A DNA stretch of 64,000 bases from Streptomyces sp. NBC_01439 (GTDB taxonomy: Bacteria; Actinomycetota; Actinomycetes; Streptomycetales; Streptomycetaceae): NCBI RefSeq assembly GCF_036227605.1, contig NZ_CP109487.1, positions 4,407,501 to 4,471,500 of the forward strand, read 5' to 3'. Of the stretch, positions 1-64,000 are shown in pieces. Numbering within the stretch: position 1 is the first letter of the stretch; each line of letters opens with the position of its first letter. The translations under genes and the position numbers were made by a program. The notes beneath the pieces are model-generated. The model ran no database searches, had not been told where the DNA came from, and saw nothing but the letters and a program-made list of their open reading frames with translations.

Positions 1-633
1 GTGCGGCTGTCGCTGCTCACCTATCCCGTGCTGATGGCGGCCGACATCCTGGCGTACGGCGCGCAGGAGGTGCCGGTCGGGGAGGACCAGCGGCAGCACG
101 TCGAGCTGACCCGGGACCTGGCGGTGCGGTTCAACCAGCGGTACGGGCACACCTTCACCGTGCCGAAGGCGACGCTTCCGGCAGTGGCCGCGCGGGTCAT
201 GGACCTGCAGGATCCGACGTCGAAGATGGGGAAGTCCCACGAGAGCGGGGCCGGGATCGTCTATCTGCTCGACGAGCCCGGGGTCGTGCGCAAGAAGGTG
301 ATGCGGGCGGTCACCGACAGCGGGGACGACGGGGTGGTCTACGACCGGGAGGCGCGGCCGGGAGTCGCCAATCTGCTGGACATCCTGGCGGCGTGTACCG
401 GGGGTGATCCGGCCCTGCTCTCCGAGGGTTACAGCGGCTACGGGGCGCTGAAGCGGGACGTCGCCGACGCGGTGGTCGAACTGCTGCGGCCCGTACAGGA
501 GCGGCACGCGGAGCTGGCGGGCGATCCGGCCGAGGTGGAGAAGGTGCTGCGGGAGGGTGCCGGGCGGGCCAGGGAGCTGGCGCGGCCGGTGGTGGACCGG
601 GCGTACCGGGCCATCGGGCTGCTGGAGCCGTGA
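1..633 (+). CDS. trpS: Tryptophanyl-tRNA synthetase, C-terminal part (5' truncated by window edge)
   Basis: Class I aminoacyl-tRNA synthetase that charges tRNA-Trp. About 210 residues are visible; the family is usually about 330-340, so the N-terminal third, including the HIGH motif, lies outside the window, and the GTG at base 1 is an internal codon. Visible family features are the LTYPVLMAADIL helix, the VPVGEDQRQHVEL tRNA/tryptophan-site segment and a KMSKS-type loop written KMGKS (about residues 76-80). The C-terminal helical anticodon-binding region is complete and ends in TGA. It converges on proC with a strong hairpin between them. The assignment is secure from these motifs. Confidence 0.95.
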   Translation: MRLSLLTYPVLMAADILAYGAQEVPVGEDQRQHVELTRDLAVRFNQRYGHTFTVPKATLPAVAARVMDLQDPTSKMGKSHESGAGIVYLLDEPGVVRKKVMRAVTDSGDDGVVYDREARPGVANLLDILAACTGGDPALLSEGYSGYGALKRDVADAVVELLRPVQERHAELAGDPAEVEKVLREGAGRARELARPVVDRAYRAIGLLEP

Positions 634-635
634 CG

Positions 636-666
636 GGTGGGGCCCCGCTTGCCGCGGGACCCCACC
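636..666. terminator. Bidirectional hairpin between trpS and proC
   Basis: A 13-bp stem (GGTGGGGCCCCGC pairing with GCGGGACCCCACC, one mismatch) closes a 5-nt loop directly after the trpS stop and before the convergent proC stop. There is no long T-tract, as is common for terminators in high-GC actinobacteria. Its position between two convergent genes suggests it serves both. Confidence 0.6.
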
Positions 667-677
667 GTACGGACGTC

Positions 678-1487
678 TTAGCTGTTGCCGGAGGCGAGCT
701 CGCGGCTGCGGTCGCGGGCCGCTTCGAGGGCGGCGATGAGGGCGGCGCGCACGCCGTGCTTCTCCAGTTCGACGATGGCGTTGATCGTCGTGCCGGCCGG
801 GGAGGTGACGGCCTCGCGGAGCTTGACCGGGTGTTCGCCGCTGTCGCGCAGCATGACGGCGGCGCCGATGGCAGCCTGGACGATCAGGTCGTGGGCCTGG
901 GCGCGGGGCAGCCCGAGGAGGATGCCGGCGTCGGTCATGGCCTCGACGAGGAAGTAGAAGTACGCGGGGCCGGAGCCGGAGAGGGCGGTGGCCGCGTCCT
1001 GCTGGGACTCGGGAACGCGCAGGGTCTTGCCGACGCTGCCGAAGATCTCCTCGGTGTGGGCGAGGTGCGCCGCGGTGGCGTGGCTGCCTGCGGAGATGAC
1101 GGACATGGCCTCGTCGACGAGCGCGGGGGTGTTCGTCATGACGCGGACGACGGGGGTGCCGGGGGCGAGCCGCTCCTCGAAGAGGGCGGTGGGGACGCCG
1201 GCGGCGCCGCTGATGACCAGGCGGTCGGCGGGGACGTGCGGGGCGAGCTCGTCGAGGAGCTTGACCATGTCCTGGGGCTTGACGGTGAGGATGAGGGTGT
1301 CGGCGCGCTTGGCGGCCTCGGCGTTGGAGACGGCCTCGACCCCGTAGCGGGTGCGCAGTTCCTCGGCCCGTTCGGTGCGGCGGGCGGTGACGAGGAGCTT
1401 CGAGGCGGGCCAGCCGCCGCGGATCATTCCGCTGAGCAGGGCCTCGCCGATCTTGCCGGTACCGAGGACTGCGACTGTCTGGGTCAT
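678..1487 (-). CDS. proC: Pyrroline-5-carboxylate reductase
   Basis: Catalyses the last step of proline synthesis, reducing 1-pyrroline-5-carboxylate with NAD(P)H in the cytoplasm. The 269-residue protein starts with a Rossmann dinucleotide motif, VAVLGTGKIGEALLSG, and carries the P5CR signature near residues 220-245 (LREAVTSPAGTTINAIVELE), followed by the C-terminal helical dimerisation part. Length matches the family (about 270). The ATG is followed by MTQTVAVLGTGK, the usual start. It is a single gene converging on trpS, with about 115 bp upstream before the ABC permease stop. Confidence 0.95.
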   Translation of the reverse strand: MTQTVAVLGTGKIGEALLSGMIRGGWPASKLLVTARRTERAEELRTRYGVEAVSNAEAAKRADTLILTVKPQDMVKLLDELAPHVPADRLVISGAAGVPTALFEERLAPGTPVVRVMTNTPALVDEAMSVISAGSHATAAHLAHTEEIFGSVGKTLRVPESQQDAATALSGSGPAYFYFLVEAMTDAGILLGLPRAQAHDLIVQAAIGAAVMLRDSGEHPVKLREAVTSPAGTTINAIVELEKHGVRAALIAALEAARDRSRELASGNS

Positions 1488-1602
1488 TCCCGATCCACCT
1501 CGCCGAACAGTTCTTGCGCGTGAGCTACGTATACGTCCTCATCCTTGCACCCGGGCGGGGAAGCGGGAGGCGCTGTCCGGAGTGCGGTCAGGCCCGTAGG
1601 TG

Positions 1603-2340
1603 TCAAGGCGTCCGGCGGCGGAGGGTGACCGCGCCGAGGGCGAGGACGAACAGGGCGCAGGCGGCGACGATCGCGGCGTCGCGGACGAAGTCGGCGGTCA
1701 TGTCGGTGTGGGTGAGCACCTGGGTCATGCCGTCGACGGCGTAGGACATGGGCAGGACGTCGGAGAGTCCTTCGAGGACGGGGTGCATGGTGTCGCGGGC
1801 GGCGAAGAGGCCGCACAGGAGCAGCTGGGGGAAGATCACCGCCGGCATGAACTGGACGGCCTGGAATTCGGAGGCGGCGAAGGCGGAGACGAAGAGTCCG
1901 AGCGCGGTGCCGAGGAGGGCGTCGAGGAGGGCCACGAGGAGGAGCAGCCAGGGGGATCCGACGACGTCGAGGCCGAGGGCCCAGAGGGCGAGGCCGGTGG
2001 CGAGCAGGGACTGGAGGACGGCGACCGCGCCGAAGGCGAGGGCGTAGCCGGCGATGAGGTCGCCCTTGCCGAGCGGCATGGCGAGGAGGCGTTCCAGGGT
2101 TCCGGAGGTGCGTTCGCGCAGGGTGGCGATGGAGGTCACCAGGAACATGGTGATGAGGGGGAAGATCCCGAGGAGCGACGCGCCGATGCCGTCGAAGGTC
2201 TTGGGGCTGCCGTCGAAGACGAAGCGCAGCAGCGTGAGCATCAGTACGGGGATCAGGAGCATCAGCGCGATGGAGCGCGGGTCGTGGCGGAGCTGGCGCA
2301 GGACGCGGGCGGCGGTGGCGGCGGTGCGGGCGGCGTTCAT
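1603..2340 (-). CDS. ABC-2 type exporter, permease subunit
   Basis: Integral membrane half of an ABC-2 (DrrB-like) export pump. The start was set at the ATG whose A-T-G-A overlaps the stop of the upstream ATPase gene; the open frame extends further upstream but only as a shadow of that gene. The protein (245 aa) begins MNAARTAATAARVLRQLRHD, a cytoplasmic ABC-2 N-terminus, followed by about six hydrophobic segments, the first at residues 22-42. The segment with SGTLERLLAMPLGKGDLIAGY is the classic ABC-2 signature. It forms a two-gene operon with the ATPase. The substrate cannot be read from sequence; drugs, lipids or polyketides are typical for the family. Confidence 0.88.
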   Translation of the reverse strand: MNAARTAATAARVLRQLRHDPRSIALMLLIPVLMLTLLRFVFDGSPKTFDGIGASLLGIFPLITMFLVTSIATLRERTSGTLERLLAMPLGKGDLIAGYALAFGAVAVLQSLLATGLALWALGLDVVGSPWLLLLVALLDALLGTALGLFVSAFAASEFQAVQFMPAVIFPQLLLCGLFAARDTMHPVLEGLSDVLPMSYAVDGMTQVLTHTDMTADFVRDAAIVAACALFVLALGAVTLRRRTP

Positions 2341-3167
2341 CGGGTCTGCTCCCGGATGGCGGTGACGTTGGCGGCGGCGGCTTCGGCGTTGGCATTGGCA
2401 TTGGCTTCGTCGACGAGGCGCAGGAAGCCCTCTTCGACGGTGGTGGCGTGGGTACGGGTGCGCAGTGCGTCGGGGGTGTCCTGGGCGAGGATGCGGCCCT
2501 CGCGCATGAGGAGCAGGTCGTGGCAGCGCTCGGCCTCGTCCATGACGTGGGAGGAGACGAGGATCGTCGCGCCGCGGGTGGCGGTGATGTCGTGGAAGAG
2601 GTTCCACAGGTCCCGGCGCAGGACGGGGTCGAGGCCGACGGTGGGTTCGTCGAGGACGAGGAGTTCGGGGGTGCCGAGCAGGGCGACGGCGAGGGAGACG
2701 CGGCTGCGCTGGCCGCCCGAGAGGTTGCCGGCGAGGACGCCGGCGCGGCTGGTGAGGTCGACGTCGGTGATGGCGCGGGTGACGGCGGCGGCGCGGCGGT
2801 CGGCGGCGGCGCGGCCGGGGTCGAGGACGGCGGCGAAGTAGTCGAGGTTCTGTCGGACGGTGAGGTCGTCGTAGACGCTGGGCGCCTGGGTTACGTAGCC
2901 GATGCGGGAGCGGAGCCGGGGGTGGCCGGCGGGGTCGCCGAGGACGTCGAGGGTGCCGGTGACGTGGGCCTGGGTGCCGACGACGGCGCGCATGAGGGTG
3001 GATTTTCCGCAGCCGGAGGGGCCGAGGAGGCCGGTGATGCGGCCGCGGGGGACGTCGAAGGCGAGGGAGTCGAGGACGGTGCGGAGGGTGCGGCCGGTGC
3101 CGCGCCGGACGGTGAGGTCCCGGGCGTGGACGGCGGCCGGGTCTCCCTCGGCCTGGTTATTCATCAT
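2337..3167 (-). CDS. ABC-2 type exporter, ATP-binding subunit
   Basis: Cytoplasmic ATPase of the exporter. Visible motifs are Walker A GPSGCGKST (about residues 49-57), Q-loop (GYVTQAPSVYDDLTV), signature LSGGQRSRVSLA, Walker B LLVLDEP and the switch H in ILVSSHVMDEAERC. The 276-aa length includes a C-terminal EEGFLRL region as in DrrA-type proteins and an Asn/Ala-rich stretch before the stop. It overlaps the permease by 4 nt (ATGA), implying translational coupling. Two consecutive ATGs are available at the start. The start codon sits inside a perfect 10-2-10 palindrome (3157-3178), leaving almost no room for a ribosome-binding site, so a short-leader or leaderless message under an operator is possible. 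Confidence 0.9.
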   Translation of the reverse strand: MMNNQAEGDPAAVHARDLTVRRGTGRTLRTVLDSLAFDVPRGRITGLLGPSGCGKSTLMRAVVGTQAHVTGTLDVLGDPAGHPRLRSRIGYVTQAPSVYDDLTVRQNLDYFAAVLDPGRAAADRRAAAVTRAITDVDLTSRAGVLAGNLSGGQRSRVSLAVALLGTPELLVLDEPTVGLDPVLRRDLWNLFHDITATRGATILVSSHVMDEAERCHDLLLMREGRILAQDTPDALRTRTHATTVEEGFLRLVDEANANANAEAAAANVTAIREQTR

Positions 3168-3178
3168 GTGATGAATAA
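3157..3178. promoter_or_regulatory. Perfect 10-2-10 palindrome over the ABC exporter start codon (candidate operator)
   Basis: The arm TTATTCATCA is followed by TG and then its exact reverse complement TGATGAATAA. This is an AT-rich island in very GC-rich DNA and covers the first codons of the ATPase gene. Such sites are typical of dimeric repressors (GntR, TetR, MarR or PadR types), but no regulator gene is adjacent, so the cognate protein is unknown. Confidence 0.55.
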
Positions 3179-3261
3179 TGCTCCTGGCGGTGCCGTGCCG
3201 TCAATCGCCGGGATGGATGCGGGCTGTCTCCTGCTGCTGCGCCGCCGCGAGCGGCGCCGGG

Positions 3262-3792
3262 CTACTTCTTGCGCTTGGACCGGCGGGCGGCCGGGTTCCC
3301 CGTACGGGTGCTGCGGCGGCGTGCGTATTCGGCCCGGGCGCGCTCGTACTCGGCGCGGCGGAGCTTCTCGCCCGGCGCCTCGCCGAGGCAGCGCAGGAAG
3401 TACGCGATCAGGGAGCCGATGAAACCGATCGCCTTGAGGCCCTTGAGGGCGGCCTCGTCGGAGGACGGGGCGGGGCGACTGCTGTAGGAGGCCCAGGTCT
3501 TGGTGAAGGCGATGGAGCTGGCGATCGCGAAGAGGATGACGACCGAGATGCTGAGGAAGGGGCCGACGTTGCCGATCTCCAGGCCCTCGTAGGCGAAGCG
3601 GAGCATCATGGCGGAGGCGATGGCGGTGGCCAGCGAGCCGATGGCGAGAGCGACGCGGCGCAGCGCGTAGCCGCCGTCGTGCTCGACCCAGGTGGTGCCG
3701 AAGAACGGGATCGGCTCGGGCTGCGGGCCTGCGGGCACCGCGGCCGGCTCGGCCGGCTCGGCGTGGGTCTGGTCTCGCTGGTCGTCGCTCAC
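3262..3792 (-). CDS. Small conserved membrane protein of unknown function
   Basis: A 176-aa protein that I do not recognise as a named family. The N-terminus (residues 1-40) is Pro/Ala/Glu-rich and contains PIPFFGTTWVEHDGGYALRR just before the first hydrophobic segment (about 48-66). A second segment lies at about 77-97 and a shorter one at about 121-134. The last 40 residues are strongly basic (RRAEYERARAEYARRRS, ending RSKRKK), suggesting a cytoplasmic tail. It is monocistronic between the ABC exporter and the SH3-fold gene. Clean high-GC coding bias supports a real gene. Confidence 0.75.
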   Translation of the reverse strand: MSDDQRDQTHAEPAEPAAVPAGPQPEPIPFFGTTWVEHDGGYALRRVALAIGSLATAIASAMMLRFAYEGLEIGNVGPFLSISVVILFAIASSIAFTKTWASYSSRPAPSSDEAALKGLKAIGFIGSLIAYFLRCLGEAPGEKLRRAEYERARAEYARRRSTRTGNPAARRSKRKK

Positions 3793-3912
3793 GTCAGCGA
3801 TTATCCCTCGCCGGGCCGGTCGGGCCGGGTGTGTCTCACGTGTCAGACGGGTCGCCGGGACACGCCGGGCGCGCCGCGCCGCCCGCCGATCGCCGGGCCC
3901 GCTCCGGGACGG

Positions 3913-4215
3913 TCAGCCGCACTGGTTGGTGACGTAGCCGTCACTGCCGGTTCTCACGTACGCGTCGGAGACGAACCGGCCGTTGCCGACGCAGTCCCAG
4001 ATGTCCGTCGTGCCGTACGGACCCGAGACGGTGGTGCCCTCGCACTGGCAACGGAGCGAGACGATCGCTCCGAGCGGCAGGACCTCGATGATCGGGTAGT
4101 TGGTGCCGGGCCCGTTGCGGACGTTCAGCCGGGCGCCGGGAGCGACCGGGAACATCGGGTAGCCGGAACCGGAGGCCGCGCTCTGGATCTGGCTGGAATC
4201 CTTCTCAACTGACAT
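3913..4215 (-). CDS. Small SH3-fold (SH3b-like) protein
   Basis: A 100-aa protein with the bacterial SH3 pattern: ARLNVRNGPGTNYPIIEVLPLGAIVSLRCQC (LNVRNGPG...G...L..G, residues about 27-60), then IWDCVGNGRFVSDAYVRT, the usual W...YV close of the fold. Bacterial SH3 domains generally bind peptidoglycan or peptides. Three cysteines outside the core suggest disulfides, which fits an exported protein, yet no signal peptide is visible from the ATG used. It is divergent from the Ser/Thr kinase gene. The fold assignment is good; the role is unknown. Confidence 0.75.
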   Translation of the reverse strand: MSVEKDSSQIQSAASGSGYPMFPVAPGARLNVRNGPGTNYPIIEVLPLGAIVSLRCQCEGTTVSGPYGTTDIWDCVGNGRFVSDAYVRTGSDGYVTNQCG

Positions 4216-4321
4216 GCAAAATCTCCCCCCATGGCTGTTGCACTGCGCAACTCGCGCAGGGTAGCAGGACCTTGAAGATGCGCAGGGGTCATCGACTAGG
4301 CTCCGACGGGGGTGGTGAGCG

Positions 4322-6451
4322 GTGCATTCGCTGCGCGCGGACTACGTGGGCTTTCCGGAGTACGCCGGGCAGTACCGGCTCGAATCGGTGCTCGGCTCCG
4401 GAGGGATGGGCGTCGTCCATCTGGCCACGTCCGACTCGGGGCTGAAACTCGCCGTCAAGATCGTGCACGCCGAGCACGCGGTGGATCCGGAGTTCCGGGC
4501 TCGGTTCCGCCAGGAAGTCGCGGCCGCACGGCGGGTGAGCGGGGCATTCACCGCGCCCGTGGTGGATGCCGACCCCGATGCCGAACGGCCTTGGATGGCA
4601 ACGCTGTTCATCGACGCGCCGACGCTCGCCGAACGGGTACGGGAACACGTCCTCGACCCCGTGGAACTCGCCCGGCTCGCCGCCGGCCTGAGCGAGGCCC
4701 TGCGGGACATCCACCGGGCCGGAGTGGTGCACCGGGACCTGAAACCCAGCAACGTGCTGATGGCTCCGGACGGCGTGCGGGTCATCGACTTCGGGATCTC
4801 GCGTCCGGCGGACAGCGACCTGCGGACCGAGACCGGGAAGCTGATCGGCACTCCGCCGTACATGGCGCCCGAGCAGTTCCAACGACCGCGGGACGTGGGG
4901 ACGGCCGCCGACGTCTTCGCCTTGGGGTCCGTGCTCGTGCACGCGGCGACGGGGCACGGACCGTTCGACTCGGACAGCCACTACCTGGTGGCGTACCAGG
5001 TGGTGCACAGCGAGCCCGATCTGACCGGGCTGCCGCGGCGGCTCGTACCGCTCGTCGCCCGGTGCCTGGCGAAGGATCCGGAGCAGCGGCCCACCGCCGA
5101 GGAGCTGATCGCCGAGATGCGGGCGATCGCGTACCCGACGGCCGAGGAAACCCAGGCCTTCGTCCCCCGGCAGCGGCAGCCCGCCGACTCGGAGCAGATC
5201 ACGCACCAGCGGGTACGGAGCGCCGTCGAACCCGGGACGGCCGCCGGACGCCGGGCCCGCCTGGCCGTCGGGATCGGGGTCGGGCTGCTGCTCACTGGCG
5301 CTGCCGCAGTCGGCGGGTACTGGCAATTCGGAACGGACGGCGGACACCCCGGCCAGATCGCCGCGCAGGCTGATCCTGCACCGCAGAAGAGCTTCGCGCC
5401 CTGGGCCGTCCCCTTGGGGAAGCCCGGTACGGGCAGCCGGATCGGAGCCTGCTCCTGGCAGTCGCAGGCCCTCTACTGTGCCGGTCCGGGCCTCGTCGCG
5501 GCCCGCCTGAACCCCGCGGACGGCACGACCCTGTGGGCGGTGGAGGCGACCACCGAGGCGCCCCGGACGAAGGCCCTCCGTGCGCCGCTACACGCGGGCG
5601 GGCAGGTCCTCGTCGTGGCGCCGGACTACGAGACCCTCCAGGCGCTGGACCCGGGCACGGGAACGGAGACCTGGAGGCGGAAGCTGCCGGGCGTCACACA
5701 GGTGGTGACAGCGGGCGGGCAGGTCCTGCTCTTGGGACCGACCGGCAGCGTCACTGCCCTGGACGCGGCCACCGGCACGCCGCGCTGGACCCAGCAGATC
5801 GGCGGGGCCGGTGCCGAGTGGTGGGGCGGCACGGACGAGCCCGGAGCCCCCGGGGGGCTGTACGTGGCGACACCCGGGAGCGACAGCGGGTCGACCCAAC
5901 TCGCCGCGGTGGACCCGTCGAACGGGACGGTGCGCTGGCAGCTCCGGACGGCGGGGCGGCTGCGCCCGGTCGGCGTGGCGCAGGGCGGGCTGTACCTGCT
6001 GGACCTCGACGCGTCCTCCCGGACCGGCGCGGTCGTGCGCGCCGACCTGGCGGGGCACGGGGTGCAGCGCGTGCAACTGACAGCGCCGGTCTACGACGCG
6101 GAACCGGCCGTGGGCCAGGACGGCACCGTGTACCTCTTCGGGACCTCGGGCACGCTGGTCGCGGTCGGAGCGGCCAAGGAGCAGTGGCGACTGGAGACGG
6201 GCGTGGCCGTGGCCTCCCGACCGGTGTTTGCCGACGGCCGGGTGTTCCTGATGACCCCGGACGGGCGGCTCCTGGCCTTCGACGCGGCCAACGGGCGTGC
6301 TGCGGGACAGACGAAGCCGCGCATGGCCGACACCAGCGCCAAGTACACCTCCACCTTGCCCGCGCCCGCGGTCGGCGGTGGGCGGGTGTTCACGGGGGCG
6401 CCCGACGGGTCAGTGTTCGCGGTGGCCGCAGGGGATCCCGGCGCCTGGTGA
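4322..6451 (+). CDS. Transmembrane Ser/Thr protein kinase with PQQ-type beta-propeller sensor
   Basis: Hanks-type kinase of 709 aa. The kinase domain (about residues 17-270) shows the glycine loop GSGGMG (25-30), catalytic Lys in LAVKIV (46), HRDLKPSN (137-144), DFG (156-158) and APE (182-184), all intact. A juxtamembrane linker is followed by one hydrophobic segment (about 313-334). The extracellular half (about 360-709) has repeated W/G-rich blades (LDPGTGTETWRRKL, LDAATGTPRWTQQI, VDPSNGTVRWQLRT), typical of PQQ/quinoprotein-like propellers. Expected topology is an intracellular kinase and an extracytoplasmic ligand-sensing propeller. The start is GTG at 4322. It converges on ilvD with a 17-bp hairpin between them. 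Confidence 0.92.
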   Translation: MHSLRADYVGFPEYAGQYRLESVLGSGGMGVVHLATSDSGLKLAVKIVHAEHAVDPEFRARFRQEVAAARRVSGAFTAPVVDADPDAERPWMATLFIDAPTLAERVREHVLDPVELARLAAGLSEALRDIHRAGVVHRDLKPSNVLMAPDGVRVIDFGISRPADSDLRTETGKLIGTPPYMAPEQFQRPRDVGTAADVFALGSVLVHAATGHGPFDSDSHYLVAYQVVHSEPDLTGLPRRLVPLVARCLAKDPEQRPTAEELIAEMRAIAYPTAEETQAFVPRQRQPADSEQITHQRVRSAVEPGTAAGRRARLAVGIGVGLLLTGAAAVGGYWQFGTDGGHPGQIAAQADPAPQKSFAPWAVPLGKPGTGSRIGACSWQSQALYCAGPGLVAARLNPADGTTLWAVEATTEAPRTKALRAPLHAGGQVLVVAPDYETLQALDPGTGTETWRRKLPGVTQVVTAGGQVLLLGPTGSVTALDAATGTPRWTQQIGGAGAEWWGGTDEPGAPGGLYVATPGSDSGSTQLAAVDPSNGTVRWQLRTAGRLRPVGVAQGGLYLLDLDASSRTGAVVRADLAGHGVQRVQLTAPVYDAEPAVGQDGTVYLFGTSGTLVAVGAAKEQWRLETGVAVASRPVFADGRVFLMTPDGRLLAFDAANGRAAGQTKPRMADTSAKYTSTLPAPAVGGGRVFTGAPDGSVFAVAAGDPGAW

Positions 6452-6454
6452 GAC

Positions 6455-6492
6455 GCCGGCGCCCCCGCACCGGAGGGTGCGGGGGCGCCGGC
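6455..6492. terminator. Strong hairpin between convergent kinase and ilvD genes
   Basis: A perfect 17-bp GC-rich stem (GCCGGCGCCCCCGCACC and its complement) with a 4-nt loop lies immediately after the kinase stop and just beyond the ilvD stop on the other strand. It probably terminates both transcripts. Confidence 0.7.
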
Positions 6493-6503
6493 CGGGTCGG
6501 TCG

Positions 6504-8354
6504 TCAGCCCAGGAGGGAGACGTCGCGGACCGCGCCCTTGTCGGCGCTGGTGGCCATCGCGGCGTAGGCGCGCAGGGCTGCGGAGACCTTGCGCTCGCGG
6601 TTCTTCGGGGCGTAGACGCCGCCGAGGGCCGCGTGGCGGGCCGCCAGGGTGGCCTCGTCGACGAGGACCTCGATGGACCGGTTCGGGATGTCGATGCGGA
6701 TCCGGTCGCCGTCCTCGACGACCGCGATGGTGCCGCCCGAGGCCGCTTCCGGGGAGGCGTGGCCGATGGACAGGCCCGAGGTGCCGCCGGAGAAGCGGCC
6801 GTCCGTCACCAGGGCGCAGGACTTGCCGAGGCCGCGGCCCTTGAGGAAGGAGGTCGGGTAGAGCATCTCCTGCATGCCGGGGCCGCCCCGCGGGCCCTCG
6901 TAGCGGATGACGACGACGTCGCCCTCCTTGATCTGCTTGTTGAGGATCTTGTCGACGGCCTCGTCCTGGGACTCGCAGACGACCGCCGGGCCCTCGAACG
7001 TCCAGATCGACTCGTCGACGCCGGCGGTCTTCACGACGCAGCCGTCGACGGCGATGTTGCCGCGCAGCACGGCGAGGCCGCCGTCCTTGGAGTACGCGTG
7101 CTGCACCGAGCGGATGCAGCCGCCCTCGGCGTCGAGGTCGAGGGTCTCCCAACGCTTGGACTGGGAGAAGGCGGTGGCGGAGCGCTCACAGCCGGGGGCC
7201 GCGTGCCACAGTTCCATCGCCGTGTCGCTGGCCGTGCCGGAGCGGGCGTCCCACTTCGCGAGCCAGTCCTCCAGGCCGTCCGAGTGGACGGTGGTGATGT
7301 CCTTGTTGAGGAGACCGCCGCGGTGCAGCTCGCCGAGGATGGCGGGGATGCCGCCGGCGCGGTGGATGTCCTCCATGTAGTACGTGCCGCCGGGCGCCAC
7401 GTTCGGCGCGACCTTGGCCAGGCACGGGACGCGGCGCGAGACGGCGTCGATGTCGGTGAGGTCGTAGTCCAGGCCCGCTTCCTGCGCGGCGGCCAGCAGG
7501 TGCAGGATCGTGTTCGTGGAGCCGCCCATCGCGATGTCGAGGGCCATGGCGTTCTCGAAGGCCTCGCGGGTGGCGATGCTGCGCGGGAGGACGGACTCGT
7601 CGCCGTCCTCGTAGTAGCGCTTGGTGATCTCCACGACCGTGCGGCCGGCGTCCTCGTACAGGGCGCGGCGGGCCGTGTGCGTGGCGAGGACCGAGCCGTT
7701 GCCGGGCAGGGCCAGGCCGATGGCCTCGGCGAGGCAGTTCATCGAGTTGGCGGTGAACATGCCGCTACAGGAGCCACAGGTCGGACAGGCGTTCTCCTCG
7801 ATGCGGAGCACGTCCGCGTCCGAGACGTTCTCGTTGGAGGCGTCGACCATGGCGTCGATCAGGTCGAGCTTGCGGACGGTGCCGTCGACGAGGGTGGCCT
7901 GACCGGCCTCCATCGGTCCGCCCGAGACGAAGACGACCGGGATGTTGAGGCGCATGGCGGCCATCAGCATGCCGGGGGTGATCTTGTCGCAGTTGGAGAT
8001 GCAGATCAGCGCGTCGGCGCAGTGCGCCTCGACCATGTACTCCACGCTGTCGGCGATCAGGTCGCGGGACGGCAGGGAGTACAGCATGCCGCCGTGGCCC
8101 ATGGCGATGCCGTCGTCGACCGCGATGGTGTTGAACTCGCGCGGGATCGCACCGGCGGCACGGATGGCGTCGGAGACGATGCGGCCGACGGGGGCCAGGT
8201 GGGTGTGACCGGGGACGAACTCGGTGAAGGAGTTGGCGACCGCGACGATCGGCTTGCCGATGTCCGCGCTCGCTACGCCCGACGCGCGCATAAGCGCACG
8301 CGCGCCTGCCATGTTGCGGCCGTGGGTGACGGTGCGGGACCTCAGCTCGGGCAT
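6504..8354 (-). CDS. ilvD: Dihydroxy-acid dehydratase
   Basis: Dehydrates 2,3-dihydroxy-isovalerate and -methylvalerate in valine and isoleucine synthesis (and supplies the pantoate precursor). The 616-aa length is exactly that of the long IlvD form. Iron-sulfur ligands are visible: C122 in [14 protein letters not shown] and the [16 protein letters not shown] motif (about 190-205). The second signature, [20 protein letters not shown], is near the C-terminus. The start is ATG followed by [20 protein letters not shown], as in orthologues. It is a single gene with its own upstream region of about 120 bp. Confidence 0.97.
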
Positions 8355-8476
8355 GCGGTTTCACTCCCCATGAGAGCGGCTGTACGGTCAGCCGCGACTG
8401 CGGATATGGCTCAGCTACGAGGCTACGCCCACCGCCCGCGATCCGGACACCGTGTCCGGATGCCGGGACGGCGGGC

Positions 8477-9106
8477 TCATTCCTCGGTCAGGTACCGCTG
8501 GAGCGTGGGCGCCACGAGGGCCACGATCTCCTCCGGGTCGGCGGAGGCGAGGGGCTCCACCTGGACCACGTACCGCAGGATCGCGATGCCGACCATGTGG
8601 GAGGCGGCCAGCTCGGCACGGAAGGTCGGGTCGGAGACGTCGAGGTCTGCGGCGACCCGCTCCAGGACCCGCCGCAGCACCAGCCCGCGCAGCACCTTCG
8701 CGGCGGCCTCGTGCGTCAGCGCGGACCGGATCACCGCGAGCAGCGGTGCCCGGGTGGCCGGGTTCTCCCAGACGCCGAGGAAATAGCGCGCCAGACGCTC
8801 TCCGATGCCGTCCGGCCCCTCCCCCACGACGGCGGGGACCACCAGGGCCGGCTCCATGCTGATCTCGATGGCCGCGGCGAACAGGTCGTCCTTGCTGCCG
8901 AAGTAGTGGTGCACCAGCGCCGGGTCCACGCCGGCGACCTTCGCGATGCCGCGCACGGACGTCTTGTCGTACCCGCGCTCCGCGAACACCTCGCGGGCGG
9001 CGAGCCGGATGCGCTCCTGGGTGCCGGGGCCGTCGTCGGCCTCGTCCTGCCGGGGCCGGCCGGGGCCGCGGCGGCGCGGCTTGGGTGCGTCAGGGGCATC
9101 GGTCAC
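8477..9106 (-). CDS. TetR family transcriptional regulator
   Basis: A 209-aa regulator. The first 27 residues are a basic/Pro tail ([14 protein letters not shown]), then the Tet[52 protein letters not shown]. The C-terminal domain (about 85-209) resembles the TetR_C_17 type found in many actinobacterial regulators. The start is the GTG at 9104-9106, which overlaps the stop of the upstream isomerase gene by 4 nt (GTGA), so the two are translationally coupled. The target is unknown; the coupled enzyme gene is the obvious candidate. Confidence 0.88.
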
Positions 9107-9936
9107 GGCCGGCGGGCCCCGTCGCGCTCGGTGCTGGCGGTGGCGAGGTGCAGGCGGGTGAAGGCCAGCGCCTCGGCGAGGTCGGCCTCGCGCTCGGCGG
9201 AGGACATCGCCCGGCGGGTGTTGACCTCGATCACCACGTGCCCGTCGAACGAGGTCCGCGCGAGGCCCTCCAGCAGCTCGGCGCAGGGCTGCGTCCCGCG
9301 GCCCGGGACCAGGTGCTCGTCCTTGGCCGATCCGTTCCCGTCGGCGAGGTGGATGTGCGCGAGCCGGTCGCCCATCCGGTCGATCATCGCGGAGGCGTCG
9401 GTACGGGCGGTCGCGGTGTGCGACAGGTCGACGGTGAAGTGGCGGTAGTCGTCCTTCGTCACGTCCCACTCGGGGGCGTAGGCGAGCATCTCGCGGTCGC
9501 GGTAGCGCCACGGGTACATGTTCTCCACGGCGAACCGGACGTCGGTCTCGTCGGCCATCCGCCAGATGCCGGTGACGAAGTCCCGCGCGTACTGGCGTTG
9601 CCAGCGGAAGGGCGGGTGCACGACCACGGTGCTCGCCCCGAGCCGCTCGGCCGCGGCCTGGGCGCGCTGCAGCTTGGTCCACGGATCGGTGGACCAGACC
9701 CGCTGGGTGATCAGCAGACACGGCGCGTGCACGGCCAGGATCGGCACCCCGTGGTGGTCCGACAGCCGGCGCAGGGCTTCGATGTCCTGACTGACCGGAT
9801 CCGTCCAGACCATCACCTCGACGCCGTCGTAACCGAGGCGCGCGGCGATCTCGAAGGCGGTCGCCGTCGACTCCGGATAGACCGAGGCTGTGGATAGGGC
9901 GACTTTCGCGGTCGGGACACGAACTGGTTCTGCCAC
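9103..9936 (-). CDS. Sugar phosphate isomerase/epimerase (xylose isomerase-like TIM barrel)
   Basis: A 277-aa AP endonuclease family 2/xylose isomerase-like protein. Barrel strands and metal ligands are visible in the segments [22 protein letters not shown] (Glu), TVVVHPPF (His), FAVENMYPW (Glu), [11 protein letters not shown] (Asp/His), [20 protein letters not shown] (His/Asp) and HVVIEVNTR (Glu near the C-terminus). This metal set supports activity on a sugar or inositol substrate, not further specified. The start was placed at GTG 9934-9936 because homology-like sequence begins there; the open frame runs on upstream with no family character. Overlaps the TetR gene downstream by 4 nt. Confidence 0.85.
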
Positions 9937-10148
9937 GAGGACAGGGTACGGGCCCGGGAGCGGGGGTGACCGTGACGCAGGCCACGGGGGCGGCCCACCG
10001 ACGACCTGTTGCGAGCCGGGGCGCTTGGGGCAGGGGGCCGGTCCGTGGCGTCGCCCGCTCCCGCTGCCGCGGCTCCACTGCGCAACGTCCGCTGCAGGAC
10101 TATCGCTCCAGCCGCAACCAACACGTCGGCGCAGGCGTCGCATTGATC

Positions 10149-10574
10149 ATGGGACGCGAATGGCTCTTTTCCCTCATCCCCCTGACGATCGGCGTCCTCT
10201 TCCTCGCCTTCGGCCTCTACGGCCTGCGCTACAGCCGTTCGGTTCGCCGCCACGGCGTCGATGCCCGGGCTCGGATCGTCCGTCACAAGATCTCGCGCAG
10301 CGACGAAGGCACCAAGTTCTACGCCCCGGTTGCCGCTTGGACGGACCGGGACGGGCGGGCCTGCGAACACGCCTCCAGGTTCGGCCGCGGAAAGGTCCCA
10401 AGCGCCTTCCGCGTGGGGGCGCAGGTCACGGTGCGGTACGACCCGGAAAGGCCGGACCGGTTCGAGATCGAGGGCTGGGACATGAGGTGGATGGACCTCT
10501 TCGCCACCGTGCTGGGGTCGATCTTCACCGCGGGCACGATGACGGTGGTGCTCGTGCGGCTCCTCACCCTCTGA
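10149..10574 (+). CDS. DUF3592-type membrane protein
   Basis: A 141-aa protein with an N-terminal hydrophobic segment (residues about 5-25), a soluble beta-rich middle with VDARARIVRHKI, YAPVAAWTDRDG and GAQVTVRYDPERPDRFEIEGWD, then a C-terminal hydrophobic segment (about 120-140). The YDP..P...... pattern between two membrane helices is the DUF3592 arrangement, a family without known function common in Streptomyces. The ATG at 10149 follows a short palindrome-free leader; upstream in-frame sequence lacks family character. Single gene, divergent from the isomerase/TetR pair. Confidence 0.75.
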   Translation: MGREWLFSLIPLTIGVLFLAFGLYGLRYSRSVRRHGVDARARIVRHKISRSDEGTKFYAPVAAWTDRDGRACEHASRFGRGKVPSAFRVGAQVTVRYDPERPDRFEIEGWDMRWMDLFATVLGSIFTAGTMTVVLVRLLTL

Positions 10575-10918
10575 CCACGGCCCGGCCGGGCCGTACCCGG
10601 AGCGACCGCCGGACGCGGTCGACCAGAAGCGGACGGCGACCCGGGACGGCCCGAGCCCGACCCAAGACGGCCGTCAGACGCTGAGACGCGAGGAGCGCGT
10701 GGCGACGGAGCGCGCTCCCCGACCCGGGGCCGGTGTCGATGGGCCCCGCCTGCCGGTCGCACCCCTTCACGCCCGACCGGGCAGGGCGTCTTCGACCGCC
10801 CCGCGCCTGAAGGCATCCGCCCGGCCCGACCCGGAAGGACGATGGGACTGACGGGAAACCCCGAACACGTCCCCGACGCCGATCAAGAGGCTCCCGCCCG
10901 CCGGAGCCGCCCCGGCCC
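10575..10918. other. Intergenic region between convergent genes
   Basis: 344 bp between the DUF3592 gene and the ppx/gppA stop. Directly after the DUF3592 stop, 10577-10594 is an 18-bp perfect palindrome (ACGGCCCGG and its complement) that could act in termination. The rest has uninterrupted frames on both strands, but none with a credible start, RBS or family character. I see no RNA gene in it. Confidence 0.5.
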
Positions 10919-11857
10919 TCACGCCCCCGGTGCCGGCATGTGGTCCAGCCTGCGCAGGATCACGCCCTCGCGCAGGGCCCACGGGCAGATCTCCAGTTCC
11001 TCCACGCCGAAGAGGTCCATCGTGGCCTCCGCCACCAGCGCTCCCGCCAGGAGCTGGTTCGACCGGCCCTCCGAGACGCCCGGGAGGGCCGCGCGCTGGG
11101 CCGTGGTCATCGCCGCCAGGCGCGGGACCCACTCCTCCAGGGACTTGCGGCTCAGGTCCCGCTGCACGTACAGGCCGTCCGCCGAGCGGGCCGCGCCCGC
11201 GATGCGGGCCAGCTGCTTGAAGGTCTTCGAGGTGGCCACCACGTGGTCCGGCGCGCCGAAGCGGCGGAACTCGCCGACCGTCCGGGCGATCTCCGCCCGC
11301 ACGTGCCGCCGTAGCGCCCGGATGTCCAGCGCGTCCGGCGGGTCGCCCGGGAGCCAGCCCGAGGTGAGGCGGCCCGCGCCCAACGGGAGCGAGACGGCCG
11401 CGTCCGGGTCCTCGTCGATGCCGTACGCGATCTCCAGCGAGCCGCCGCCGATGTCCAGGACCAGCAGCTTCCCCGCGGACCAGCCGAACCAGCGGCGGGC
11501 CGCGAGGAAGGTGAGCCGGGCTTCGTCCTCGCCGCTCAGCACCGGCAGGTCGACACCGGTCTCGGCCTTGACCCGCGCGAGGACCTCGTCCGCGTTCGTG
11601 GCCTCGCGTACGGCGCTGGTCGCGAAGGGGAGGACGTCCTCACACCCCTTGTCCTCGGCCGCCTGGACCGCGTCGCGGATCACCGAGACGAGACGCTCGA
11701 CGCCTTCGGGAGTGACGGCGCCGCGCTCGTCGAGCAGCTCCGCCAGCCTCATCTCCACCTTGTGCGAGTGCGCCGGCTGCGGGCGCGCACCAGGGTGCGC
11801 GTCCACCACCAGCAGATGGACCGTATTCGAACCCACATCCAGCACACCGAGTCTCAT
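10919..11857 (-). CDS. Ppx/GppA family phosphatase (exopolyphosphatase-like)
   Basis: Hydrolyses polyphosphate or (p)ppGpp in characterised relatives. The 312-aa protein is the short actinobacterial form with only the two actin-fold domains. Visible are phosphate-binding loop 1 [17 protein letters not shown] (residues 1-17), the catalytic-region segment [16 protein letters not shown] with [12 protein letters not shown] (catalytic Glu), and loop 2 [16 protein letters not shown]. It starts at the ATG giving [11 protein letters not shown], matching the fold start. Mycobacteria have two such short proteins (Ppx1/Ppx2), so exopolyphosphatase activity cannot be taken for granted. Confidence 0.9.
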
Positions 11858-11920
11858 AGGGGGAAACGCTACTGCGAGGAAGACTCGGGGGTTGAGTAAG
11901 GGGCGCATAGGCTTGGGTTT

Positions 11921-12793
11921 GTGCCAAATACGAAGAAGGCCAACAAGACCCGGTCGCAGAAGGACGCGGGCAAGGACACCGACAAGGCAAAGGCAAGGGC
12001 CAAGGCGAAGGCCAACGCCAAGGGTGGCAGGGACAAGGCCGCGGTCGCGGCCGACGAGAAGGGGCTCGACTTCCCCCGGGCCTGGGTGGAGTTCCCCGAC
12101 CCCACCGACGACGAGCAGGTCTTCCGCTGTGACCTGACCTGGCTGACCTCCCGCTGGACCTGCATCTTCGGCAGCGGCTGCCAGGGCATCCAGGCGGGCC
12201 GGGCCGACGACGGCTGCTGCACGCTCGGCGCGCACTTCTCCGACGAGGACGACGAGAAGCGCGTCGCGCAGCACGTCGCCCGCCTGACGCCCGAGCTGTG
12301 GCAGTTCCACGACGTCGGCAGCGAGAGCGGGTGGACGCAGCACGACGACGACGGGGAGAAGCAGACCCGCCGCTGGGACGGCGCGTGCATCTTCCTGAAC
12401 CGGCCGGGGTTCCCCGCCGGGGCGGGCTGCTCGCTCCACATCCTCGCGGTGAAGGAGGGCCGGGAGCCGTTGGAGACCAAGCCCGACGTCTGCTGGCAGC
12501 TGCCGATCCGCCGGACCTACGAATGGATCGACCGGCCGGACGACACGCGCGTGCTGCAAGTGTCGATCGGTGAGTACGACCGCCGCGGCTGGGGGCCCGG
12601 CGGCCACGACCTGCACTGGTGGTGCACGTCGGCCACCTCCGCGCACGGTGCCGGCGAGCCGGTGTACGTGTCGTACCGCCCCGAGCTGACGGAGCTGATG
12701 GGCAAGGAGGGCTACGCCGAACTCGTGAAGCTGTGCGAGGCGCGGCTGTCCTCGCTGCTGCCGATGGCCCCGCACCCCGCGGATCCTGCCTGA
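11921..12793 (+). CDS. Conserved Cys-rich protein of unknown function
   Basis: A 290-aa protein that starts at GTG. Residues about 1-45 are Lys/Ala-rich and probably disordered (repeated AKA units); the rest is a compact domain with clustered cysteines: [45 protein letters not shown] and AGCSLHILA, then [10 protein letters not shown] and HWWCTSA. The spacing recalls YkgJ/DUF3109-type metal or Fe-S cluster proteins, so a metal site is an inference. It is divergent from ppx/gppA by 63 bp, and convergent with the sigma-like/BACON gene. The gene is real by coding bias; its function is open. Confidence 0.8.
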
Positions 12794-12821
12794 CCCAGGC
12801 CCTTCAGGCCCCTCGGGCCCC

Positions 12822-14597
12822 TCAGGGCCCCGGCGATGCCGACGGGGCCGGGTCCGGCGCGGGGGAAACCGTTCCGCCTGAGCCCTCCGTCGGGGACGGC
12901 TCGGGCGTCGGGGACGGCGGCGGGATCGTCGGCTCCGTCGGGGACGGCGACGGGGTGGAAGGCTGCGTCGGGTCCGGCGAGGGCTCCGGGGTCGCGGGCC
13001 GCGTCGGGTCCGGGGTGGGCGCGGGCGTCGCTGCGGGGCGGCCGCGGCCCTGGATGGAGACCACCGCGCCGCTCGGGTCGACCCCGACGCGGGCCGTCCA
13101 GGCGCCGACCGGCTGGCCCTCCGGGTCCACGGTGATCCGTAGGGTGACCGATTCTCCTGGGGCCAGCGTGCCCGCGGTGCGGCTCGCGCGCAGCCAGGGG
13201 GCGTCGGACCAGAGCCGCCAGTCCACGGGGGCACCGCCAGAAGCGGTGAGGGTGAGCAGGGTGACGGCGCCCTGTGCGGACGCGGCCACCGTGAGGCGGC
13301 CGGCACCGCCGGGGTGGTCGGGGGTCGCGGGCGGGCCGCTGCTGATGACCTCGACGGAGACGTCGGAGGTGGTGTCGCTCTGGGCGAAGCCGGGTCCACT
13401 GGTGGTGGTGGCCGCGTTCCCGGTGTTCTCGTAGGCGGTCAGCGGGCGGCCGTCGGTCCGTGCGGTCGGGAGCTCGGACTCGCTGGCGGAGATGCGGGTG
13501 GCGTCGCCGCCGGGCTCGCCGGTGTCGGGTCCGCCCCGGTACGCCGCCCACAGCGCCAGGACCGGGGCGGCGACGACGGTGGCGACCACGGTGGTGGTCA
13601 CCACCCGGGCGCGCAGCCGCTCCCGGCGGGCCGCACGGTCCTTCGGGTCCATGGGGAAGCCGGTGCGGTCGAAGCGTGGGGCGGGCCCTCGGCCGCGGCC
13701 CCGGCCGGAACGGACCATCGCGGCGTGAACGGCGGTGCGAGGGGCGGGTACGAGGGGGAGCGCGGCGGTGTTGATGCCGCCGGAGCCGGGCCAGGGGCCC
13801 GCGGCGCCCACGCGTTCGGCGACGCGCCGACATCGGGGGCAGTCGTCGACGTGACGGACGAGCTCGGCTCGCAGGGTGCTGGAGAGCAGGACGTTGCGGT
13901 CGCCCTCGCCGTCGTCGCCGGTGAGCCGGGAGACGACGGGACAGTTGCCGGTCTCGACGACGGCGAGGGCGGCCCGGGTGCGCTCCACCTCGCAGGCGGC
14001 TCCGGAGAGCAGCTCACGGGCGGCGGCCGCGGGGGTGCCGAGGACGGCGGCGAGTTCGGGGACGCCGAGCCGGTGGCGGACGGCGAGTTCGAGGGCCTCG
14101 CGCTGCTCGGGTGTGGTGCCGGCGGCTTCGGGCCAGGCGAGCCGGGCCAGCTCCGTACGGCGGTAGGCGCTCACGTCAAGGGGCCGATGGGCGTCCTGGC
14201 CGGGGTCGGGTGGCATGTCATCACCCGGATCACCCGGCGCACGGTCACGCTCAACATGCGCCGGCGCACGCCGAGCAGAATGCGCTCCCTGGCGCGCGCG
14301 CCGCTGATCGGCCAGCCGGTGCAGGCAGCCCCAGCGGGCGAGTGCGTACAGCCAGGCGCGCCGGTGCCCCTCGTCGGGGCAGCGACCGGGGTGCCGCTCG
14401 GCCACGGCGAGGACGTCCCCGAGCACGTCGGTCGCGGTGTCGTGGTCGCACAGGACCGACAGGCAGTACGTGAACAGGCCGTCCAGGTAGGGCTCGTGCC
14501 GGAACGGCGGCGCCTGCTCGGCCCCGTGGGGCGAGTGCCCGTGCGCCCGGTGTGCGCCGGTGCGCGCTGAGGAGTGTGCCTGGCTGCTGCTGTTCAC
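12822..14597 (-). CDS. Sigma-like / zinc-finger / membrane / BACON-type fusion protein
   Basis: A 591-aa protein with an unusual domain order. Residues about 36-100 resemble ECF sigma region 2 ([48 protein letters not shown]). About 161-211 resemble region 4 ([26 protein letters not shown]). A ZAS-like zinc motif follows, H249-x3-C253-x2-C256 in [14 protein letters not shown] membrane segment lies at about 331-351, then an extracellular beta-domain (about 410-505) with [33 protein letters not shown], as in BACON/MSP-like folds. The last 85 residues are Pro/Ser/Thr repeats suggesting a wall-spanning stalk. Start is GTG at 14597. Whether the sigma part still binds RNA polymerase is unknown. Confidence 0.75.
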
Positions 14598-14812
14598 CTG
14601 GCGACCGTAGGCGGCGCGCTGGTAAGGCCTTGGAAGCCTTCGCCACTTTTAGCCCTTACGGGTGAACAGATCGGTGAGGTGCTGACGCATGCCCTGACGT
14701 GGTCGGACCGGCGGGGCCTGCCGCCTCGGTCCGCCGCACCCTCCGCACCCTCCGCGCCCCCCGACCGGGACCCCGGTCCGGCCTGTCGGTGCGGGCGGTT
14801 ACCGTGAACGGC

Positions 14813-16225
14813 ATGGCTGCCCGCACCGCTCGTTCATCCGCCAAGGACCGTCCGTCCTACCGCTGCACCGACTGCGGCTGGACGACCGCGAAGTGGCTCG
14901 GCCGCTGTCCCGAATGCCAGGCCTGGGGCACCGTCGAGGAGATGGGCGCGCCCGCCGTACGGACCACCGCCGCCGGCCGGGTCTCGACCGCCGCCCTGCC
15001 GATCGCGCAGGTCGACGGCCGGACCGCGACCGCCCGCAGCACCGGCGTGGACGAGCTGGACCGCGTCCTCGGCGGTGGGCTCGTGCCCGGTGCCGTCGTG
15101 CTGCTCGCCGGCGAGCCCGGCGTCGGCAAGTCGACCCTGCTGCTGGACGTCGCGGCGAAGGCGTCCAGTGACGAGCACCGGACGCTGTACGTGACCGGCG
15201 AGGAGTCGGCCAGCCAGGTGCGCCTGCGGGCCGACCGGATCAACGCCCTCAGCGATCACCTCTACCTCGCCGCCGAAACCGATCTGTCCGCCGTCCTCGG
15301 TCATCTCGACGCCGTGAAGCCCTCCCTGCTGATCCTGGACTCCGTACAGACCGTCGCCTCCCCCGAGATCGACGGTGCGCCCGGCGGCATGGCCCAGGTG
15401 CGCGAGGTCGCCGGAGCGCTGATCCGCGCCTCCAAGGAGCGCGGGATGGCCACCCTCCTCGTCGGCCACGTGACCAAAGACGGAGCCATCGCCGGTCCCC
15501 GTCTGTTGGAGCACCTCGTCGACGTGGTGCTGAGCTTCGAGGGCGACCGGCACGCCCGGCTGCGGCTGGTGCGCGGCATCAAGAACCGGTACGGGGCCAC
15601 CGACGAGGTCGGCTGCTTCGAGCTGCACGACGAGGGGATCACCGGGCTCGCCGACCCGAGCGGGCTGTTCCTGACCCGGCGGGCCGAGGCCGTTCCGGGC
15701 ACCTGCCTGACGGTGACTCTGGAAGGGAAGCGTCCGCTGGTCGCCGAAGTACAGGCGCTGACCGTGGACTCCCAGATCCCCTCCCCCCGGCGCACGACCT
15801 CGGGCCTGGAGACCTCGCGCGTGTCGATGATGCTGGCGGTGCTGGAGCAGCGCGGCCGGATCACGGCGCTCGGCAAGCGCGACATCTACAGCGCCACCGT
15901 GGGCGGGGTGAAGCTCACCGAGCCGGCCGCCGACCTGGCGATCGCGCTCGCGCTGGCCTCCGCCGCCAGTGACGTCCCGCTGCCGAAGAACCTCGTGGCG
16001 ATCGGTGAGGTCGGCCTGGCCGGCGAGGTGCGACGGGTGACCGGCGTGCAGCGGCGGCTCGCGGAGGCGCACCGGCTGGGATTCACGCACGCGCTGGTCC
16101 CGGCGGACCCGGGGAAGGTGCCGGCCGGAATGAAGGTCATCGAGGTGGCCGACATGGGTGACGCGCTAAGGGTGTTGCCGCGCGGCCGCTCGCGTACGCC
16201 GGCCAAGGAACGGTCCGCGGAGTAG
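14813..16225 (+). CDS. radA: DNA repair protein RadA
   Basis: RecA-like helicase that promotes branch migration in recombination repair. The 470-aa protein has a C4 zinc finger (C18, C21, C32, C35 in [20 protein letters not shown]), Walker [10 protein letters not shown] (about residue 100), the RadA-specific KNRYG motif (in [15 protein letters not shown]) and a Lon-protease-like C-terminal domain without proteolytic residues ([21 protein letters not shown]). The ATG at 14813 gives the canonical N-terminus; the longer open frame upstream is not family-like. It lies 298 bp before disA on the same strand, an association also known in Bacillus. Confidence 0.96.
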
Positions 16226-16523
16226 CCGGCCCGGGGAAAGACCTGCGGAAGACCTGCAGAAGACCTGTGGAAGCCATCGGGGTAGCCCCAGGGGGAGGAC
16301 CCGGGGGTGGCCCCGAGGGAAGGCCCAGAAGGAAGATCCGGGGGAAGACCCGGGGACGATCCCCTGGTCAGGGCGTCCGCACGGGCCCCGCCCGGGCCCT
16401 ACCTGGCCAAGCCACGGCGGGGCCGTAGCGCGCGCCGGTAGACTTTGTGCTGGTCCGCCCGGCCGTACGCACGTCCTCGTGCCCGCGGCGCTGGGCGGCG
16501 CAACCCGCGACCGGAGGAGTGCA
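16226..16523 (+). other. radA-disA intergenic region with short tandem repeats
   Basis: 298 bp without a gene. It holds three 11-bp tandem copies of AAGACCTGCGG (with one or two changes) at 16238-16270, followed by about 100 bp of purine-rich, GGGGGA/GAAGACC-like sequence. The disA ribosome-binding site (GGAGGAG, 16513-16519) ends the region. No terminator with a clear stem is evident, so read-through from radA into disA is possible. Confidence 0.5.
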
Positions 16524-17648
16524 GTGGCAGCCAAGGACGGGGCAGCAGCATCCGGGAAGTCGGGTGCGAGCTCCAAGCAGGAGGCCATGATGCGCGCCTC
16601 GCTGAGCGCGGTCGCACCTGGTCAGCCGTTGCGCGACGGCTTGGAGCGGATCGTCCGCGGCAACACCGGCGGGCTCATCGTCCTCGGTATGGACAAGAGC
16701 GTCGAGGCGATGTGCACCGGCGGCTTCGTCCTGGACGTGGAGTTCACCGCGACCAGGCTGCGCGAGCTGTGCAAGCTCGACGGCGCGCTGATCCTCGACA
16801 AGGACATCACCAAGATCCTGCGGGCCGGAGTGCAGCTGGTGCCGGACGCGTCGATCCCTACGGAGGAGACGGGCACGCGCCACCGTACGGCCGACCGCGT
16901 CTCCAAGCAGTGCGGCTTCCCCGTGGTGTCGGTGTCGCAGTCGATGCGACTGATCGCGCTGTACGTGGACGGGGAGCGGCGGGTCCTGGAGGAGTCCGGG
17001 GCGATCCTGTCGCGGGCGAACCAGGCACTGGCCACGCTGGAGCGGTACAAGCTGCGCCTCGACGAGGTCGCGGGCACGCTGTCGGCGCTCGAGATCGAGG
17101 ACCTGGTCACGGTGCGCGACGTGACGGCGGTCGCGCAGCGGCTGGAAATGGTCCGCCGGATCGCGACCGAGATCGCCGAGTACGTGGTCGAACTGGGCAC
17201 GGACGGGCGACTGCTGTCGCTGCAACTGGACGAGCTGACGGTCGGGATCGAGCAGGAGCGTGAGCTCGTCATCCGCGACTACGTGCCGGAACCGACGGCG
17301 AAGCGTTCCCGCACGGTGGACGAGGCGCTGGCGGAGCTGGACGCGCTGACGCATCCGGAGCTCCTGGAGCTGCCGATCGTGGCGCGGGCACTGGGGTACA
17401 CGGGCTCGCCGGAGACGCTGGACTCGGCGGTGTCGCCGCGCGGGTACCGGCTGCTGGCGAAGGTGCCGCGGCTGCCCGGCGCGATCATCGAGCGGCTCGT
17501 GGAGCACTTCGGCGGACTGCAGAAGCTGCTCGCGGCCAGCGTCGACGACCTGCAGACGGTGGACGGGGTGGGCGAGGCCCGTGCGCGGAGCGTCCGCGAG
17601 GGCCTGTCCCGGCTGGCGGAGTCGTCGATCCTGGAGCGGTACGTCTAG
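16524..17648 (+). CDS. disA: Diadenylate cyclase DisA
   Basis: Makes c-di-AMP from two ATP and scans DNA for branched structures. The 374-aa protein contains the DAC domain with both catalytic motifs, DGA (about 86-88, LDGALILD) and RHR (about 119-121, GTRHRTADR), a helical linker, and a C-terminal helix-hairpin-helix DNA-binding domain ([33 protein letters not shown]). The GTG at 16524 was chosen over the upstream in-frame ATG because GGAGGAG lies 4-10 nt before it. In Streptomyces c-di-AMP controls ion balance and some cell-wall hydrolase genes. Confidence 0.97.
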
Positions 17649-17722
17649 CCTGCGTTCAGCCTGCGGCTTCGCTCGGCCGACCGCCCTCGTTCCGCTGCCC
17701 GTTCGGCGTGCGCGCCATTGCT

Positions 17723-17768
17723 GGGGCGCCGCCCCGGACCCCGCGCCTGAAGCGCCGGCGGGGCCGGG
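17723..17768. repeat. Dispersed intergenic repeat, copy A
   Basis: A 46-bp GC-rich sequence with core GCCCCGGACCCCGCGCCT followed by GAAGCGCCGGCG. A second copy is at 33046-33091 with 41 of 46 bases identical. Each lies between stop codons and intergenic DNA. This sequence type is recognisable as a very common intergenic element in Streptomyces genomes; its function is unknown. Confidence 0.6.
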
Positions 17769-17794
17769 AGTGTGTGCGCCGCTGCCGGAAGAGG

Positions 17795-18607
17795 CTAGTC
17801 CTGCTTGAGGACGAACGAGGTGCGGGCCACCGGCATGCCGGGAGCCTTGACCTCGACCACGTAGGTGTCGGGTGCGGCGGACCCCGCCGGAGGCGTCTGG
17901 CACTGGTCGGCCGCGCTGAACCTGCGGTCCCAGTCCAGCGACTGCTTCGTCTCGCCCTGCGCCGGGAGGCGGAAGAAGGCGTTGCCCGCGCCCGCCGGGC
18001 AGTCCGCCGAGGACCAGACCGCCTTGCTGCTGCTCGCCTGGAGGATGGTCAGGACGGCCTGCTTCGGGCCGAGGTCGATCTTGCAGGTGGTTCCTGAGGT
18101 GTTGCGGGCGACCAGTTCCAGGCGCGGCTTCTCGTTCGCCTCGTACTCGTTCTTCACGCTCTTGACCTCCCACTGCAGCGCACCCGGCGCGCACGTGGGG
18201 AGCGGGGAGTCCGCCGGGACCGGGGCCGGGCCGCCCGCGGCGCCACCGGACCCGGAACCGGAACCTGAGCTGCCGTTCGAGCCCGTGCCGCCGCCCGGTT
18301 CGCCGTTCTTGCCCCCGCCGCCGGTGGAGCCGCCCCCGGAGCCGCTGTTGCCGCCGCTGCCCGACTCGGGGCGCCCACCGGGGGCCGCACTGATCGCGGG
18401 GCCGGTACCGGCCGGACCCGGGGTGATCGAGGTGACGGGGTCGGGGCCGCCCTGGCCCTTTCCGTTCGTACTCGTCCTCCCCCCACCGGAACTGACGGTC
18501 CATACGGCGAGGAGCGCGAGGAGCGCGACAACGGAAGCCAGCACAGCCCTCCGTCGCCAGTAGATGGAGGAGGGGAGCGGCCCGACCGGATTGCGCAGAG
18601 ATCCCAC
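17795..18607 (-). CDS. Membrane-anchored or secreted protein with Gly/Ser-rich linker, unknown function
   Basis: A 270-aa protein using the GTG at 18605-18607; the open frame upstream has no family-like sequence. A single hydrophobic segment (about residues 19-38, AVLASVVALLALLAVWTVSS) follows WRRR, giving a cytoplasmic N-terminus. Residues about 40-130 are a Gly/Ser/Pro-rich, low-complexity linker. The C-terminal 140 residues form a folded extracellular domain with cysteines (CAPGALQWEVKSVKNEYEAN, TTCKIDLG, SADCPAG, DQCQTPP), likely disulfide-bonded. It is convergent with disA. Name and function not recognised. Confidence 0.75.
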   Translation of the reverse strand: MGSLRNPVGPLPSSIYWRRRAVLASVVALLALLAVWTVSSGGGRTSTNGKGQGGPDPVTSITPGPAGTGPAISAAPGGRPESGSGGNSGSGGGSTGGGGKNGEPGGGTGSNGSSGSGSGSGGAAGGPAPVPADSPLPTCAPGALQWEVKSVKNEYEANEKPRLELVARNTSGTTCKIDLGPKQAVLTILQASSSKAVWSSADCPAGAGNAFFRLPAQGETKQSLDWDRRFSAADQCQTPPAGSAAPDTYVVEVKAPGMPVARTSFVLKQD

Positions 18608-18761
18608 GGACGGAACCTTACGAGAGTTCGCGACCCGATCAGTGCCCCACATGCCGCACAGAGGACTTGATTTGCCGATGATCATCCTGCGGGCGCAATC
18701 GGGGGCGTCGAGATCTGGCCAAAGGGTTGATGTGGAGATTAGTCCGCCTTGAGTACGTTCG

Positions 18762-19418
18762 GTGAGCATGGACAGCTCCGACGGCTCCGGCCCCTACCGC
18801 GCCATCACCGATTTCGCCCACCGGACACCCTCATGGGTGCAATCGGCCTTCGAGATCTGGACGACGTACGGGCTGCTCCTCTTCGGGGTGCTGTTCGCGG
18901 CCGTCTGGTGGCGCTCGCGCGGCCGGGGCGCCCGTCTGGTGGCGCTGGCCCTGCTCGCGCCAGTGGCGACGGCCGTGGCGTACGGCGCGTCGGAGTTCGT
19001 GAAGTACGCGGTGGACGAGGAGCGGCCCTGCCGGGCCGTCGTCGGAGCCGCGGCCCCGCTGGTGCCGTGCCCGGGGCCCGGTGACGGGTCGTTCCCCAGC
19101 AACCACGCGGCCCTCGCGGGCGCAGCCACCGTGGCGCTGGCCCTGGCGGTGCGCCGGCTCGCGCCGCTGACCGTGCCGCTCGCGCTGCTGATGGCCTTCT
19201 CCCGGGTCTTCGTCGGCGTGCACCACCCGCACGACGTGGCGTTCGGCCTGCTGCTCGGCGGTTCGGTCGCCGCCCTCGCCGTCCTCGCGCTCGCCGGTCC
19301 GACGGGTGCGGTCGTCACCGCCGCCCGGGCGGGCGGCATCCCGGCCGTCATCTGGTTCACCGATCGCGGTCCGGCGCGCCGCGGGAGGGGAAACGTGCCA
19401 GGATGCCGTCTGCCATGA
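18762..19418 (+). CDS. PAP2 family phosphatase
   Basis: Membrane phosphatase acting on lipid phosphates such as phosphatidic acid, undecaprenyl or decaprenyl diphosphate. The three PAP2 motifs are present: KYAVDEERPC (K-x6-RP), PSNHA, and SRVFVGVHHPHD (SR-x5-H-x3-D). About five hydrophobic segments fit the fold. The start is GTG 18762 or ATG 18768. The stop overlaps the start region of mutY by 16 nt (or 4 nt from the second mutY ATG), so the two genes are co-transcribed though functionally unrelated. Confidence 0.88.
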   Translation: MSMDSSDGSGPYRAITDFAHRTPSWVQSAFEIWTTYGLLLFGVLFAAVWWRSRGRGARLVALALLAPVATAVAYGASEFVKYAVDEERPCRAVVGAAAPLVPCPGPGDGSFPSNHAALAGAATVALALAVRRLAPLTVPLALLMAFSRVFVGVHHPHDVAFGLLLGGSVAALAVLALAGPTGAVVTAARAGGIPAVIWFTDRGPARRGRGNVPGCRLP

Positions 19419-20392
19419 CTGCATCTCCCGCTTCCTCCACGGCCGCATCCCCCGACTCCTCCCACGCGCTGCACTCCCCCGTGACCGCGTGGTTCGACGA
19501 GCACGCCCGCGACCTGCCCTGGCGCCGCCCCGAGGCCGGCCCCTGGGGGGTCATGGTCAGCGAGTTCATGCTCCAGCAGACGCCCGTCAGCCGGGTCCTG
19601 CCGGTCTACGAGCAGTGGCTCGCCCGGTGGCCCCGCCCCGCGGACCTGGCCACCGAGGCCCCCGGCGAAGCCGTACGGGCCTGGGGCCGGCTCGGCTACC
19701 CGCGCCGCGCGCTGCGGCTGCACGGCGCGGCCGTGGCGATAACGGACCGGCACGGCGGCGACGTACCGCAGGACCACGCACAGCTGATGGCGCTGCCCGG
19801 GATCGGCGAGTACACGGCGGCGGCCGTGGCCTCCTTCGCGTACGGGCAGCGGCACGCCGTCCTCGACACGAACGTCCGCCGGGTCTTCGCGCGCACCACG
19901 ACCGGGGTCGAGTACCCGCCGAACGCGACGACCGCCGCCGAACGGCGCCTCGCCCGGGCCCTGCTGCCCGAGGACGAGGGCACCGCGGCCCGCTGGGCGG
20001 CGGCCTCGATGGAGCTCGGGGCGCTGGTGTGCACCGCCAAGAGCCCCGACTGCGCGCGCTGTCCGGTGGCCGGGCTGTGCGCGTGGCGGCTCGCCGGGAA
20101 GCCGGCGCACGAGGGTCCACCGCGGCGCGGGCAGACGTACGCGGGCACCGACCGGCAGGTGCGGGGCAAGCTCCTCGCCGTGCTCAGGGAGGCGGTGGGC
20201 GCGGTTCCGCAGGCGGTGCTCGACACGGTCTGGGACGAGCCGGTGCAGCGGGCCCGGGCGCTGGACGGGCTGGTGGCCGACGGGCTGGTGGAGCCCTTGG
20301 CCGGAGGCTTCTACCGGCTCCCGCAGGCCCTGCCCCAGAGTGCTCCCCAGGGCGCCCCCCAGAGCGTTCTGCGGACCGTCCCGCGGCCCTGA
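19403..20392 (+). CDS. mutY: A/G-specific adenine glycosylase
   Basis: Removes adenine mispaired with 8-oxoguanine. The 329-aa protein starts its catalytic core with HSPVTAWFDEHARDLPWRR and contains the MutY signature VSEFMLQQTPVSRVLPVYEQW, the helix-hairpin-helix LMALPGIGEYTAAAV with catalytic Asp in AVLDTNVRRVF, and the [4Fe-4S] motif C-x6-C-x2-C-x5-C in CTAKSPDCARCPVAGLC. The C-terminal region is short and degenerate compared with E. coli MutY, as in other actinobacteria. A second ATG at 19415 overlaps the PAP2 stop as ATGA and is an alternative start. Confidence 0.93.
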   Translation: MPSAMTASPASSTAASPDSSHALHSPVTAWFDEHARDLPWRRPEAGPWGVMVSEFMLQQTPVSRVLPVYEQWLARWPRPADLATEAPGEAVRAWGRLGYPRRALRLHGAAVAITDRHGGDVPQDHAQLMALPGIGEYTAAAVASFAYGQRHAVLDTNVRRVFARTTTGVEYPPNATTAAERRLARALLPEDEGTAARWAAASMELGALVCTAKSPDCARCPVAGLCAWRLAGKPAHEGPPRRGQTYAGTDRQVRGKLLAVLREAVGAVPQAVLDTVWDEPVQRARALDGLVADGLVEPLAGGFYRLPQALPQSAPQGAPQSVLRTVPRP

Positions 20393-20445
20393 CCAAAACT
20401 GACTCTGAGATTCCGCTTGTTGCCGGGAAACCGCAGCTCACGGCG

Positions 20446-20458
20446 GTTGTTACACAAC
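20446..20458. promoter_or_regulatory. Inverted repeat upstream of sigE (candidate CseB site)
   Basis: GTTGT-TAC-ACAAC lies 119-131 bp before the sigE start codon, in the only intergenic gap of this operon. In S. coelicolor the sigE promoter is activated by CseB, so a short inverted repeat here is a plausible regulator site. This is inference from position and symmetry only. Confidence 0.35.
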
Positions 20459-20576
20459 CTATGGGTGTCCGTGCGCCCACCGAAGGCTGGCTCGCACAGG
20501 CCCGTGACAACCCCTCCGTACCTTCGAATCCGTAGGACACGGGGATGAGCGGTTGAACGGGTGGAGGCGGTCTGAG

Positions 20577-21137
20577 ATGGCGCACGGCGAGGTACTCGGA
20601 TTCGAGGAGTACGTACGCACTCGGCAGGACGCGCTGCTGCGCAGCGCCCGGCGCCTGGTCCCGGACCCCACCGACGCCCAGGACCTCCTGCAGACCGCGC
20701 TCGTACGCACCTACGGCCGCTGGGACGGCATCGCCGACAAGTCCCTGGCCGACGCCTACCTGCGCCGGGTCATGATCAACACCCGTACGGAGTGGTGGCG
20801 CGCCCGCAAGCTCGAAGAGGTCCCCACCGAGCAGCTCCCCGACGCCTCCGTCGAGGACGGCTCCGACCAGCGCGCCGACCGCGCCCTCCTCATGGACATC
20901 CTCAAGGTTCTCGCTCCCAAGCAGCGCAGCGTGGTCGTGCTGCGACACTGGGAGCAGATGAGCACCGAGGAAACGGCCGCGGCGCTCGGAATGTCGGCGG
21001 GAACCGTGAAGAGCACTCTGCACCGCGCGCTGGCCCGTCTTCGGCAGGAGCTGGAGAGCCGGGATCTGGACATGCGTGCGCTGGAGCGCGGTGACCACAC
21101 CATGCGGTACGAGGGGCGTGAGCGGTGCGCGGCCTGA
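20577..21137 (+). CDS. sigE: ECF sigma factor SigE (cell-envelope stress)
   Basis: Extracytoplasmic-function sigma factor of 186 aa that directs the cell-envelope stress response. Region 2 is visible in FEEYVRTRQDALLRSARRLVPDPTDAQDLLQTALVRTYGRWDGI and YLRRVMINTRTEWWRARKLEE, and region 4 in LAPKQRSVVVLRHWEQMSTEETAAALGMSAGTVKSTLHRALARL. The ATG at 20577 follows GGAGG at 20563-20567 with good spacing. Next come genes for a lipoprotein, an OmpR-type regulator and a kinase, the exact sigE-cseABC order, which makes the ID secure. Control is by the CseBC two-component system rather than an anti-sigma factor. Overlaps cseA by 13 nt. Confidence 0.92.
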   Translation: MAHGEVLGFEEYVRTRQDALLRSARRLVPDPTDAQDLLQTALVRTYGRWDGIADKSLADAYLRRVMINTRTEWWRARKLEEVPTEQLPDASVEDGSDQRADRALLMDILKVLAPKQRSVVVLRHWEQMSTEETAAALGMSAGTVKSTLHRALARLRQELESRDLDMRALERGDHTMRYEGRERCAA

Positions 21138-21805
21138 ACGGCCAAGGTTTGTCCGGAAGTTCTCTGGTGCTGATGTCGGCGGGGGCGGTCGTCCTCGTCG
21201 GCACAGCCGTGTTCGCGGTCGGGTGCGCCACGGGCGGCACCGGCCTGCGCGACGGCGGCCCGGCCCGCACCGAAGCCGTGGCCAAGGCCACGCCCTCGGG
21301 GCCCGCGCCCGAGGACTCCGTCTCGGGCGCGTCCGGCCGGCCGCTGAAGAAGGTCGACCCCGTCACGCTGCTGATGAAGGACCCCAAGGTCAGCACCGAG
21401 GTCAAACGGGACCTCAAGCCCTGCTCGGGCAAGGAGTACCCGGTGGACGTGAGCTACGGGAAGATCACCGGCGGCCCCGTCGTGGACATCGTGGTGAACG
21501 TCCTGTCCTGCGCCGACGCCCTGGGTCGCGGAACCTACGTGTACCGGTCGGACGGAACGACGTACGAGAATGTGTTCGCGGACGAGCAGCCACCCGTCTA
21601 CGCGGAGATCGACCGGGGCGACCTGGTGGTCACGAAGCAGGTCTACGGAAAGAGCGACACGCTCGCCTATCCGTCGGGCGAGGACGTGATCACGTACCGC
21701 TGGAACGGGGAGGGGTTCGCCGAGCAGGACCGAGTTCACTCGGAGTACAGCAACGTGGTCGACGGCGGCGTCCAGCCCGCCCCGGTCACGAGTCAGAAGA
21801 ACTGA
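21125..21805 (+). CDS. cseA: Lipoprotein CseA
   Basis: A 226-aa exported protein, the predicted negative modulator of the sigE signal pathway. An N-terminal hydrophobic stretch (about residues 13-32) ends in a lipobox-like AVGC with the acceptor Cys at residue 34, then an Ala/Gly/Pro linker and a soluble domain (PVDVSYGKITGGPVVDIVVNVLSCADALG and beyond). The start is GTG 21125 with GAGGGG 8 nt upstream, inside the end of sigE. The ID rests mainly on its place between sigE and cseB. Confidence 0.85.
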   Translation: MRGLNGQGLSGSSLVLMSAGAVVLVGTAVFAVGCATGGTGLRDGGPARTEAVAKATPSGPAPEDSVSGASGRPLKKVDPVTLLMKDPKVSTEVKRDLKPCSGKEYPVDVSYGKITGGPVVDIVVNVLSCADALGRGTYVYRSDGTTYENVFADEQPPVYAEIDRGDLVVTKQVYGKSDTLAYPSGEDVITYRWNGEGFAEQDRVHSEYSNVVDGGVQPAPVTSQKN

Positions 21806-21844
21806 GCACGACCGAGCACAGAAGAACCGAGGCGAGGCTCCCGC

Positions 21845-22558
21845 ATGGCCGAGACCCATGTCCTGTTCGTGGAGGACGACGACGTCATCCGTGAGGCCAC
21901 GACCCTGGCGCTGGAGCGCGACGGGTTCGTGGTCACGGCCATGCCCGACGGCTTGTCCGGACTGGAGTCCTTCCGCGCGAACCGGCCCGACATCGCCCTG
22001 CTGGACGTGATGGTCCCGGGCATGGACGGCGTGAGCCTGTGCCGCCGCATCCGCGACGAGTCCACCGTCCCGGTGATCATGCTTTCCGCGCGCGCCGACT
22101 CCATCGACGTGGTGCTGGGCCTGGAGGCGGGCGCCGACGACTACGTCACCAAGCCCTTCGACGGATCCGTGCTCGTGGCCCGGATCCGCGCGGTGCTGCG
22201 CCGCTTCGACCACTCCGGCGGCCCGCAGAACGGCGGAACGAACGCGGGCGACAACGGCTCGGACCCCGAGCGCGGGGTGCTCTCCTTCGGTGACCTGGAG
22301 GTGGACACCGAGGGCATGGAGGTCCGCCGGGCGGGCGCCGCGGTGGCCCTGACCCCGACCGAGATGCGGCTGCTGCTGGAGTTCTCCTCCGCACCCGGCA
22401 CCGTGCTGTCGCGCGACCGCCTGCTGGAGCGGGTCTGGGACTACGACTGGGGCGGCGACACCCGCGTCGTGGACGTCCACGTCCAGCGGCTGCGCACCAA
22501 GATCGGCCAGGACCGGATCGAAACGGTCCGGGGCTTCGGATACAAGCTCAAAGCATGA
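21845..22558 (+). CDS. cseB: Response regulator CseB (OmpR family)
   Basis: A 237-aa two-component regulator that activates the sigE promoter. The receiver domain has the acidic pair (FVEDDD), phosphoacceptor D54 in IALLDVMVPGMDG, Thr/Ser in IMLSAR and Lys in VTKPFDG. The C-terminal winged helix (about 140-237) carries LTPTEMRLLLEF, VLSRDRLLERVWDYDWGGDTRVVDVHVQRLRTKIG and ETVRGFGYKL. The stop overlaps the cseC start by 4 nt (ATGA). Confidence 0.93.
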   Translation: MAETHVLFVEDDDVIREATTLALERDGFVVTAMPDGLSGLESFRANRPDIALLDVMVPGMDGVSLCRRIRDESTVPVIMLSARADSIDVVLGLEAGADDYVTKPFDGSVLVARIRAVLRRFDHSGGPQNGGTNAGDNGSDPERGVLSFGDLEVDTEGMEVRRAGAAVALTPTEMRLLLEFSSAPGTVLSRDRLLERVWDYDWGGDTRVVDVHVQRLRTKIGQDRIETVRGFGYKLKA

Positions 22559-23871
22559 GGCGGTTCACCCTGCGCACGGGGATCCGCTGGAAGATCACCG
22601 TCGCCATCGCCTCCGTGGGCGCCCTCGTCACGATCGCCCTGAGCCTGGTGGTGCACAGTGCTGCCCGCGTGTCGATGCTGGAGAGCGCCCGCGAAGTACA
22701 GCTGGACCGCGTGCAGTTCATCTCGCGCAATGCCGACGCCGGGCGCAAGCCTCCCATGGGCGCCAAGGTCAACGACCCCGAACTGCCCGCCGAACTGCGG
22801 CACAAGGCGCAGTCGGGACGGCGCGGGACCTACATCCAGGAGCGCCCGCGCGGGGCGGCCGAGGTGTGGGCCGCCGTACCGCTCGGGAACGGGCAGGTCC
22901 TGTCGCTGCACACGCCGTTCCGTGAGGGCGCCAATCTGATCCCCGACCTGGACCGGGCCCTGGTCATCGGCGGGTTGTCCGCCGTGATCGGCGGCTCGGC
23001 GCTCGGCGTGCTCATCGGCGGGCAGATCTCGCGCCGGCTGCGCAAGGCCGCGGCCGCCGCGCAGCGGGTGGCGCACGGCGATCCCGACGTCCGCGTACGG
23101 GATGCGGTCGGCGGTGTCGTGCGGGACGAGACGGACGACCTCGCGCGGGCCGTGGACGCCATGGCGGACGCCCTCCAGCAACGGCTGGAGGCCGAGCGGC
23201 GGGTGACCGCGGACATCGCGCACGAACTGCGGACTCCGGTGACGGGCCTGCTCACGGCGGCGGAACTGCTGCCTCCGGGGCGGCCGACGGAGCTGGTGCG
23301 GGACCGGGCCCAGGCCCTGCGCGCGCTGGTGGAGGACGTGCTGGAGGTGGCCCGGCTGGACAGTGCGTCGGAACGGGCGGAGCTCCAGGACGTGGCGCTG
23401 GGCGAGTTCGTGAGCCGGCGGGTGGCGTCGCTGATGCCGGAGGCGACCGTACGGGTCGTCGCGGACGAGATCGTCAGCACCGATCCGCGCCGCCTGGAGC
23501 GGATCCTGGGGAACCTGCTGGCCAATGCCGCGCGGTACGGGCAGCCGCCGATCCAGGTCGACGTCGAGGGACGGGTCGTACGGGTACGCGACCACGGGCC
23601 GGGCTTCCCCGAGGCGTTGCTGCGCGAGGGGCCGAGCCGCTTCCGCACCGGGTCCACGGACCGCGCGGGTGTGGGGCACGGGCTGGGGCTGACCATTGCG
23701 GAGGGCCAGGCGCGGGTGCTGGGCGCCCGGCTGACCTTCCGTAACGTGGCCGCCCGGGGCGGCTCGGAGCGTGAGGGGGCGGCGGCGGGCGCGGTGGCGG
23801 TCCTGTGGCTTCCGGAGCACGCGCCGACGACGACGGGCAGCTTCCCGATCCTCAAACTGCCGCAGGACTGA
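22555..23871 (+). CDS. cseC: Sensor histidine kinase CseC
   Basis: A 438-aa membrane kinase that senses cell-envelope damage and phosphorylates CseB. There are two membrane segments (about 13-33 and 136-156) flanking an extracytoplasmic domain of about 100 residues, then HAMP (about 157-208), the H-box VTADIAHELRTPVTGLL with His 223, N-box NLLANAARYG, and G-boxes VRDHGPGFPEAL and GHGLGLTIAEG. It ends at 23871, closing the operon. Confidence 0.93.
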   Translation: MRRFTLRTGIRWKITVAIASVGALVTIALSLVVHSAARVSMLESAREVQLDRVQFISRNADAGRKPPMGAKVNDPELPAELRHKAQSGRRGTYIQERPRGAAEVWAAVPLGNGQVLSLHTPFREGANLIPDLDRALVIGGLSAVIGGSALGVLIGGQISRRLRKAAAAAQRVAHGDPDVRVRDAVGGVVRDETDDLARAVDAMADALQQRLEAERRVTADIAHELRTPVTGLLTAAELLPPGRPTELVRDRAQALRALVEDVLEVARLDSASERAELQDVALGEFVSRRVASLMPEATVRVVADEIVSTDPRRLERILGNLLANAARYGQPPIQVDVEGRVVRVRDHGPGFPEALLREGPSRFRTGSTDRAGVGHGLGLTIAEGQARVLGARLTFRNVAARGGSEREGAAAGAVAVLWLPEHAPTTTGSFPILKLPQD

Positions 23872-23951
23872 ACCGGGGCGGGTCGGGCGGGTCGGGCGCG
23901 ACGGGTACCGGGCGGTATCCGCCCGGGAGTCCGTGACTTAGCATCCGTGGC

Positions 23952-25367
23952 ATGACCGACGGTACGAATCCCCCGAGCCACCCGCAGCCCGAGCCCGCCC
24001 CCGGGAGCGGCGGATACGGGTTCCCGCCGGGACCGCCCGCGCAGGGCGGCTACGGCTACCCGACCCCGTCCGCCGGCTACGGCTACCCGCAAACGGGGCA
24101 GCAGCCGAACCCTTACCAGCAGGACCCGGGAGGCGGCCACCCACAGGACGCGGGAGGCGGTTACCAGCAGGACCCGGGGGGCTACGCACCGGACCCGGGG
24201 GGCTACCAGCAGGACGCGGGAGGCGGTTACCAGCAAAACCCGGGGGGCGGTTACCAGCAGGACCCGGGGGGCTACGCACCGGACCCGGGGGGCTACCAGC
24301 AGGACGCGGGAGGCGGTTACCAGCAAAACCCGGGGGGCGGTTACCAGCAGGACCCGGGGGGCTACGCACCGGACCCGGGGGGCTACCAGCAGGACGCGGG
24401 AGGCGGTCAGTGGGCTCCGCCCCCGGCCCAGCCGGGATTCACGAGGCTGGCCGGTCCGGACCTGCCCGGCGCTTCGCAGCAGCCGGACTGGGAGGCCATG
24501 GCCGACCGCTCCGCGGCCGAGCGGCGCAAGAAGCGGCTGTGGACGCTGGGCGGCGGGGTGATCGTGCTCGCGCTGCTGGCCGGCGGTGGAACGTTCTTCC
24601 TGCTGGGCGGCGACGAGGACCGACAGGACGCCCAGCCCGCGAACTCGGCCTCCGCCTCGCCCGAGCCGGATGATTCGAAGGGGCCCGCCGCCTACACCGC
24701 GACCGTCGCGGGCGACGACACGCTGCTGCGCGACAGCTACGGCAGCATGGGGATCCGGCTCGGCCCCGACCTCAAGGTCGGCCCGCGGGGCAAGCGCTTC
24801 CAGGTCATCGGCAAGGGCAACGGGAACTCGTGGGGGCAGTCCGCCGAACCGGTCGTGGACGTGACCAAGAGCTTCACCGTCACGGCCCGCGCCTACAACT
24901 CCGCCGCCAAGGGCTCCCGGATCATCATGAGCCAGGGTGACGGGGAGTCGTTCTCCTTCGAGCTGGGCGTGAACGAGGTGAACGGCAAGCAGGCCTGGAT
25001 CTTCCGCGTGCAGACGGGCGACAAGGGCGCCGCGGCCACCACGCGGACGGTCGCCGCCGAGGGGCTCAGCATGGTGAAGACGCCCACGCTGCTGATGGCC
25101 ACCTACGACGCCGAGAAGAAGGCGATAGCCCTGTACGTGGACGGCAAGAAGGCCGGGGAGACCCCGGTGCCGCCCATCTGGCAGGCCCCGGGTCCGCTCC
25201 AGCTCGGCCGGTCCAAGCACCACGACATCTGGACCGGTCCGTGGCAGGGCACCCTGCACAGCATCAAGACCTACGACATGGCCTTCACGGAGGAGCAGGC
25301 CGCCGGGTACAAGGAGGGGAAGCTCGAACCATCGCCGAAGCCGACCCATGCCTGGCTGCTCACCTGA
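23952..25367 (+). CDS. Membrane protein with repetitive Gln/Gly/Tyr N-terminus and LamG-like extracellular domain
   Basis: A 471-aa protein. Residues about 1-160 are low-complexity Gly/Tyr/Pro/Gln/Asp with a 30-residue repeat (blocks GGGYQQDP, GGYAPDP, GGYQQDA, GGGYQQNP). A charged stretch (AERRKKRLW) precedes one hydrophobic segment (about 197-217). The extracellular part (about 255-465) reads as a concanavalin/LamG-like jelly roll (FTVTARAYNSAAKGSRIIMSQ, FELGVNEVNGKQAWIFRVQ, IALYVDGKKAG, GPLQLGRSK, WQGTLHSIKTYDMAFTEEQAAGY), a fold that often binds carbohydrates. The repeat domain would be cytoplasmic. Immediately follows cseC, so it may belong to the envelope-stress neighbourhood. Confidence 0.8.
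   Translation: MTDGTNPPSHPQPEPAPGSGGYGFPPGPPAQGGYGYPTPSAGYGYPQTGQQPNPYQQDPGGGHPQDAGGGYQQDPGGYAPDPGGYQQDAGGGYQQNPGGGYQQDPGGYAPDPGGYQQDAGGGYQQNPGGGYQQDPGGYAPDPGGYQQDAGGGQWAPPPAQPGFTRLAGPDLPGASQQPDWEAMADRSAAERRKKRLWTLGGGVIVLALLAGGGTFFLLGGDEDRQDAQPANSASASPEPDDSKGPAAYTATVAGDDTLLRDSYGSMGIRLGPDLKVGPRGKRFQVIGKGNGNSWGQSAEPVVDVTKSFTVTARAYNSAAKGSRIIMSQGDGESFSFELGVNEVNGKQAWIFRVQTGDKGAAATTRTVAAEGLSMVKTPTLLMATYDAEKKAIALYVDGKKAGETPVPPIWQAPGPLQLGRSKHHDIWTGPWQGTLHSIKTYDMAFTEEQAAGYKEGKLEPSPKPTHAWLLT
24156..24407 (+). repeat. 90-bp perfect tandem repeat, 2.8 copies
   Basis: Within the preceding gene, bases 24156-24407 repeat exactly with a 90-bp period (for example, TTACCAGCAGGACCCGGGGG begins at 24161, 24251 and 24341). 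The period is a multiple of three, so it encodes an identical 30-residue unit. Absolute identity, even at silent positions, points to recent expansion, and copy number probably varies between strains. Confidence 0.9.
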
Positions 25368-25378
25368 TCGGTGAGCAG
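25356..25378. terminator. Hairpin at the end of the LamG-like gene
   Basis: CTGCTCACC pairs perfectly with GGTGAGCAG across a 5-nt loop containing the stop codon. It lies between this gene and the convergent M23 peptidase gene and is the only clear stem-loop in the 61-bp gap. Confidence 0.4.
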
Positions 25379-25428
25379 GGCGGGTCGGCCGGTACGACGG
25401 GTGCTGCGGGTGCTGCGGTCGGGACGGG

Positions 25429-26022
25429 TCAGACGGTGACGCCGTTGGTGCGCAGGAAGGCGACCGGGTTGACGGCCGAGCCGTAGTTCGGGGTGGTGCG
25501 GATCTCGAAGTGCAGGTGCGGGCCGCTGGAGTTGCCGGTGTTGCCGGACAGGGCGATCCGCTGCGAGGCGTTGACCTTCTGGCCGATCTTGACCTGGATC
25601 TTCGAGAGGTGCGCGTACTGCGAGTACGTGTTGTTCGCGTGCTTGATCACGATGGCGTTGCCGTACGCGGGGCCGTCGCCGCCACCGTTCGGGCCCGCCT
25701 TGACGACGGTACCGGCGGCCGCGGCCTTGACCGGGGTGCCGACCGGGACGGCGAAGTCCTGGCCGGAGTGCTTGTGGGACCACATGTTGCCGCCCTTGCC
25801 GAAGGTTGCGGACAGCGTGTACTTCTCCAGCGGCTTGTCCCAGAGACCGGTCTTCGAGGCGCCCGCGGCACCGGCGGCGCCGGCGGCCTTGGCGGCGGGG
25901 GCGGCCTGCGGGGCGTCTGCGAACGCGGCGGTCGTGCCCGCCCCGAGGGCCAGCACGGCACCGAGAGCGGTGGTGCCGACAGCGATACGGGTACGACGGG
26001 TGTAGACGCGCTTCGCGAACAT
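25429..26022 (-). CDS. Secreted M23 family metallopeptidase (peptidoglycan endopeptidase)
   Basis: A 197-aa LytM-type zinc endopeptidase expected to cut peptide cross-links in the wall. A signal peptide (about residues 1-36, ending AAFADA) is followed by an Ala-rich linker and the M23 core: H-x3-D in SHKHSGQDFAVPVG and the H-x-H motif in GPHLHFEIR, with a conserved Tyr/Gly-rich strand (YGNAIVIKHANNTYSQYAHLSKI) between. It ends PVAFLRTNGVTV. No LysM or other binding domain. The ATG follows GGAGG. A long structured leader precedes it, suggesting post-transcriptional control as known for other Streptomyces wall hydrolases. Confidence 0.9.
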   Translation of the reverse strand: MFAKRVYTRRTRIAVGTTALGAVLALGAGTTAAFADAPQAAPAAKAAGAAGAAGASKTGLWDKPLEKYTLSATFGKGGNMWSHKHSGQDFAVPVGTPVKAAAAGTVVKAGPNGGGDGPAYGNAIVIKHANNTYSQYAHLSKIQVKIGQKVNASQRIALSGNTGNSSGPHLHFEIRTTPNYGSAVNPVAFLRTNGVTV

Positions 26023-26300
26023 GTGCAGACCTCCGGGGCCGGGGACAAGGGGGGTTTCACGCCTCTCAGAGGCATGAAGTGACCCGGCACGATCGAGCGA
26101 GTGCCGGGCTGGCTCATCTTTGGTAACCCGTGCCCCGGGACTTCCCCAAATGTCCCGATTACTAGCGGAACTCGTAGCGGCGCCCGTGTGACGCGCCCCG
26201 TTGACGGCCCCTTCCAGGGACGAAGGTCCCGCGACAGGGCGTTTTCGATCTACGAAACGGCCTAGTACGTCCGTTTTGTCCTGTGCGGCTTGTCACCGGG
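26023..26300 (-). promoter_or_regulatory. Structured leader upstream of the M23 peptidase gene
   Basis: Read on the minus strand, the leader carries two clear stem-loops near the gene: CCCGGCAC...GTGCCGGG (8-bp perfect stem, 26081-26107) and, 7 nt later, TTCATGCCTC-TGA-GAGGCGTGAA (10-bp stem with one G-T pair, 26056-26078), 34 nt before the start codon. A possible third stem pairs GTCCC with GGGAC near 26130-26155. Long structured leaders regulate several Streptomyces wall hydrolase genes. I could not match it to a known riboswitch class. Confidence 0.45.
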
Positions 26301-26449
26301 GCCAGGACCGTTTGCGACCCAGGTCACTAGGGGTTTCGTGCCCGTGGGGCCGGACCCGCGGCGCCCTGCAGGCGCTGGGTGACCTGACCTCCCCGGCGTC
26401 GAGACCGTCCGCCCCGGATCCACGGGCCTTGGCCCGGCGGCCCGGAGCG

Positions 26450-26476
26450 CCAGGAGGGCCAGGAGGGCCAGGAGGG
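26450..26476 (+). repeat. Three 9-bp tandem repeats between clpC and the M23 gene
   Basis: CCAGGAGGG occurs three times in tandem without interruption. It lies in the 600-bp gap between clpC and the M23 gene, which holds no credible gene. The role, if any, is unknown. Confidence 0.6.
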
Positions 26477-26561
26477 CCGCCTTCGAGTCCTGCTCCCCGC
26501 AGCAACCGGGCCCGGCGCCACAGCACCCTCACCGGCTTCGGCCTGGGAGCGGGACACGGAA

Positions 26562-26603
26562 AAGGGGCGGCCCCGGGACTTCTCAGTCCCGGGGCCGCCC
26601 CTT
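26562..26603 (-). terminator. Rho-independent-type terminator of clpC
   Basis: A perfect 19-bp stem with a 4-nt loop, AAGGGGCGGCCCCGGGACT and its complement, lies 24 bp after the clpC stop. On the clpC strand the stem runs into TTTT, an unusually classical terminator for this GC content. Confidence 0.85.
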
Positions 26604-26627
26604 CGTACTCCTAGCGCCCCGTGAGGG

Positions 26628-29153
<2,526 letters not shown>

Positions 29154-29374
29154 CGTTTATCGCTCCTCAGAGCGGTCGGGCAGTTCGGGGTCGGTCCCCG
29201 CCTGTCCTTCCGCATGCTAGTCCCGCGGGGCGGGACAGCTCATTCCAACTGCCGACATCCGTCCGCGGCTCACCCCTGCATCAGCGGGAAAACCGGCTTG
29301 AAGAGCCGACAACTGCTCCAACTCGATGGTGCGAGACGATGTTCCCGCAGGCCAGGCAGATACCCGTCATGCGT

Positions 29375-29391
29375 GTACGCCGACGGCGAAC
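29375..29391 (-). promoter_or_regulatory. Candidate ClgR-binding site upstream of clpC
   Basis: On the clpC strand the sequence reads GTTCGC-CGTCG-GCGTAC, close to the published actinobacterial ClgR motif (GTTCGC, five bases, GCG). ClgR is known to activate clp genes, including clpC, in Streptomyces and Corynebacterium. The assignment is by motif and position. Confidence 0.5.
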
Positions 29392-29614
29392 GGATGCCCG
29401 TCAAATCAGCGTGTCGCCCCGATCCACTAGGAATGTCTTACCCGTAAGGACTGACACTCCATGCGGGCGCCACCGGTTCCCTCAGCTAAGGGCGAACACA
29501 GTTGCGCCTCGAATGTGGACTCCGTACTCCACGGATGTTTACGCTCCGCATGACGGTGAGTGCGGTGTGTCACATTGAGCGTAACCCTGCGGCCTTTCGG
29601 AAGTTGCTCCGGAC

Positions 29615-30247
29615 ATGGCCGTAACCGTCCCGTCGCTCGCCCCGTCGACCGTGCCGCCGCCCCGCCCGGCGCCCGAGGAGGACGCGTGCGCCTCCTGGTA
29701 CCGGAGAGTGCTCGGCTGGACCGTCCTGGGCGGGCCGCCCGCCCAGCTCGCGACCGGGAGCCGGTTCGACGTGCTGGAGCTGCCGTCCGACGCGGGGGCC
29801 GCCCTGCTGCGCAGGCCGGTCGCCACGGGCCCGGTGGCCCTGATGGGGCGCCGGATGCGGTTCCTGGTGGCCGCGGGGAGCGCAGAGGAGCTCGACGGGC
29901 TGCTCGACTGGCTGGAGTGGGGCGGGGTCGCCCTCGATCTCGCCGCCCTGGGTGCGGGTGGCCGGATCACCGCCCCGGTGCCGCCGGGGCATTGCGTACG
30001 GGACGGGAGTCCCCGGGGGGCCGCCGTGTGGCTACGGCCCCCCGAGCAGGGGTGCGAGGCACTTCTGCCTGCCCTGTCCGGTCCCGGACAGGGCGCCGGT
30101 CCCGGGCGGGTGGGCGCCGGGCCCGATCTCGTGCGCCTGGTCTCCGCGGCGGCGACGGAATGTCACCGCGCGCGGCTCCGGCGCCGTACGCCCCTGCGGA
30201 GCGCCGTGGCCGGGCCTCCCTCGCGGGCCGGCCGGGTCAGTCCCTGA
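29615..30247 (+). CDS. Conserved protein resembling the N-terminal part of Streptomyces prim-pol-like proteins
   Basis: A 210-aa protein, soluble, Pro-rich at the N-terminus. The core, LATGSRFDVLELPSDAGAALLRRPVATGPVALMGRRMRFLV and VAAGSAEELDGLLDWLEWGGVALDL, resembles from memory the N-terminal region of the actinobacterial bifunctional DNA primase/polymerase-like family, but acidic catalytic residues of a working primase are not evident. It is divergent from clpC and its stop lies 4 bp from the convergent lsr2 stop. Real gene by coding bias; function not established. Confidence 0.7.
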   Translation: MAVTVPSLAPSTVPPPRPAPEEDACASWYRRVLGWTVLGGPPAQLATGSRFDVLELPSDAGAALLRRPVATGPVALMGRRMRFLVAAGSAEELDGLLDWLEWGGVALDLAALGAGGRITAPVPPGHCVRDGSPRGAAVWLRPPEQGCEALLPALSGPGQGAGPGRVGAGPDLVRLVSAAATECHRARLRRRTPLRSAVAGPPSRAGRVSP

Positions 30248-30251
30248 CGGG

Positions 30252-30587
30252 TCAGCCCCGGTTCTCGTATTGGTCGCGGATCTCCTGCGGCACGCGACCG
30301 CGGTCGTTGACGCTGAGGCCCTGGGACTTCGCCCAGGCGCGGATCTCCGCGGTGTCCGGGTTGCCGGACGCCACGGCCGTGCGGCCCTTGGCGCGGCCGG
30401 TGGACGCGCGGCCACCGGTACGCCGGCCGCCCTTGGTGTACGGGTCGAGCAGACCGCGGAGCTTTTCAGCGTTGGCGGTGGTGAGGTCGATCTCGTAGGT
30501 CTTGCCATCCAGAGCGAACGTCACCGTCTCGTCCGCCTCGCCGCCGTCGAGGTCGTCGACAAGAAGGACCTGAACCTTCTGTGCCAC
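30252..30587 (-). CDS. lsr2: Lsr2 nucleoid-associated protein
   Basis: Xenogeneic silencer that binds AT-rich DNA and bridges it. The 111-aa protein has the N-terminal oligomerisation domain (MAQKVQVLLVDDLDGGEADETVTFALDGKTYEIDLTTANAEKLRGLLDPY) and the C-terminal DNA-binding helix pair with the AT-hook-like RGR in SVNDRGRVPQEIRDQYEN, joined by a basic linker. The initiation region is preceded by an AT-rich leader. Streptomyces has two Lsr2 proteins; this one sits at the classical clpC-proximal locus. Confidence 0.96.
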   Translation of the reverse strand: MAQKVQVLLVDDLDGGEADETVTFALDGKTYEIDLTTANAEKLRGLLDPYTKGGRRTGGRASTGRAKGRTAVASGNPDTAEIRAWAKSQGLSVNDRGRVPQEIRDQYENRG

Positions 30588-30752
30588 CGGGATTTCCTTT
30601 CATCGAAAAGCAGTACGCGGAAAGGAAACCGCTTTTGCCTGGAAAACACAAACCCCCGGTGAGAGGTTCGAGACCGCAACAGGGCGGGAAACGTACGCGA
30701 TTCGGACATAGGCCACAGGTGCGCAGAGCGCCGGAAAAGCTGAGGCCATCGA

Positions 30753-31283
30753 TCAGAGGTGCAGAAGCATCCGACTGTTGCCCAAGGTGTTCGGCTTCAC
30801 TCGTTCGAGACCGAGGAACTCGGCGACACCCTCGTCATAGGAACGCAGCAGCTCCATGTAGACATCGGTCTTGACCGGTGTCTCGCCGATCTCGACGAAG
30901 CCGTGCTTCGCGAAGAACTCGACTTCGAAGGTGAGGCAGAAAACCCGGCTCACCCCGAGGGTGCGGGCGGTGCGCAACAACTGCTCCAGTACCTGATGCC
31001 CGACTCCGGCGCCCTTCAAGCCCCGATCGACGGCGAGAGTGCGCACTTCGGCAAGGTCTTCCCACATCACGTGGAGAGCGCCGCAGCCGACGACCTGGCC
31101 GTCGGAGTCGCGTTCCGCGACCCAGAACTCCTGGATGTCCTCGTAAAGGACGACCGGAGCTTTGTCGAGCAGGATCCGCTGCTGCACGTACTGGTCGAGG
31201 AGGCGGCGCAGCGCGGGAACATCACGCGTCCGGGCACGGCGGATCGTCACTGTTTCTGCATGTGCAGTGGAAAACTCTCCCAT
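30753..31283 (-). CDS. Amino-acid N-acetyltransferase (ArgA-like GNAT)
   Basis: A 176-aa single GNAT domain similar to mycobacterial ArgA, which acetylates glutamate as the first step of arginine synthesis. Visible are VTIRRARTRDVPALRRLLDQYV (N-terminal strand and helix), VVGCGALHVMWEDLAEVRTLAVDRGLKGAGVGHQVLEQLL (acetyl-CoA loop R/G-x-x-G-x-G), and VSRVFCLTFEVEFFAKHGFVEIGE. The start ATG at 31283 gives MGEFSTAHAETVTIRRA. It precedes lsr2 on the same strand but with its own 165-bp gap. Substrate inferred from family. Confidence 0.85.
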   Translation of the reverse strand: MGEFSTAHAETVTIRRARTRDVPALRRLLDQYVQQRILLDKAPVVLYEDIQEFWVAERDSDGQVVGCGALHVMWEDLAEVRTLAVDRGLKGAGVGHQVLEQLLRTARTLGVSRVFCLTFEVEFFAKHGFVEIGETPVKTDVYMELLRSYDEGVAEFLGLERVKPNTLGNSRMLLHL

Positions 31284-31294
31284 GGCTGCGGACG

Positions 31295-31747
31295 TTATCG
31301 CCCCGGCTCCTGCGGGCGCTCGTCGGACTCCCCCTCGGCCACGGGCGGAGCGGGGGGTTCGGGGGCGGCGTCGGCGCCCGACTCGTCGTCGTACTGGACG
31401 ACCCGCACGGCGTCCCGGAGGGCTTCCCGCTGTTCCGCGGACATCATGCCGAAGAAGGCCACGAGGGCGGCCGCGGGGTTGTCGCTCGTCGACCAGGCTT
31501 CGTTCATCAGTGCGGCCGAGTAGGCGGCGCGGGTGGAGACCGCCGTATATCGATAGGCGCGGCCTTCGGCTTCCCGGCGCACCCAGCCCTTCTGATGGAG
31601 ATTGTCCATAACGGTCATGACCGTGGTGTACGCGATGGACCGTTCCTGCTGGAGGTCTTCCAGTACTTCTCGCACGGTGACCGGGCGGTTCCACTGCCAC
31701 ACCCGCGTCATGACGGCGTCTTCGAGTTCTCCCAGGGGGCGAGGCAC
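31295..31747 (-). CDS. BlaI/MecI/CopY family repressor
   Basis: A 150-aa regulator using GTG 31747. The winged HTH is typical: LGELEDAVMTRVWQWNRPVTVREVLEDLQQERSIAYTTVMTVMDNLHQKGWVRREAEGRAYRYTAV. The C-terminal dimerisation part is followed by an acidic/Pro tail (about 120-150). Characterised relatives control beta-lactamase, copper or respiratory genes and are inactivated by a membrane protease (BlaR) or a metal; no such partner is next to it. It ends 12 bp before the GNAT gene start, so they may be co-transcribed. Confidence 0.88.
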   Translation of the reverse strand: MPRPLGELEDAVMTRVWQWNRPVTVREVLEDLQQERSIAYTTVMTVMDNLHQKGWVRREAEGRAYRYTAVSTRAAYSAALMNEAWSTSDNPAAALVAFFGMMSAEQREALRDAVRVVQYDDESGADAAPEPPAPPVAEGESDERPQEPGR

Positions 31748-31848
31748 ACCAGCACGATAGTGCGGCTTGTGCTGAATTGCCTGGCTACTCGCTCGGCAAC
31801 GCGCCAGAAAAACGGGCGCACGGCCAGTGAAGCCGTACGCCCCGAAGG

Positions 31849-32016
31849 TTACTTCTGCTGCTGCTGGGTGGCTTCGGCCCGGGCGAGCACGGCATCGACC
31901 GCCGCGTCCTCCTTGGCCTTGTTGGAACCGCCCTGGCTCTTCACGATCGTCATGACGAGAGCGATGAAGAACACGGCCATCACGAAGGGGGGCACGAGCG
32001 CGGAGACATAGTCCAT
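31849..32016 (-). CDS. Small single-span membrane protein
   Basis: A 55-aa ORF that is easily missed. It reads MDYVSALVPPFVMAVFF... with one hydrophobic helix (about residues 6-25), then KSQGGSNKAKEDAAVDAVLARAEA and a tail of four Gln before a final Lys. The amphipathic, charged C-terminal half is likely cytoplasmic. A similar small protein occurs in the same chromosomal context in other Streptomyces as I recall. No RBS of note is visible. Function unknown. Confidence 0.65.
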   Translation of the reverse strand: MDYVSALVPPFVMAVFFIALVMTIVKSQGGSNKAKEDAAVDAVLARAEATQQQQK

Positions 32017-32030
32017 GCCCCACAGCGTAG

Positions 32031-32624
32031 CTACCCGGCGGCCAGCCCGGCCGCCGGGGGCGGGCTGGGCTTGCGGCGCGGCGGGAACACCTCACCAGGG
32101 GTCGGAATCGGCCGCTCCGGGCGGGGCGGCTCCTTGGGGTGCGGAGCCGGGCGGGCCGGCGGCTCGTCCTGCTCCTTGCCGCCGGCCAGGGCCAGCAGCC
32201 GGGTGCGGGGCGCCGGGGCCGTCGACAGCCGCCTGCGCACGGAGCGCTCCGCGACCGTCCGGACCCGTTCCAGTAGGGCGGCGGCGACCGGATTGGCGCG
32301 CAGCGCGCGCAGGGCGGCGAGGTCGTCGGGCTCCGGTTCGTACCCGGCGGCCAGGGCGTCCTGCAGCAGCTCCAGGTAGCCGGAGAGACTGCCGGGCAGG
32401 GCGCCGCGGTAGCGGGCGAGGTCCGCGAGGAGGAACGCTCTGAGCCGACCCGCCTCCTGGACCGCTTCGTCCACCGACTGCGCGAGGCGCAGGCAGTCCT
32501 GGACCTCCTCGGCCGCCAGGGGGGCCGAGGAGGACTGAAGGGCGTGGGCGAGGAGGCGCCTGAGCAGGTGCAGCTCAGCGGCACTGAACGCCATGCCGCC
32601 GCGGGATCCGTAGGGCGTGGGCAT
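32031..32624 (-). CDS. Conserved actinobacterial protein of unknown function
   Basis: A 197-aa, mainly helical protein. Residues about 11-125 (MAFSAAELHLLRRLLAHALQSS, VQDCLRLAQSVDEAVQEAGRLRAFLLADLARYRGALPG, YLELLQDALAAGYEPEPDDLAALRALRANPVAAALLERV) form a helical repeat-like domain, followed by a Pro/Arg-rich tail (about 150-197). The ATG at 32624 is used; a second ATG (32594) is an alternative. Close to, but not overlapping, the small membrane protein gene downstream. No named family recognised. Confidence 0.7.
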   Translation of the reverse strand: MPTPYGSRGGMAFSAAELHLLRRLLAHALQSSSAPLAAEEVQDCLRLAQSVDEAVQEAGRLRAFLLADLARYRGALPGSLSGYLELLQDALAAGYEPEPDDLAALRALRANPVAAALLERVRTVAERSVRRRLSTAPAPRTRLLALAGGKEQDEPPARPAPHPKEPPRPERPIPTPGEVFPPRRKPSPPPAAGLAAG

Positions 32625-32692
32625 GGGCCGAAGATACGCGCTAATCGGACAAAATCCCCTGTATTGCGGGTGTGGCGCGCTCGGCGGGTACC

Positions 32693-32878
32693 TCAGCCGG
32701 TCTCTTTGACCGCCCGCAGGAAGTCGGCCCAGGCGGCCTGGGTGGTGGCGAGCACGAGGTGCGCGGGGTCGGCGCGGTCGGCGACCTTGACGAGGGCTCC
32801 GGGGGCGGTGGCGACGTAGACGCAGGCGTCGCCCTCGCTGCAGAACGAGGACTTCCGCCACGCGGGCTGAGCAGTCAT
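32693..32878 (-). CDS. DUF397 small protein
   Basis: A 61-aa protein with the DUF397 hallmark WRKSSFCSEGDACVYVA near the N-terminus and AAWADFLRAVK at the end. In Streptomyces such proteins are encoded next to DUF5753-type HTH regulators and are thought to modulate them. Here the partner is missing from the neighbourhood, so this is an orphan copy. Start ATG 32878; GGAG lies 6-9 nt before it. Confidence 0.88.
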   Translation of the reverse strand: MTAQPAWRKSSFCSEGDACVYVATAPGALVKVADRADPAHLVLATTQAAWADFLRAVKETG

Positions 32879-33045
32879 GGTGTCTCCTCCGGGCACGGTG
32901 GCCGGTAATTGCCGTCAATGACGGTAACGCCGCGGCCGGCTCGCGCCGGTGCCTTTCGGGAATTCGGTGTTTCGCCGCTTCCCTCCCGGGGGGGACGGGT
33001 ACCGCTGCGCGGGCTCGTCCCCGCCCCGCCCTTTCGCCGTTTCCC

Positions 33046-33091
33046 GGGGCCCCGCCCCGGACCCCGCGCCTCAAACGCCGGCGAGGCTGGG
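33046..33091. repeat. Dispersed intergenic repeat, copy B
   Basis: Second copy of the 46-bp element at 17723-17768 (41 of 46 bases identical, with CAAA replacing GAAG in the middle). It lies 29 bp from the stop of the aldolase-like gene, in the same 3'-end location type as copy A. Confidence 0.6.
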
Positions 33092-33119
33092 GTTCCGGGC
33101 CGGATCCGCAAGGCGCCCC

Positions 33120-34250
33120 CTAGATGCGGGCCACGAAGGCCGAAACCGCTTCGTGGACGTCGGACTGCGTCCAGGACAGTCCCGGCTGCGTGATTTCCAG
33201 TTCCGTCACCGCGAGGCCCGGCGGGCCGTCGGCGGACCAGCGGCGGAAGAGGACCGTGCCCGTCTCCTCGGCCTGTCGCAGGCCCGCCTCCGTCAGCCGG
33301 TCCGCCTCGTACGGGAGCCACACCTGGAACTGGTGGGTGTGCGGCTCCTCCGGGTTGATCCGGGCCCACGGGACCCCCGAATCCGCGAACGCCGAGCGCA
33401 GCGCCCCGGCCACCAGCCGCGCCTGGGCCACGTAAGACGGCAGCCGGGGCAGTTCCCGTTCCAGTCCGACGAGCGCCGAGAGGGCCTGCGGGAACTGCCG
33501 GAAGATCTGGCCGCCGTAGCGGTGCCGCCAGACCCGGGTCTCCTCCACGAACTCCCGCGGCCCCGCCAGGGCCGCCCCGCTGAGGCCGCCGAGCGACTTG
33601 TAAAAGGAGACGTAGACGGAGTCCGCGAGGCCCGCGATCTCGGGCAGGGTGCGGCCGAAGTGGACGGTGGACTCCCACAGCCGGGCCCCGTCGAAGTGGA
33701 CGACCGCGTCCCGTTCCCGGGCCGCTTCGGTGAGCGCCTCCAGCTCCTCCCAGGTGGGCAGCAGGAAGCCCGCTTCCCGCAGGGGCAGCTCCACCATCAG
33801 CGTGCCGAAGGGCTCCCGGAGCGCCTCGACGTCCGCGGCCGACGGCGGGCGGGCCTCCGTGGTCGGGTGCGTCACCCGCAGCCCGGAGACCGTCGACAGG
33901 GCGTCTCCCTCCCACCGCTCCGGATGGCTCATCGGGTGCAGGGCCACCACCGGGTTCCCGGTCCGGCCCGCCCAGCACCGCAGCGCGATCTGCTGGGCCA
34001 TCGTGCCGGTGGGGAAGAACGCCGCGTCCTCGGTCCCTAGCAGCTCGGCGACCTTGCGCTCCAGTGCGGTGACGACCCCGTCGCCGTAGACATCGGCCGG
34101 CCCGTCCATGTCGTACGGAGCATCGGCGAGCGAGCCGAGCAGCTCCCCCACGGTGGGCTCCAGCAGGCTGCGGGACAGCCTCCGCTCCGCCCCGCGCCAG
34201 GCCGCGACCAGCCGCTTCGTACGTTCGGTGTCCTCGCTGTCATCACTCAT
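33120..34250 (-). CDS. Threonine aldolase-like PLP enzyme (beta-eliminating lyase family)
   Basis: A 376-aa fold-type I PLP enzyme of the low-specificity threonine aldolase/beta-eliminating lyase group, probably cleaving a beta-hydroxy amino acid to glycine and an aldehyde. Visible are the cofactor-stacking region GTEDAAFFPTGTMAQQIALRCWAG, the PLP-binding Asp in VVHFDGARLW, and the Schiff-base Lys in VYVSFYKSLGGLSGAALAG. The N-terminal segment MDGPADVYGDGVVTALERKVAELL is also typical. Start ATG 34250 (an ATG 13 codons upstream is possible). Divergent from the cofactor operon. Confidence 0.85.
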   Translation of the reverse strand: MSDDSEDTERTKRLVAAWRGAERRLSRSLLEPTVGELLGSLADAPYDMDGPADVYGDGVVTALERKVAELLGTEDAAFFPTGTMAQQIALRCWAGRTGNPVVALHPMSHPERWEGDALSTVSGLRVTHPTTEARPPSAADVEALREPFGTLMVELPLREAGFLLPTWEELEALTEAARERDAVVHFDGARLWESTVHFGRTLPEIAGLADSVYVSFYKSLGGLSGAALAGPREFVEETRVWRHRYGGQIFRQFPQALSALVGLERELPRLPSYVAQARLVAGALRSAFADSGVPWARINPEEPHTHQFQVWLPYEADRLTEAGLRQAEETGTVLFRRWSADGPPGLAVTELEITQPGLSWTQSDVHEAVSAFVARI

Positions 34251-34361
34251 GGGGAAAGATCCTCGCTCCTGTCGCCGCCGACCGGCCAACTGCCCCAGGA
34301 GCTAGCATGGCGGCGTATCGTCCGGTACCCCCGCGGACTGGAACGGAAGGGCCTCCCCCGC

Positions 34362-35273
34362 GTGAATTCATCACAGCAGCCACGCCCTGCCCGGCTCGCC
34401 GTCGGCGTCGTCGGTGCCGGCCGCGTCGGTCCCGCGCTGGCGTGTGCGCTCCAGCAGGCCGGGCACCGGCCCGTCGCCGTCTCCGGAGTCTCCGACACGT
34501 CCGTGCGCCGGGCCGAGCGGATGCTGCCCGACGTGCCGCTCGTACCGCCCGCGCAGGTGCTGGAGCTGGCCGACCTGGTGCTCCTGACCGTCCCCGACGA
34601 CGCGCTGCCGTCCCTCGTGGAGGGCCTCGCCGAGACCGGCGCGGTCCGGCCGGGACAGCTGCTGGTGCACACCTCGGGACGGTACGGGACCTCCGTGCTC
34701 GACCCCGCGCGCCGCGCGGGCGCCCTGCCGCTGGCCCTGCACCCGGCGATGACCTTCACCGGCACTGAGGTCGACGTGCAGCGGCTCGCCGGCTGTTCCT
34801 TCGGGGTCACCGCCCCCGAGGAGCTGCGCCTGGCCGCCGAGGCCCTGGTCATCGAGATGGGCGGGGAGCCCGAGTGGATCCGGGAGGAGAACCGGCCGCT
34901 CTACCACGCGGCCCTGGCCCTCGGCGCGAACCACCTGGTCACGCTGGTCGCCCAGGCCATGGAGCTGCTGGCCAAGGCCGGGGTGGAGCACCCCGACCGG
35001 ATGCTCGGCCCGCTGCTCGGCGCGGCCCTGGACAACGCCCTGCGCTCCGGTGACGCCGCCCTGACCGGGCCGGTGGCCCGCGGGGACGCCGGTACGGTCA
35101 GGGCGCACGTCTCGGAGCTGCGGCGGCACGCGCCCGCCGCGGTCGCCGGGTACCTGGCGATGGCCCGTACGACCGCGGACCGGGCCCTCGCGCACGGGCT
35201 GCTCAAGCCCGAGCTCGCCGAGGACCTCCTCGGTGTGCTCGCCGACACGGAGTCCGACGGGGGCGACCAGTGA
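34362..35273 (+). CDS. Rossmann-like DUF2520 oxidoreductase
   Basis: A 303-aa protein. The N-terminal dinucleotide fold shows [24 protein letters not shown] (GxGxxG) and [17 protein letters not shown]; the C-terminal DUF2520 domain (about 145-295) has [39 protein letters not shown] and [15 protein letters not shown]. The fold is that of ProC, ketopantoate reductase and 6PGDH relatives. Start GTG 34362; it overlaps panC by 4 nt (GTGA), so it is the first gene of the pantothenate/NAD operon. A role as a NAD(P)H-dependent step in pantothenate synthesis is plausible but unproven. Confidence 0.85.
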
Positions 35274-36262
35274 CCGACCTGCTGCTGCACACCGCTGAGG
35301 AGCTGCACAAGCTGTCGCGCACCGGCCGCCGGGCCGTGGTGATGACCATGGGCGCCCTTCACGAGGGCCACGCCACCTTGATCCGCACGGCCCGCGAACA
35401 GGCCGGGCCGGGCGGGCAGGTCGTCGTCACCGTTTTCGTCAACCCCCTGCAGTTCGGGGCCGGCGAGGACCTCGACCGCTACCCCCGCACCCTCGATGCC
35501 GATCTGCGGATCGCCGAAGGGGCGGGTGCCGACGCCGTGTTCGCCCCGGCGGTCGACGAGGTCTACCCGGGCGGCGACCCGCAGGTGCGGATCAGCGCCG
35601 GCCCGATGGGCGAGCGGCTCGAAGGGGCCACCCGCCCGGGGCACTTCGACGGGATGCTGACCGTCGTCGCCAAGCTGCTCCACCTCACCCGCCCCGACCT
35701 GGCCCTCTTCGGCCAGAAGGACGCGCAGCAACTGGCCCTGATCCGGCGGATGGTGACCGACCTGAACTTCCCCGTCGAGGTGGTCGGCGTACCGACCGTC
35801 CGCGAGGAGGACGGGCTCGCGCTGTCGTCCCGCAACCGCTACCTCTCCCCCGCGGAGCGGCACACCGCCCTGGCGCTGTCCCGCGCCCTGTTCGCCGGCC
35901 GCGACCGGCTCGCCGCGCAGGCGGCGCTGCGCGCCCGCGCCGAGGCCTCCCCGGCCAGCGACGAGCGGGCCACCGCCCTGGCCCGCCTCGGCGAGATCCG
36001 CGCCTCCGCCGACGCGCACGCCGTCTCGGTGGCCGGCGCCGGTCTGCCGGACGCCGTACGGGCCGCCGCGCTGCACGTCCTGGACGAGGCGGGCCGCCAC
36101 GAGCCGCCGCTCGCGCTGGACTACCTGGCGCTGGTGGACCCGCTGGACTTCACCGAGACCGGTCCGGACTTCACCGGGCGGGCCGTGCTGGCCGTCGCCG
36201 CGAAGGTGGGCTCGACCCGGCTGATCGACAACATCCCATTGGAATTCGGAGCACACTCGTGA
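35270..36262 (+). CDS. panC: Pantothenate synthetase
   Basis: Joins pantoate and beta-alanine with ATP to give pantothenate. The 330-aa protein has the ATP HIGH-like motif in [71 protein letters not shown] and the KMSKS-like LSSRNRYLS. The C-terminal domain is slightly expanded with an Ala-rich insertion (about 205-245). Starts GTG 35270 within the preceding stop and overlaps nadB by 4 nt. Confidence 0.95.
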
Positions 36263-38010
36263 GCACCCCAGGCAGAGGCATCCCGTCGGACGGGGCAGGC
36301 GAAGGCACCGGCATACGGCTGCACGCCCCGGCCCCCGGCTGGTCCCTCGACGCCGACGTCGTGGTCGTCGGTTCCGGCGTGGCGGGCCTGACGGCCGCGC
36401 TGCGCTGCGCCGCCGGGGGCCGCCGTACCGTCGTGGTCACCAAGGCCCGGCTCGACGACGGCTCCACCCGCTGGGCCCAGGGCGGTATCGCCGCGGCCCT
36501 CGGCGAGGGCGACACCCCGGAGCAGCACCTCGACGACACGCTGGTCGCCGGTGCGGGCCTGTGCGACGAGGAGGCCGTCCGGCTGCTCGTCACCGAGGGC
36601 CCCGACGCCGTACGGCGGCTGATGGCCGCCGGCGCGGTCTTCGACACCTCGACGGAGACCGGCGAGATAGAGCTGACCCGCGAGGGCGGACACCACCGCC
36701 GCCGGATCGCGCACGCGGGCGGCGACGCCACCGGCGCCGAGATCTCCCGGGCGCTCGTCGAGGCCGTCCAGGCCGCGGGCATCGAGACCGTGGAGAACGC
36801 CCTCGTCCTGGACCTGCTGCAAGACGCGCAGGGTCGTACGGCCGGTGTCACCCTGCACGTCATGGGCGAGGGCCAGCACGACGGGGTGGGCGCCGTGCAC
36901 GCGCCCGCCGTGATCCTCGCGACCGGCGGCATGGGCCAGGTCTTCTCCGCGACCACCAACCCGTCGGTGTCCACCGGTGACGGCGTCGCGCTCGCGCTGC
37001 GGGCCGGCGCCGAGGTCTCCGACCTCGAGTTCGTACAGTTCCACCCGACGGTGCTCTTCCTCGGCCCGGACGCCGAGGGACAGCAACCGCTGGTGTCGGA
37101 GGCGGTCCGGGGCGAGGGTGCGTACCTCGTCGACGCGGACGGCGTGCGCTTCATGCAGGGCCAGCACGAGCTCGCCGAGCTGGCGCCGCGCGACATCGTC
37201 GCCAAGGGCATCATGCGCCGCATGCTGGAGCAGGGCGCGCAGCACATGTACCTCGACGCCCGGCACTTCGGCGCGCAGATGTGGGAGCAGCGCTTCCCGA
37301 CCATCCTGGCCGCCTGCCGTTCCCACGGCATCGACCCGGTGACCGAGCCCGTCCCGGTGGCGCCCGCCGCGCACTACGCGTCCGGCGGCGTCCGCACCGA
37401 CCTGCACGGGCGGACCACCGTCCCCGGCCTGTACGCCTGCGGCGAGGTCGCCTGCACCGGTGTGCACGGCGCGAACCGGCTGGCCTCCAACTCGCTGCTG
37501 GAGGGTCTGGTCTTCGCCGAGCGGATCGCCGAGGACATCGTCGCCGAGCGGCCCGCGGGCAGCGGCCCGGGCATACCGGTCCCGGCGACCGGCCCGCTGC
37601 AGCCCGGCGCGGCCCGGTACGAGGTCCAGCGGATCATGACGGAGGGCGCGGGCGTGCTCCGCTCCGCCGACTCGCTCAGTGCCGCGGCCGACGCCCTCGA
37701 AGCGCTGTACGCCACCGCCCTGAACGACCTCGAAGCGCACGGCAAGACCGCCGAGCCGGGCGTGGACACCTGGGAGGCCACGAACCTGCTGTGCGTGGCG
37801 CGGGTCCTGGTCGCCGCGGCGCAGCGGCGCGTGGAGACCCGCGGCTGCCACTGGCGCGAGGACCACCCCGAGCGGGACGATGCCCACTGGCGCCGCCATC
37901 TCGTCGTCCGGCTCTCGGCGACCGAGAAGCGCGCCCTGGTCGTCGTACCCACCGACTCCGCGGACTTCCCGTCCGTGCACCCCCTGAGCACCCCGAGCCT
38001 GGAGCAGTGA
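36259..38010 (+). CDS. nadB: L-aspartate oxidase
   Basis: FAD enzyme that oxidises aspartate to iminoaspartate, the first committed NAD precursor. The 583-aa protein has the FAD motif [44 protein letters not shown], the substrate-site [58 protein letters not shown], and a C-terminal helical domain. The start is GTG 36259 in the overlap with panC. Note that quinolinate synthase (nadA) is not in this operon. Confidence 0.95.
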
Positions 38011-38012
38011 CC

Positions 38013-38981
38013 GTGAGCACCCCCGAACTTCCCCTGATCGACCAGAACGACGGCGGCTGCGGCGACGACTGCGCCTGTGGTGACGGCGAGGAGAGCGGCC
38101 TGGACCCGGCGCTGGCGCAGCTGCTCGCCGACGCCGGCCTGGACCCGATCGAGGTCGAGGACATCGCGCACATGGCGCTGTCCGAGGACCTGGACGGCGG
38201 CGTGGACGTGACGACGGTGGCGACCGTGCCCGAGGAGGCCGAGGCCGTCGCCGACTTCGTCGCGCGCGAGGACGGTGTCGTGGCCGGTCTGCGGATCGCC
38301 GAGGCCGTGTTCTCCGTGGTCTGCACGGAGGCCTTCGAGGTGGAGCGGCACGCGGAGGACGGCGACTCCGTCGTGGCCGGGCAGCTGCTGCTGTCCGTGC
38401 GCTCGCGCACCCGTGACCTGCTCACGGCGGAGCGCAGCGCGCTGAACATCCTGTGCCGGCTGTCGGGCATCGCGACGGCCACCCGCCGCTGGGCCGACGT
38501 GCTGGAGGGCACCTCGGCGAAGGTCCGCGACACCCGCAAGACCACGCCGGGCCTGCGCTCGCTGGAGAAGTACGCGGTGCGCTGCGGCGGCGGCGTCAAC
38601 CACCGGATGTCGCTCGCGGACGCGGCGCTGGTCAAGGACAACCACGTGGTGGCGGCGGGCGGTGTCGCCCAGGCGTTCAAGGCCGTGCGCGAGGCCTTCC
38701 CCGAGGTTCCGATCGAGGTCGAGGTCGACACGCTGGAGCAGATCGGCGAGGTGCTGGAGGCCGGCGCCGACCTGATCCTGCTGGACAACTTCACGGTCGA
38801 GCAGACCGCCGAGGCCGTGGCCCTGGTGGCCGGCCGCGCGGTGCTGGAGTCCTCGGGCCGCCTGACCCTGGATTCGGCCCGCGCGTACGCGGCGACCGGC
38901 GTGGACTACCTGGCGGTCGGCGCGCTGACCCACTCCTCGCCGATCCTGGACATCGGGCTCGATCTGCGCGAGGCGGTGTAA
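38013..38981 (+). CDS. nadC: Nicotinate-nucleotide pyrophosphorylase (quinolinate phosphoribosyltransferase)
   Basis: Converts quinolinate and PRPP to nicotinate mononucleotide. About 322 aa. After a Cys/Asp-rich N-terminal extension (NDGGCGDDCACGDGEE) the family core appears: DPIEVEDIAHMALSEDLDGGVDVTTVATVP, RDLLTAERSALNILCRLSGIATATRRW, DTRKTTPGLRSLEKYAVRCGGGVNHRMSLADAALVKDNH, IEVEVDTLEQ and LLDNF. GTG 38013 is preferred (GGAG 9 nt before it); GTG 38007 overlaps the nadB stop and is an alternative. Confidence 0.95.
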   Translation: MSTPELPLIDQNDGGCGDDCACGDGEESGLDPALAQLLADAGLDPIEVEDIAHMALSEDLDGGVDVTTVATVPEEAEAVADFVAREDGVVAGLRIAEAVFSVVCTEAFEVERHAEDGDSVVAGQLLLSVRSRTRDLLTAERSALNILCRLSGIATATRRWADVLEGTSAKVRDTRKTTPGLRSLEKYAVRCGGGVNHRMSLADAALVKDNHVVAAGGVAQAFKAVREAFPEVPIEVEVDTLEQIGEVLEAGADLILLDNFTVEQTAEAVALVAGRAVLESSGRLTLDSARAYAATGVDYLAVGALTHSSPILDIGLDLREAV

Positions 38982-38984
38982 CCC

Positions 38985-39794
38985 GTGCTCCTCACCATCG
39001 ACGTGGGCAACACCCACACGGTCCTGGGGCTGTTCGACGGTGCCGAGATCGTCGAGCACTGGCGCATCTCGACCGACCCGCAGCGCACGGCCGACGAGAT
39101 GGCCGTGCTCCTGCAGGGGCTGATGGGCATGCACCCGATGCTGGGCAGCGAGCTGGGCGACGGCATCCACGGCATCGCGATCTGCTCGGCGGTGCCGTCG
39201 GTCCTGCACGAGCTCCGCGAGGTGACCCGCCGCTACTACGGCGACGTGCCCGCGGTGATCGTGGAGCCCGGCACCAAGACGGGCGTGCCGATCCTGATGG
39301 ACAACCCGAAGGAGGTCGGCGCGGACCGCATCGTGAACGCGGTCGCGGTGGTCGAGCTCTACGGGGGCCCGGCGATCGTGGTCGACCTCGGTACGGCGAC
39401 CACCTTCGACGCGGTGTCCGCGAGGGGTGAGTACGTGGGCGGGGTGATCGCCCCGGGCATCGAGATCTCGATGGAGGCGCTCGGCGTACGGGGTGCCCAG
39501 CTACGGAAGATCGAGCTGGCGCGGCCGCGCAACGTGATCGGGAAGTCCACGGTCGAGGCGATGCAGTCGGGCGTGGTCTACGGCTTCGCGGGGCAGGTCG
39601 ACGGGGTCGTGACGCGGATGGCGAAGGAGCTGGCGGGACCGCACGGCGACCCGGACGACGTGCGGGTCATCGCCACCGGCGGGCTGGCTCCGATGGTGCT
39701 GGGCGAGTCCTCGGTGATCGACGACCACGAGCCGTGGCTGACGCTGATCGGGCTGCGGCTGGTGTACGAACGCAACGCGCCGAAATTCGACTGA
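38985..39794 (+). CDS. coaX: Type III pantothenate kinase
   Basis: Phosphorylates pantothenate in the first step of CoA synthesis. The 269-aa acetate/sugar kinase-fold protein has MLLTIDVGNTHTVLGLFDG (phosphate 1 loop), GVPILMDNPKEVGADRIVNAVAV, and AIVVDLGTATTFDAVSARGEYVGGVIAPGI. Starts GTG 38985, 3 nt after the nadC stop. Its product and PanC act in sequence, so the operon links pantothenate production to its first use and to NAD synthesis. A hairpin follows the stop. Confidence 0.95.
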   Translation: MLLTIDVGNTHTVLGLFDGAEIVEHWRISTDPQRTADEMAVLLQGLMGMHPMLGSELGDGIHGIAICSAVPSVLHELREVTRRYYGDVPAVIVEPGTKTGVPILMDNPKEVGADRIVNAVAVVELYGGPAIVVDLGTATTFDAVSARGEYVGGVIAPGIEISMEALGVRGAQLRKIELARPRNVIGKSTVEAMQSGVVYGFAGQVDGVVTRMAKELAGPHGDPDDVRVIATGGLAPMVLGESSVIDDHEPWLTLIGLRLVYERNAPKFD

Positions 39795-39806
39795 CGCCGC
39801 CGGAGA

Positions 39807-39837
39807 CCGGGGCCGTACCCCGTGGGTACGGCCCCGG
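39807..39837. terminator. Hairpin at the end of the cofactor operon
   Basis: CCGGGGCCGTACCC and its exact complement form a 14-bp stem with a 3-nt loop, between the coaX stop and the convergent HATPase gene stop. Likely bidirectional. Confidence 0.7.
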
Positions 39838-39842
39838 CCCGG

Positions 39843-40280
39843 TCAGGCACGGACTTCGACCCACAGCAGCTTCCCCCCGGCGTCCCCGTACAGCCCCGTC
39901 CCGCCGAGCGGATACCCGCCCCAGTTGGCGGCGTACGCCCGTACGAGGAAGAGTCCGCGGCCTCGCTCGGCACCCAACTGCGGTGTCCCGGAGGGGAAGT
40001 CCGCTCCGAAGGGCGGCGGGATGTGCGGATTGCTGTCCCAGACGCTGACCCGCAGCCGAGCGGGCCCCATGGCCCGCAGCCGGAGGGTGTACGGGCCGTC
40101 GGAGTAGAGATAGGCATTGGCCATCAGCTCCCCGGCCAGCAGCTCGGCCGTCTCGACGAGTGCGCTCATCGCGTGCGTCCGGAGCACGGAACGCAGGGTC
40201 TGGCGGGCGAGGCCGGGGGCGCGGGGATCCTGTGGGAGTTGCAGGCTGTAGGCCCACAACGGGGATACGGTGGCAGGCAT
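39843..40280 (-). CDS. ATP-binding protein of the RsbW-like HATPase type
   Basis: A 145-aa single GHKL ATPase domain as in anti-sigma factors of the RsbW/SpoIIAB type. Visible are ARQTLRSVLRTHAMSALVETAELLAGELMANAYLYSDGPYTLRLR (N-box with E and N) and RLRVSVWDSNPHIPPPF, then GRGLFLVRAYAANWGGYPL (G-box). Streptomyces has dozens of these, often beside a DUF397/HTH pair as here. Whether it binds a sigma factor is unknown. It reads towards the coaX terminator and is divergent from the HTH gene. Confidence 0.85.
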   Translation of the reverse strand: MPATVSPLWAYSLQLPQDPRAPGLARQTLRSVLRTHAMSALVETAELLAGELMANAYLYSDGPYTLRLRAMGPARLRVSVWDSNPHIPPPFGADFPSGTPQLGAERGRGLFLVRAYAANWGGYPLGGTGLYGDAGGKLLWVEVRA

Positions 40281-40480
40281 GGAAGTCTCCGATCACGGAG
40301 GGGTGTTGGTCGCATTGCACTTGCTGCCCGGTGACCGTGCCGCTCCGTCGAACGGGGTACTTCCGGGTGAGGTGGCCTGCGTCCCAGATTAGGGTCGCGC
40401 AAGTGTTATTTGCGCGAATCTCGCGAGATCCAGGCCTTCATTCGCTCGTGTGAGTGAGACAGCTGCCGGAAAGGAGTGCG

Positions 40481-41332
40481 ATGGCGGGGCGAGTTGCACT
40501 GACGGCCCGACGTATCCGTGTCGCCGTTGAGCTGCGCAAGCTGCGGGAACGCGCTGGGCTCACGGCAACCGAGGCTGCGCGTCAACTCGGCACCAGCCAG
40601 GGCCAGCTGAGCAATGTGGAGACGGGCAGATTCGGAGTCAGCCCCGAGCGTGTCCACGCCTTGGCCCAGGTGTACTCCGTGTGCGACCCCCTGCTCGTGG
40701 ACGCACTGTCCGCAATGGCCGGCGACCGTACGAAGGGCTGGTGGGAGGAGTACAGGGAGATCCTCCCGCAAGGCCTGCTCGACCTCGCCGAGCTGGAGCA
40801 CCACGGTCTGGCGCTGCGCGCCGCCTACACCGTCCACGTGCCCGGCCTGCTGCAGACGGCGGACCACGCCCGGGAGATCTTCGGACACGTGCTGCCACCG
40901 CTGCCCCAGGTCGATGTGGAGCACCGCGTAACCCACCGCATCAAACGGCAGGAAGTGCTCCACCGCGCCGATCCGGTCCCGTACACCGCGATCATCCACG
41001 AGGCGGCCCTGCGCATGAAGTTCGGCGGACACTCCGTCGTGAAGGCACAGCTGGCCCACTTGCTGGCGATGGGGGAACTGGACCACGTCCGGATTCTGGT
41101 GATCCCCTTCGACGCGGGTTCTTTTCCGGGATCAGGCCAGTCGATCTACTACGTCCACGGGCCCGTGGCACAGCTCGACACCGTCCACCTCGACCAGTCC
41201 CACGGCCCCGCCCTGGTCGACGCCGAAGCCCAGCTCGCCAAGTACCGGCTGCTTCTGGACCGCATGGAGGGCGCGGCCCTCGCCTGCGGGAAGAGCCGGG
41301 ATTTCATCCACAGCATCCTGCGCGCCCTGTGA
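40481..41332 (+). CDS. Helix-turn-helix regulator of the DUF5753 (WhiJ-like) type
   Basis: A 283-aa XRE-type regulator. The HTH (about residues 14-70) reads VELRKLRERAGLTATEAARQLGTSQGQLSNVETGRFGVSPERVHALAQVY. The larger DUF5753 part (about 95-275) contains AYTVHVPGLLQTADHAREIF, HEAALRMKFGG, VKAQLAHLLAMGELDHVRILVIPFDAG and LDQSHGPALVDAEAQLAKYRLLLDRMEGAAL. The family includes WhiJ-like developmental regulators. ATG 40481 has AAGGAG 5 nt before it. The DUF397 partner gene follows after 14 bp. Confidence 0.9.
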   Translation: MAGRVALTARRIRVAVELRKLRERAGLTATEAARQLGTSQGQLSNVETGRFGVSPERVHALAQVYSVCDPLLVDALSAMAGDRTKGWWEEYREILPQGLLDLAELEHHGLALRAAYTVHVPGLLQTADHAREIFGHVLPPLPQVDVEHRVTHRIKRQEVLHRADPVPYTAIIHEAALRMKFGGHSVVKAQLAHLLAMGELDHVRILVIPFDAGSFPGSGQSIYYVHGPVAQLDTVHLDQSHGPALVDAEAQLAKYRLLLDRMEGAALACGKSRDFIHSILRAL

Positions 41333-41346
41333 ACCGAGGAGCACCC

Positions 41347-41538
41347 ATGACTCAGCCCCGCTGGCGAAAGTCGTCGTTCTGCCAGGAGGGAGAGGCCTGC
41401 GTGCACGTCGCGACAGCCGGACCCGACGCGGCCGTGAACGTGGCCGGCAGCGCCGATCCCGGCGAGACGTACCTGACCGTCTCCCCGGTCGCCTGGTCGG
41501 ACTTCCTCCAAGCCGTGAAAAACCCCGGCGCCGTCTGA
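41347..41538 (+). CDS. DUF397 small protein, partner of the upstream HTH regulator
   Basis: A 63-aa protein with RWRKSSFCQEGEACVHVATAG and VAWSDFLQAVK, the DUF397 signature. Encoded 14 bp after the DUF5753 regulator gene, in the usual pairing. In characterised WhiJ-type systems the small protein is thought to relieve or modulate the regulator. Confidence 0.9.
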   Translation: MTQPRWRKSSFCQEGEACVHVATAGPDAAVNVAGSADPGETYLTVSPVAWSDFLQAVKNPGAV

Positions 41539-41618
41539 GGGAGGATCCTCGCGGTCCCAGCCGCCGGCATCCCGAGAAACCTGCCCGCCCCTTCACTCAC
41601 CGCGAGTAGCCTGGCCCG

Positions 41619-42035
41619 ATGGTGGACGTGGGGGTGAGCGAGCTGCGCCGGAGCCGCGAGCGACTCGCCAAGCAGGGGGAGGCCGCCGAGCAGGCGGGGG
41701 AGAACGCGGTCAGCGGACTACTGCTCTTCTACGCTGCCGAGTGCGGATTGAAGGCTGAGCTGCCGCGCTGGGTTCTGCGCTGCGAGGACACGTCCTCCTT
41801 GCCCAGCGACCTGCAGACGCACGATCTGCGCCGCTTGGCCAAGGCCTTGAACCTCCAGGATCCCGCCCCTGGGCCGGATCCGTTGCGCTGCCATAGGCAC
41901 AAGAACGGCGCCTGGATCGAGAGCCACGAGTTGCATGAAGCATGGCGCTATGGTGCAGAACTGCGCGCCGATGATCAGAAAGCGGCGGTGGAAGCTCTGA
42001 AGTCACTGGTGGAGGACGCCAGGAAGGGATCTTGA
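41619..42035 (+). CDS. Small HEPN-like helical protein coupled to the KGGVGR ATPase
   Basis: A 138-aa, all-helical, soluble protein. SGLLLFYAAECGLKAELPRWVL (about 32-53) and HDLRRLAKALNL (68-79) match the pattern of HEPN-type domains, which often act as RNases or dimeric scaffolds in toxin and defence systems. The catalytic R-x4-6-H of nucleolytic HEPN proteins is not clear: the nearest candidates are R90-C-H-R-H94 and the H104/H107 region, so it may be a non-catalytic scaffold. The stop overlaps the next gene's TTG, and the ATPase starts within 6 nt. Codon use is less GC-biased than in neighbours. The function is inferred only by context. Confidence 0.55.
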   Translation: MVDVGVSELRRSRERLAKQGEAAEQAGENAVSGLLLFYAAECGLKAELPRWVLRCEDTSSLPSDLQTHDLRRLAKALNLQDPAPGPDPLRCHRHKNGAWIESHELHEAWRYGAELRADDQKAAVEALKSLVEDARKGS

Positions 42036-42040
42036 GCGCT

Positions 42041-44725
42041 ATGACCGGCAAGCTCTTCACCTGGGTCGACATCGATTCCCGACTTGCAGAAGCTGCTGTG
42101 GAGGGCCGGTGGCCGCAGTGGCTGCTGGAGGTCGATGCCTGGTGGGACGGGCTGGAGCTGACAGTCCTCCCGGGTACTGGGACCGCCGCCGTACACGAAT
42201 GGCTGGACGGACAGTTCGGTCTCGGATCCACCGCCGAAGACGGAATGGGCCTGGAACTCGCCCTGGACCGACCAACGGCCAACGCTCCCCAGTTCCTTCC
42301 CGTGCGCCTGGTCGAAGCCGCCGATTCCGGCGCACTCCCCCACCGCCGCCCAAAGCTCAGCGAGCGCCGTGTCACCTCGGCTCTGAGCGAGGCGCTCCCC
42401 CGCCCGGAGGTCTCACAGTTCGCCGGTGGCAAGCAGCTCACCGCCTTCCACTCCTTCAAGGGCGGCGTGGGACGCACACTGCACGCGGTGGCGCTGGCCG
42501 ATCTCCTCGCTTCCCAAGGACAGCACGTCCTTCTCGTCGACGCCGACCTGGAGGCGCCTGGCATCACCTGGATGTACCAGGCGCAAGGGGGCCGCTGCGA
42601 CATCGCGTACGAGGACCTCCTCGCCCTCCTGCACTCCTCACGGCAGGGCGACCCCACGCAGGCGGTGGAAATCGCCGCCGCCTACCTGCCCAACCAGCGG
42701 GTCTCGCGCTATCCCGGGACAGGACGCGTGACAGTCCTTCCGGCCAGTCGGCGCGTGCGGCTCGGTCCGCCCCGGATCGGGCCCGCCGACCTGCTGACCG
42801 AGGACCGCTCGCCGTACTTCCTCAGTGAGTCCCTGGTAGCCCTCGCCAACGCCGCCGAGGCCGACACCGTCGTACTGGACCTCCGTGCCGGAGCTTCGGA
42901 GCTCGCAGCGCCCATCCTGTTGGACCCCCGTGTGATGCGGGTGTTCGTCACTACGATCAGCAGTCAGTCCCTGCAAGGCACCGAAGCCATGATCCAGCAG
43001 CTCGGGGCTCAGTCCCCGGCAGTGGTGGGAACGGATCCCACCCCTGCCGCGATCGTGACGCAGTACCGGCTCGACATCCATGACGCCCATGCCGAAGAAG
43101 CCCGCAGGGGACTCTCCGCAGCGCTGTCGTCCACGATCGTCCTGCCCGGCATGATTTCTGACGAGTACACGCCCGAGGATCTGGCAGTGGATGAGCAGGT
43201 CCTGACCGAGCCTGTGCTGAGTCCGTTCCGCGAGGAGCTGCTGGCGCTTCCCCGCAGCTGGGACGCTGTGGTGGAGGTGATCCGGCGCTGTGGTCTCCCC
43301 GGTCTGCTCACCGAATTCACCCCAAGCGTCGTGCCGACCGCCCCGCCTCGTTCCGAGGGGCGGGCCACGCTGGACGACAGACGGCGTGCCTTGGAGAGCA
43401 CCGCACGCCGACTCGTCTTCGCCGAGCAGCGCGGTATGGATTCGGGGCTCGGATTCCTCACCACCGAGCCGGTACGCCGACTTATCGCGGATCACAGCAC
43501 CGACCTTCCGATCGCGGTCGTCGTCGGCGCGAAAGGTGCGGGTAAGACGTTCACCTTCGCCAGGATGTGCACTGCGGGGACCTGGGAGGCGTTCGCCCGG
43601 GAGAACGGGCAGAACGTGGAACGGCGAGCGATCGTGATCCCTGTTCTGGACCCGGCCAACATCGCTGAGCCTCAGGCGGGAGTGGTGTCGCCGCAGGAGC
43701 TCAGGGACCGCGCGGCACGGGGGCCAGGCGTCACCGCGGACGAGATCCGAAGCCACCTGAACGCCGCACTCAAGGACAAGCGCTCCGATGATCCGGAGTT
43801 CTGGCGGCTGCGCTGGCTGGAGTGTCTGGCATGGTCGGCAGGCGCCGAACGGGGTGAACCCGCTGAGGAATTCCTCATCGAGCGGACTCTGGACCCCTCT
43901 GGGGCCTGCCTCTTCGTCATCGACGGCTTGGAGGACTGGCTGGAGTCACTGGAGGCGGAACCAAGGCGCATCGCGCTGCGGACGCTGCTGATCGAGGTTC
44001 CGGCCTGGCTCCGTCGGCTTCGCCATCGCTCGCTCGGCCTCGTGATCTTCGTCCGCCAAGACTTGGTACGCGCGGCGATCAGGCAGAACTTCGGCCAGTT
44101 CCTCGACCGCTACGCACCCTATGAGCTGCGCTGGAACACCGAGGACGCCCTCCGGCTGCCACTGTGGCTGGCGATGAACGCTGAGGCGTTGCCGACCGCC
44201 GATCTTCCGATCGCCGACATGGGCTACGACGAGATCGTCCAGGCACTCCTCCCCCTCTGGGGCGCGAAGCTCGGGACCGACAACTCCCGCGAGGCGTGGA
44301 CCGAACGATGGGTTCCGGTCGCCCTTGGAGACTTCAACGAACAGATTCAGGCTCGCGATGTCGTCCGCTTCGTGCGCGAGGCGGCGCTCGCTTCCGTGGG
44401 CGATGCGAAATGGCCGGACAGATTGCTGACCCCGGTGGCCATGCGGCGCGCCCTGAGCGCGTGCAGCCGTGCGAAGGTAGAGGAGATCAACCAGGAGAAT
44501 CCGCTGCTCGGAGCGCTGCTGAGGCGCATGTCGACTTTTTCGGACTCCGTGAAGATGCCCTTCGACGCGGCGGACGTGGAACTGACGGCCGACGACGTCG
44601 AAGCCCTGGGGCAGTGGGGTGTACTGGCCCGAGACATCGACGGGCGTTACCGCATGCCCGAGATCTATCGCCACGCGCTCGGCTTCCGCACGCAAGGCAG
44701 GGCTCGGGTGGTCCGGAGTCTATGA
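42041..44725 (+). CDS. Large dual-NTPase protein with KGGVGR-variant P-loop
   Basis: An 894-aa soluble protein. The N-terminal 120 residues are unassigned (WVDIDSRLAEAAVEGRWPQWLLEVDAWW). A MinD/ParA-like domain follows with FHSFKGGVGRT (about 137-146), VLLVDADLEAPG (Walker A'/B region) and VVLDLRAG; the R of KGGVGRT replaces the usual K. A second P-loop AAA/STAND-like domain starts at about 475 with AVVVGAKGAGKTF (496-503) and Walker B CLFVIDGLEDWLE (about 627). The C-terminal 250 residues are helical. Such KGGVGR ATPases occur in predicted conflict systems. Start ATG 42041 (TTG 42032 in the overlap is an alternative). Codon use is less GC-rich than in the surrounding core genes. Confidence 0.7.
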   Translation: MTGKLFTWVDIDSRLAEAAVEGRWPQWLLEVDAWWDGLELTVLPGTGTAAVHEWLDGQFGLGSTAEDGMGLELALDRPTANAPQFLPVRLVEAADSGALPHRRPKLSERRVTSALSEALPRPEVSQFAGGKQLTAFHSFKGGVGRTLHAVALADLLASQGQHVLLVDADLEAPGITWMYQAQGGRCDIAYEDLLALLHSSRQGDPTQAVEIAAAYLPNQRVSRYPGTGRVTVLPASRRVRLGPPRIGPADLLTEDRSPYFLSESLVALANAAEADTVVLDLRAGASELAAPILLDPRVMRVFVTTISSQSLQGTEAMIQQLGAQSPAVVGTDPTPAAIVTQYRLDIHDAHAEEARRGLSAALSSTIVLPGMISDEYTPEDLAVDEQVLTEPVLSPFREELLALPRSWDAVVEVIRRCGLPGLLTEFTPSVVPTAPPRSEGRATLDDRRRALESTARRLVFAEQRGMDSGLGFLTTEPVRRLIADHSTDLPIAVVVGAKGAGKTFTFARMCTAGTWEAFARENGQNVERRAIVIPVLDPANIAEPQAGVVSPQELRDRAARGPGVTADEIRSHLNAALKDKRSDDPEFWRLRWLECLAWSAGAERGEPAEEFLIERTLDPSGACLFVIDGLEDWLESLEAEPRRIALRTLLIEVPAWLRRLRHRSLGLVIFVRQDLVRAAIRQNFGQFLDRYAPYELRWNTEDALRLPLWLAMNAEALPTADLPIADMGYDEIVQALLPLWGAKLGTDNSREAWTERWVPVALGDFNEQIQARDVVRFVREAALASVGDAKWPDRLLTPVAMRRALSACSRAKVEEINQENPLLGALLRRMSTFSDSVKMPFDAADVELTADDVEALGQWGVLARDIDGRYRMPEIYRHALGFRTQGRARVVRSL

Positions 44726-44752
44726 AGATGCAGGGAGGAGGCCGCCCGGGGG

Positions 44753-44962
44753 TCAGCACGCCCGCGGGCGGACGAATATCCGGCGCAGGGCGGCGCGCCA
44801 GGGGTGGCGACCCGATCTGCCGTCCAGGACGGCTCTGGCCTGCTCGTACGTGCGCAGCGAACGCACGACGGCGACGTCGTCGCGCCCGGGCGGCGGGGGC
44901 ATGGGGGCGCCCTGCTGGGAGGCCCGGTAGGTGTCGATCATGTACTGCTCGATGGCGGTCAT
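44753..44962 (-). CDS. Small conserved protein of unknown function
   Basis: A 69-aa protein, MTAIEQYMIDTYRASQQG followed by PPPPGRDDVAVVRSLRTYEQARAVLDGR and a basic tail ending RPRAC. No membrane segment. The ATG at 44962 is used. It converges on the large ATPase gene, with 27 bp between stops, and I recall similar small proteins near this locus in other streptomycetes. Function unknown. Confidence 0.6.
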   Translation of the reverse strand: MTAIEQYMIDTYRASQQGAPMPPPPGRDDVAVVRSLRTYEQARAVLDGRSGRHPWRAALRRIFVRPRAC

Positions 44963-45160
44963 GAACCAAGCCTCACCCCGTCGGCGGCGTCGCGCACGAC
45001 AATTAACGTTCCCCGTCAATCGACGGCCCTAAAGCGCCCCCGCGGCCACAAACGATCACTCGTCCGGCCGCCGCGCCGAACCGACCGCGGCCACCCGTAC
45101 GGCAGGGCCCGGCAGGTCGCCCCGGCGTCCCCGGCGCGCGCGGAACGACAGAATGGCCTG

Positions 45161-46288
45161 ATGAGCGTCACCATCGACATCGCAGGCCTGCCCACCGAGC
45201 GGATCACTTTCGCGCCCTCTCCGCTCGCCGAGCTCTGCATGGCCCTGCACGCGCTCTCCCAGCCCGCGCACCACCCGGGGCTGGCCTCCTGGACCACCGC
45301 CACCACCGCCTCGCTCGATCCGTGCCTCGCGGACCGGCTGCTGGAGGCCGACTTCATGTGGCGGAGCTCGTTCTCCGACATCTTCATGCCCTTCGCCGGG
45401 CTGCCCGGCGGAACCGGGCGGCCGGCCGCGACGCTGGCCGAGGCGCTGGACGTGCTCGACCGCCTCGACGACGAGCGGTTCGTGCGGGCCGCCCTGGAGC
45501 AGTGCTGGCTGGCGCTCTACAACGAGGGCGGCCCGTCCTCCTCGCCGCTGGCCAACCCGGCGGCGCGGGCCAAGGCGCTGGAGACGGCCGCCGCGCGCGG
45601 CCCGCGCCAGCTGGACTTCTCCATGCGGCTCCTCGACGACACGGCCGCCGTCCGGGTGTGGGTGCGACGCCTCCTGGAGGACTGCGACGAGGCCTTCTTC
45701 GCCGATACGTGGAAGCGCGTCGAGCCCGGGCAGAGCGCCGACGCCCGGCACAAGACGGAGGTGCTGCGCCGCAAGGGGCTGCCGGCCGTGCTGAAGGAGG
45801 TCTCGGCGGCGCTGAGCGTCGACGCGGGCGGCACGACCATCACCGCGGACAAGATGGTCCACGGATCGACGACCGCGACCGATCCCCGAATAGGCGCCGG
45901 CCTGGTCTTCGTACCGACCAACTTCGGCTGGCCGCACCTGCTGGTGTTGCACGCGCCGGGCTGGCGGCCGGTGGTCCACTATCCGCTCGGCTCCCCCGAA
46001 CTGGCCTCCGAGCCCGGCTCGGTGGAGCTGCTCCAGCGGCGGATGGAGGCGCTGGCGCACCCGATGCGGATGATGCTGTGCCGGAGCCTGGCCCGGGCCC
46101 CGTTCACGACGAGCGAGCTGGCGACCGTGTACGGGATCACCGCGCCGGAGGTTTCGCGCCACCTGGCCGTCCTGAAGAAGGCCGGGCTGATGCACACGCG
46201 GCGTCAGGGCCGTTACGCCCAGCACCAGTTGGACCTGCCGGCGGTCGCACGCATCGGATCGGAATTCATCGAGGGCATCCTCCGCTAG
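45161..46288 (+). CDS. DUF5937/ArsR-type HTH regulator
   Basis: A 375-aa regulator. The large N-terminal domain (about 1-290) is DUF5937-like (FAPSPLAELCMALHALSQPAHHPGL, FMWRSSFSDIFMPF, GLVFVPTNFGWPHLLVLH). The C-terminal 75 residues are an ArsR-type winged HTH: MEALAHPMRMMLCRSLARAPFTTSELATVYGITAPEVSRHLAVLKKAGLMHTRRQGRYAQHQLDL. No metal-binding cysteines are seen in the HTH. ATG 45161 begins MSVTIDIAGLPTERITFA. Monocistronic; target unknown. Confidence 0.85.
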   Translation: MSVTIDIAGLPTERITFAPSPLAELCMALHALSQPAHHPGLASWTTATTASLDPCLADRLLEADFMWRSSFSDIFMPFAGLPGGTGRPAATLAEALDVLDRLDDERFVRAALEQCWLALYNEGGPSSSPLANPAARAKALETAAARGPRQLDFSMRLLDDTAAVRVWVRRLLEDCDEAFFADTWKRVEPGQSADARHKTEVLRRKGLPAVLKEVSAALSVDAGGTTITADKMVHGSTTATDPRIGAGLVFVPTNFGWPHLLVLHAPGWRPVVHYPLGSPELASEPGSVELLQRRMEALAHPMRMMLCRSLARAPFTTSELATVYGITAPEVSRHLAVLKKAGLMHTRRQGRYAQHQLDLPAVARIGSEFIEGILR

Positions 46289-46520
46289 GACCAACCGGCG
46301 TTCGTTTGGCTTGATTTGGGCGGCCCAGACTCACCGATATACGGAATTCATAAACCGGAATCGGCGAAAACTCTGGCCATGGTGGCCACTTGCTGTCTAA
46401 CGTGCGTCCACCGATCCCCCACGTAACGCGCACCACTTCTGCTCACGCGCACCACCACGCTCCGCCCCGCTGTGCCCTGCTCCGCCCTGCCCTGCTCGCC
46501 TTTGCCGTGGAAGGACCTTC

Positions 46521-48071
46521 ATGCCCTCACGCCGTATAGCCGCAGCAACCGCCGCCCTGGCAGCCGCAGCCCTCGTCTCGCCGCTGCTGCTGGCCGGACC
46601 GGCCGGAGCCACCGGAAGCCCGCAGAGCGACGCCGCCCGGGGTGACGCGCTCGCCAAGAAGCTGGTCAAGGAAGCGACCGGCAAGGGCGCCTACAACCAC
46701 CTCAAGGTCCTGCAGTCGCTCGCCGACTACAACAACGGCAACCGCGCGGCCGGGTCCAAGGGGCACGTGCAGTCGGCCAAGTACATCGAGGCCGTGATGA
46801 AGGCGGCCGGCTACAAGGTCACCAAGAACGAATTCGACTTCGTGTACGTCGAAACCATCGAGGAGAAGCTGACGGTGGGCGGCGCGAACCAGCGCGACGT
46901 ACCGATCCACCTGATGTCGTACACGGCGAACAGCCCGGAGGGCGGTGTGACCGCCGGCGTCGCGGTCGCCCCGGTCGACGCGGACGGGACGAACGGCTGC
47001 GAGCCCGGCGACTTCGCCTCCGGCACCTTCACCGGCAAGATCGCCCTGGTCAAGCGCGGCGGTTGCACCTTCGCGGCGAAGCAGGCCAACGCGGCGGCGG
47101 CCGGCGCGGTCGGCGCGATCATCTACAACAACACCGCGGGCGCCCTGAACGGAACCCTCGGTGACCCGAACGTCGGCAAGGTCCCGACGGGCGGCATCAC
47201 CCAGGAGGACGGCGAGAAGCTCGCGGCCGAGGCCGCGGCCGGCCCGGTCGAGGTCACCCTCGACATCCGGCAGCTGCGCGAGAACCGCAAGACGTACAAC
47301 GTCATCGCCGAGACCAAGGGCGGCGACGAGAACAACACCGTCTTCCTCGGCTCGCACCTCGACTCGGTCGCGGCCGGCCCCGGCATCAACGACAACGGTT
47401 CCGGATCGGCCGGCATCCTGCAGGTCGCGCAGCGCCTCGCGAGCAGCCAGTCGAAGATCAAGAACAAGGTCAAGTTCGCCTGGTGGTCGGCGGAGGAGTT
47501 CGGCCTGCTCGGCTCCGAGGCGTACGTCGCCGGGCTGACGGACGCGCAGAAGAAGCAGATCAAGCTGTACCTGAACTTCGACATGATCGCCTCGCCGAAC
47601 GCCGCGTACTTCGTCTACGACGGCGACGACTCGGACGCGACCGGCGCGGGCCCCGGCCCGGAGGGCTCCGCCCAGCTGGAGAAGGGGATCAACGACTTCC
47701 TCGACTCGAAGAAGATCCCGCACGAGGGCACGGACTTCTCGGGCCGCTCGGACTACGGCCCCTTCATCGAGGTGGGCATCCCGTCCGGCGGCACCTTCAC
47801 CGGCGCCGAGGGCATCAAGACCGCGGAGCAGGCCGCGAAGTTCGGTGGCCAGGCGGGCGTCGCCTACGACGTGAACTACCACGGCAAGGGTGACGACATC
47901 ACCAACATCGACCAGAAGGCGCTCGACATCAACGTCGACGTCATCGCGGACGCGGTCGGCCACTACGCCTTCGACCTGGCCCCGCTGTCGAAGCCGGTCG
48001 TCTCGCAGCCGACGGGCGGCACGGGCAGCGGTGGCGGCCTGCACCAGGGCCACGACGAGCTGACGCAGTAG
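46521..48071 (+). CDS. Secreted M28 family aminopeptidase with PA domain
   Basis: Zinc aminopeptidase of 516 aa, resembling Streptomyces griseus aminopeptidase. Signal peptide 1-30 (ends AGPAGA). A PA domain is inserted at about 145-250 (GKIALVKRGGCTFAAKQANAAAAGAVGAIIYNN). Catalytic ligands are recognisable: GSHLDSVAAGPGINDNGSGSAGILQVAQRLA (His, Asp), WWSAEEFGLLGS (Glu pair), LYLNFDMIASP (Asp) and the later YHGKGDD (His). The C-terminus is Gly/Ser-rich with GGGLHQGHDE. GGAAGGA lies 5-11 nt before the ATG. A perfect hairpin follows the stop. Confidence 0.93.
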   Translation: MPSRRIAAATAALAAAALVSPLLLAGPAGATGSPQSDAARGDALAKKLVKEATGKGAYNHLKVLQSLADYNNGNRAAGSKGHVQSAKYIEAVMKAAGYKVTKNEFDFVYVETIEEKLTVGGANQRDVPIHLMSYTANSPEGGVTAGVAVAPVDADGTNGCEPGDFASGTFTGKIALVKRGGCTFAAKQANAAAAGAVGAIIYNNTAGALNGTLGDPNVGKVPTGGITQEDGEKLAAEAAAGPVEVTLDIRQLRENRKTYNVIAETKGGDENNTVFLGSHLDSVAAGPGINDNGSGSAGILQVAQRLASSQSKIKNKVKFAWWSAEEFGLLGSEAYVAGLTDAQKKQIKLYLNFDMIASPNAAYFVYDGDDSDATGAGPGPEGSAQLEKGINDFLDSKKIPHEGTDFSGRSDYGPFIEVGIPSGGTFTGAEGIKTAEQAAKFGGQAGVAYDVNYHGKGDDITNIDQKALDINVDVIADAVGHYAFDLAPLSKPVVSQPTGGTGSGGGLHQGHDELTQ

Positions 48072-48096
48072 GCGCGCGGGCAGGCAGATCAACAGA

Positions 48097-48128
48097 AGGG
48101 CCGGGATCCCGCAGCGGATCCCGGCCCT
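48097..48128. terminator. Hairpin after the M28 aminopeptidase gene
   Basis: AGGGCCGGGATCC and its complement form a 13-bp perfect stem with a 6-nt loop, 26 bp past the stop and 83 bp before the convergent methyltransferase stop. Likely terminator for one or both genes. Confidence 0.7.
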
Positions 48129-48210
48129 CCGTGCGTCGGGTCCTCGCCGCCGCCGACCCCACCCCCCGGGCCGAGCTAGTCCGGGCCGGCCGGGCCGGGT
48201 GTCCCGTCGA

Positions 48211-49203
48211 TCAGGCCCGGCCCGCGGCGACCGGCCACGCCGGGGCCGGGATGCCGGCCGGCTGGACCAGCCAGATGAAGGCGCCCAGCCCGGCGCGGTC
48301 CGTGAGCTCCGCCGCCTCGCCGGCCGAGGACAGGGCCTGTACGTAGGCCAACGGGTCCGTGGAGGCCAGGGCCAGCGGGGGCCGGGCGCCCGAGACGCCG
48401 AGCGCGGCCAGGGCCTCGCGCTGGGTCAGCAGGACGGCTCCCGGCCCCGCGCAGGAGTCCAGGGCAACGTGGGCGGTGACGTCGCAGGAGCCGTCCGGCG
48501 CCGGCGGGACCTCCCGACCGCCGCGAAAGCCCGTCAGGGTTCCGTAGGGGGGCCTTGCGCCCCGGGTGTGGGCGTAGTCCACCGCCACCGCCAGGCCCCG
48601 TGCCAGGGTCCCGGCGGCGGCCGCCCAGGCCTCGTCGCGGGCCCGGCCGATCTCGGCGCGGCCGCCGCCGGGCCACCACTCCTCCAGCCAGGCCCGGTCC
48701 GCGGCCTCCAGCGGGCCGCCCGCGCTCTCCGTACCGTCCGGGGCGACCAGCACGTAGCGACCGTCCTCGGCGACCTCCAGCGGCACGTTGTCCAGCCATT
48801 CGTTGGCGAAGAGCAGCCCCGTCGTCCCCTCGGGCGGGGCCGCGACCCAACGGATCCGCGGATCGAGCCCGGCGGGCCGCTCCGCCCGCTCCACGGCGTA
48901 CGGGCGCACCCGCGCGGCCGTCCCCGGATCCAGCGCGGCGAGCACCCCGACCAGCAGCTCCCCCCGCCCCGCCCCGACGTCGACCAGGTCCAGTTCCGCC
49001 GGGTGCCCGAGCTCGGCGTCCACCCGGTGCAGCAGCCGGGCCACGGCCGCGGCGTACAGCGGCGAGGCGTGCACGGAGGTACGGAAGTGCCCGGCGGGAC
49101 CCGGCCCGCCGGGCCGCACGTAGAAGCCGTCGGGCCCGTACAACGCGGCCTCCATCGCACTGCGCCACCGGACCGGAGTCACGCCTTCACCCTGAGAGCT
49201 CAC
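48211..49203 (-). CDS. SAM-dependent methyltransferase, MidA/NDUFAF7 family
   Basis: A 330-aa class I methyltransferase. The SAM site is visible in [19 protein letters not shown] (motif I), with [20 protein letters not shown], a MidA/NDUFAF7 hallmark, and [30 protein letters not shown]. In eukaryotes NDUFAF7 methylates an Arg of complex I subunit NDUFS2 (NuoD). A solitary nuoD gene occurs 5 kb downstream (54091-55233), which makes a similar substrate an attractive guess. Start GTG 49203; an in-frame GTG at 49182 is possible. Confidence 0.85.
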
Positions 49204-49309
49204 CGGACAAAGGCTAAGCTTCCGTCCACCTTGGGGAGTACGCCCCCGGCGTCAGGTTCGAACCTCTGGTTGACTCCAGCACCTATCTGCGTTCCCTACT
49301 CTGGGTTAC

Positions 49310-50512
49310 GTGCAGCGCCTCTACGACTTCTTCCGCAGACACCCGACGGGCGTCGACAGCTTCTGGGCTGTCTTCCTCTTCGGGATCGGCATGCTGCAAG
49401 TCGCCGACGACAGTTTCAGCAGCACCAGCGCACGGCTGCTCGCCGTCCCCGCCGTGGTCGCGATGAGCCTCGTGGTGGCCCTGCGCCGCAAGTGGACGCA
49501 GCCGATGTTCTGGCTGGCCGTCGGCACCGGCGTCTACAAGCTGATCACCCATACCGAGGTGAACAACGCCGACCTCGCGATGCTGATCATCCTGTACACG
49601 GTCGCCGCCTCCGCCGAGGTCTCGCGCCGGATGTCCCGTACCGCGCTCGCCATCGGCTTCCTCGCCTCCCCCCTGTACGCCCTGCGCTTCCAGGTGGACA
49701 GGGGCGGCTTCCGCGACAACGTCCTCTTCACGCTGTTCGCCATGGTCCCCTTCGCCCTCGCCTGGGTACTGGGCGACTCCCTGCGCACCCGCCGGGCCTA
49801 CTACGCCCAGCTCGTCGAACGGAACCAGCGCCTGGAGAACCAGCGCGAGGCCCAGGCCAAGGTGGCCGTGGCCGCCGAGCGCGCCCGGATCGCCCGCGAA
49901 CTGCACGACGTCGTCGCGCACAACGTTTCGGTGATGGTGGTCCAGGCGGACGGCGCGGCGTACGTCATGGACGCGGCCCCCGAACAGGCCAAGGAAGCCC
50001 TCCAGACCATCTCCGGCACCGGGCGCCAGGCGCTGGCCGAGATGCGGCGGCTGCTGGGCGTGCTGCGCACCGGCGAGCCGCAGGAGTCCGAGGACTACGT
50101 GCCCCAGCCGGACGTCGAGCAGATCGAGGTCCTGGTCGAGCAGGTCCGGACGGCCGGGCTCGCGGTGGACTTCGAGGTCGAGGGCGCCCCGCGGCGGCTG
50201 CCCAGCGGGGTCGAGCTGACGGCGTACCGGATCGTGCAGGAGGCGCTGACCAACACCCGCAAGCACGGCGGCCCCGACGCGAAGGCCACCGTCCGGCTGG
50301 TCTACTTCGACGACGGGCTCGGCCTGCTGGTCGAGGACAACGGCCGGGGCGCGGCCCACGAGCTGTACGAGGACGGCGGCGCGGACGGCGCCGGGCACGG
50401 GCTGATCGGCATGCGCGAGCGGATCGGTATGGTCGGCGGAACCCTGGACGCGGGGCCGCGGCCCGGTGGCGGCTTCCGGATCAGCGCACTGCTGCCCCTG
50501 AAGAAGAAATGA
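49310..50512 (+). CDS. NarL-type two-component sensor histidine kinase
   Basis: A 400-aa kinase. The N-terminal half (about 15-165) has five to six hydrophobic segments without an obvious extracellular domain. HisKA_3 follows (RARIARELHDVVAHNVSVMVVQA, His in ELHD), then the ATPase with N-box YRIVQEALTNTRKHG and G-boxes VEDNGRG and GHGLIGMRERIGMVGG. No signal-specific motif. Paired with the response regulator gene 17 bp downstream. The starting codon is GTG 49310. Confidence 0.9.
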   Translation: MQRLYDFFRRHPTGVDSFWAVFLFGIGMLQVADDSFSSTSARLLAVPAVVAMSLVVALRRKWTQPMFWLAVGTGVYKLITHTEVNNADLAMLIILYTVAASAEVSRRMSRTALAIGFLASPLYALRFQVDRGGFRDNVLFTLFAMVPFALAWVLGDSLRTRRAYYAQLVERNQRLENQREAQAKVAVAAERARIARELHDVVAHNVSVMVVQADGAAYVMDAAPEQAKEALQTISGTGRQALAEMRRLLGVLRTGEPQESEDYVPQPDVEQIEVLVEQVRTAGLAVDFEVEGAPRRLPSGVELTAYRIVQEALTNTRKHGGPDAKATVRLVYFDDGLGLLVEDNGRGAAHELYEDGGADGAGHGLIGMRERIGMVGGTLDAGPRPGGGFRISALLPLKKK

Positions 50513-50529
50513 CGAGGACGAGGTAACTG

Positions 50530-51207
50530 ATGTCCATCCGCGTGATGCTGGTCGACGACCAGGTGCTGCTGCGCACCGGTTTCCGTATGGTGCTCGCCGC
50601 CCAGCCGGACATGGAAGTGGTCGCCGAGGCGGGCGACGGCCTGGAGGCGCTGGAGGTGCTGCGGGCCACGAAGGTGGACGTGGTGCTGATGGACGTCCGC
50701 ATGCCCCGGCTGGACGGGGTGGAGGCGACGCGGCGGATCTGCGAGCCGGAGGAGCACCCGAAGGTGATCATCTTGACCACCTTCGACCTGGACGAGTACG
50801 CCTTCTCGGGCCTGAAGGCGGGCGCGAGCGGATTCATGCTGAAGGACGTCCCGCCGGGCGAGCTGCTCGCAGCCATCCGATCGGTGCACAGCGGGGACGC
50901 GGTGGTGGCCCCGTCGACGACGCGGCGCCTGCTGGACCGCTTCGCGCCGATGTTGCCGACGACCACGCAGGAGCCGCAGAACAAGGAGATCGAGCGGCTG
51001 ACGGAGCGCGAGCGCGAGGTCATGCTGCTGGTGGCTCAGGGCCTGTCGAACGGCGAGATCGCGGCCCGGCTGGTCCTGTCGGAGGCGACGGTGAAGACCC
51101 ACGTGGGCCGCATCCTGACCAAGCTCGGGCTGCGCGACCGGGTCCAGGTGGTGGTCCTTGCGTACGAAACGGGCCTGGTCCGCGCGGGCGGCGGCGGAGC
51201 CGGGTAG
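50530..51207 (+). CDS. NarL/LuxR family response regulator
   Basis: A 225-aa regulator partnered with the adjacent kinase. Receiver: MLVDDQVLLRTGFRMVL, phosphoacceptor Asp in VVLMDVRMPRLDG, Thr in IILTTFDLDEYAF, Lys in MLKDVPPGELL. LuxR HTH: LTEREREVMLLVAQGLSNGEIAARLVLSEATVKTHVGRILTKLGLRDRVQVVVLAYETGLV. RBS GACGAGG at 50514-50520 precedes the ATG. The target regulon is not evident. Confidence 0.92.
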   Translation: MSIRVMLVDDQVLLRTGFRMVLAAQPDMEVVAEAGDGLEALEVLRATKVDVVLMDVRMPRLDGVEATRRICEPEEHPKVIILTTFDLDEYAFSGLKAGASGFMLKDVPPGELLAAIRSVHSGDAVVAPSTTRRLLDRFAPMLPTTTQEPQNKEIERLTEREREVMLLVAQGLSNGEIAARLVLSEATVKTHVGRILTKLGLRDRVQVVVLAYETGLVRAGGGGAG

Positions 51208-51237
51208 GGAGTGATCGAGGGGGCGGCGCGGCGGCCG

Positions 51238-52023
51238 TCAGCCGCCCCGCTCCCCGCCGTCGACGAACCGCGTCTCCAGCGCGTCGCTGTAGCCGTTCAG
51301 TGGGTCGTCGGTCTCCAGGACGGCGAAGCGGCACCTGCTGTCACCGAGTGACAGCAGGGAGGTGCGCTCGGCGCGCAGTCCGCTGACGGCGGGGTCGATC
51401 GCCTTCATGAAGTTCACGTCGAACGCGCACATCACCGTCGTGACGGGCGTGGCGTCGTGACGGGCGAAGAAGTCGCGCCAGAAGCAGCGTCTGACGTTCA
51501 TCTCGAAGAGCCCCGGCCCCGGCCGTTGGAAGTCGAACTCGAAGTGGGCGGGGTAGAGCTTCACCATCACTCGGCAGGTCTTCTCGATCTTGTCGAGCGC
51601 GTGGTCCCTCTCGTTGAGGGTCGAGAAGGCCATGTCGTAGGGGCGCCTCAGCACCGGGCTCATCGCGTGCTGGAGATAGCGGATCGTGCGCCTGCGGTCC
51701 CCTTCGAACAGGGGGACCAGCGTCTCGAAGGCGGCGAATACCACGGCACCGATCAGCAGCGCGCCCTTCGACGGTCCGTCGGTGGCCATGTCCTCGTCCG
51801 CGTCGGCGATCTCCTTCGCCCGCGCGCGGATCGCGTCGATCAGCTCGTCCTCGCGATCGGGCGCCACGTGGTGGAGGTGCTTGCGGACTTCGCCCAGGAA
51901 CCTGCGGGGCATGACGCGACCCATCAACCAGTGGGCTTCTGCTCCGATTGCCTTGTCGATGGCATCCACAACGGCACCCTGCGTGCTGATCGCGATCAGA
52001 GGCGGCCCGAGGTGTACGGCCAC
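51238..52023 (-). CDS. Protein resembling the L-2-amino-thiazoline-4-carboxylate hydrolase family
   Basis: A 261-aa soluble protein. The C-terminal half shows FEFDFQRPGPGLFEMNVRRCFWRDFFARHDATPVTTVMCAFDVNFMKAIDPAVSGLRAERTSLLSLGDSRCRFAVLE, with the Cys/Asp/His arrangement (RCF...HD...CAFD..F....D......R..SL..GD..C.F) of ATC-hydrolase-like proteins. The actual substrate is often unknown in this family. N-terminal half helical with KALLIGAVVFAAFETLVPLFEG-like segments. Convergent with the response regulator gene. Start ATG near 52023. Confidence 0.65.
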   Translation of the reverse strand: MAVHLGPPLIAISTQGAVVDAIDKAIGAEAHWLMGRVMPRRFLGEVRKHLHHVAPDREDELIDAIRARAKEIADADEDMATDGPSKGALLIGAVVFAAFETLVPLFEGDRRRTIRYLQHAMSPVLRRPYDMAFSTLNERDHALDKIEKTCRVMVKLYPAHFEFDFQRPGPGLFEMNVRRCFWRDFFARHDATPVTTVMCAFDVNFMKAIDPAVSGLRAERTSLLSLGDSRCRFAVLETDDPLNGYSDALETRFVDGGERGG

Positions 52024-52119
52024 GGTGGGCGGCCTGGGCCCGGTTCTTCATCCCCGAATTCGGCGACAAAAAGCGTACTACCGGGCCCATCCGGTCGCCA
52101 CCCGGCGCCGGGCGCCGGT

Positions 52120-53562
52120 TCAGGCGTCCGCGCCCGCCCCCGTCATCCAGCGGTCCGGACGGGCTGCGGCCCGGGAGGTGCGGGAGCGGGCGGCCTGGGC
52201 GTGCAGCAGGGTCGCGGCCTCCGGCTCCGGGCGGAGCCTGGCCGTGACCGTGCAGTTCGCGCCGGTGTCCACGTGCACGTCGGCGACGCCGCGGGCGCGG
52301 GACCAGGGGCCCTGCGTGAGGCGGACGCTCTGCACCTTGGCGTGCGGGACGAGGTCCGTACGCCGGCACAGGCGGCCGTGCCGGGCGGCGAACACCTCCG
52401 GGGAGAGCGCCAGGGCGTAGCCCTTCCACCACACCGGGACCACCCAGCGGGACCCGGTCCGCGGGGAGCCGGAGAAAGACAGGGCCGCCAGGTCCACCCC
52501 GGGCAGCACCCGGGCGATGACGGCGGTGGCGGCGTCCCGCGAGGCCACCGGGACCAGGACCGTGTTGTCCGAGCCGGCGACCTTCAGCTCGACGCGGACC
52601 AGGCCGCGCCGCCTCCACAGCAGCGGCTCCACGATCCGTACGTTCTGCACGCGCCCCGGCGGCACGGTCTCGTGGGCCCGGTCCAGCAGGCCGTGGTCCA
52701 GCCGCAGCCCGTCCGGGGACTCGGCGACCCGCCAGTCGTACTCGGTGAGGAAGCGGCCCGCGGTGCCCGCCCAGACCGCGCCGAGCATCGGGAGCACGGA
52801 GACCAGGGCCGCCCACGGGCTGGAACTGAGCCACCACACGACGACCGGCACGGTGAGCCCCGGGACCAGCAGGACCCAGGCACCCAGGTTGAGCAAGAGG
52901 GACACGAGGAGCTCGCGCGGGGTCACCCGCAGCAGTTCGCGCTCGGGGGCCTCGCCCAGGCTCACGGCTTCCTCGGGGGCGAAACCGGCCGCGCGGGCGA
53001 GGAGCTCGGCGCGCAGGGCGACGGCCTCCTTCTCGCTGAGGAAGGACAGCTGGTCCTTGTCCTCGGTGCCGATGACGTCGAGCCGGAGGCTGGCGACTCC
53101 GGTCAGCCGGGCCAGGAGGGGGCGCGTGACGTCCACGGCCTGGAGCCGGTCGAGGCGGATGTGCGCGGTGCGGCGGAAGAAGAGACCGCTGCGGATGCGC
53201 AGTTCGGTGTCGGTGATGGCGTAGTGGGTGAACCACCAGCTCAGGAATCCGTAGGCGCCGAAGACCACGATCAGGCCCACCACCGCCGCCACCCGCAGGA
53301 GGGCGGACAGGTCGGCCACCCATCTCCCGGCCTGGTCGCCCTGCTGGGCGATCACGCCGACGGTCGCGGCGATCGGCACCCAGGCGCGGCGCAGCGGGGT
53401 GAAGGGGTGCAACCGGCGCTCCACGACGGAACCGCTCGCGGGGTCGGTGGTGGGGTCGGTGGTGGGATCGGCGGCGGGGTCGACTGTGGAACCGCTCGCG
53501 GGACTGCCCGCAGGACCGCCCGTGGCGGGTACGCCGGCGCCGTCGGCCGGGGCGGGGCTCAC
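52120..53562 (-). CDS. YdbT-like membrane protein with PH domains
   Basis: A 480-aa protein using GTG 53562, which overlaps the stop of the upstream PH gene by 4 nt (GTGA). After an Asp/Pro/Thr-rich N-terminal tail (VDPAADPTTDPTTDP), paired hydrophobic segments (about 62-105 and 220-270) alternate with bPH2-type domains (SWWFTHYAITDTELRIRSGLFFRRTAHIRLDRLQAVDVTRPLLARL, EYDWRVAESPDGLRLDHGLLDRAHETVPPGRVQNVRIVEPLLWRRRGLVRV and a third near the C-terminus). This is the YdbS/YdbT arrangement. Role in membrane or envelope homeostasis is likely but unproven. Confidence 0.85.
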   Translation of the reverse strand: MSPAPADGAGVPATGGPAGSPASGSTVDPAADPTTDPTTDPASGSVVERRLHPFTPLRRAWVPIAATVGVIAQQGDQAGRWVADLSALLRVAAVVGLIVVFGAYGFLSWWFTHYAITDTELRIRSGLFFRRTAHIRLDRLQAVDVTRPLLARLTGVASLRLDVIGTEDKDQLSFLSEKEAVALRAELLARAAGFAPEEAVSLGEAPERELLRVTPRELLVSLLLNLGAWVLLVPGLTVPVVVWWLSSSPWAALVSVLPMLGAVWAGTAGRFLTEYDWRVAESPDGLRLDHGLLDRAHETVPPGRVQNVRIVEPLLWRRRGLVRVELKVAGSDNTVLVPVASRDAATAVIARVLPGVDLAALSFSGSPRTGSRWVVPVWWKGYALALSPEVFAARHGRLCRRTDLVPHAKVQSVRLTQGPWSRARGVADVHVDTGANCTVTARLRPEPEAATLLHAQAARSRTSRAAARPDRWMTGAGADA

Positions 53563-54059
53563 AGGCCCGCCGACCTTGCCTCGCCGAGGGCGGTGAGCCG
53601 GTCTCGCAGCCGCTCCGCCTCGACCGGCACCAACCCGGGAATCTTGGCGTCGGTGGCGGCCGCGGCCGTGTGCAGCTGCACGGAGGCCAGACCGAAGCGC
53701 CGCTCCAGCGGACCGGAGGTGACCTCCACCAGTTGCATCCGCCCGTACGGCACCACGGTCTCCTTCCGCCACAGCACGCCCCGGCTGATCAGCAGGTCGT
53801 CCGCGCGCTCGGCGTACCGCCAGGACCGCCAGTTCCGGCCGAGGAGCACCCAGCCCCAGGCCAGGACCGCGAGCCAGAACGCCCCGAGGGCAGCCCACGG
53901 CAGGCCGAGCGTCAGCCCCAGTACGACGGTGGTCACGACGGCGAGCAGCACCGTCCATATCAGCAACAGCGTCCGCCGCAGAATCAGCAGCCCGCCCGGT
54001 AGGCCGACCCATGCGGGTTCGCCCGTCTCACTCATCTCACTCATCGTCCCCGTTTCCAT
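53559..54059 (-). CDS. YdbS-like membrane protein with PH domain
   Basis: A 166-aa protein with two membrane segments (about 27-45 and 52-70) followed by one bPH2 domain (WRYAERADDLLISRGVLWRKETVVPYGRMQLVEVTSGPLERRFGLASVQLHTA). Operonic and translationally coupled to the larger YdbT-like gene. Start ATG 54059 (an ATG five codons later is an alternative). The pair likely forms a complex at the membrane. Confidence 0.85.
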   Translation of the reverse strand: METGTMSEMSETGEPAWVGLPGGLLILRRTLLLIWTVLLAVVTTVVLGLTLGLPWAALGAFWLAVLAWGWVLLGRNWRSWRYAERADDLLISRGVLWRKETVVPYGRMQLVEVTSGPLERRFGLASVQLHTAAAATDAKIPGLVPVEAERLRDRLTALGEARSAGL

Positions 54060-54090
54060 GCGTCCACCCTAGGGCTGAGACAATGCCCGC

Positions 54091-55233
54091 ATGACGGAGA
54101 CCACGGTCGGTATCGGCGGAGCGGCGGAGAGCACCGACATGGTGCTCAACATCGGCCCCCAGCACCCTTCCACGCACGGCGTGCTGCGCCTGCGCCTCGT
54201 CCTGGACGGCGAGCGGATCGTCAGTGCGGAACCGGTGGTCGGTTACATGCACCGCGGTGCGGAGAAGCTCTTCGAGGCCCGCGACTACCGGCAGATCGTA
54301 ATGCTCGCGAACCGCCACGACTGGCTGTCGGCGTTCTCGAACGAGCTGGGCGTGGTCATGGCGGTCGAGCGGATGCTCGGCATGGAGGTCCCCGAGCGGG
54401 CCGTGTGGATGCGGACGCTGCTGGCCGAGCTGAACCGGGTGCTGAATCACCTGATGTTCCTCGGTTCGTACCCCCTCGAACTGGGTGGGATCACCCCGAT
54501 CTTCCACGCGTTCCGCGAACGCGAGGAGCTCCAGGCCGTGATGGAGGAGATCTCCGGCGGCCGCATGCACTACATGTTCAACCGCGTCGGCGGCCTCAAG
54601 GAAGACCTCCCGGCCGGCTGGCTCGGGCGGGCCCGCGCGGCGATCGCCGACGTCCGCACCCGGATGGACGTCTACGACAAGCTGGTCCACGGGAACGAGA
54701 TCTTCCGCGCCCGCACGCGCGGGGTCGGCGTCCTGTCCGCCGAAGCGGTGCACGCGTACGGGGTCTCCGGCCCGATCGCCCGCGCCTCCGGAGTCGACTT
54801 CGACCTGCGCCGCGACGAGCCCTACCTGGCCTACGGCGAGCTCCAGGACGTCCTGAAGGTGATCACCCGCACCGAGGGCGACTGCCTGGCCCGCTTCGAG
54901 TGCCTGCTGGACCAAACCCACAACGCGCTCGACCTGGCCGTGGCCTGCCTGGACCGGATGGACGACCTCCCGCCGGGACCGATCAACCAGCGGCTGCCCA
55001 AGGTGCTGAAGGCCCCCGAGGGACACACGTACGCCTGGACCGAGAACCCCCTCGGCATCAACGGCTACTACCTCGTCTCCAAGGGGGAGAAGACCCCGTA
55101 CCGGCTGAAGCTGCGCAGCGCCTCGTACAACAACATCCAGGCGCTGGCCGTGCTGCTGCCGGGCCAGTTGGTGGCCGACATGGTGGCGATCTTGGGCTCG
55201 CTCTTCTTCGTCGTCGGTGACATCGACAAATAG
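54091..55233 (+). CDS. nuoD: Solitary NADH-quinone oxidoreductase subunit D-like protein
   Basis: A 380-aa homologue of the 49-kDa/NDUFS2 subunit of complex I, which helps form the quinone site. Visible are [76 protein letters not shown] and the C-terminal [10 protein letters not shown]. No other nuo gene is nearby, so this is the second, stand-alone copy seen in many streptomycetes. The HRG Arg (about R55) sits where NDUFS2 is methylated in animals by NDUFAF7; a MidA gene is at 48211-49203. Confidence 0.93.
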
Positions 55234-55269
55234 CCCGTCCGGGGGCGATGCCCGATCTAGGGTGATCTC

Positions 55270-56121
55270 ATGATCATCTCTGGTATCTACGCCGCGTACC
55301 TGGAGCGGATCGGCATCGCCGAACCCGGATCCCCCTCCGTCGAAGGGCTGTTCGCGCTCACGCGGGCCCATCTGGAGCGGATCCCCTTCGAGAACACCGA
55401 GATCCAGCTGGGCCGACCGCCGGGCATCGACCCCGAGCTGTCCGTGCGCCGCATCGGCGCCGGGCGCGGCGGCTACTGCTTCCACCTCAACGGCGCCTTC
55501 GCGGCGCTGCTGGAGCGCCTCGGCTACGACGTTACCCGCCACGTCGGGGGCATGACGGCGGACCGCGAGTCCGGAGAGGTGAGCGGTGACCACCTCACCC
55601 TGACCGTACGGATCGACGGGGAGGCCTACTTCGTGGACGTCGGCCTGGGCGACGGCCCGCCCGAGCCGCTGCCGCTGCGCGAGGGCTCCTACGAGCTGGG
55701 CTTCCGCTACGGCCTGCGGCCGCTGGGCAGCGCGGACGGACCCGACGCGGGCTGGACCTTCCTCAACGAGAGCTCGCCCTTCCCCGCGATGAACTTCCGC
55801 TCGGCCCCCGCGACCATGGCCGACTTCGAGGCCGAGCACCTGCGGCTGTCCACCGCCGAGGACTCCCCCTTCCTGCAGTCCTTCTTCATGCTGCGGCGCA
55901 ACGGCGAGGTCATGAACCGGTTGCACGGCAAGGTCCTGCTGACCCTCGAACCGCAGGGCGGCCGCGACAAGCGCGAACTGGCCGGCCCGGAGGAGCTCTT
56001 CGAGGCCATGTCCACCGTCTTCGGACGGGAGCTCGACGACCTGACGGCGGCGGACCGGGCGGCGCTGTGGGCCCGGATCGAGCGGGCGCACGAGGCGTGG
56101 CTCGCTTCCCAGCAGGACTGA
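55270..56121 (+). CDS. Arylamine N-acetyltransferase
   Basis: A 283-aa NAT enzyme that transfers acetyl from acetyl-CoA to arylamines or hydrazines. The catalytic triad context is clear: Cys in RIGAGRGGYCFHLNGAFAALLERLGYDV, His in SGDHLTLTV, Asp in YFVDVGLGDG. The family segment HLERIPFENTEIQLG is near the N-terminus. Related enzymes also act in amide synthase reactions of natural products, but no polyketide genes are near. Follows nuoD after 36 bp. Confidence 0.93.
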   Translation: MIISGIYAAYLERIGIAEPGSPSVEGLFALTRAHLERIPFENTEIQLGRPPGIDPELSVRRIGAGRGGYCFHLNGAFAALLERLGYDVTRHVGGMTADRESGEVSGDHLTLTVRIDGEAYFVDVGLGDGPPEPLPLREGSYELGFRYGLRPLGSADGPDAGWTFLNESSPFPAMNFRSAPATMADFEAEHLRLSTAEDSPFLQSFFMLRRNGEVMNRLHGKVLLTLEPQGGRDKRELAGPEELFEAMSTVFGRELDDLTAADRAALWARIERAHEAWLASQQD

Positions 56122-56366
56122 TGTCGGTGCGGCAGGGCAGACTGGGCGCCATGTCCCACTCTCCCCGCCGGGCCTGCCCCTCCTGCGGTCGCGACTGCGC
56201 CGTCACCGCCGGACGGATCGCCCGCCACGATCCGCCCTCCGGGCGGGTCCGCGGCGGTCTGGTGTCCTGCCCCGGATCTCGGGCCCGGGTGGTGCTCGGC
56301 GCCGCCGCCCCGACCCTGGACGGCTTCGTGTTGTCCGAACACCCCGGGCAACTACCGCTGTTCTGA
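56121..56366 (+). CDS. Small putative zinc-ribbon protein
   Basis: About 81 aa from the ATG that overlaps the NAT stop (TGATG), or 71 aa from the ATG at 56151. CPSCGRDCAVTAGRIARHDPPSG looks like a zinc-ribbon (C-x2-C then CAV), followed by GLVSCPGSRARVVLG and a C-terminal LPLF. Similar short proteins occur in other streptomycetes from memory. Could be co-translated with the acetyltransferase. The reading as a gene rests on start-stop coupling and the cysteine pattern. Confidence 0.55.
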   Translation: MSVRQGRLGAMSHSPRRACPSCGRDCAVTAGRIARHDPPSGRVRGGLVSCPGSRARVVLGAAAPTLDGFVLSEHPGQLPLF

Positions 56367-56466
56367 GGAGCGGCTGCGCTGCGGAGCCGGGAGCTGAGTA
56401 CGGGGGCCGCGCGGGCTGAGTAGCAGCGCGGATCCCCGTACGGCGGCCCCGCGGCACCGTGGTGGC

Positions 56467-56784
56467 ATGACCCGCACGCCGCAGCCCGCCACCGTCCCCG
56501 CGTCCCGGATCCGGTCGCGCGCGGTGCGCGCCGCCCTGCTGTTCCTGCCCGCCCTCTTCGTCGTGAAGGTGCTGGTGCTGACCACCGACCGGGGCGGCCG
56601 GTGCTTCGTGAACGACTTCGAGTGTGCGCCCTTCCCGGTCGACGCCTTCGGGGCGCTGCTCGCCGCCCTGGTGGTGTCCTTCGTCGTCGCGACGGCCGCG
56701 CCCGCGCGGGCGGGACGGGTCGCGCTCGCCGCGCAGGTGGCGCTGGAGGCGGTGGCCGTGCTGCTCGTCCTGACCTTCCCCTGA
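56467..56784 (+). CDS. Small membrane protein of unknown function
   Basis: A 105-aa protein with three hydrophobic segments (about 22-40, 57-78 and 85-104), separated by a loop with two cysteines (GRCFVNDFECAPFP) that may form a disulfide outside. Start ATG 56467. No family recognised. Short and in a variable stretch, so confidence is moderate. Confidence 0.6.
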   Translation: MTRTPQPATVPASRIRSRAVRAALLFLPALFVVKVLVLTTDRGGRCFVNDFECAPFPVDAFGALLAALVVSFVVATAAPARAGRVALAAQVALEAVAVLLVLTFP

Positions 56785-56884
56785 CCCCCCGGCGGGCTCC
56801 CCCGATCGACCGGGGGAAAACCCCCTGGGACGAAGGGTGTTGACGGGATGTCGGGGCGCGGCGGGCGTCCGTAGCGTTCCTGGC

Positions 56885-58153
56885 ATGACGATCACGCAGC
56901 ACAACCAGCAGCGCCGCCGGCAGTGGCTGCGGCGCGGCGCCGCAGCCGTGGCCCTCGCCGCCGTACTCGGTGGGATCGCCGCCCCGGCGGCGCTGGCCGC
57001 GCCCGCCGCGCGGGCCACCGCATCGACCGCGTCGACCACCCGGGGCGACCTGGTTTCCGTCGTCCCGCTGAACACCCTCAACCGCGACCAGGTCGTCGCC
57101 GAGCTCGGCACGCTGGGAATCGACCCGTCGACCGTCCGGTACGGCGTGCGCGCCTACCGGCTGACCTACGCCACCGTGGACCCGCAGGGCCGGCCCACCA
57201 CCGCGACCGGGTTGTTCGTCCTGCCGCGCGGCGGCCCGCACCGCCCCGACCTGGTCTCCGACACCCACGGCACGGTCGCCACCCGCGACGACGCCCCGTC
57301 CGGGGGCGCCGGCTACAACCGGCTCACCCCCTACCTGCACGCCTCCGCCGGCCGGGCCGTCGCCGCACCCGACTACCTGGGCCTGGGCGGCGGCCCGGGC
57401 AGCCACCCGTACATGGACACCCGGTCTGCGGTCACGGCCTCCGTCGACATGCTGAAGGCCGCCCGCACCGCCGCCGACCGGCTGGGCCGCCCGGTCAGCC
57501 GGGACGTGTACGCCACCGGCTTCTCCCAGGGCGGCCAGGTGGCGATGGCCCTGGGCCGCGAGCTCTCCCGCGGCCGGGACGGCCTGCGGCTGCGGGCGCT
57601 GGCCCCGATGGCCGGACCGCACGACCTGCTCGGCACCGAGTTCCCGGGGATCACCGACGGTCGGGTCGATCCGCGCGTCGCCGTCTTCTACCTCTCCTAC
57701 TTCCTCACGGCCCAGAACCGGCTCCACCCGCTCTACGAGGACCCGGCCGAGGTGTTCCGCGCACCCTATGCACAGGCTGTGGAAGGCCTGTTCGACGGGA
57801 GCCACCAGGTGCAGGACATCGTGGCCGCGCTCCCGGCGACACCGCAGGAGCTGCTGACCCCGCAGTGGGTCGAGAACATCCGGAGCCCGCGCGGGGCCCT
57901 CCTGGAGGCCGTACGGGCAAACGACGGCGTCTGCGACTGGAAGCCCGCCGCGCCCGTACGCCTGTACGCGGGCGGCGGCGACACGGACGTACCGGCCGCC
58001 AACTCCCGGGCCTGCGCCACCGATCTGGCCCGCCACGGGGTCCGTGCGAAGGTCGTGGACCAGGGCCCGGACGCCGACCACACGGCCACGGCGGTCCGCT
58101 CGGCGCCCCAGGTGGTCCGCTGGTTCGACTCGATCCGCCAGGGCCGGTCCTAG
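56885..58153 (+). CDS. Secreted alpha/beta-hydrolase (lipase-like)
   Basis: A 422-aa protein with a signal peptide (about 1-39, after RRRQWLRRG, ending ALAA) and the secretory lipase/prolyl oligopeptidase-like fold: RPDLVSDTHGTVATRDDAP, VAAPDYLGLG, nucleophile elbow GFSQGGQ with Ser in YATGFSQGGQVAMA, VRLYAGGGDTDVPAANS (Asp) and GPDADHTATAV (His). The triad suggests an esterase/lipase of the LIP family. Start ATG 56885; its stop overlaps that of the convergent oxidoreductase gene. Confidence 0.85.
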   Translation: MTITQHNQQRRRQWLRRGAAAVALAAVLGGIAAPAALAAPAARATASTASTTRGDLVSVVPLNTLNRDQVVAELGTLGIDPSTVRYGVRAYRLTYATVDPQGRPTTATGLFVLPRGGPHRPDLVSDTHGTVATRDDAPSGGAGYNRLTPYLHASAGRAVAAPDYLGLGGGPGSHPYMDTRSAVTASVDMLKAARTAADRLGRPVSRDVYATGFSQGGQVAMALGRELSRGRDGLRLRALAPMAGPHDLLGTEFPGITDGRVDPRVAVFYLSYFLTAQNRLHPLYEDPAEVFRAPYAQAVEGLFDGSHQVQDIVAALPATPQELLTPQWVENIRSPRGALLEAVRANDGVCDWKPAAPVRLYAGGGDTDVPAANSRACATDLARHGVRAKVVDQGPDADHTATAVRSAPQVVRWFDSIRQGRS

Positions 58154-59037
58154 GCTTTGCCGCCCAGCAGGCCGACCAGGCGCGAGCTGCTGTCCGCGCC
58201 GAAGCCCGCCTCGACACCGCGCCGGTAGAGCTCGGCGTGCGCGGCCAGGATCCCGGTGTCCACACCGGAGTCCGCGGCCGTGTGCAGGATGTGCTCGACG
58301 CTCGCGGCGCACATCGCGAGGCGCTGGTGCTCACCGCCGTGCTCGTCGGCGTCGATCAGCGGGGTGCCCGCGGTGTAGAAGCCGCGCATGGTGTCGGCCG
58401 TGTAGCCGGCGTACGGAAGGATGTCGGTCGCCGTCAGCCCGTTGGCGCGGGCGACGGCGACGGCCTGGTACCAGCCGGTGTAGGCGGTCCAGAAGAGGAT
58501 CATGTTGAGCTGGTAGTAGAGCTGCGCGTGGCCGGGGTCGGCGCCGCGGTAGTCGGTGGCGGCGAGCAGGTCGAGCGCGGCGCGGTGCTCCTCGTAGACC
58601 TCCTGCGGGCCACTGATGAAGATCGACGACCCCTCCTGCCCGATGCCGGTGGGCGGCACGTTGACCCCGCCGGTGAGGTACGCGGCCCCGCGCGCCCCGG
58701 CCCACCGGGCGGCGGCGCGGGCCTTGTCCGGGACGTCCGAGGACAGGTTGACCAGCACGCGGCCGCCGAGGTCGGTGTCGCCGAGCGTGCCGTACATGGC
58801 TTCGACGTCGATGAGGCTGAGCACGGTCAGCGGGCTCGCGGCGACGGCCTCGGCGATGCCGGCGGCGCGGCGGGCCCCGCGGGCGACGAGCTCCTCGTCC
58901 TTGCCCGCGCTGCGGTTCCACACGGTGACCTCGTAGCCGGCGTCGAGATAGGCGGCGGCCATGGCGCGGCCCATCGGGCCGAGGCCCACGACGGTGACCT
59001 CGGCGCCCTGGGCCCGGGTGGTACGGATCTGGTTCAT
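58150..59037 (-). CDS. NAD(P)-dependent oxidoreductase, imine-reductase-like
   Basis: A 295-aa 6PGDH-like protein. Rossmann fold: VTVVGLGPMGRAMAAAYLDAGYEVTVWNRSAGKDEELVARGA; then VAASPLTVLSLIDVEAMYG, NLSSDVPDKARAAARWAGARGAAYLTGGVNVPP, and a C-terminal helical domain (YYQLNMILFWTAYTGWYQAVAVARANGLTATDILPYA). The WNR and helical-domain motifs resemble imine reductases and 3-hydroxyisobutyrate dehydrogenase relatives. The true substrate is unknown. Starts ATG 59037, divergent from the TetR gene with two operators in between. Its stop shares a CTAG with the lipase stop. Confidence 0.85.
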   Translation of the reverse strand: MNQIRTTRAQGAEVTVVGLGPMGRAMAAAYLDAGYEVTVWNRSAGKDEELVARGARRAAGIAEAVAASPLTVLSLIDVEAMYGTLGDTDLGGRVLVNLSSDVPDKARAAARWAGARGAAYLTGGVNVPPTGIGQEGSSIFISGPQEVYEEHRAALDLLAATDYRGADPGHAQLYYQLNMILFWTAYTGWYQAVAVARANGLTATDILPYAGYTADTMRGFYTAGTPLIDADEHGGEHQRLAMCAASVEHILHTAADSGVDTGILAAHAELYRRGVEAGFGADSSSRLVGLLGGKA

Positions 59038-59063
59038 GACGGAGTTCTCCCCCAACGCATCGT

Positions 59064-59085
59064 CTAGAACGAACGCTCTATCTAG
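59064..59085. promoter_or_regulatory. TetR operator 1 (copy of a 22-bp site)
   Basis: A 22-bp sequence with core TAGAACGAACGCTCTA, an imperfect palindrome (AGA-x-CG-AA-CG-x-TCT). It is identical over all 22 bp to operator 2 at 59111-59132, with 47 bp between the two. It lies 27 bp upstream of the oxidoreductase start. The TetR gene is next door, so repressor binding here would control both divergent genes. Confidence 0.7.
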
Positions 59086-59110
59086 CGCTCGGGACGACCG
59101 TAGCACGGAG

Positions 59111-59132
59111 CTAGAACGAACGCTCTATCTAG
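59111..59132. promoter_or_regulatory. TetR operator 2 (copy of a 22-bp site)
   Basis: Identical to operator 1 and 22 bp upstream of the TetR start codon, consistent with autoregulation. Core TAGAACGAACGCTCTA, imperfectly palindromic. Confidence 0.7.
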
Positions 59133-59154
59133 ATTCGGCGGTAGGATCGCGCCC

Positions 59155-59748
59155 ATGGCAACAGCAGCGATGACCACAGCGCCCGGGACGCGCGACCGGC
59201 TGGTGCGCACCGCATCCCGCCTCATGCAGCACGGCGGATACGAGAACACCCCGGTCAAGCAGCTCGTCCGCGAGGCCGAGGCCACCCTCGGCTCGCTGTA
59301 CCACTTCTTCCCGGGCGGCAAGCAGGAACTCGCGGTGGCCGCGATCCACTTCGGCGACGAGGAATTCGCGGAACTGCTCCGCACCGGGCTCGCCGCCCAC
59401 ACCGACCCCGCCGAGGCGGTCGAGGGCGTGGCCGCCCTGCTCGCGCAGGCGCTGGAGGACTCCGACTGGCGGGACGGCTGCCCGGTGACCGCCACGGCCC
59501 TGGAGACGGTCGGACGCCTCCCCGAGCTCCAGGCGGCCTGCGCCCGGGCCTTCGCCAACTGGCAGCACCTGGTGGCCGCGAAGCTCCTGGCGTCGGGCTA
59601 CCCCGAGGCGGAAGCCCGCGACCTGGCGATCACCGTGATCAACACCCTGGAGGGCGCCGAGACGACCTCACAGGTCACCATGAGCCGCACCCCGCTCCTG
59701 GTGGCGGGCCGGCACCTGGCCCGGCTGGTGGCCTCGTACCGGGACTGA
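59155..59748 (+). CDS. TetR family transcriptional regulator (LmrA/YxaF-like)
   Basis: A 197-aa regulator. HTH: RDRLVRTASRLMQHGGYENTPVKQLVREAEATLGSLYHFFPGGKQEL. The C-terminal part (GCPVTATALETVGRLPELQAACARAFANW) resembles the LmrA/YxaF-type TetR_C domain, whose members often bind lipophilic or aromatic ligands. Divergent from the oxidoreductase gene, with two identical palindromic operators between them. ATG 59155; poor RBS. Confidence 0.9.
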   Translation: MATAAMTTAPGTRDRLVRTASRLMQHGGYENTPVKQLVREAEATLGSLYHFFPGGKQELAVAAIHFGDEEFAELLRTGLAAHTDPAEAVEGVAALLAQALEDSDWRDGCPVTATALETVGRLPELQAACARAFANWQHLVAAKLLASGYPEAEARDLAITVINTLEGAETTSQVTMSRTPLLVAGRHLARLVASYRD

Positions 59749-59800
59749 TCCCGGGGGCGGCCGGTGAGGGGCGCCGGGCCGTCCCTCGCGGAGGGGCGAC

Positions 59801-60823
59801 CTAGGAGATCGCGGTCCGGAGCCGGACCACGTCGATCGGCTCGGTCTCGTCGTGGGCCGTCAGATCGATGACCTGGCCCACCGCGCGGGTCTCGTCGGTC
59901 GCCGGCTTGAACTCCGGCTCGGCGACGGCCCGGGCGGACTCGGCCTTGTGCACCGCGAGGGCCTCCGCGCCGACCACGTCGGCCAGGTCCTCGTTCTGCA
60001 CCGCCTCGATCACCGCGCGGGCCTGCGCCGCGTTCTTGGTGCCGAAGAAGTCGAAGCCGCCCTCGACGCGCGAGGCCGTGCGCCGCTGCGCCGCGTACGG
60101 GGCCACCGCGGCCGCCGGACGGCGCGCGGGGACCGATGAGGGCGCGGCGGCCGGGGCCGGAGCACGGCCCCGGCCGGAACCGGAACCGGGACCGGGATCG
60201 GGCTCCGGGGCCGACGGCCCGGCGGGCAGCGCCCGCGCCGCCCTCCTGCGGGCCAACGCCTCCAGGGCCGAGTGGGCCAGGGCGTAGCCGACCGCGGTGG
60301 GCGCGCCCGCCGAGGTGCGCTCCTCGGTGACGGCCGGAAGTTCCTTGGGCGCGGCGGCCGGCGCCGCGGAGGCCTCGATGGCCAGCAGCCGGCGGCCCTC
60401 CAGAGCGCTGGCGCGCTCGGTCTCGGCGGTCGCGTACCGCCGCAGCAGCGCCGCGTGCTCGCCGCGCAGGCCCGCCAGTTCGACCCGCTTGGCGCGCAGC
60501 TTGGCGTCCAGCCTGGCCCGCAGCATCCGGGCCTCTTCGAGCTCGGATTCGAGCTCGGCTATCCGCTCGTCCGTCCGCCACTCGTCCTTGACCCGCTCGC
60601 GCGCGAGCTCGGCGACGCGGCGGCCCGCCGAGCGGTCCCAGGCGCGCATGACGACGGCGCCGGCCACCCCCGCCGCCGCCGTGACGGCCACGAGGAGCCG
60701 GAGCGCCATCGGTTCCGCCAGCAGCCAGGCCGCGCCGGCGCCGACGACGGATACACCGGCCACGGTCGTCGGCGTGAGCAGCCGGTGCAGGGGTTCGGGA
60801 TTGCGGTGGCGTCCACGGGGCAT
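59801..60823 (-). CDS. Membrane protein with coiled-coil and variable Pro/Ala linker, unknown function
   Basis: A 340-aa protein. After MPRGRHRNPEPLHRLL come two close hydrophobic segments (about 19-58), then a long charged coiled-coil (about 65-135: ELARERVKDEWRTDERIAELESELEEARMLRARLDAKL). Residues about 170-250 are Ala/Pro/Gly-rich and low-complexity. The C-terminal stretch FDFFGTKNAAQARAVIEAVQNEDLADVVGAEAL is a short folded motif conserved in appearance. ATG 60823 was chosen; the open frame continues upstream without family character. Function not recognised. Confidence 0.7.
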   Translation of the reverse strand: MPRGRHRNPEPLHRLLTPTTVAGVSVVGAGAAWLLAEPMALRLLVAVTAAAGVAGAVVMRAWDRSAGRRVAELARERVKDEWRTDERIAELESELEEARMLRARLDAKLRAKRVELAGLRGEHAALLRRYATAETERASALEGRRLLAIEASAAPAAAPKELPAVTEERTSAGAPTAVGYALAHSALEALARRRAARALPAGPSAPEPDPGPGSGSGRGRAPAPAAAPSSVPARRPAAAVAPYAAQRRTASRVEGGFDFFGTKNAAQARAVIEAVQNEDLADVVGAEALAVHKAESARAVAEPEFKPATDETRAVGQVIDLTAHDETEPIDVVRLRTAIS

Positions 60824-60921
60824 GGCCCGAAATTTACAGGGCATGGGGGTCGAGTGGGATACCCGCCCGGCAAACTCTTCCCAGGCAGTTGAGCCACTTT
60901 TCTGCATCAACCCCGTGCGCG

Positions 60922-61914
60922 CTACTTCTTCACCAGTCCCTTGGACTCCAAGTAGGCCTTCGCGACGTCGGCCGGCTTGGCGCGCTCGGCGTCCACCTTG
61001 CGGTTCAGGTCGACCAGATCGGCCGTGGTGAGCGCCTTGGTCAACTTCTCGAGCGCGGCGGCGACCTCCGGGGCCCCGGCGTCCTTGGCGTTGACCACCG
61101 GCAGGACGTTGTCGGCGTTCTGGAGCTTCTTGTCGTCGTCCAGCAGGACCAGGCCGTAGCTGTCGAGGGTGGCGTCGGTGGTCGTGGTGAGCACGAGCTG
61201 GTCGGCGCCGTCCTTGACCGCCTGCTTGGCCTGCGGGGTACCGACGCCCTTCGGGTCGATACCGGAAACTTGAATTCCGTACGTCTTAGTCAACCCGGGC
61301 GCGCAGAAGGGCCGGACGCTGCATTCGTCGCCCGCCGCGATCTTGACCTTGAGTCCGGACTTGCCGAGGTCGGAAAGCGTCTTCAGGTTGTTCTTCTGGG
61401 CGAATTCCTTGGTCACGGCGAATGCGTTCTGGTCGACCGCTTCACCGGCGGTCAGCGCCTTCAGGCTGAGCGGGGCCGCGAGCTTCTCCAGGCCCGCCAC
61501 GGTCGCCGCGACGTCGCTGGAGGCGACCGGCTTCTCCTCGGGCGCCTTCGGACCGTTGACCTTGGCGTTGAGGAACTCCGCGAGCGTGGCCGCGTACTCC
61601 GGGACGACGTCGATCTCGCCCTTCTCCAGCGACGGCTCGTACAGCTCACGGTTGTTGACCGTCTTGACCGACGTGCTGTAGCCCGCGTCCCCCAGGACCT
61701 GCGCGTAGAGCTCGGCCAGCACGTTCGACTCGGTGAACCCGGCCGCGCCGATCACCAGGCTGCCCTTGCCGCCGCCCGCGGCCGAGGAGGAGTCGGCGGA
61801 GGCCGAGCCGCCGTCCTTGCTCTTCTCCAGGCTGTCGCCGCCGCACGCGGCCAGCGAAACCGTCAGGGCCAGGGCGCCCAGGGACGCGCCGAGGACGCGC
61901 GTGGTCTTGGTCAT
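60922..61914 (-). CDS. Osmoprotectant ABC transporter, substrate-binding lipoprotein (OpuC type)
   Basis: A 330-aa lipoprotein binding glycine betaine, choline or related compounds. Lipobox SLAACGGD (Cys about 24). Type F solute-binding protein features: LVIGAAGFTESNVLAELYAQVLGDAGYSTSVKTVNNRELYEPSLEKGEIDVVPEYAATLAEFLN and FALT...KNNLKTLSDLGKSG. Part of the transporter operon with two permeases, encoded on the minus strand; the ATPase is divergent. Confidence 0.92.
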   Translation of the reverse strand: MTKTTRVLGASLGALALTVSLAACGGDSLEKSKDGGSASADSSSAAGGGKGSLVIGAAGFTESNVLAELYAQVLGDAGYSTSVKTVNNRELYEPSLEKGEIDVVPEYAATLAEFLNAKVNGPKAPEEKPVASSDVAATVAGLEKLAAPLSLKALTAGEAVDQNAFAVTKEFAQKNNLKTLSDLGKSGLKVKIAAGDECSVRPFCAPGLTKTYGIQVSGIDPKGVGTPQAKQAVKDGADQLVLTTTTDATLDSYGLVLLDDDKKLQNADNVLPVVNAKDAGAPEVAAALEKLTKALTTADLVDLNRKVDAERAKPADVAKAYLESKGLVKK

Positions 61915-61946
61915 GGAGGTACTCCGTTCGAGGCGATGGACAGGAA

Positions 61947-62618
61947 TCAGCGGGACGCCGCCGCCCGCGGCAGCAGCAGCCGGTCCGCCGCCACCAGCGC
62001 GCCCTCCACCAGCAGGGCGAGCGCGGCCACCAGCAGGGCGCCCGCGACGACCTGCGGGGTGTTGTACGTGTTGAAGCCGGCGGTGATGATCCGGCCGAGG
62101 CCGCCCTGGCCGACCATGGCGGCGATCGTGGCCGTGGCGATGACCTGCACGGCGCCCGAGCGCAGCCCGGTCATCACCATGGCGCGCGCGAGCGGCAGTT
62201 CGACGCGCAGGAAGAGCTGGGTCCCGGACATGCCCATGCCGCGGGCGGCCTCCACGACCGAGCGGTCCACCTCGCGCATGCCGACGTACGCGTTGGTCAG
62301 CAGCGGCGGGACGGCGAAGAGCACGAGTGCGGCGATGGTGGGCAGGTAGCCGGCGTTGCGCAGCGGGGAGACCATGAACAGCGCCAGCACCGCGAAGACG
62401 GGGACGGCCCGGCCGATGTTGGAGATGTTGATCGCGAGGGTGCCGCCCTTGCCGAGGTGGCCGAGGAACAGGCCGATCGGCAGCGCCACCGCGCAGGCGA
62501 TCGCGAGCGCGACCGCGCTGACGTAGATGTGCTCGCCGAGCCGGTGCCAGACACCGCTCTCCCCCGACCAGTTGGCCCCGTTCGCCAGCCAGTCCCAGGC
62601 CCCTGTGATCACGTCCAC
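61947..62618 (-). CDS. Osmoprotectant ABC transporter, permease (OpuCB/ProW-like)
   Basis: A 223-aa inner-membrane permease. The binding-protein-dependent transport motif is visible: GMRMSGT-like EAARGMGMSGTQLFLRVELPLARAMVMTGLRSGAVQVIATATIAAMVGQGGLGRII. About six hydrophobic segments. Starts GTG 62618 (another GTG at 62612), 4 nt after the stop of the other permease, 33 nt before the binding-protein gene. Confidence 0.88.
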   Translation of the reverse strand: MDVITGAWDWLANGANWSGESGVWHRLGEHIYVSAVALAIACAVALPIGLFLGHLGKGGTLAINISNIGRAVPVFAVLALFMVSPLRNAGYLPTIAALVLFAVPPLLTNAYVGMREVDRSVVEAARGMGMSGTQLFLRVELPLARAMVMTGLRSGAVQVIATATIAAMVGQGGLGRIITAGFNTYNTPQVVAGALLVAALALLVEGALVAADRLLLPRAAASR

Positions 62619-62622
62619 GGCT

Positions 62623-63393
62623 TCAGGCCCCCTTCGCCGGAGCAGCAGTCGGAGCCGAATCCGGAGCCGGACCCGCAGCCGAATCCGCACCCGCACCCGC
62701 ACTCGCACCTGCAGCCGCGGGCCGGGCGCCGGCCCGGGTCCACGGGGTGAGCAGCCGCTGTACGCCGAGCAGCAGCAGGTCGGCCACGAGCGCGAGCAGC
62801 ACGCACAGCACCGAGGCAGTGAGCACCTGCGCCTTGAAGGAGCTGTTCACGGCCGGAGCGATGAGATTGCCTAGGCCGCCCTTGCCGACGATGGAGCCGA
62901 CCGTGGTCAGCGCGACCGTCGAGACGGTGGCGATCCGCACCCCGGCGAGCAGCGCCGGCAGCGCGAGCGGCAGTTCGACCTGCCACAGCAGGCGGCCCGG
63001 GCCGTACCCCATGCCCCGGGCGGCCTCCCGCACGTCCTCGGGGACGGCCTCCAGGCCGACCAGGACGTTGCGGACCAGGATCGTCAGCGAGTACAGCACC
63101 AGCCCGGTCACCACCAGCGCCGCCGAGAGTCCGAAGACCGGCAGCAGCAGGGAGAACATGGCCAGCGAGGGGATCGTGTAGAGCAGGGTGGTCAGACCCA
63201 GGACGGGCGCCGCCCAGTGGCGGCCGCGGCGGGCCAGCAGGGCGAGCGGCACGGACACGGCGATGCCGATCAGGACCGACGCGCCCGTGATCCAGATGTG
63301 TTCGAGGGTCGCGTCGGTGAGTTCCTGGGAGCGGGAGGTGACGTAGTCCCAGCAGATCCAGTCGTTCGCCACCAGGCAGTTCTGCGCCGCCAT
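62623..63393 (-). CDS. Osmoprotectant ABC transporter, second permease
   Basis: A 256-aa permease with EAARGMGYGPGRLLWQVELPLALPALLAGVRIATVSTVALTTVGSIVGKGGLGNLI, the EAA loop of the family. The ATG at 63393 (MAAQNCLVANDW) was chosen because GAGGGG precedes it by 1-6 nt; upstream ATGs also exist. The last 50 residues are an Ala/Pro/Ser tail (from [15 protein letters not shown]) encoded by repetitive CCGGA/CCGCA units at about 62640-62720, unusual for this family. Confidence 0.88.
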   Translation of the reverse strand: MAAQNCLVANDWICWDYVTSRSQELTDATLEHIWITGASVLIGIAVSVPLALLARRGRHWAAPVLGLTTLLYTIPSLAMFSLLLPVFGLSAALVVTGLVLYSLTILVRNVLVGLEAVPEDVREAARGMGYGPGRLLWQVELPLALPALLAGVRIATVSTVALTTVGSIVGKGGLGNLIAPAVNSSFKAQVLTASVLCVLLALVADLLLLGVQRLLTPWTRAGARPAAAGASAGAGADSAAGPAPDSAPTAAPAKGA

Positions 63394-63435
63394 GCCCCTC
63401 ACCCCCGCATCCATCATTCGAACATATGTATTCAT

Positions 63436-63455
63436 GGTCACCCGTCACAGTGACC
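63436..63455. promoter_or_regulatory. Inverted repeat in the divergent osmoprotectant promoter region
   Basis: GGTCAC and GTGACC flank an 8-bp spacer, between the permease gene (minus) and the ATPase gene (plus). An AT-rich CATATG site lies 12 bp away. A regulator site is plausible but unassigned. Confidence 0.35.
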
Positions 63456-63544
63456 CTAACCTCCACCACCCCCGATGGCCGGAATCCTTCGCAGGGGGGC
63501 AACACGCCCTTCACAAAACAGCTGCCGGCGTACGGAAGGATGGG

Positions 63545-64000
63545 ATGGTGATCCGATTCGAGCACGTGACCAAGCGCTACCCCGACGGGACGACGGCCGT
63601 CGAGGACCTGTCCTTCGAGGTGGCGGAGGGTGAGCTGGTCACGCTCGTGGGACCGTCCGGCTGCGGCAAGACGACCACGATGAAGATGGTCAACCGGCTG
63701 ATCGACCCGACCTCCGGCCGGATCCTGCTGAACGGCGAGGACATCGCGGCCGCCGATCCGGTCGAGCTGCGCCGCCGGATCGGGTACGTCATCCAGCAGG
63801 TCGGCCTCTTCCCGCACAAGACGGTGTTGGAGAACACGGCGACCGTGCCGCAGCTGATCGGCACCCCGAAGGCGCGGGCCCGCGCCCGGGCCGCCGAACT
63901 GCTGGAACTGGTGGGCCTGGACCCGGCCGTGTACGGGGGCCGGTACCCGCAGCAGCTGTCCGGCGGGCAGCGCCAGCGCGTCGGCGTGGCCCGCGCACTC
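63545..64000 (+). CDS. Osmoprotectant ABC transporter, ATP-binding subunit (3' truncated by window edge)
   Basis: ATPase of the OpuC-type transporter; 152 codons visible to the window end, beginning MVIRFEHVTKRYPDGTTAVEDL. Walker A GPSGCGKTT (about 37-45), Q-loop YVIQQVGLFPHKTV and ABC signature LSGGQRQRVGVARAL are present; Walker B lies beyond the window. Start ATG 63545 or GTG 63548; GGAAGGA ends at 63540. Divergent from the two permease genes and the binding protein gene. Confidence 0.92.
   Translation, partial: MVIRFEHVTKRYPDGTTAVEDLSFEVAEGELVTLVGPSGCGKTTTMKMVNRLIDPTSGRILLNGEDIAAADPVELRRRIGYVIQQVGLFPHKTVLENTATVPQLIGTPKARARARAAELLELVGLDPAVYGGRYPQQLSGGQRQRVGVARAL

Follow-up and report, generated by a model that had tools for sequence, protein, structure and literature searches.

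A HEPN-fold protein paired with a fused dual NTPase in Streptomyces: a predicted two-gene virus-defence switch

In the window, the whole stretch of 64,000 nucleotides of Streptomyces DNA analysed here, a gene for a small HEPN protein is followed by a gene for a large ATPase, and this pair is probably a two-gene virus-defence switch. Its gene order, the folds of both proteins and an intact second P-loop are accompanied by strict pairing across phyla, by co-divergence of the two partners and by an accessory distribution. Relatives are found in the antiphage hotspots of P2 and P4 and in Pgl-type islands; the window copy itself lies elsewhere. Defence by an NTPase-gated HEPN protein against phages and other mobile elements is fairly likely, with each biochemical step of that reading held less firmly than the whole. 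The pair turns an annotation gap into a testable defence candidate across bacteria, archaea and coliphage satellites.

Locus organisation and genomic setting

The 138-aa HEPN gene and the 894/897-aa ATPase gene are confirmed as an operon-like unit, with the following features:

41619..44725, + strand: operon-like two-gene unit, a 138-aa gene and then an 894/897-aa gene
41619..42035, + strand: HEPN-fold protein, 138 aa, predicted effector (AlphaFold model, PDB fold matches)
41739..41753, + strand: Ex3K motif E41-C42-x-x-K45 (77/77 alignment rows with a letter)
41820..41822, + strand: His68, lying N-terminal to the Arg motif and a candidate catalytic histidine (78/78 rows with a letter)
41943..41951, + strand: Trp109-Arg110-Tyr111 motif (77/77 rows with a letter)
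42021..42029, + strand: ribosome-binding-like stretch AGGAAGGGA preceding the ATPase start, seen in the sequence
42032..44725, + strand: fused KGGVGR-SIMIBI and STAND/AAA-like NTPase, 897 aa (894 from ATG 42041)
42032..42391, + strand: N-terminal alpha/beta region, about residues 1-120 (AlphaFold secondary structure)
42422..43333, + strand: MinD/ParA (SIMIBI) fold, residues 131-434
42458..42478, + strand: variant P-loop KGGVGRT, Arg148 replacing the P-loop Lys (R148 in 79/79 rows with a letter)
43370..44722, + strand: second P-loop NTPase, residues 447-897, its C-terminal part mainly helical
43526..43549, + strand: Walker A GAKGAGKT of the second NTPase (K505 in 79/80 rows with a letter)

With the TTG start option at 42032, the ATPase gene overlaps the end of the HEPN gene by 4 bp. 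The alternative start is ATG 42041, where ATG or GTG stands in all 12 close relatives read, and a purine-rich stretch similar to that in the window precedes the ATPase start in 12 relatives. GC3 is 0.80 in both genes, against 0.96 in coaX and 0.95 in the M28 peptidase gene.

The source genome comprises 9.58 Mb in a single contig. Among named relatives, S. yangpuensis (L061) is the closest; its ATPase is 92% identical to that of the window, and it has the same arrangement, at 73-98% gene by gene. Five other relatives (G012, G009, G005, G006 and G004), read gene by gene, lack the HEPN and ATPase genes and have coaX followed by a conserved block, which leads to what are presumably lsr2 and clpC; in two further relatives that were fetched (L146, L148), both genes are missing by tblastn. 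The window has this post-coaX block in inverted orientation on the opposite side of panC-coaX, so that the position of the pair, 3' of coaX, coincides with a rearrangement breakpoint. The neighbours of the window pair are HATPase, DUF5753-HTH and DUF397 genes. A partnership with the HTH/DUF397 genes was considered and rejected, being kept in the closest relative, L061, and not general across loci.

The small HEPN protein

The AlphaFold model of the small protein (pLDDT 90.3, pTM 0.88) has the HEPN helical fold, and its best PDB matches in a structure search are nearly all HEPN domains. Sequence profiles recover little of this relationship. A Pfam search of the window protein gave no match, and just 1 of 30 homologues reached PF05168, with E 4.8e-4. 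The Pfam families matched by these 30 homologues include no MAE-type HEPN, for which Pfam presumably holds a model, and a sequence-profile search of solved structures returned no HEPN at E <= 1.

Neither alignment A1 nor A2 contains a conserved Arg-His pair at the canonical Rx4-6H spacing, so catalysis could be lost. At the level of sequence, the invariant E41-x3-K45, H68 and R110 correspond to the AbiV/AF0298 variant pattern, namely Ex3[KR] with an N-terminal His and an Arg, and the copies from E. coli and P2 also keep the Ex3K motif. In structural alignment, identity between the window protein and AbiV/AF0298-type HEPN-T proteins is 20% (2hsb) and 11% (9bj7). The partner of AbiV is not known to be a two-motor ATPase. 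The position of His68 fits that of the alternative His described for AbiV/AF0298-type HEPN proteins in the available text of PMC3710099.

The large fused NTPase

The large protein joins a KGGVGR-type SIMIBI domain to a second, STAND/AAA-like NTPase. Its N-terminal region (about residues 1-120) has ten-residue mean pLDDT values of 48-91, with the minimum at 101-120, and nothing in Pfam matches it. Residues 131-434 adopt the MinD/ParA SIMIBI fold, and the matches listed in the fold search are confined to these residues and are MinD-type. The deviant Walker A motif of MinD/ParA proteins is KGGxGK[ST]; the window ATPase does not match it, Arg148 taking the place of the P-loop Lys. Why this Arg is unchanged from methanogens to Streptomyces is a question for the MinD/ParA superfamily as a whole.

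STAND NTPases are marked by a Walker A motif and a DGxED-type Walker B motif. Both are present in the second NTPase, as G499-T506 and D631-G632-x-E634-D635, and D631, G632, E634 and D635 are each kept in at least 75 of 81 alignment rows. In Pfam, AAA_16 (E 0.011) and NACHT (E 0.22) both fall below their cut-offs, as does NF047389, Sll1717, at E 6e-8 against its own cut-off. An earlier sequence-only reading had described the small protein as HEPN-like and the large one as carrying two P-loops, a ParA/MinD-like FKGGVGRT and a GAKGAGKT with Walker B; the match of the AlphaFold model to HEPN domains in the PDB bears out the former, and the fold and conserved residues confirm the latter.

Pairing, spread and co-divergence

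The best 80 of 151 confirmed relatives in GTDB contigs span actinobacteria, cyanobacteria, Acidobacteria and Chloroflexi, and also include a Limnochordaceae MAG, a Desulfobacteraceae MAG and three methanogen-group archaeal MAGs. Directly upstream of the ATPase gene, 78 of these best 80 loci, bacterial and archaeal, have a match to a HEPN profile built from A2 (89 sequences), and 4 of the 78 HEPN genes are broken. The two exceptions are L089, which begins at the ATPase, and L117, in which only remnants of the HEPN gene are found. The HEPN and ATPase proteins co-diverge: over 75 pairs, the correlation between their distances is r = 0.93, a value reached in 0 of 1000 permutations, and it is 0.85 among distant pairs, with eight loci that have broken or missing genes and two hand-added HEPN sequences left out of the calculation. 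The coupling of a small protein to a large NTPase, proposed from the window alone, is a recurrent one.

Within the genus the pair is accessory and patchy. Full-length relatives occur in 7 of 199 genomes, the window genome counted, and all seven have an adjacent HEPN gene; four loci of the broader set (L048, L051, L087, L090) come from genomes that also belong to this genus sample. Across the phylum, 1 of 296 genomes encodes a full-length relative at E <= 1e-30. The sequence-only reading had named a pair fixed in every Streptomyces core as a finding that would speak against it, and the 7 of 199 genomes show the opposite.

No constant third gene was found around the pair. Its recurring neighbours are ordinary, clade-specific genes, so most copies do not lie in a recognisable island, and no defence island was recognised around most Streptomyces copies. 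A PADLOC scan matched 74 families in the flanks (142 genes) and 28 in the controls (141 genes), with defence matches in both sets. These figures are family tallies with no gene-wise count and are not used as proof; the gene lists hold 142 of 169 test genes and 141 of 168 control genes, with L112 (test), L138 (control) and, in both sets, genes of <110 aa left out.

The pair might instead be a stress- or development-linked regulator of filamentous actinobacteria with no direct antiviral role, in which the HEPN protein binds RNA and does not cut it. The HATPase, DUF5753-HTH and DUF397 genes beside the window copy, the lack of Rx4-6H and the fixed locus that the pair occupies in one actinobacterial subgroup would all suit such a role. 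However, the HTH/DUF397 neighbours are not general, the distribution is rare and patchy, and the pair is also found in archaea, cyanobacteria and phage satellites, which makes a regulatory function very improbable.

Coliphage satellites and prophages

At least 11 of 5,426 E. coli genomes match the pair at the DNA level, at 68% identity. In 10 of 10 records examined from these 11, it occupies the int-psu interval of a P4-like satellite at tRNA-Leu; nothing else is annotated there in nine records, and an extra IS21 element is present in one. Both genes are profile-confirmed in four of the records, and the other six share the same protein accessions. In a P2-like prophage contig (L178), the pair stands between the portal gene (phrog_68) and a replication gene (phrog_91). 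This contig alone, among 65 pattern matches in the viral collection, encodes a relative, and records of Klebsiella, Enterobacter, Salmonella and Pseudomonas contain close relatives of its ATPase too. One of them, P0287, is named as plasmid-borne in Klebsiella.

Both the P4 int-psu and the P2 portal-replication sites are described as hotspots of antiphage systems in the available text of PMC9122126. The same text names partition systems and a toxin among further cargo of the P2 hotspots, and a defence role is therefore not proven by position in itself. Annotated phage records gave a partial match in just one record and no match to the window query, and the plasmid collection gave no match at E <= 1e-20.

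Pgl/BREX-type islands and PDC-M28

A further line of evidence comes from PDC-M28, a phage-defence candidate with parts A, B and C in PADLOC-DB 2.0.0. Two of its models, B and C, each recognise one half of the single window ATPase (PDC-M28B, E 1.5e-15; PDC-M28C, E 1.4e-10); in PDC-M28 they belong to separate genes, whereas in the window one ORF, 42032-44725, encodes the two together. L037 has individual genes for PDC-M28A, B and C, placed between PglX and PglW, and in L038 and L039 the B- and C-type regions are likewise unfused and flanked by PglX and PglW. With hhalign, the window ATPase aligns with the L037 B protein (prob 98.3, E 2e-14), and its second NTPase with the L037 PDC-M28C protein (prob 96.4, E 1.2e-9). 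The window HEPN reaches only prob 8 with the L037 A protein. PDC-M28A models give no match to it at E <= 1; among 30 homologues, 9 are matched weakly, at E <= 0.1 and with a best value of 4e-4.

Among the 80 best-matching fused loci, PglW is present in the fetched flanks of three (L079, L088, L091), and PglX in L079 and L088; neither gene occurs in 20 control windows, which cover 10 kb each against test flanks of up to 20 kb. A Wadjet-type JetC lies near L089 and a type IIG enzyme near L081. The 199-genome genus sample contains 16 strong M28C-type ATPases (E <= 2.3e-83), of which 11 adjoin a KGGVGR match and nine have a long PglW match no more than about 2 kb away; in three of these nine cases the PglW gene is split in two or interrupted by an internal stop. 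At least 43 PglW matches, in at least 41 of the 199 genomes, reach >=1,100 bits, a lower bound with few candidates scored per genome. By a rough estimate, far under one such adjacency of an M28C-type ATPase and PglW is expected by chance. The presence of a PDC-M28-related module in Pgl/BREX-type islands suggests a back-up that would act when the main system is inhibited.

These settings support the assignment of the pair to the conflict or anti-phage type, as first suggested from the sequence of the window: the int-psu interval in 10 of 10 P4-like satellites, one P2 locus, and Pgl/BREX-type islands for 3 of the 80 best-matching fused loci and for 9 of 16 M28C-type ATPases. The accompanying claim of an undescribed system holds in part: PADLOC already lists a relative with unfused B and C as the candidate PDC-M28, of which the window pair is a fused, two-gene variant.

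The same islands bear on partition or maintenance, in which the KGGVGR domain would be a ParA-type partition ATPase and the HEPN protein its adaptor. Unfused-B/C relatives reside in Pgl/BREX-type islands, Arg stands in place of the P-loop Lys in all 79 rows with a letter, and the gene that consistently accompanies the ATPase is HEPN (78 of the best 80 loci). No gene besides HEPN is constant, so there is no fixed ParB-like partner. Taken together, partition is scarcely probable at all.

Lesions and a toxin-antitoxin alternative

In four loci (L062, L094, L102, L108), the HEPN gene is broken and the ATPase gene is intact. Elsewhere, the ATPase is damaged: one in-frame stop truncates it in L099 and the adjacent HEPN gene is intact; in E. 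coli NZ_AP021892 (L180) it is in two frames of 155 + 735 aa, again beside an intact HEPN gene; and in L112 it has four in-frame stops, with the HEPN protein missing its final residues. Sequencing error is possible in either direction. If real, a broken ATPase beside an intact HEPN makes a lethal toxin held by the ATPase unlikely, and an activator fits better.

These lesions weigh on a plain toxin-antitoxin pair, in which a HEPN toxin silenced by a ParA-like ATPase antitoxin would maintain its element and sense no phage. HEPN and ParA-like dyads have been proposed as such systems (PMC3710099, as far as its available text goes), lesions of HEPN beside an intact ATPase in the four loci are as expected for a costly toxin, and carriage by satellites and prophages also fits addiction, as does the naming of P0287 as plasmid-borne in Klebsiella. 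The loss of an antitoxin beside a live toxin should, however, kill, so the reverse lesion in NZ_AP021892 and L099 counts against this explanation. No match was obtained from the plasmid collection at E <= 1e-20, and a protein with two motors and about 890 aa would be unusual as an antitoxin. A toxin-antitoxin pair is, on this evidence, unlikely, and defence by an NTPase-gated HEPN protein remains the preferred reading.

Comparison with known systems

KGGVGR-domain matches are common in the 199-genome genus sample. None of the 23 loci (L008-L030) in the comparison with MinD/ParA-type conflict proteins has a HEPN match; some conflict proteins of this kind go under the label FxSxx-COOH. A MinD/ParA-like domain is common to the window ATPase and to the conflict proteins whose MinD/ParA domains are predicted to be inactive in the available text of Kaur 2020 (PMC7159879), which have other partners and often longer ORFs than the window ATPase.

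Two-gene dyads of HEPN and a ParA-like ATPase were proposed as toxin-antitoxin systems in 2013 (Anantharaman 2013, PMC3710099). As described in the available part of that paper, the dyad of MAE_18760 HEPN and ParA/Soj likewise places a HEPN gene beside a ParA-like ATPase gene. It differs in two respects: the MAE_18760 family is tabulated with Rx4-6H kept, whereas the window HEPN lacks it, and the window ATPase, unlike that of the dyad, has a second NTPase fused to its ParA-like domain.

None of the papers searched mentions 'PDC-M28', two E. coli WP accessions or the 'Sll1717 family', and the sole one among them containing the string 'KGGVGR' is unrelated. Likewise, no test of the pair's activity was found in the literature searched, which took in passages of PMC9122126 and of PMC13092281 (DefensePredictor). 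Relative to the available text of these sources, the new elements are the combination of the fused two-gene form, the HEPN identity, the alternative motif, the spread from archaea to satellites and the P2/P4 location; the supplements of PMC9122126 may list the arrangement.

Proposed mechanism

In the proposed mechanism, the dual NTPase, composed of an ATP-binding KGGVGR SIMIBI domain and a STAND/AAA-like switch, would hold and gate a HEPN RNase, serving as its sensor and activator. The trigger may be a signal of infection or damage suffered by a BREX/Pgl system encoded nearby. The NTPase would then change its nucleotide-bound state or oligomer, freeing a HEPN dimer to cut RNA, and this cutting could halt growth before phage maturation, that is, by abortive infection. 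We infer the RNase activity, the direction of control, the trigger and the growth arrest.

A broader version is possible but doubtful. It would be a pan-prokaryotic HEPN immune switch in which a SIMIBI clamp with an Arg P-loop binds ATP without turnover and is fused to a STAND-like trigger, guarding BREX/Pgl and arming P2/P4 elements, with His68 and Arg110-Tyr111 as the alternative active site of HEPN. If true, it would represent a mechanistically new kind of NTP-gated HEPN RNase, common to archaea, cyanobacteria, actinobacteria and coliphage satellites.

In the E. coli records, the two genes are annotated as 'hypothetical protein' and 'ParA family protein'.

Genomic neighborhood of the HEPN/ATPase pair

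The surroundings of the pair in the window differ in arrangement from the corresponding region of five relatives. The block that extends from the W32031 gene to clpC (window 26628-39794) is inverted with respect to these relatives, and it also lies on the opposite side of the panC-nadB-nadC-coaX genes. Directly upstream of the pair, the following genes are found:

39843-41538, HATPase, DUF5753-HTH and DUF397 genes

Among these, the HATPase and DUF5753-HTH genes have intermediate GC3 values (0.86 and 0.84, respectively).

In one actinobacterial subgroup (loci L050, L051, L054, L055, L067 and L110), the pair adjoins the same gene in each case, one encoding a trehalose-phosphatase-like protein, and this position is a fixed alternative site of the pair.

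Distant, phage and plasmid relatives

A distant fused relative of 872 aa, with the P-loop SLRGGVGRT and its own HEPN gene, occurs at locus L040 (5545-8549), where a transposase-like ORF lies about 190 bp away on the opposite strand. The Streptomyces sp. NBC_01439 genome itself encodes a second ATPase (L168, C1 near 3768443), which resembles Sll1717 and PDC-M28C, a part of a PADLOC phage-defense candidate (E 3.6e-11); its N-terminal part is apparently split and adjoined by a transposase-like ORF.

The plasmid collection contained no match to the ATPase at E <= 1e-20, although one relative of the ATPase, P0287 from Klebsiella pneumoniae, is named as plasmid-borne. Residues 464-681 of the ATPase carried by a P2-like prophage, within its second NTPase half, are matched at 29% by a 'ParA family protein' of Microcystis phage Mic1 (MN013189, 8162-8794).

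Matches within the genus

With the 7 full-length relatives set aside, the majority of hits in the genus sample (L008-L030) span the KGGVGR domain only. Many lie within ORFs of 1,300-1,700 aa, which perhaps encode FxSxx-COOH/TIR-type conflict proteins.
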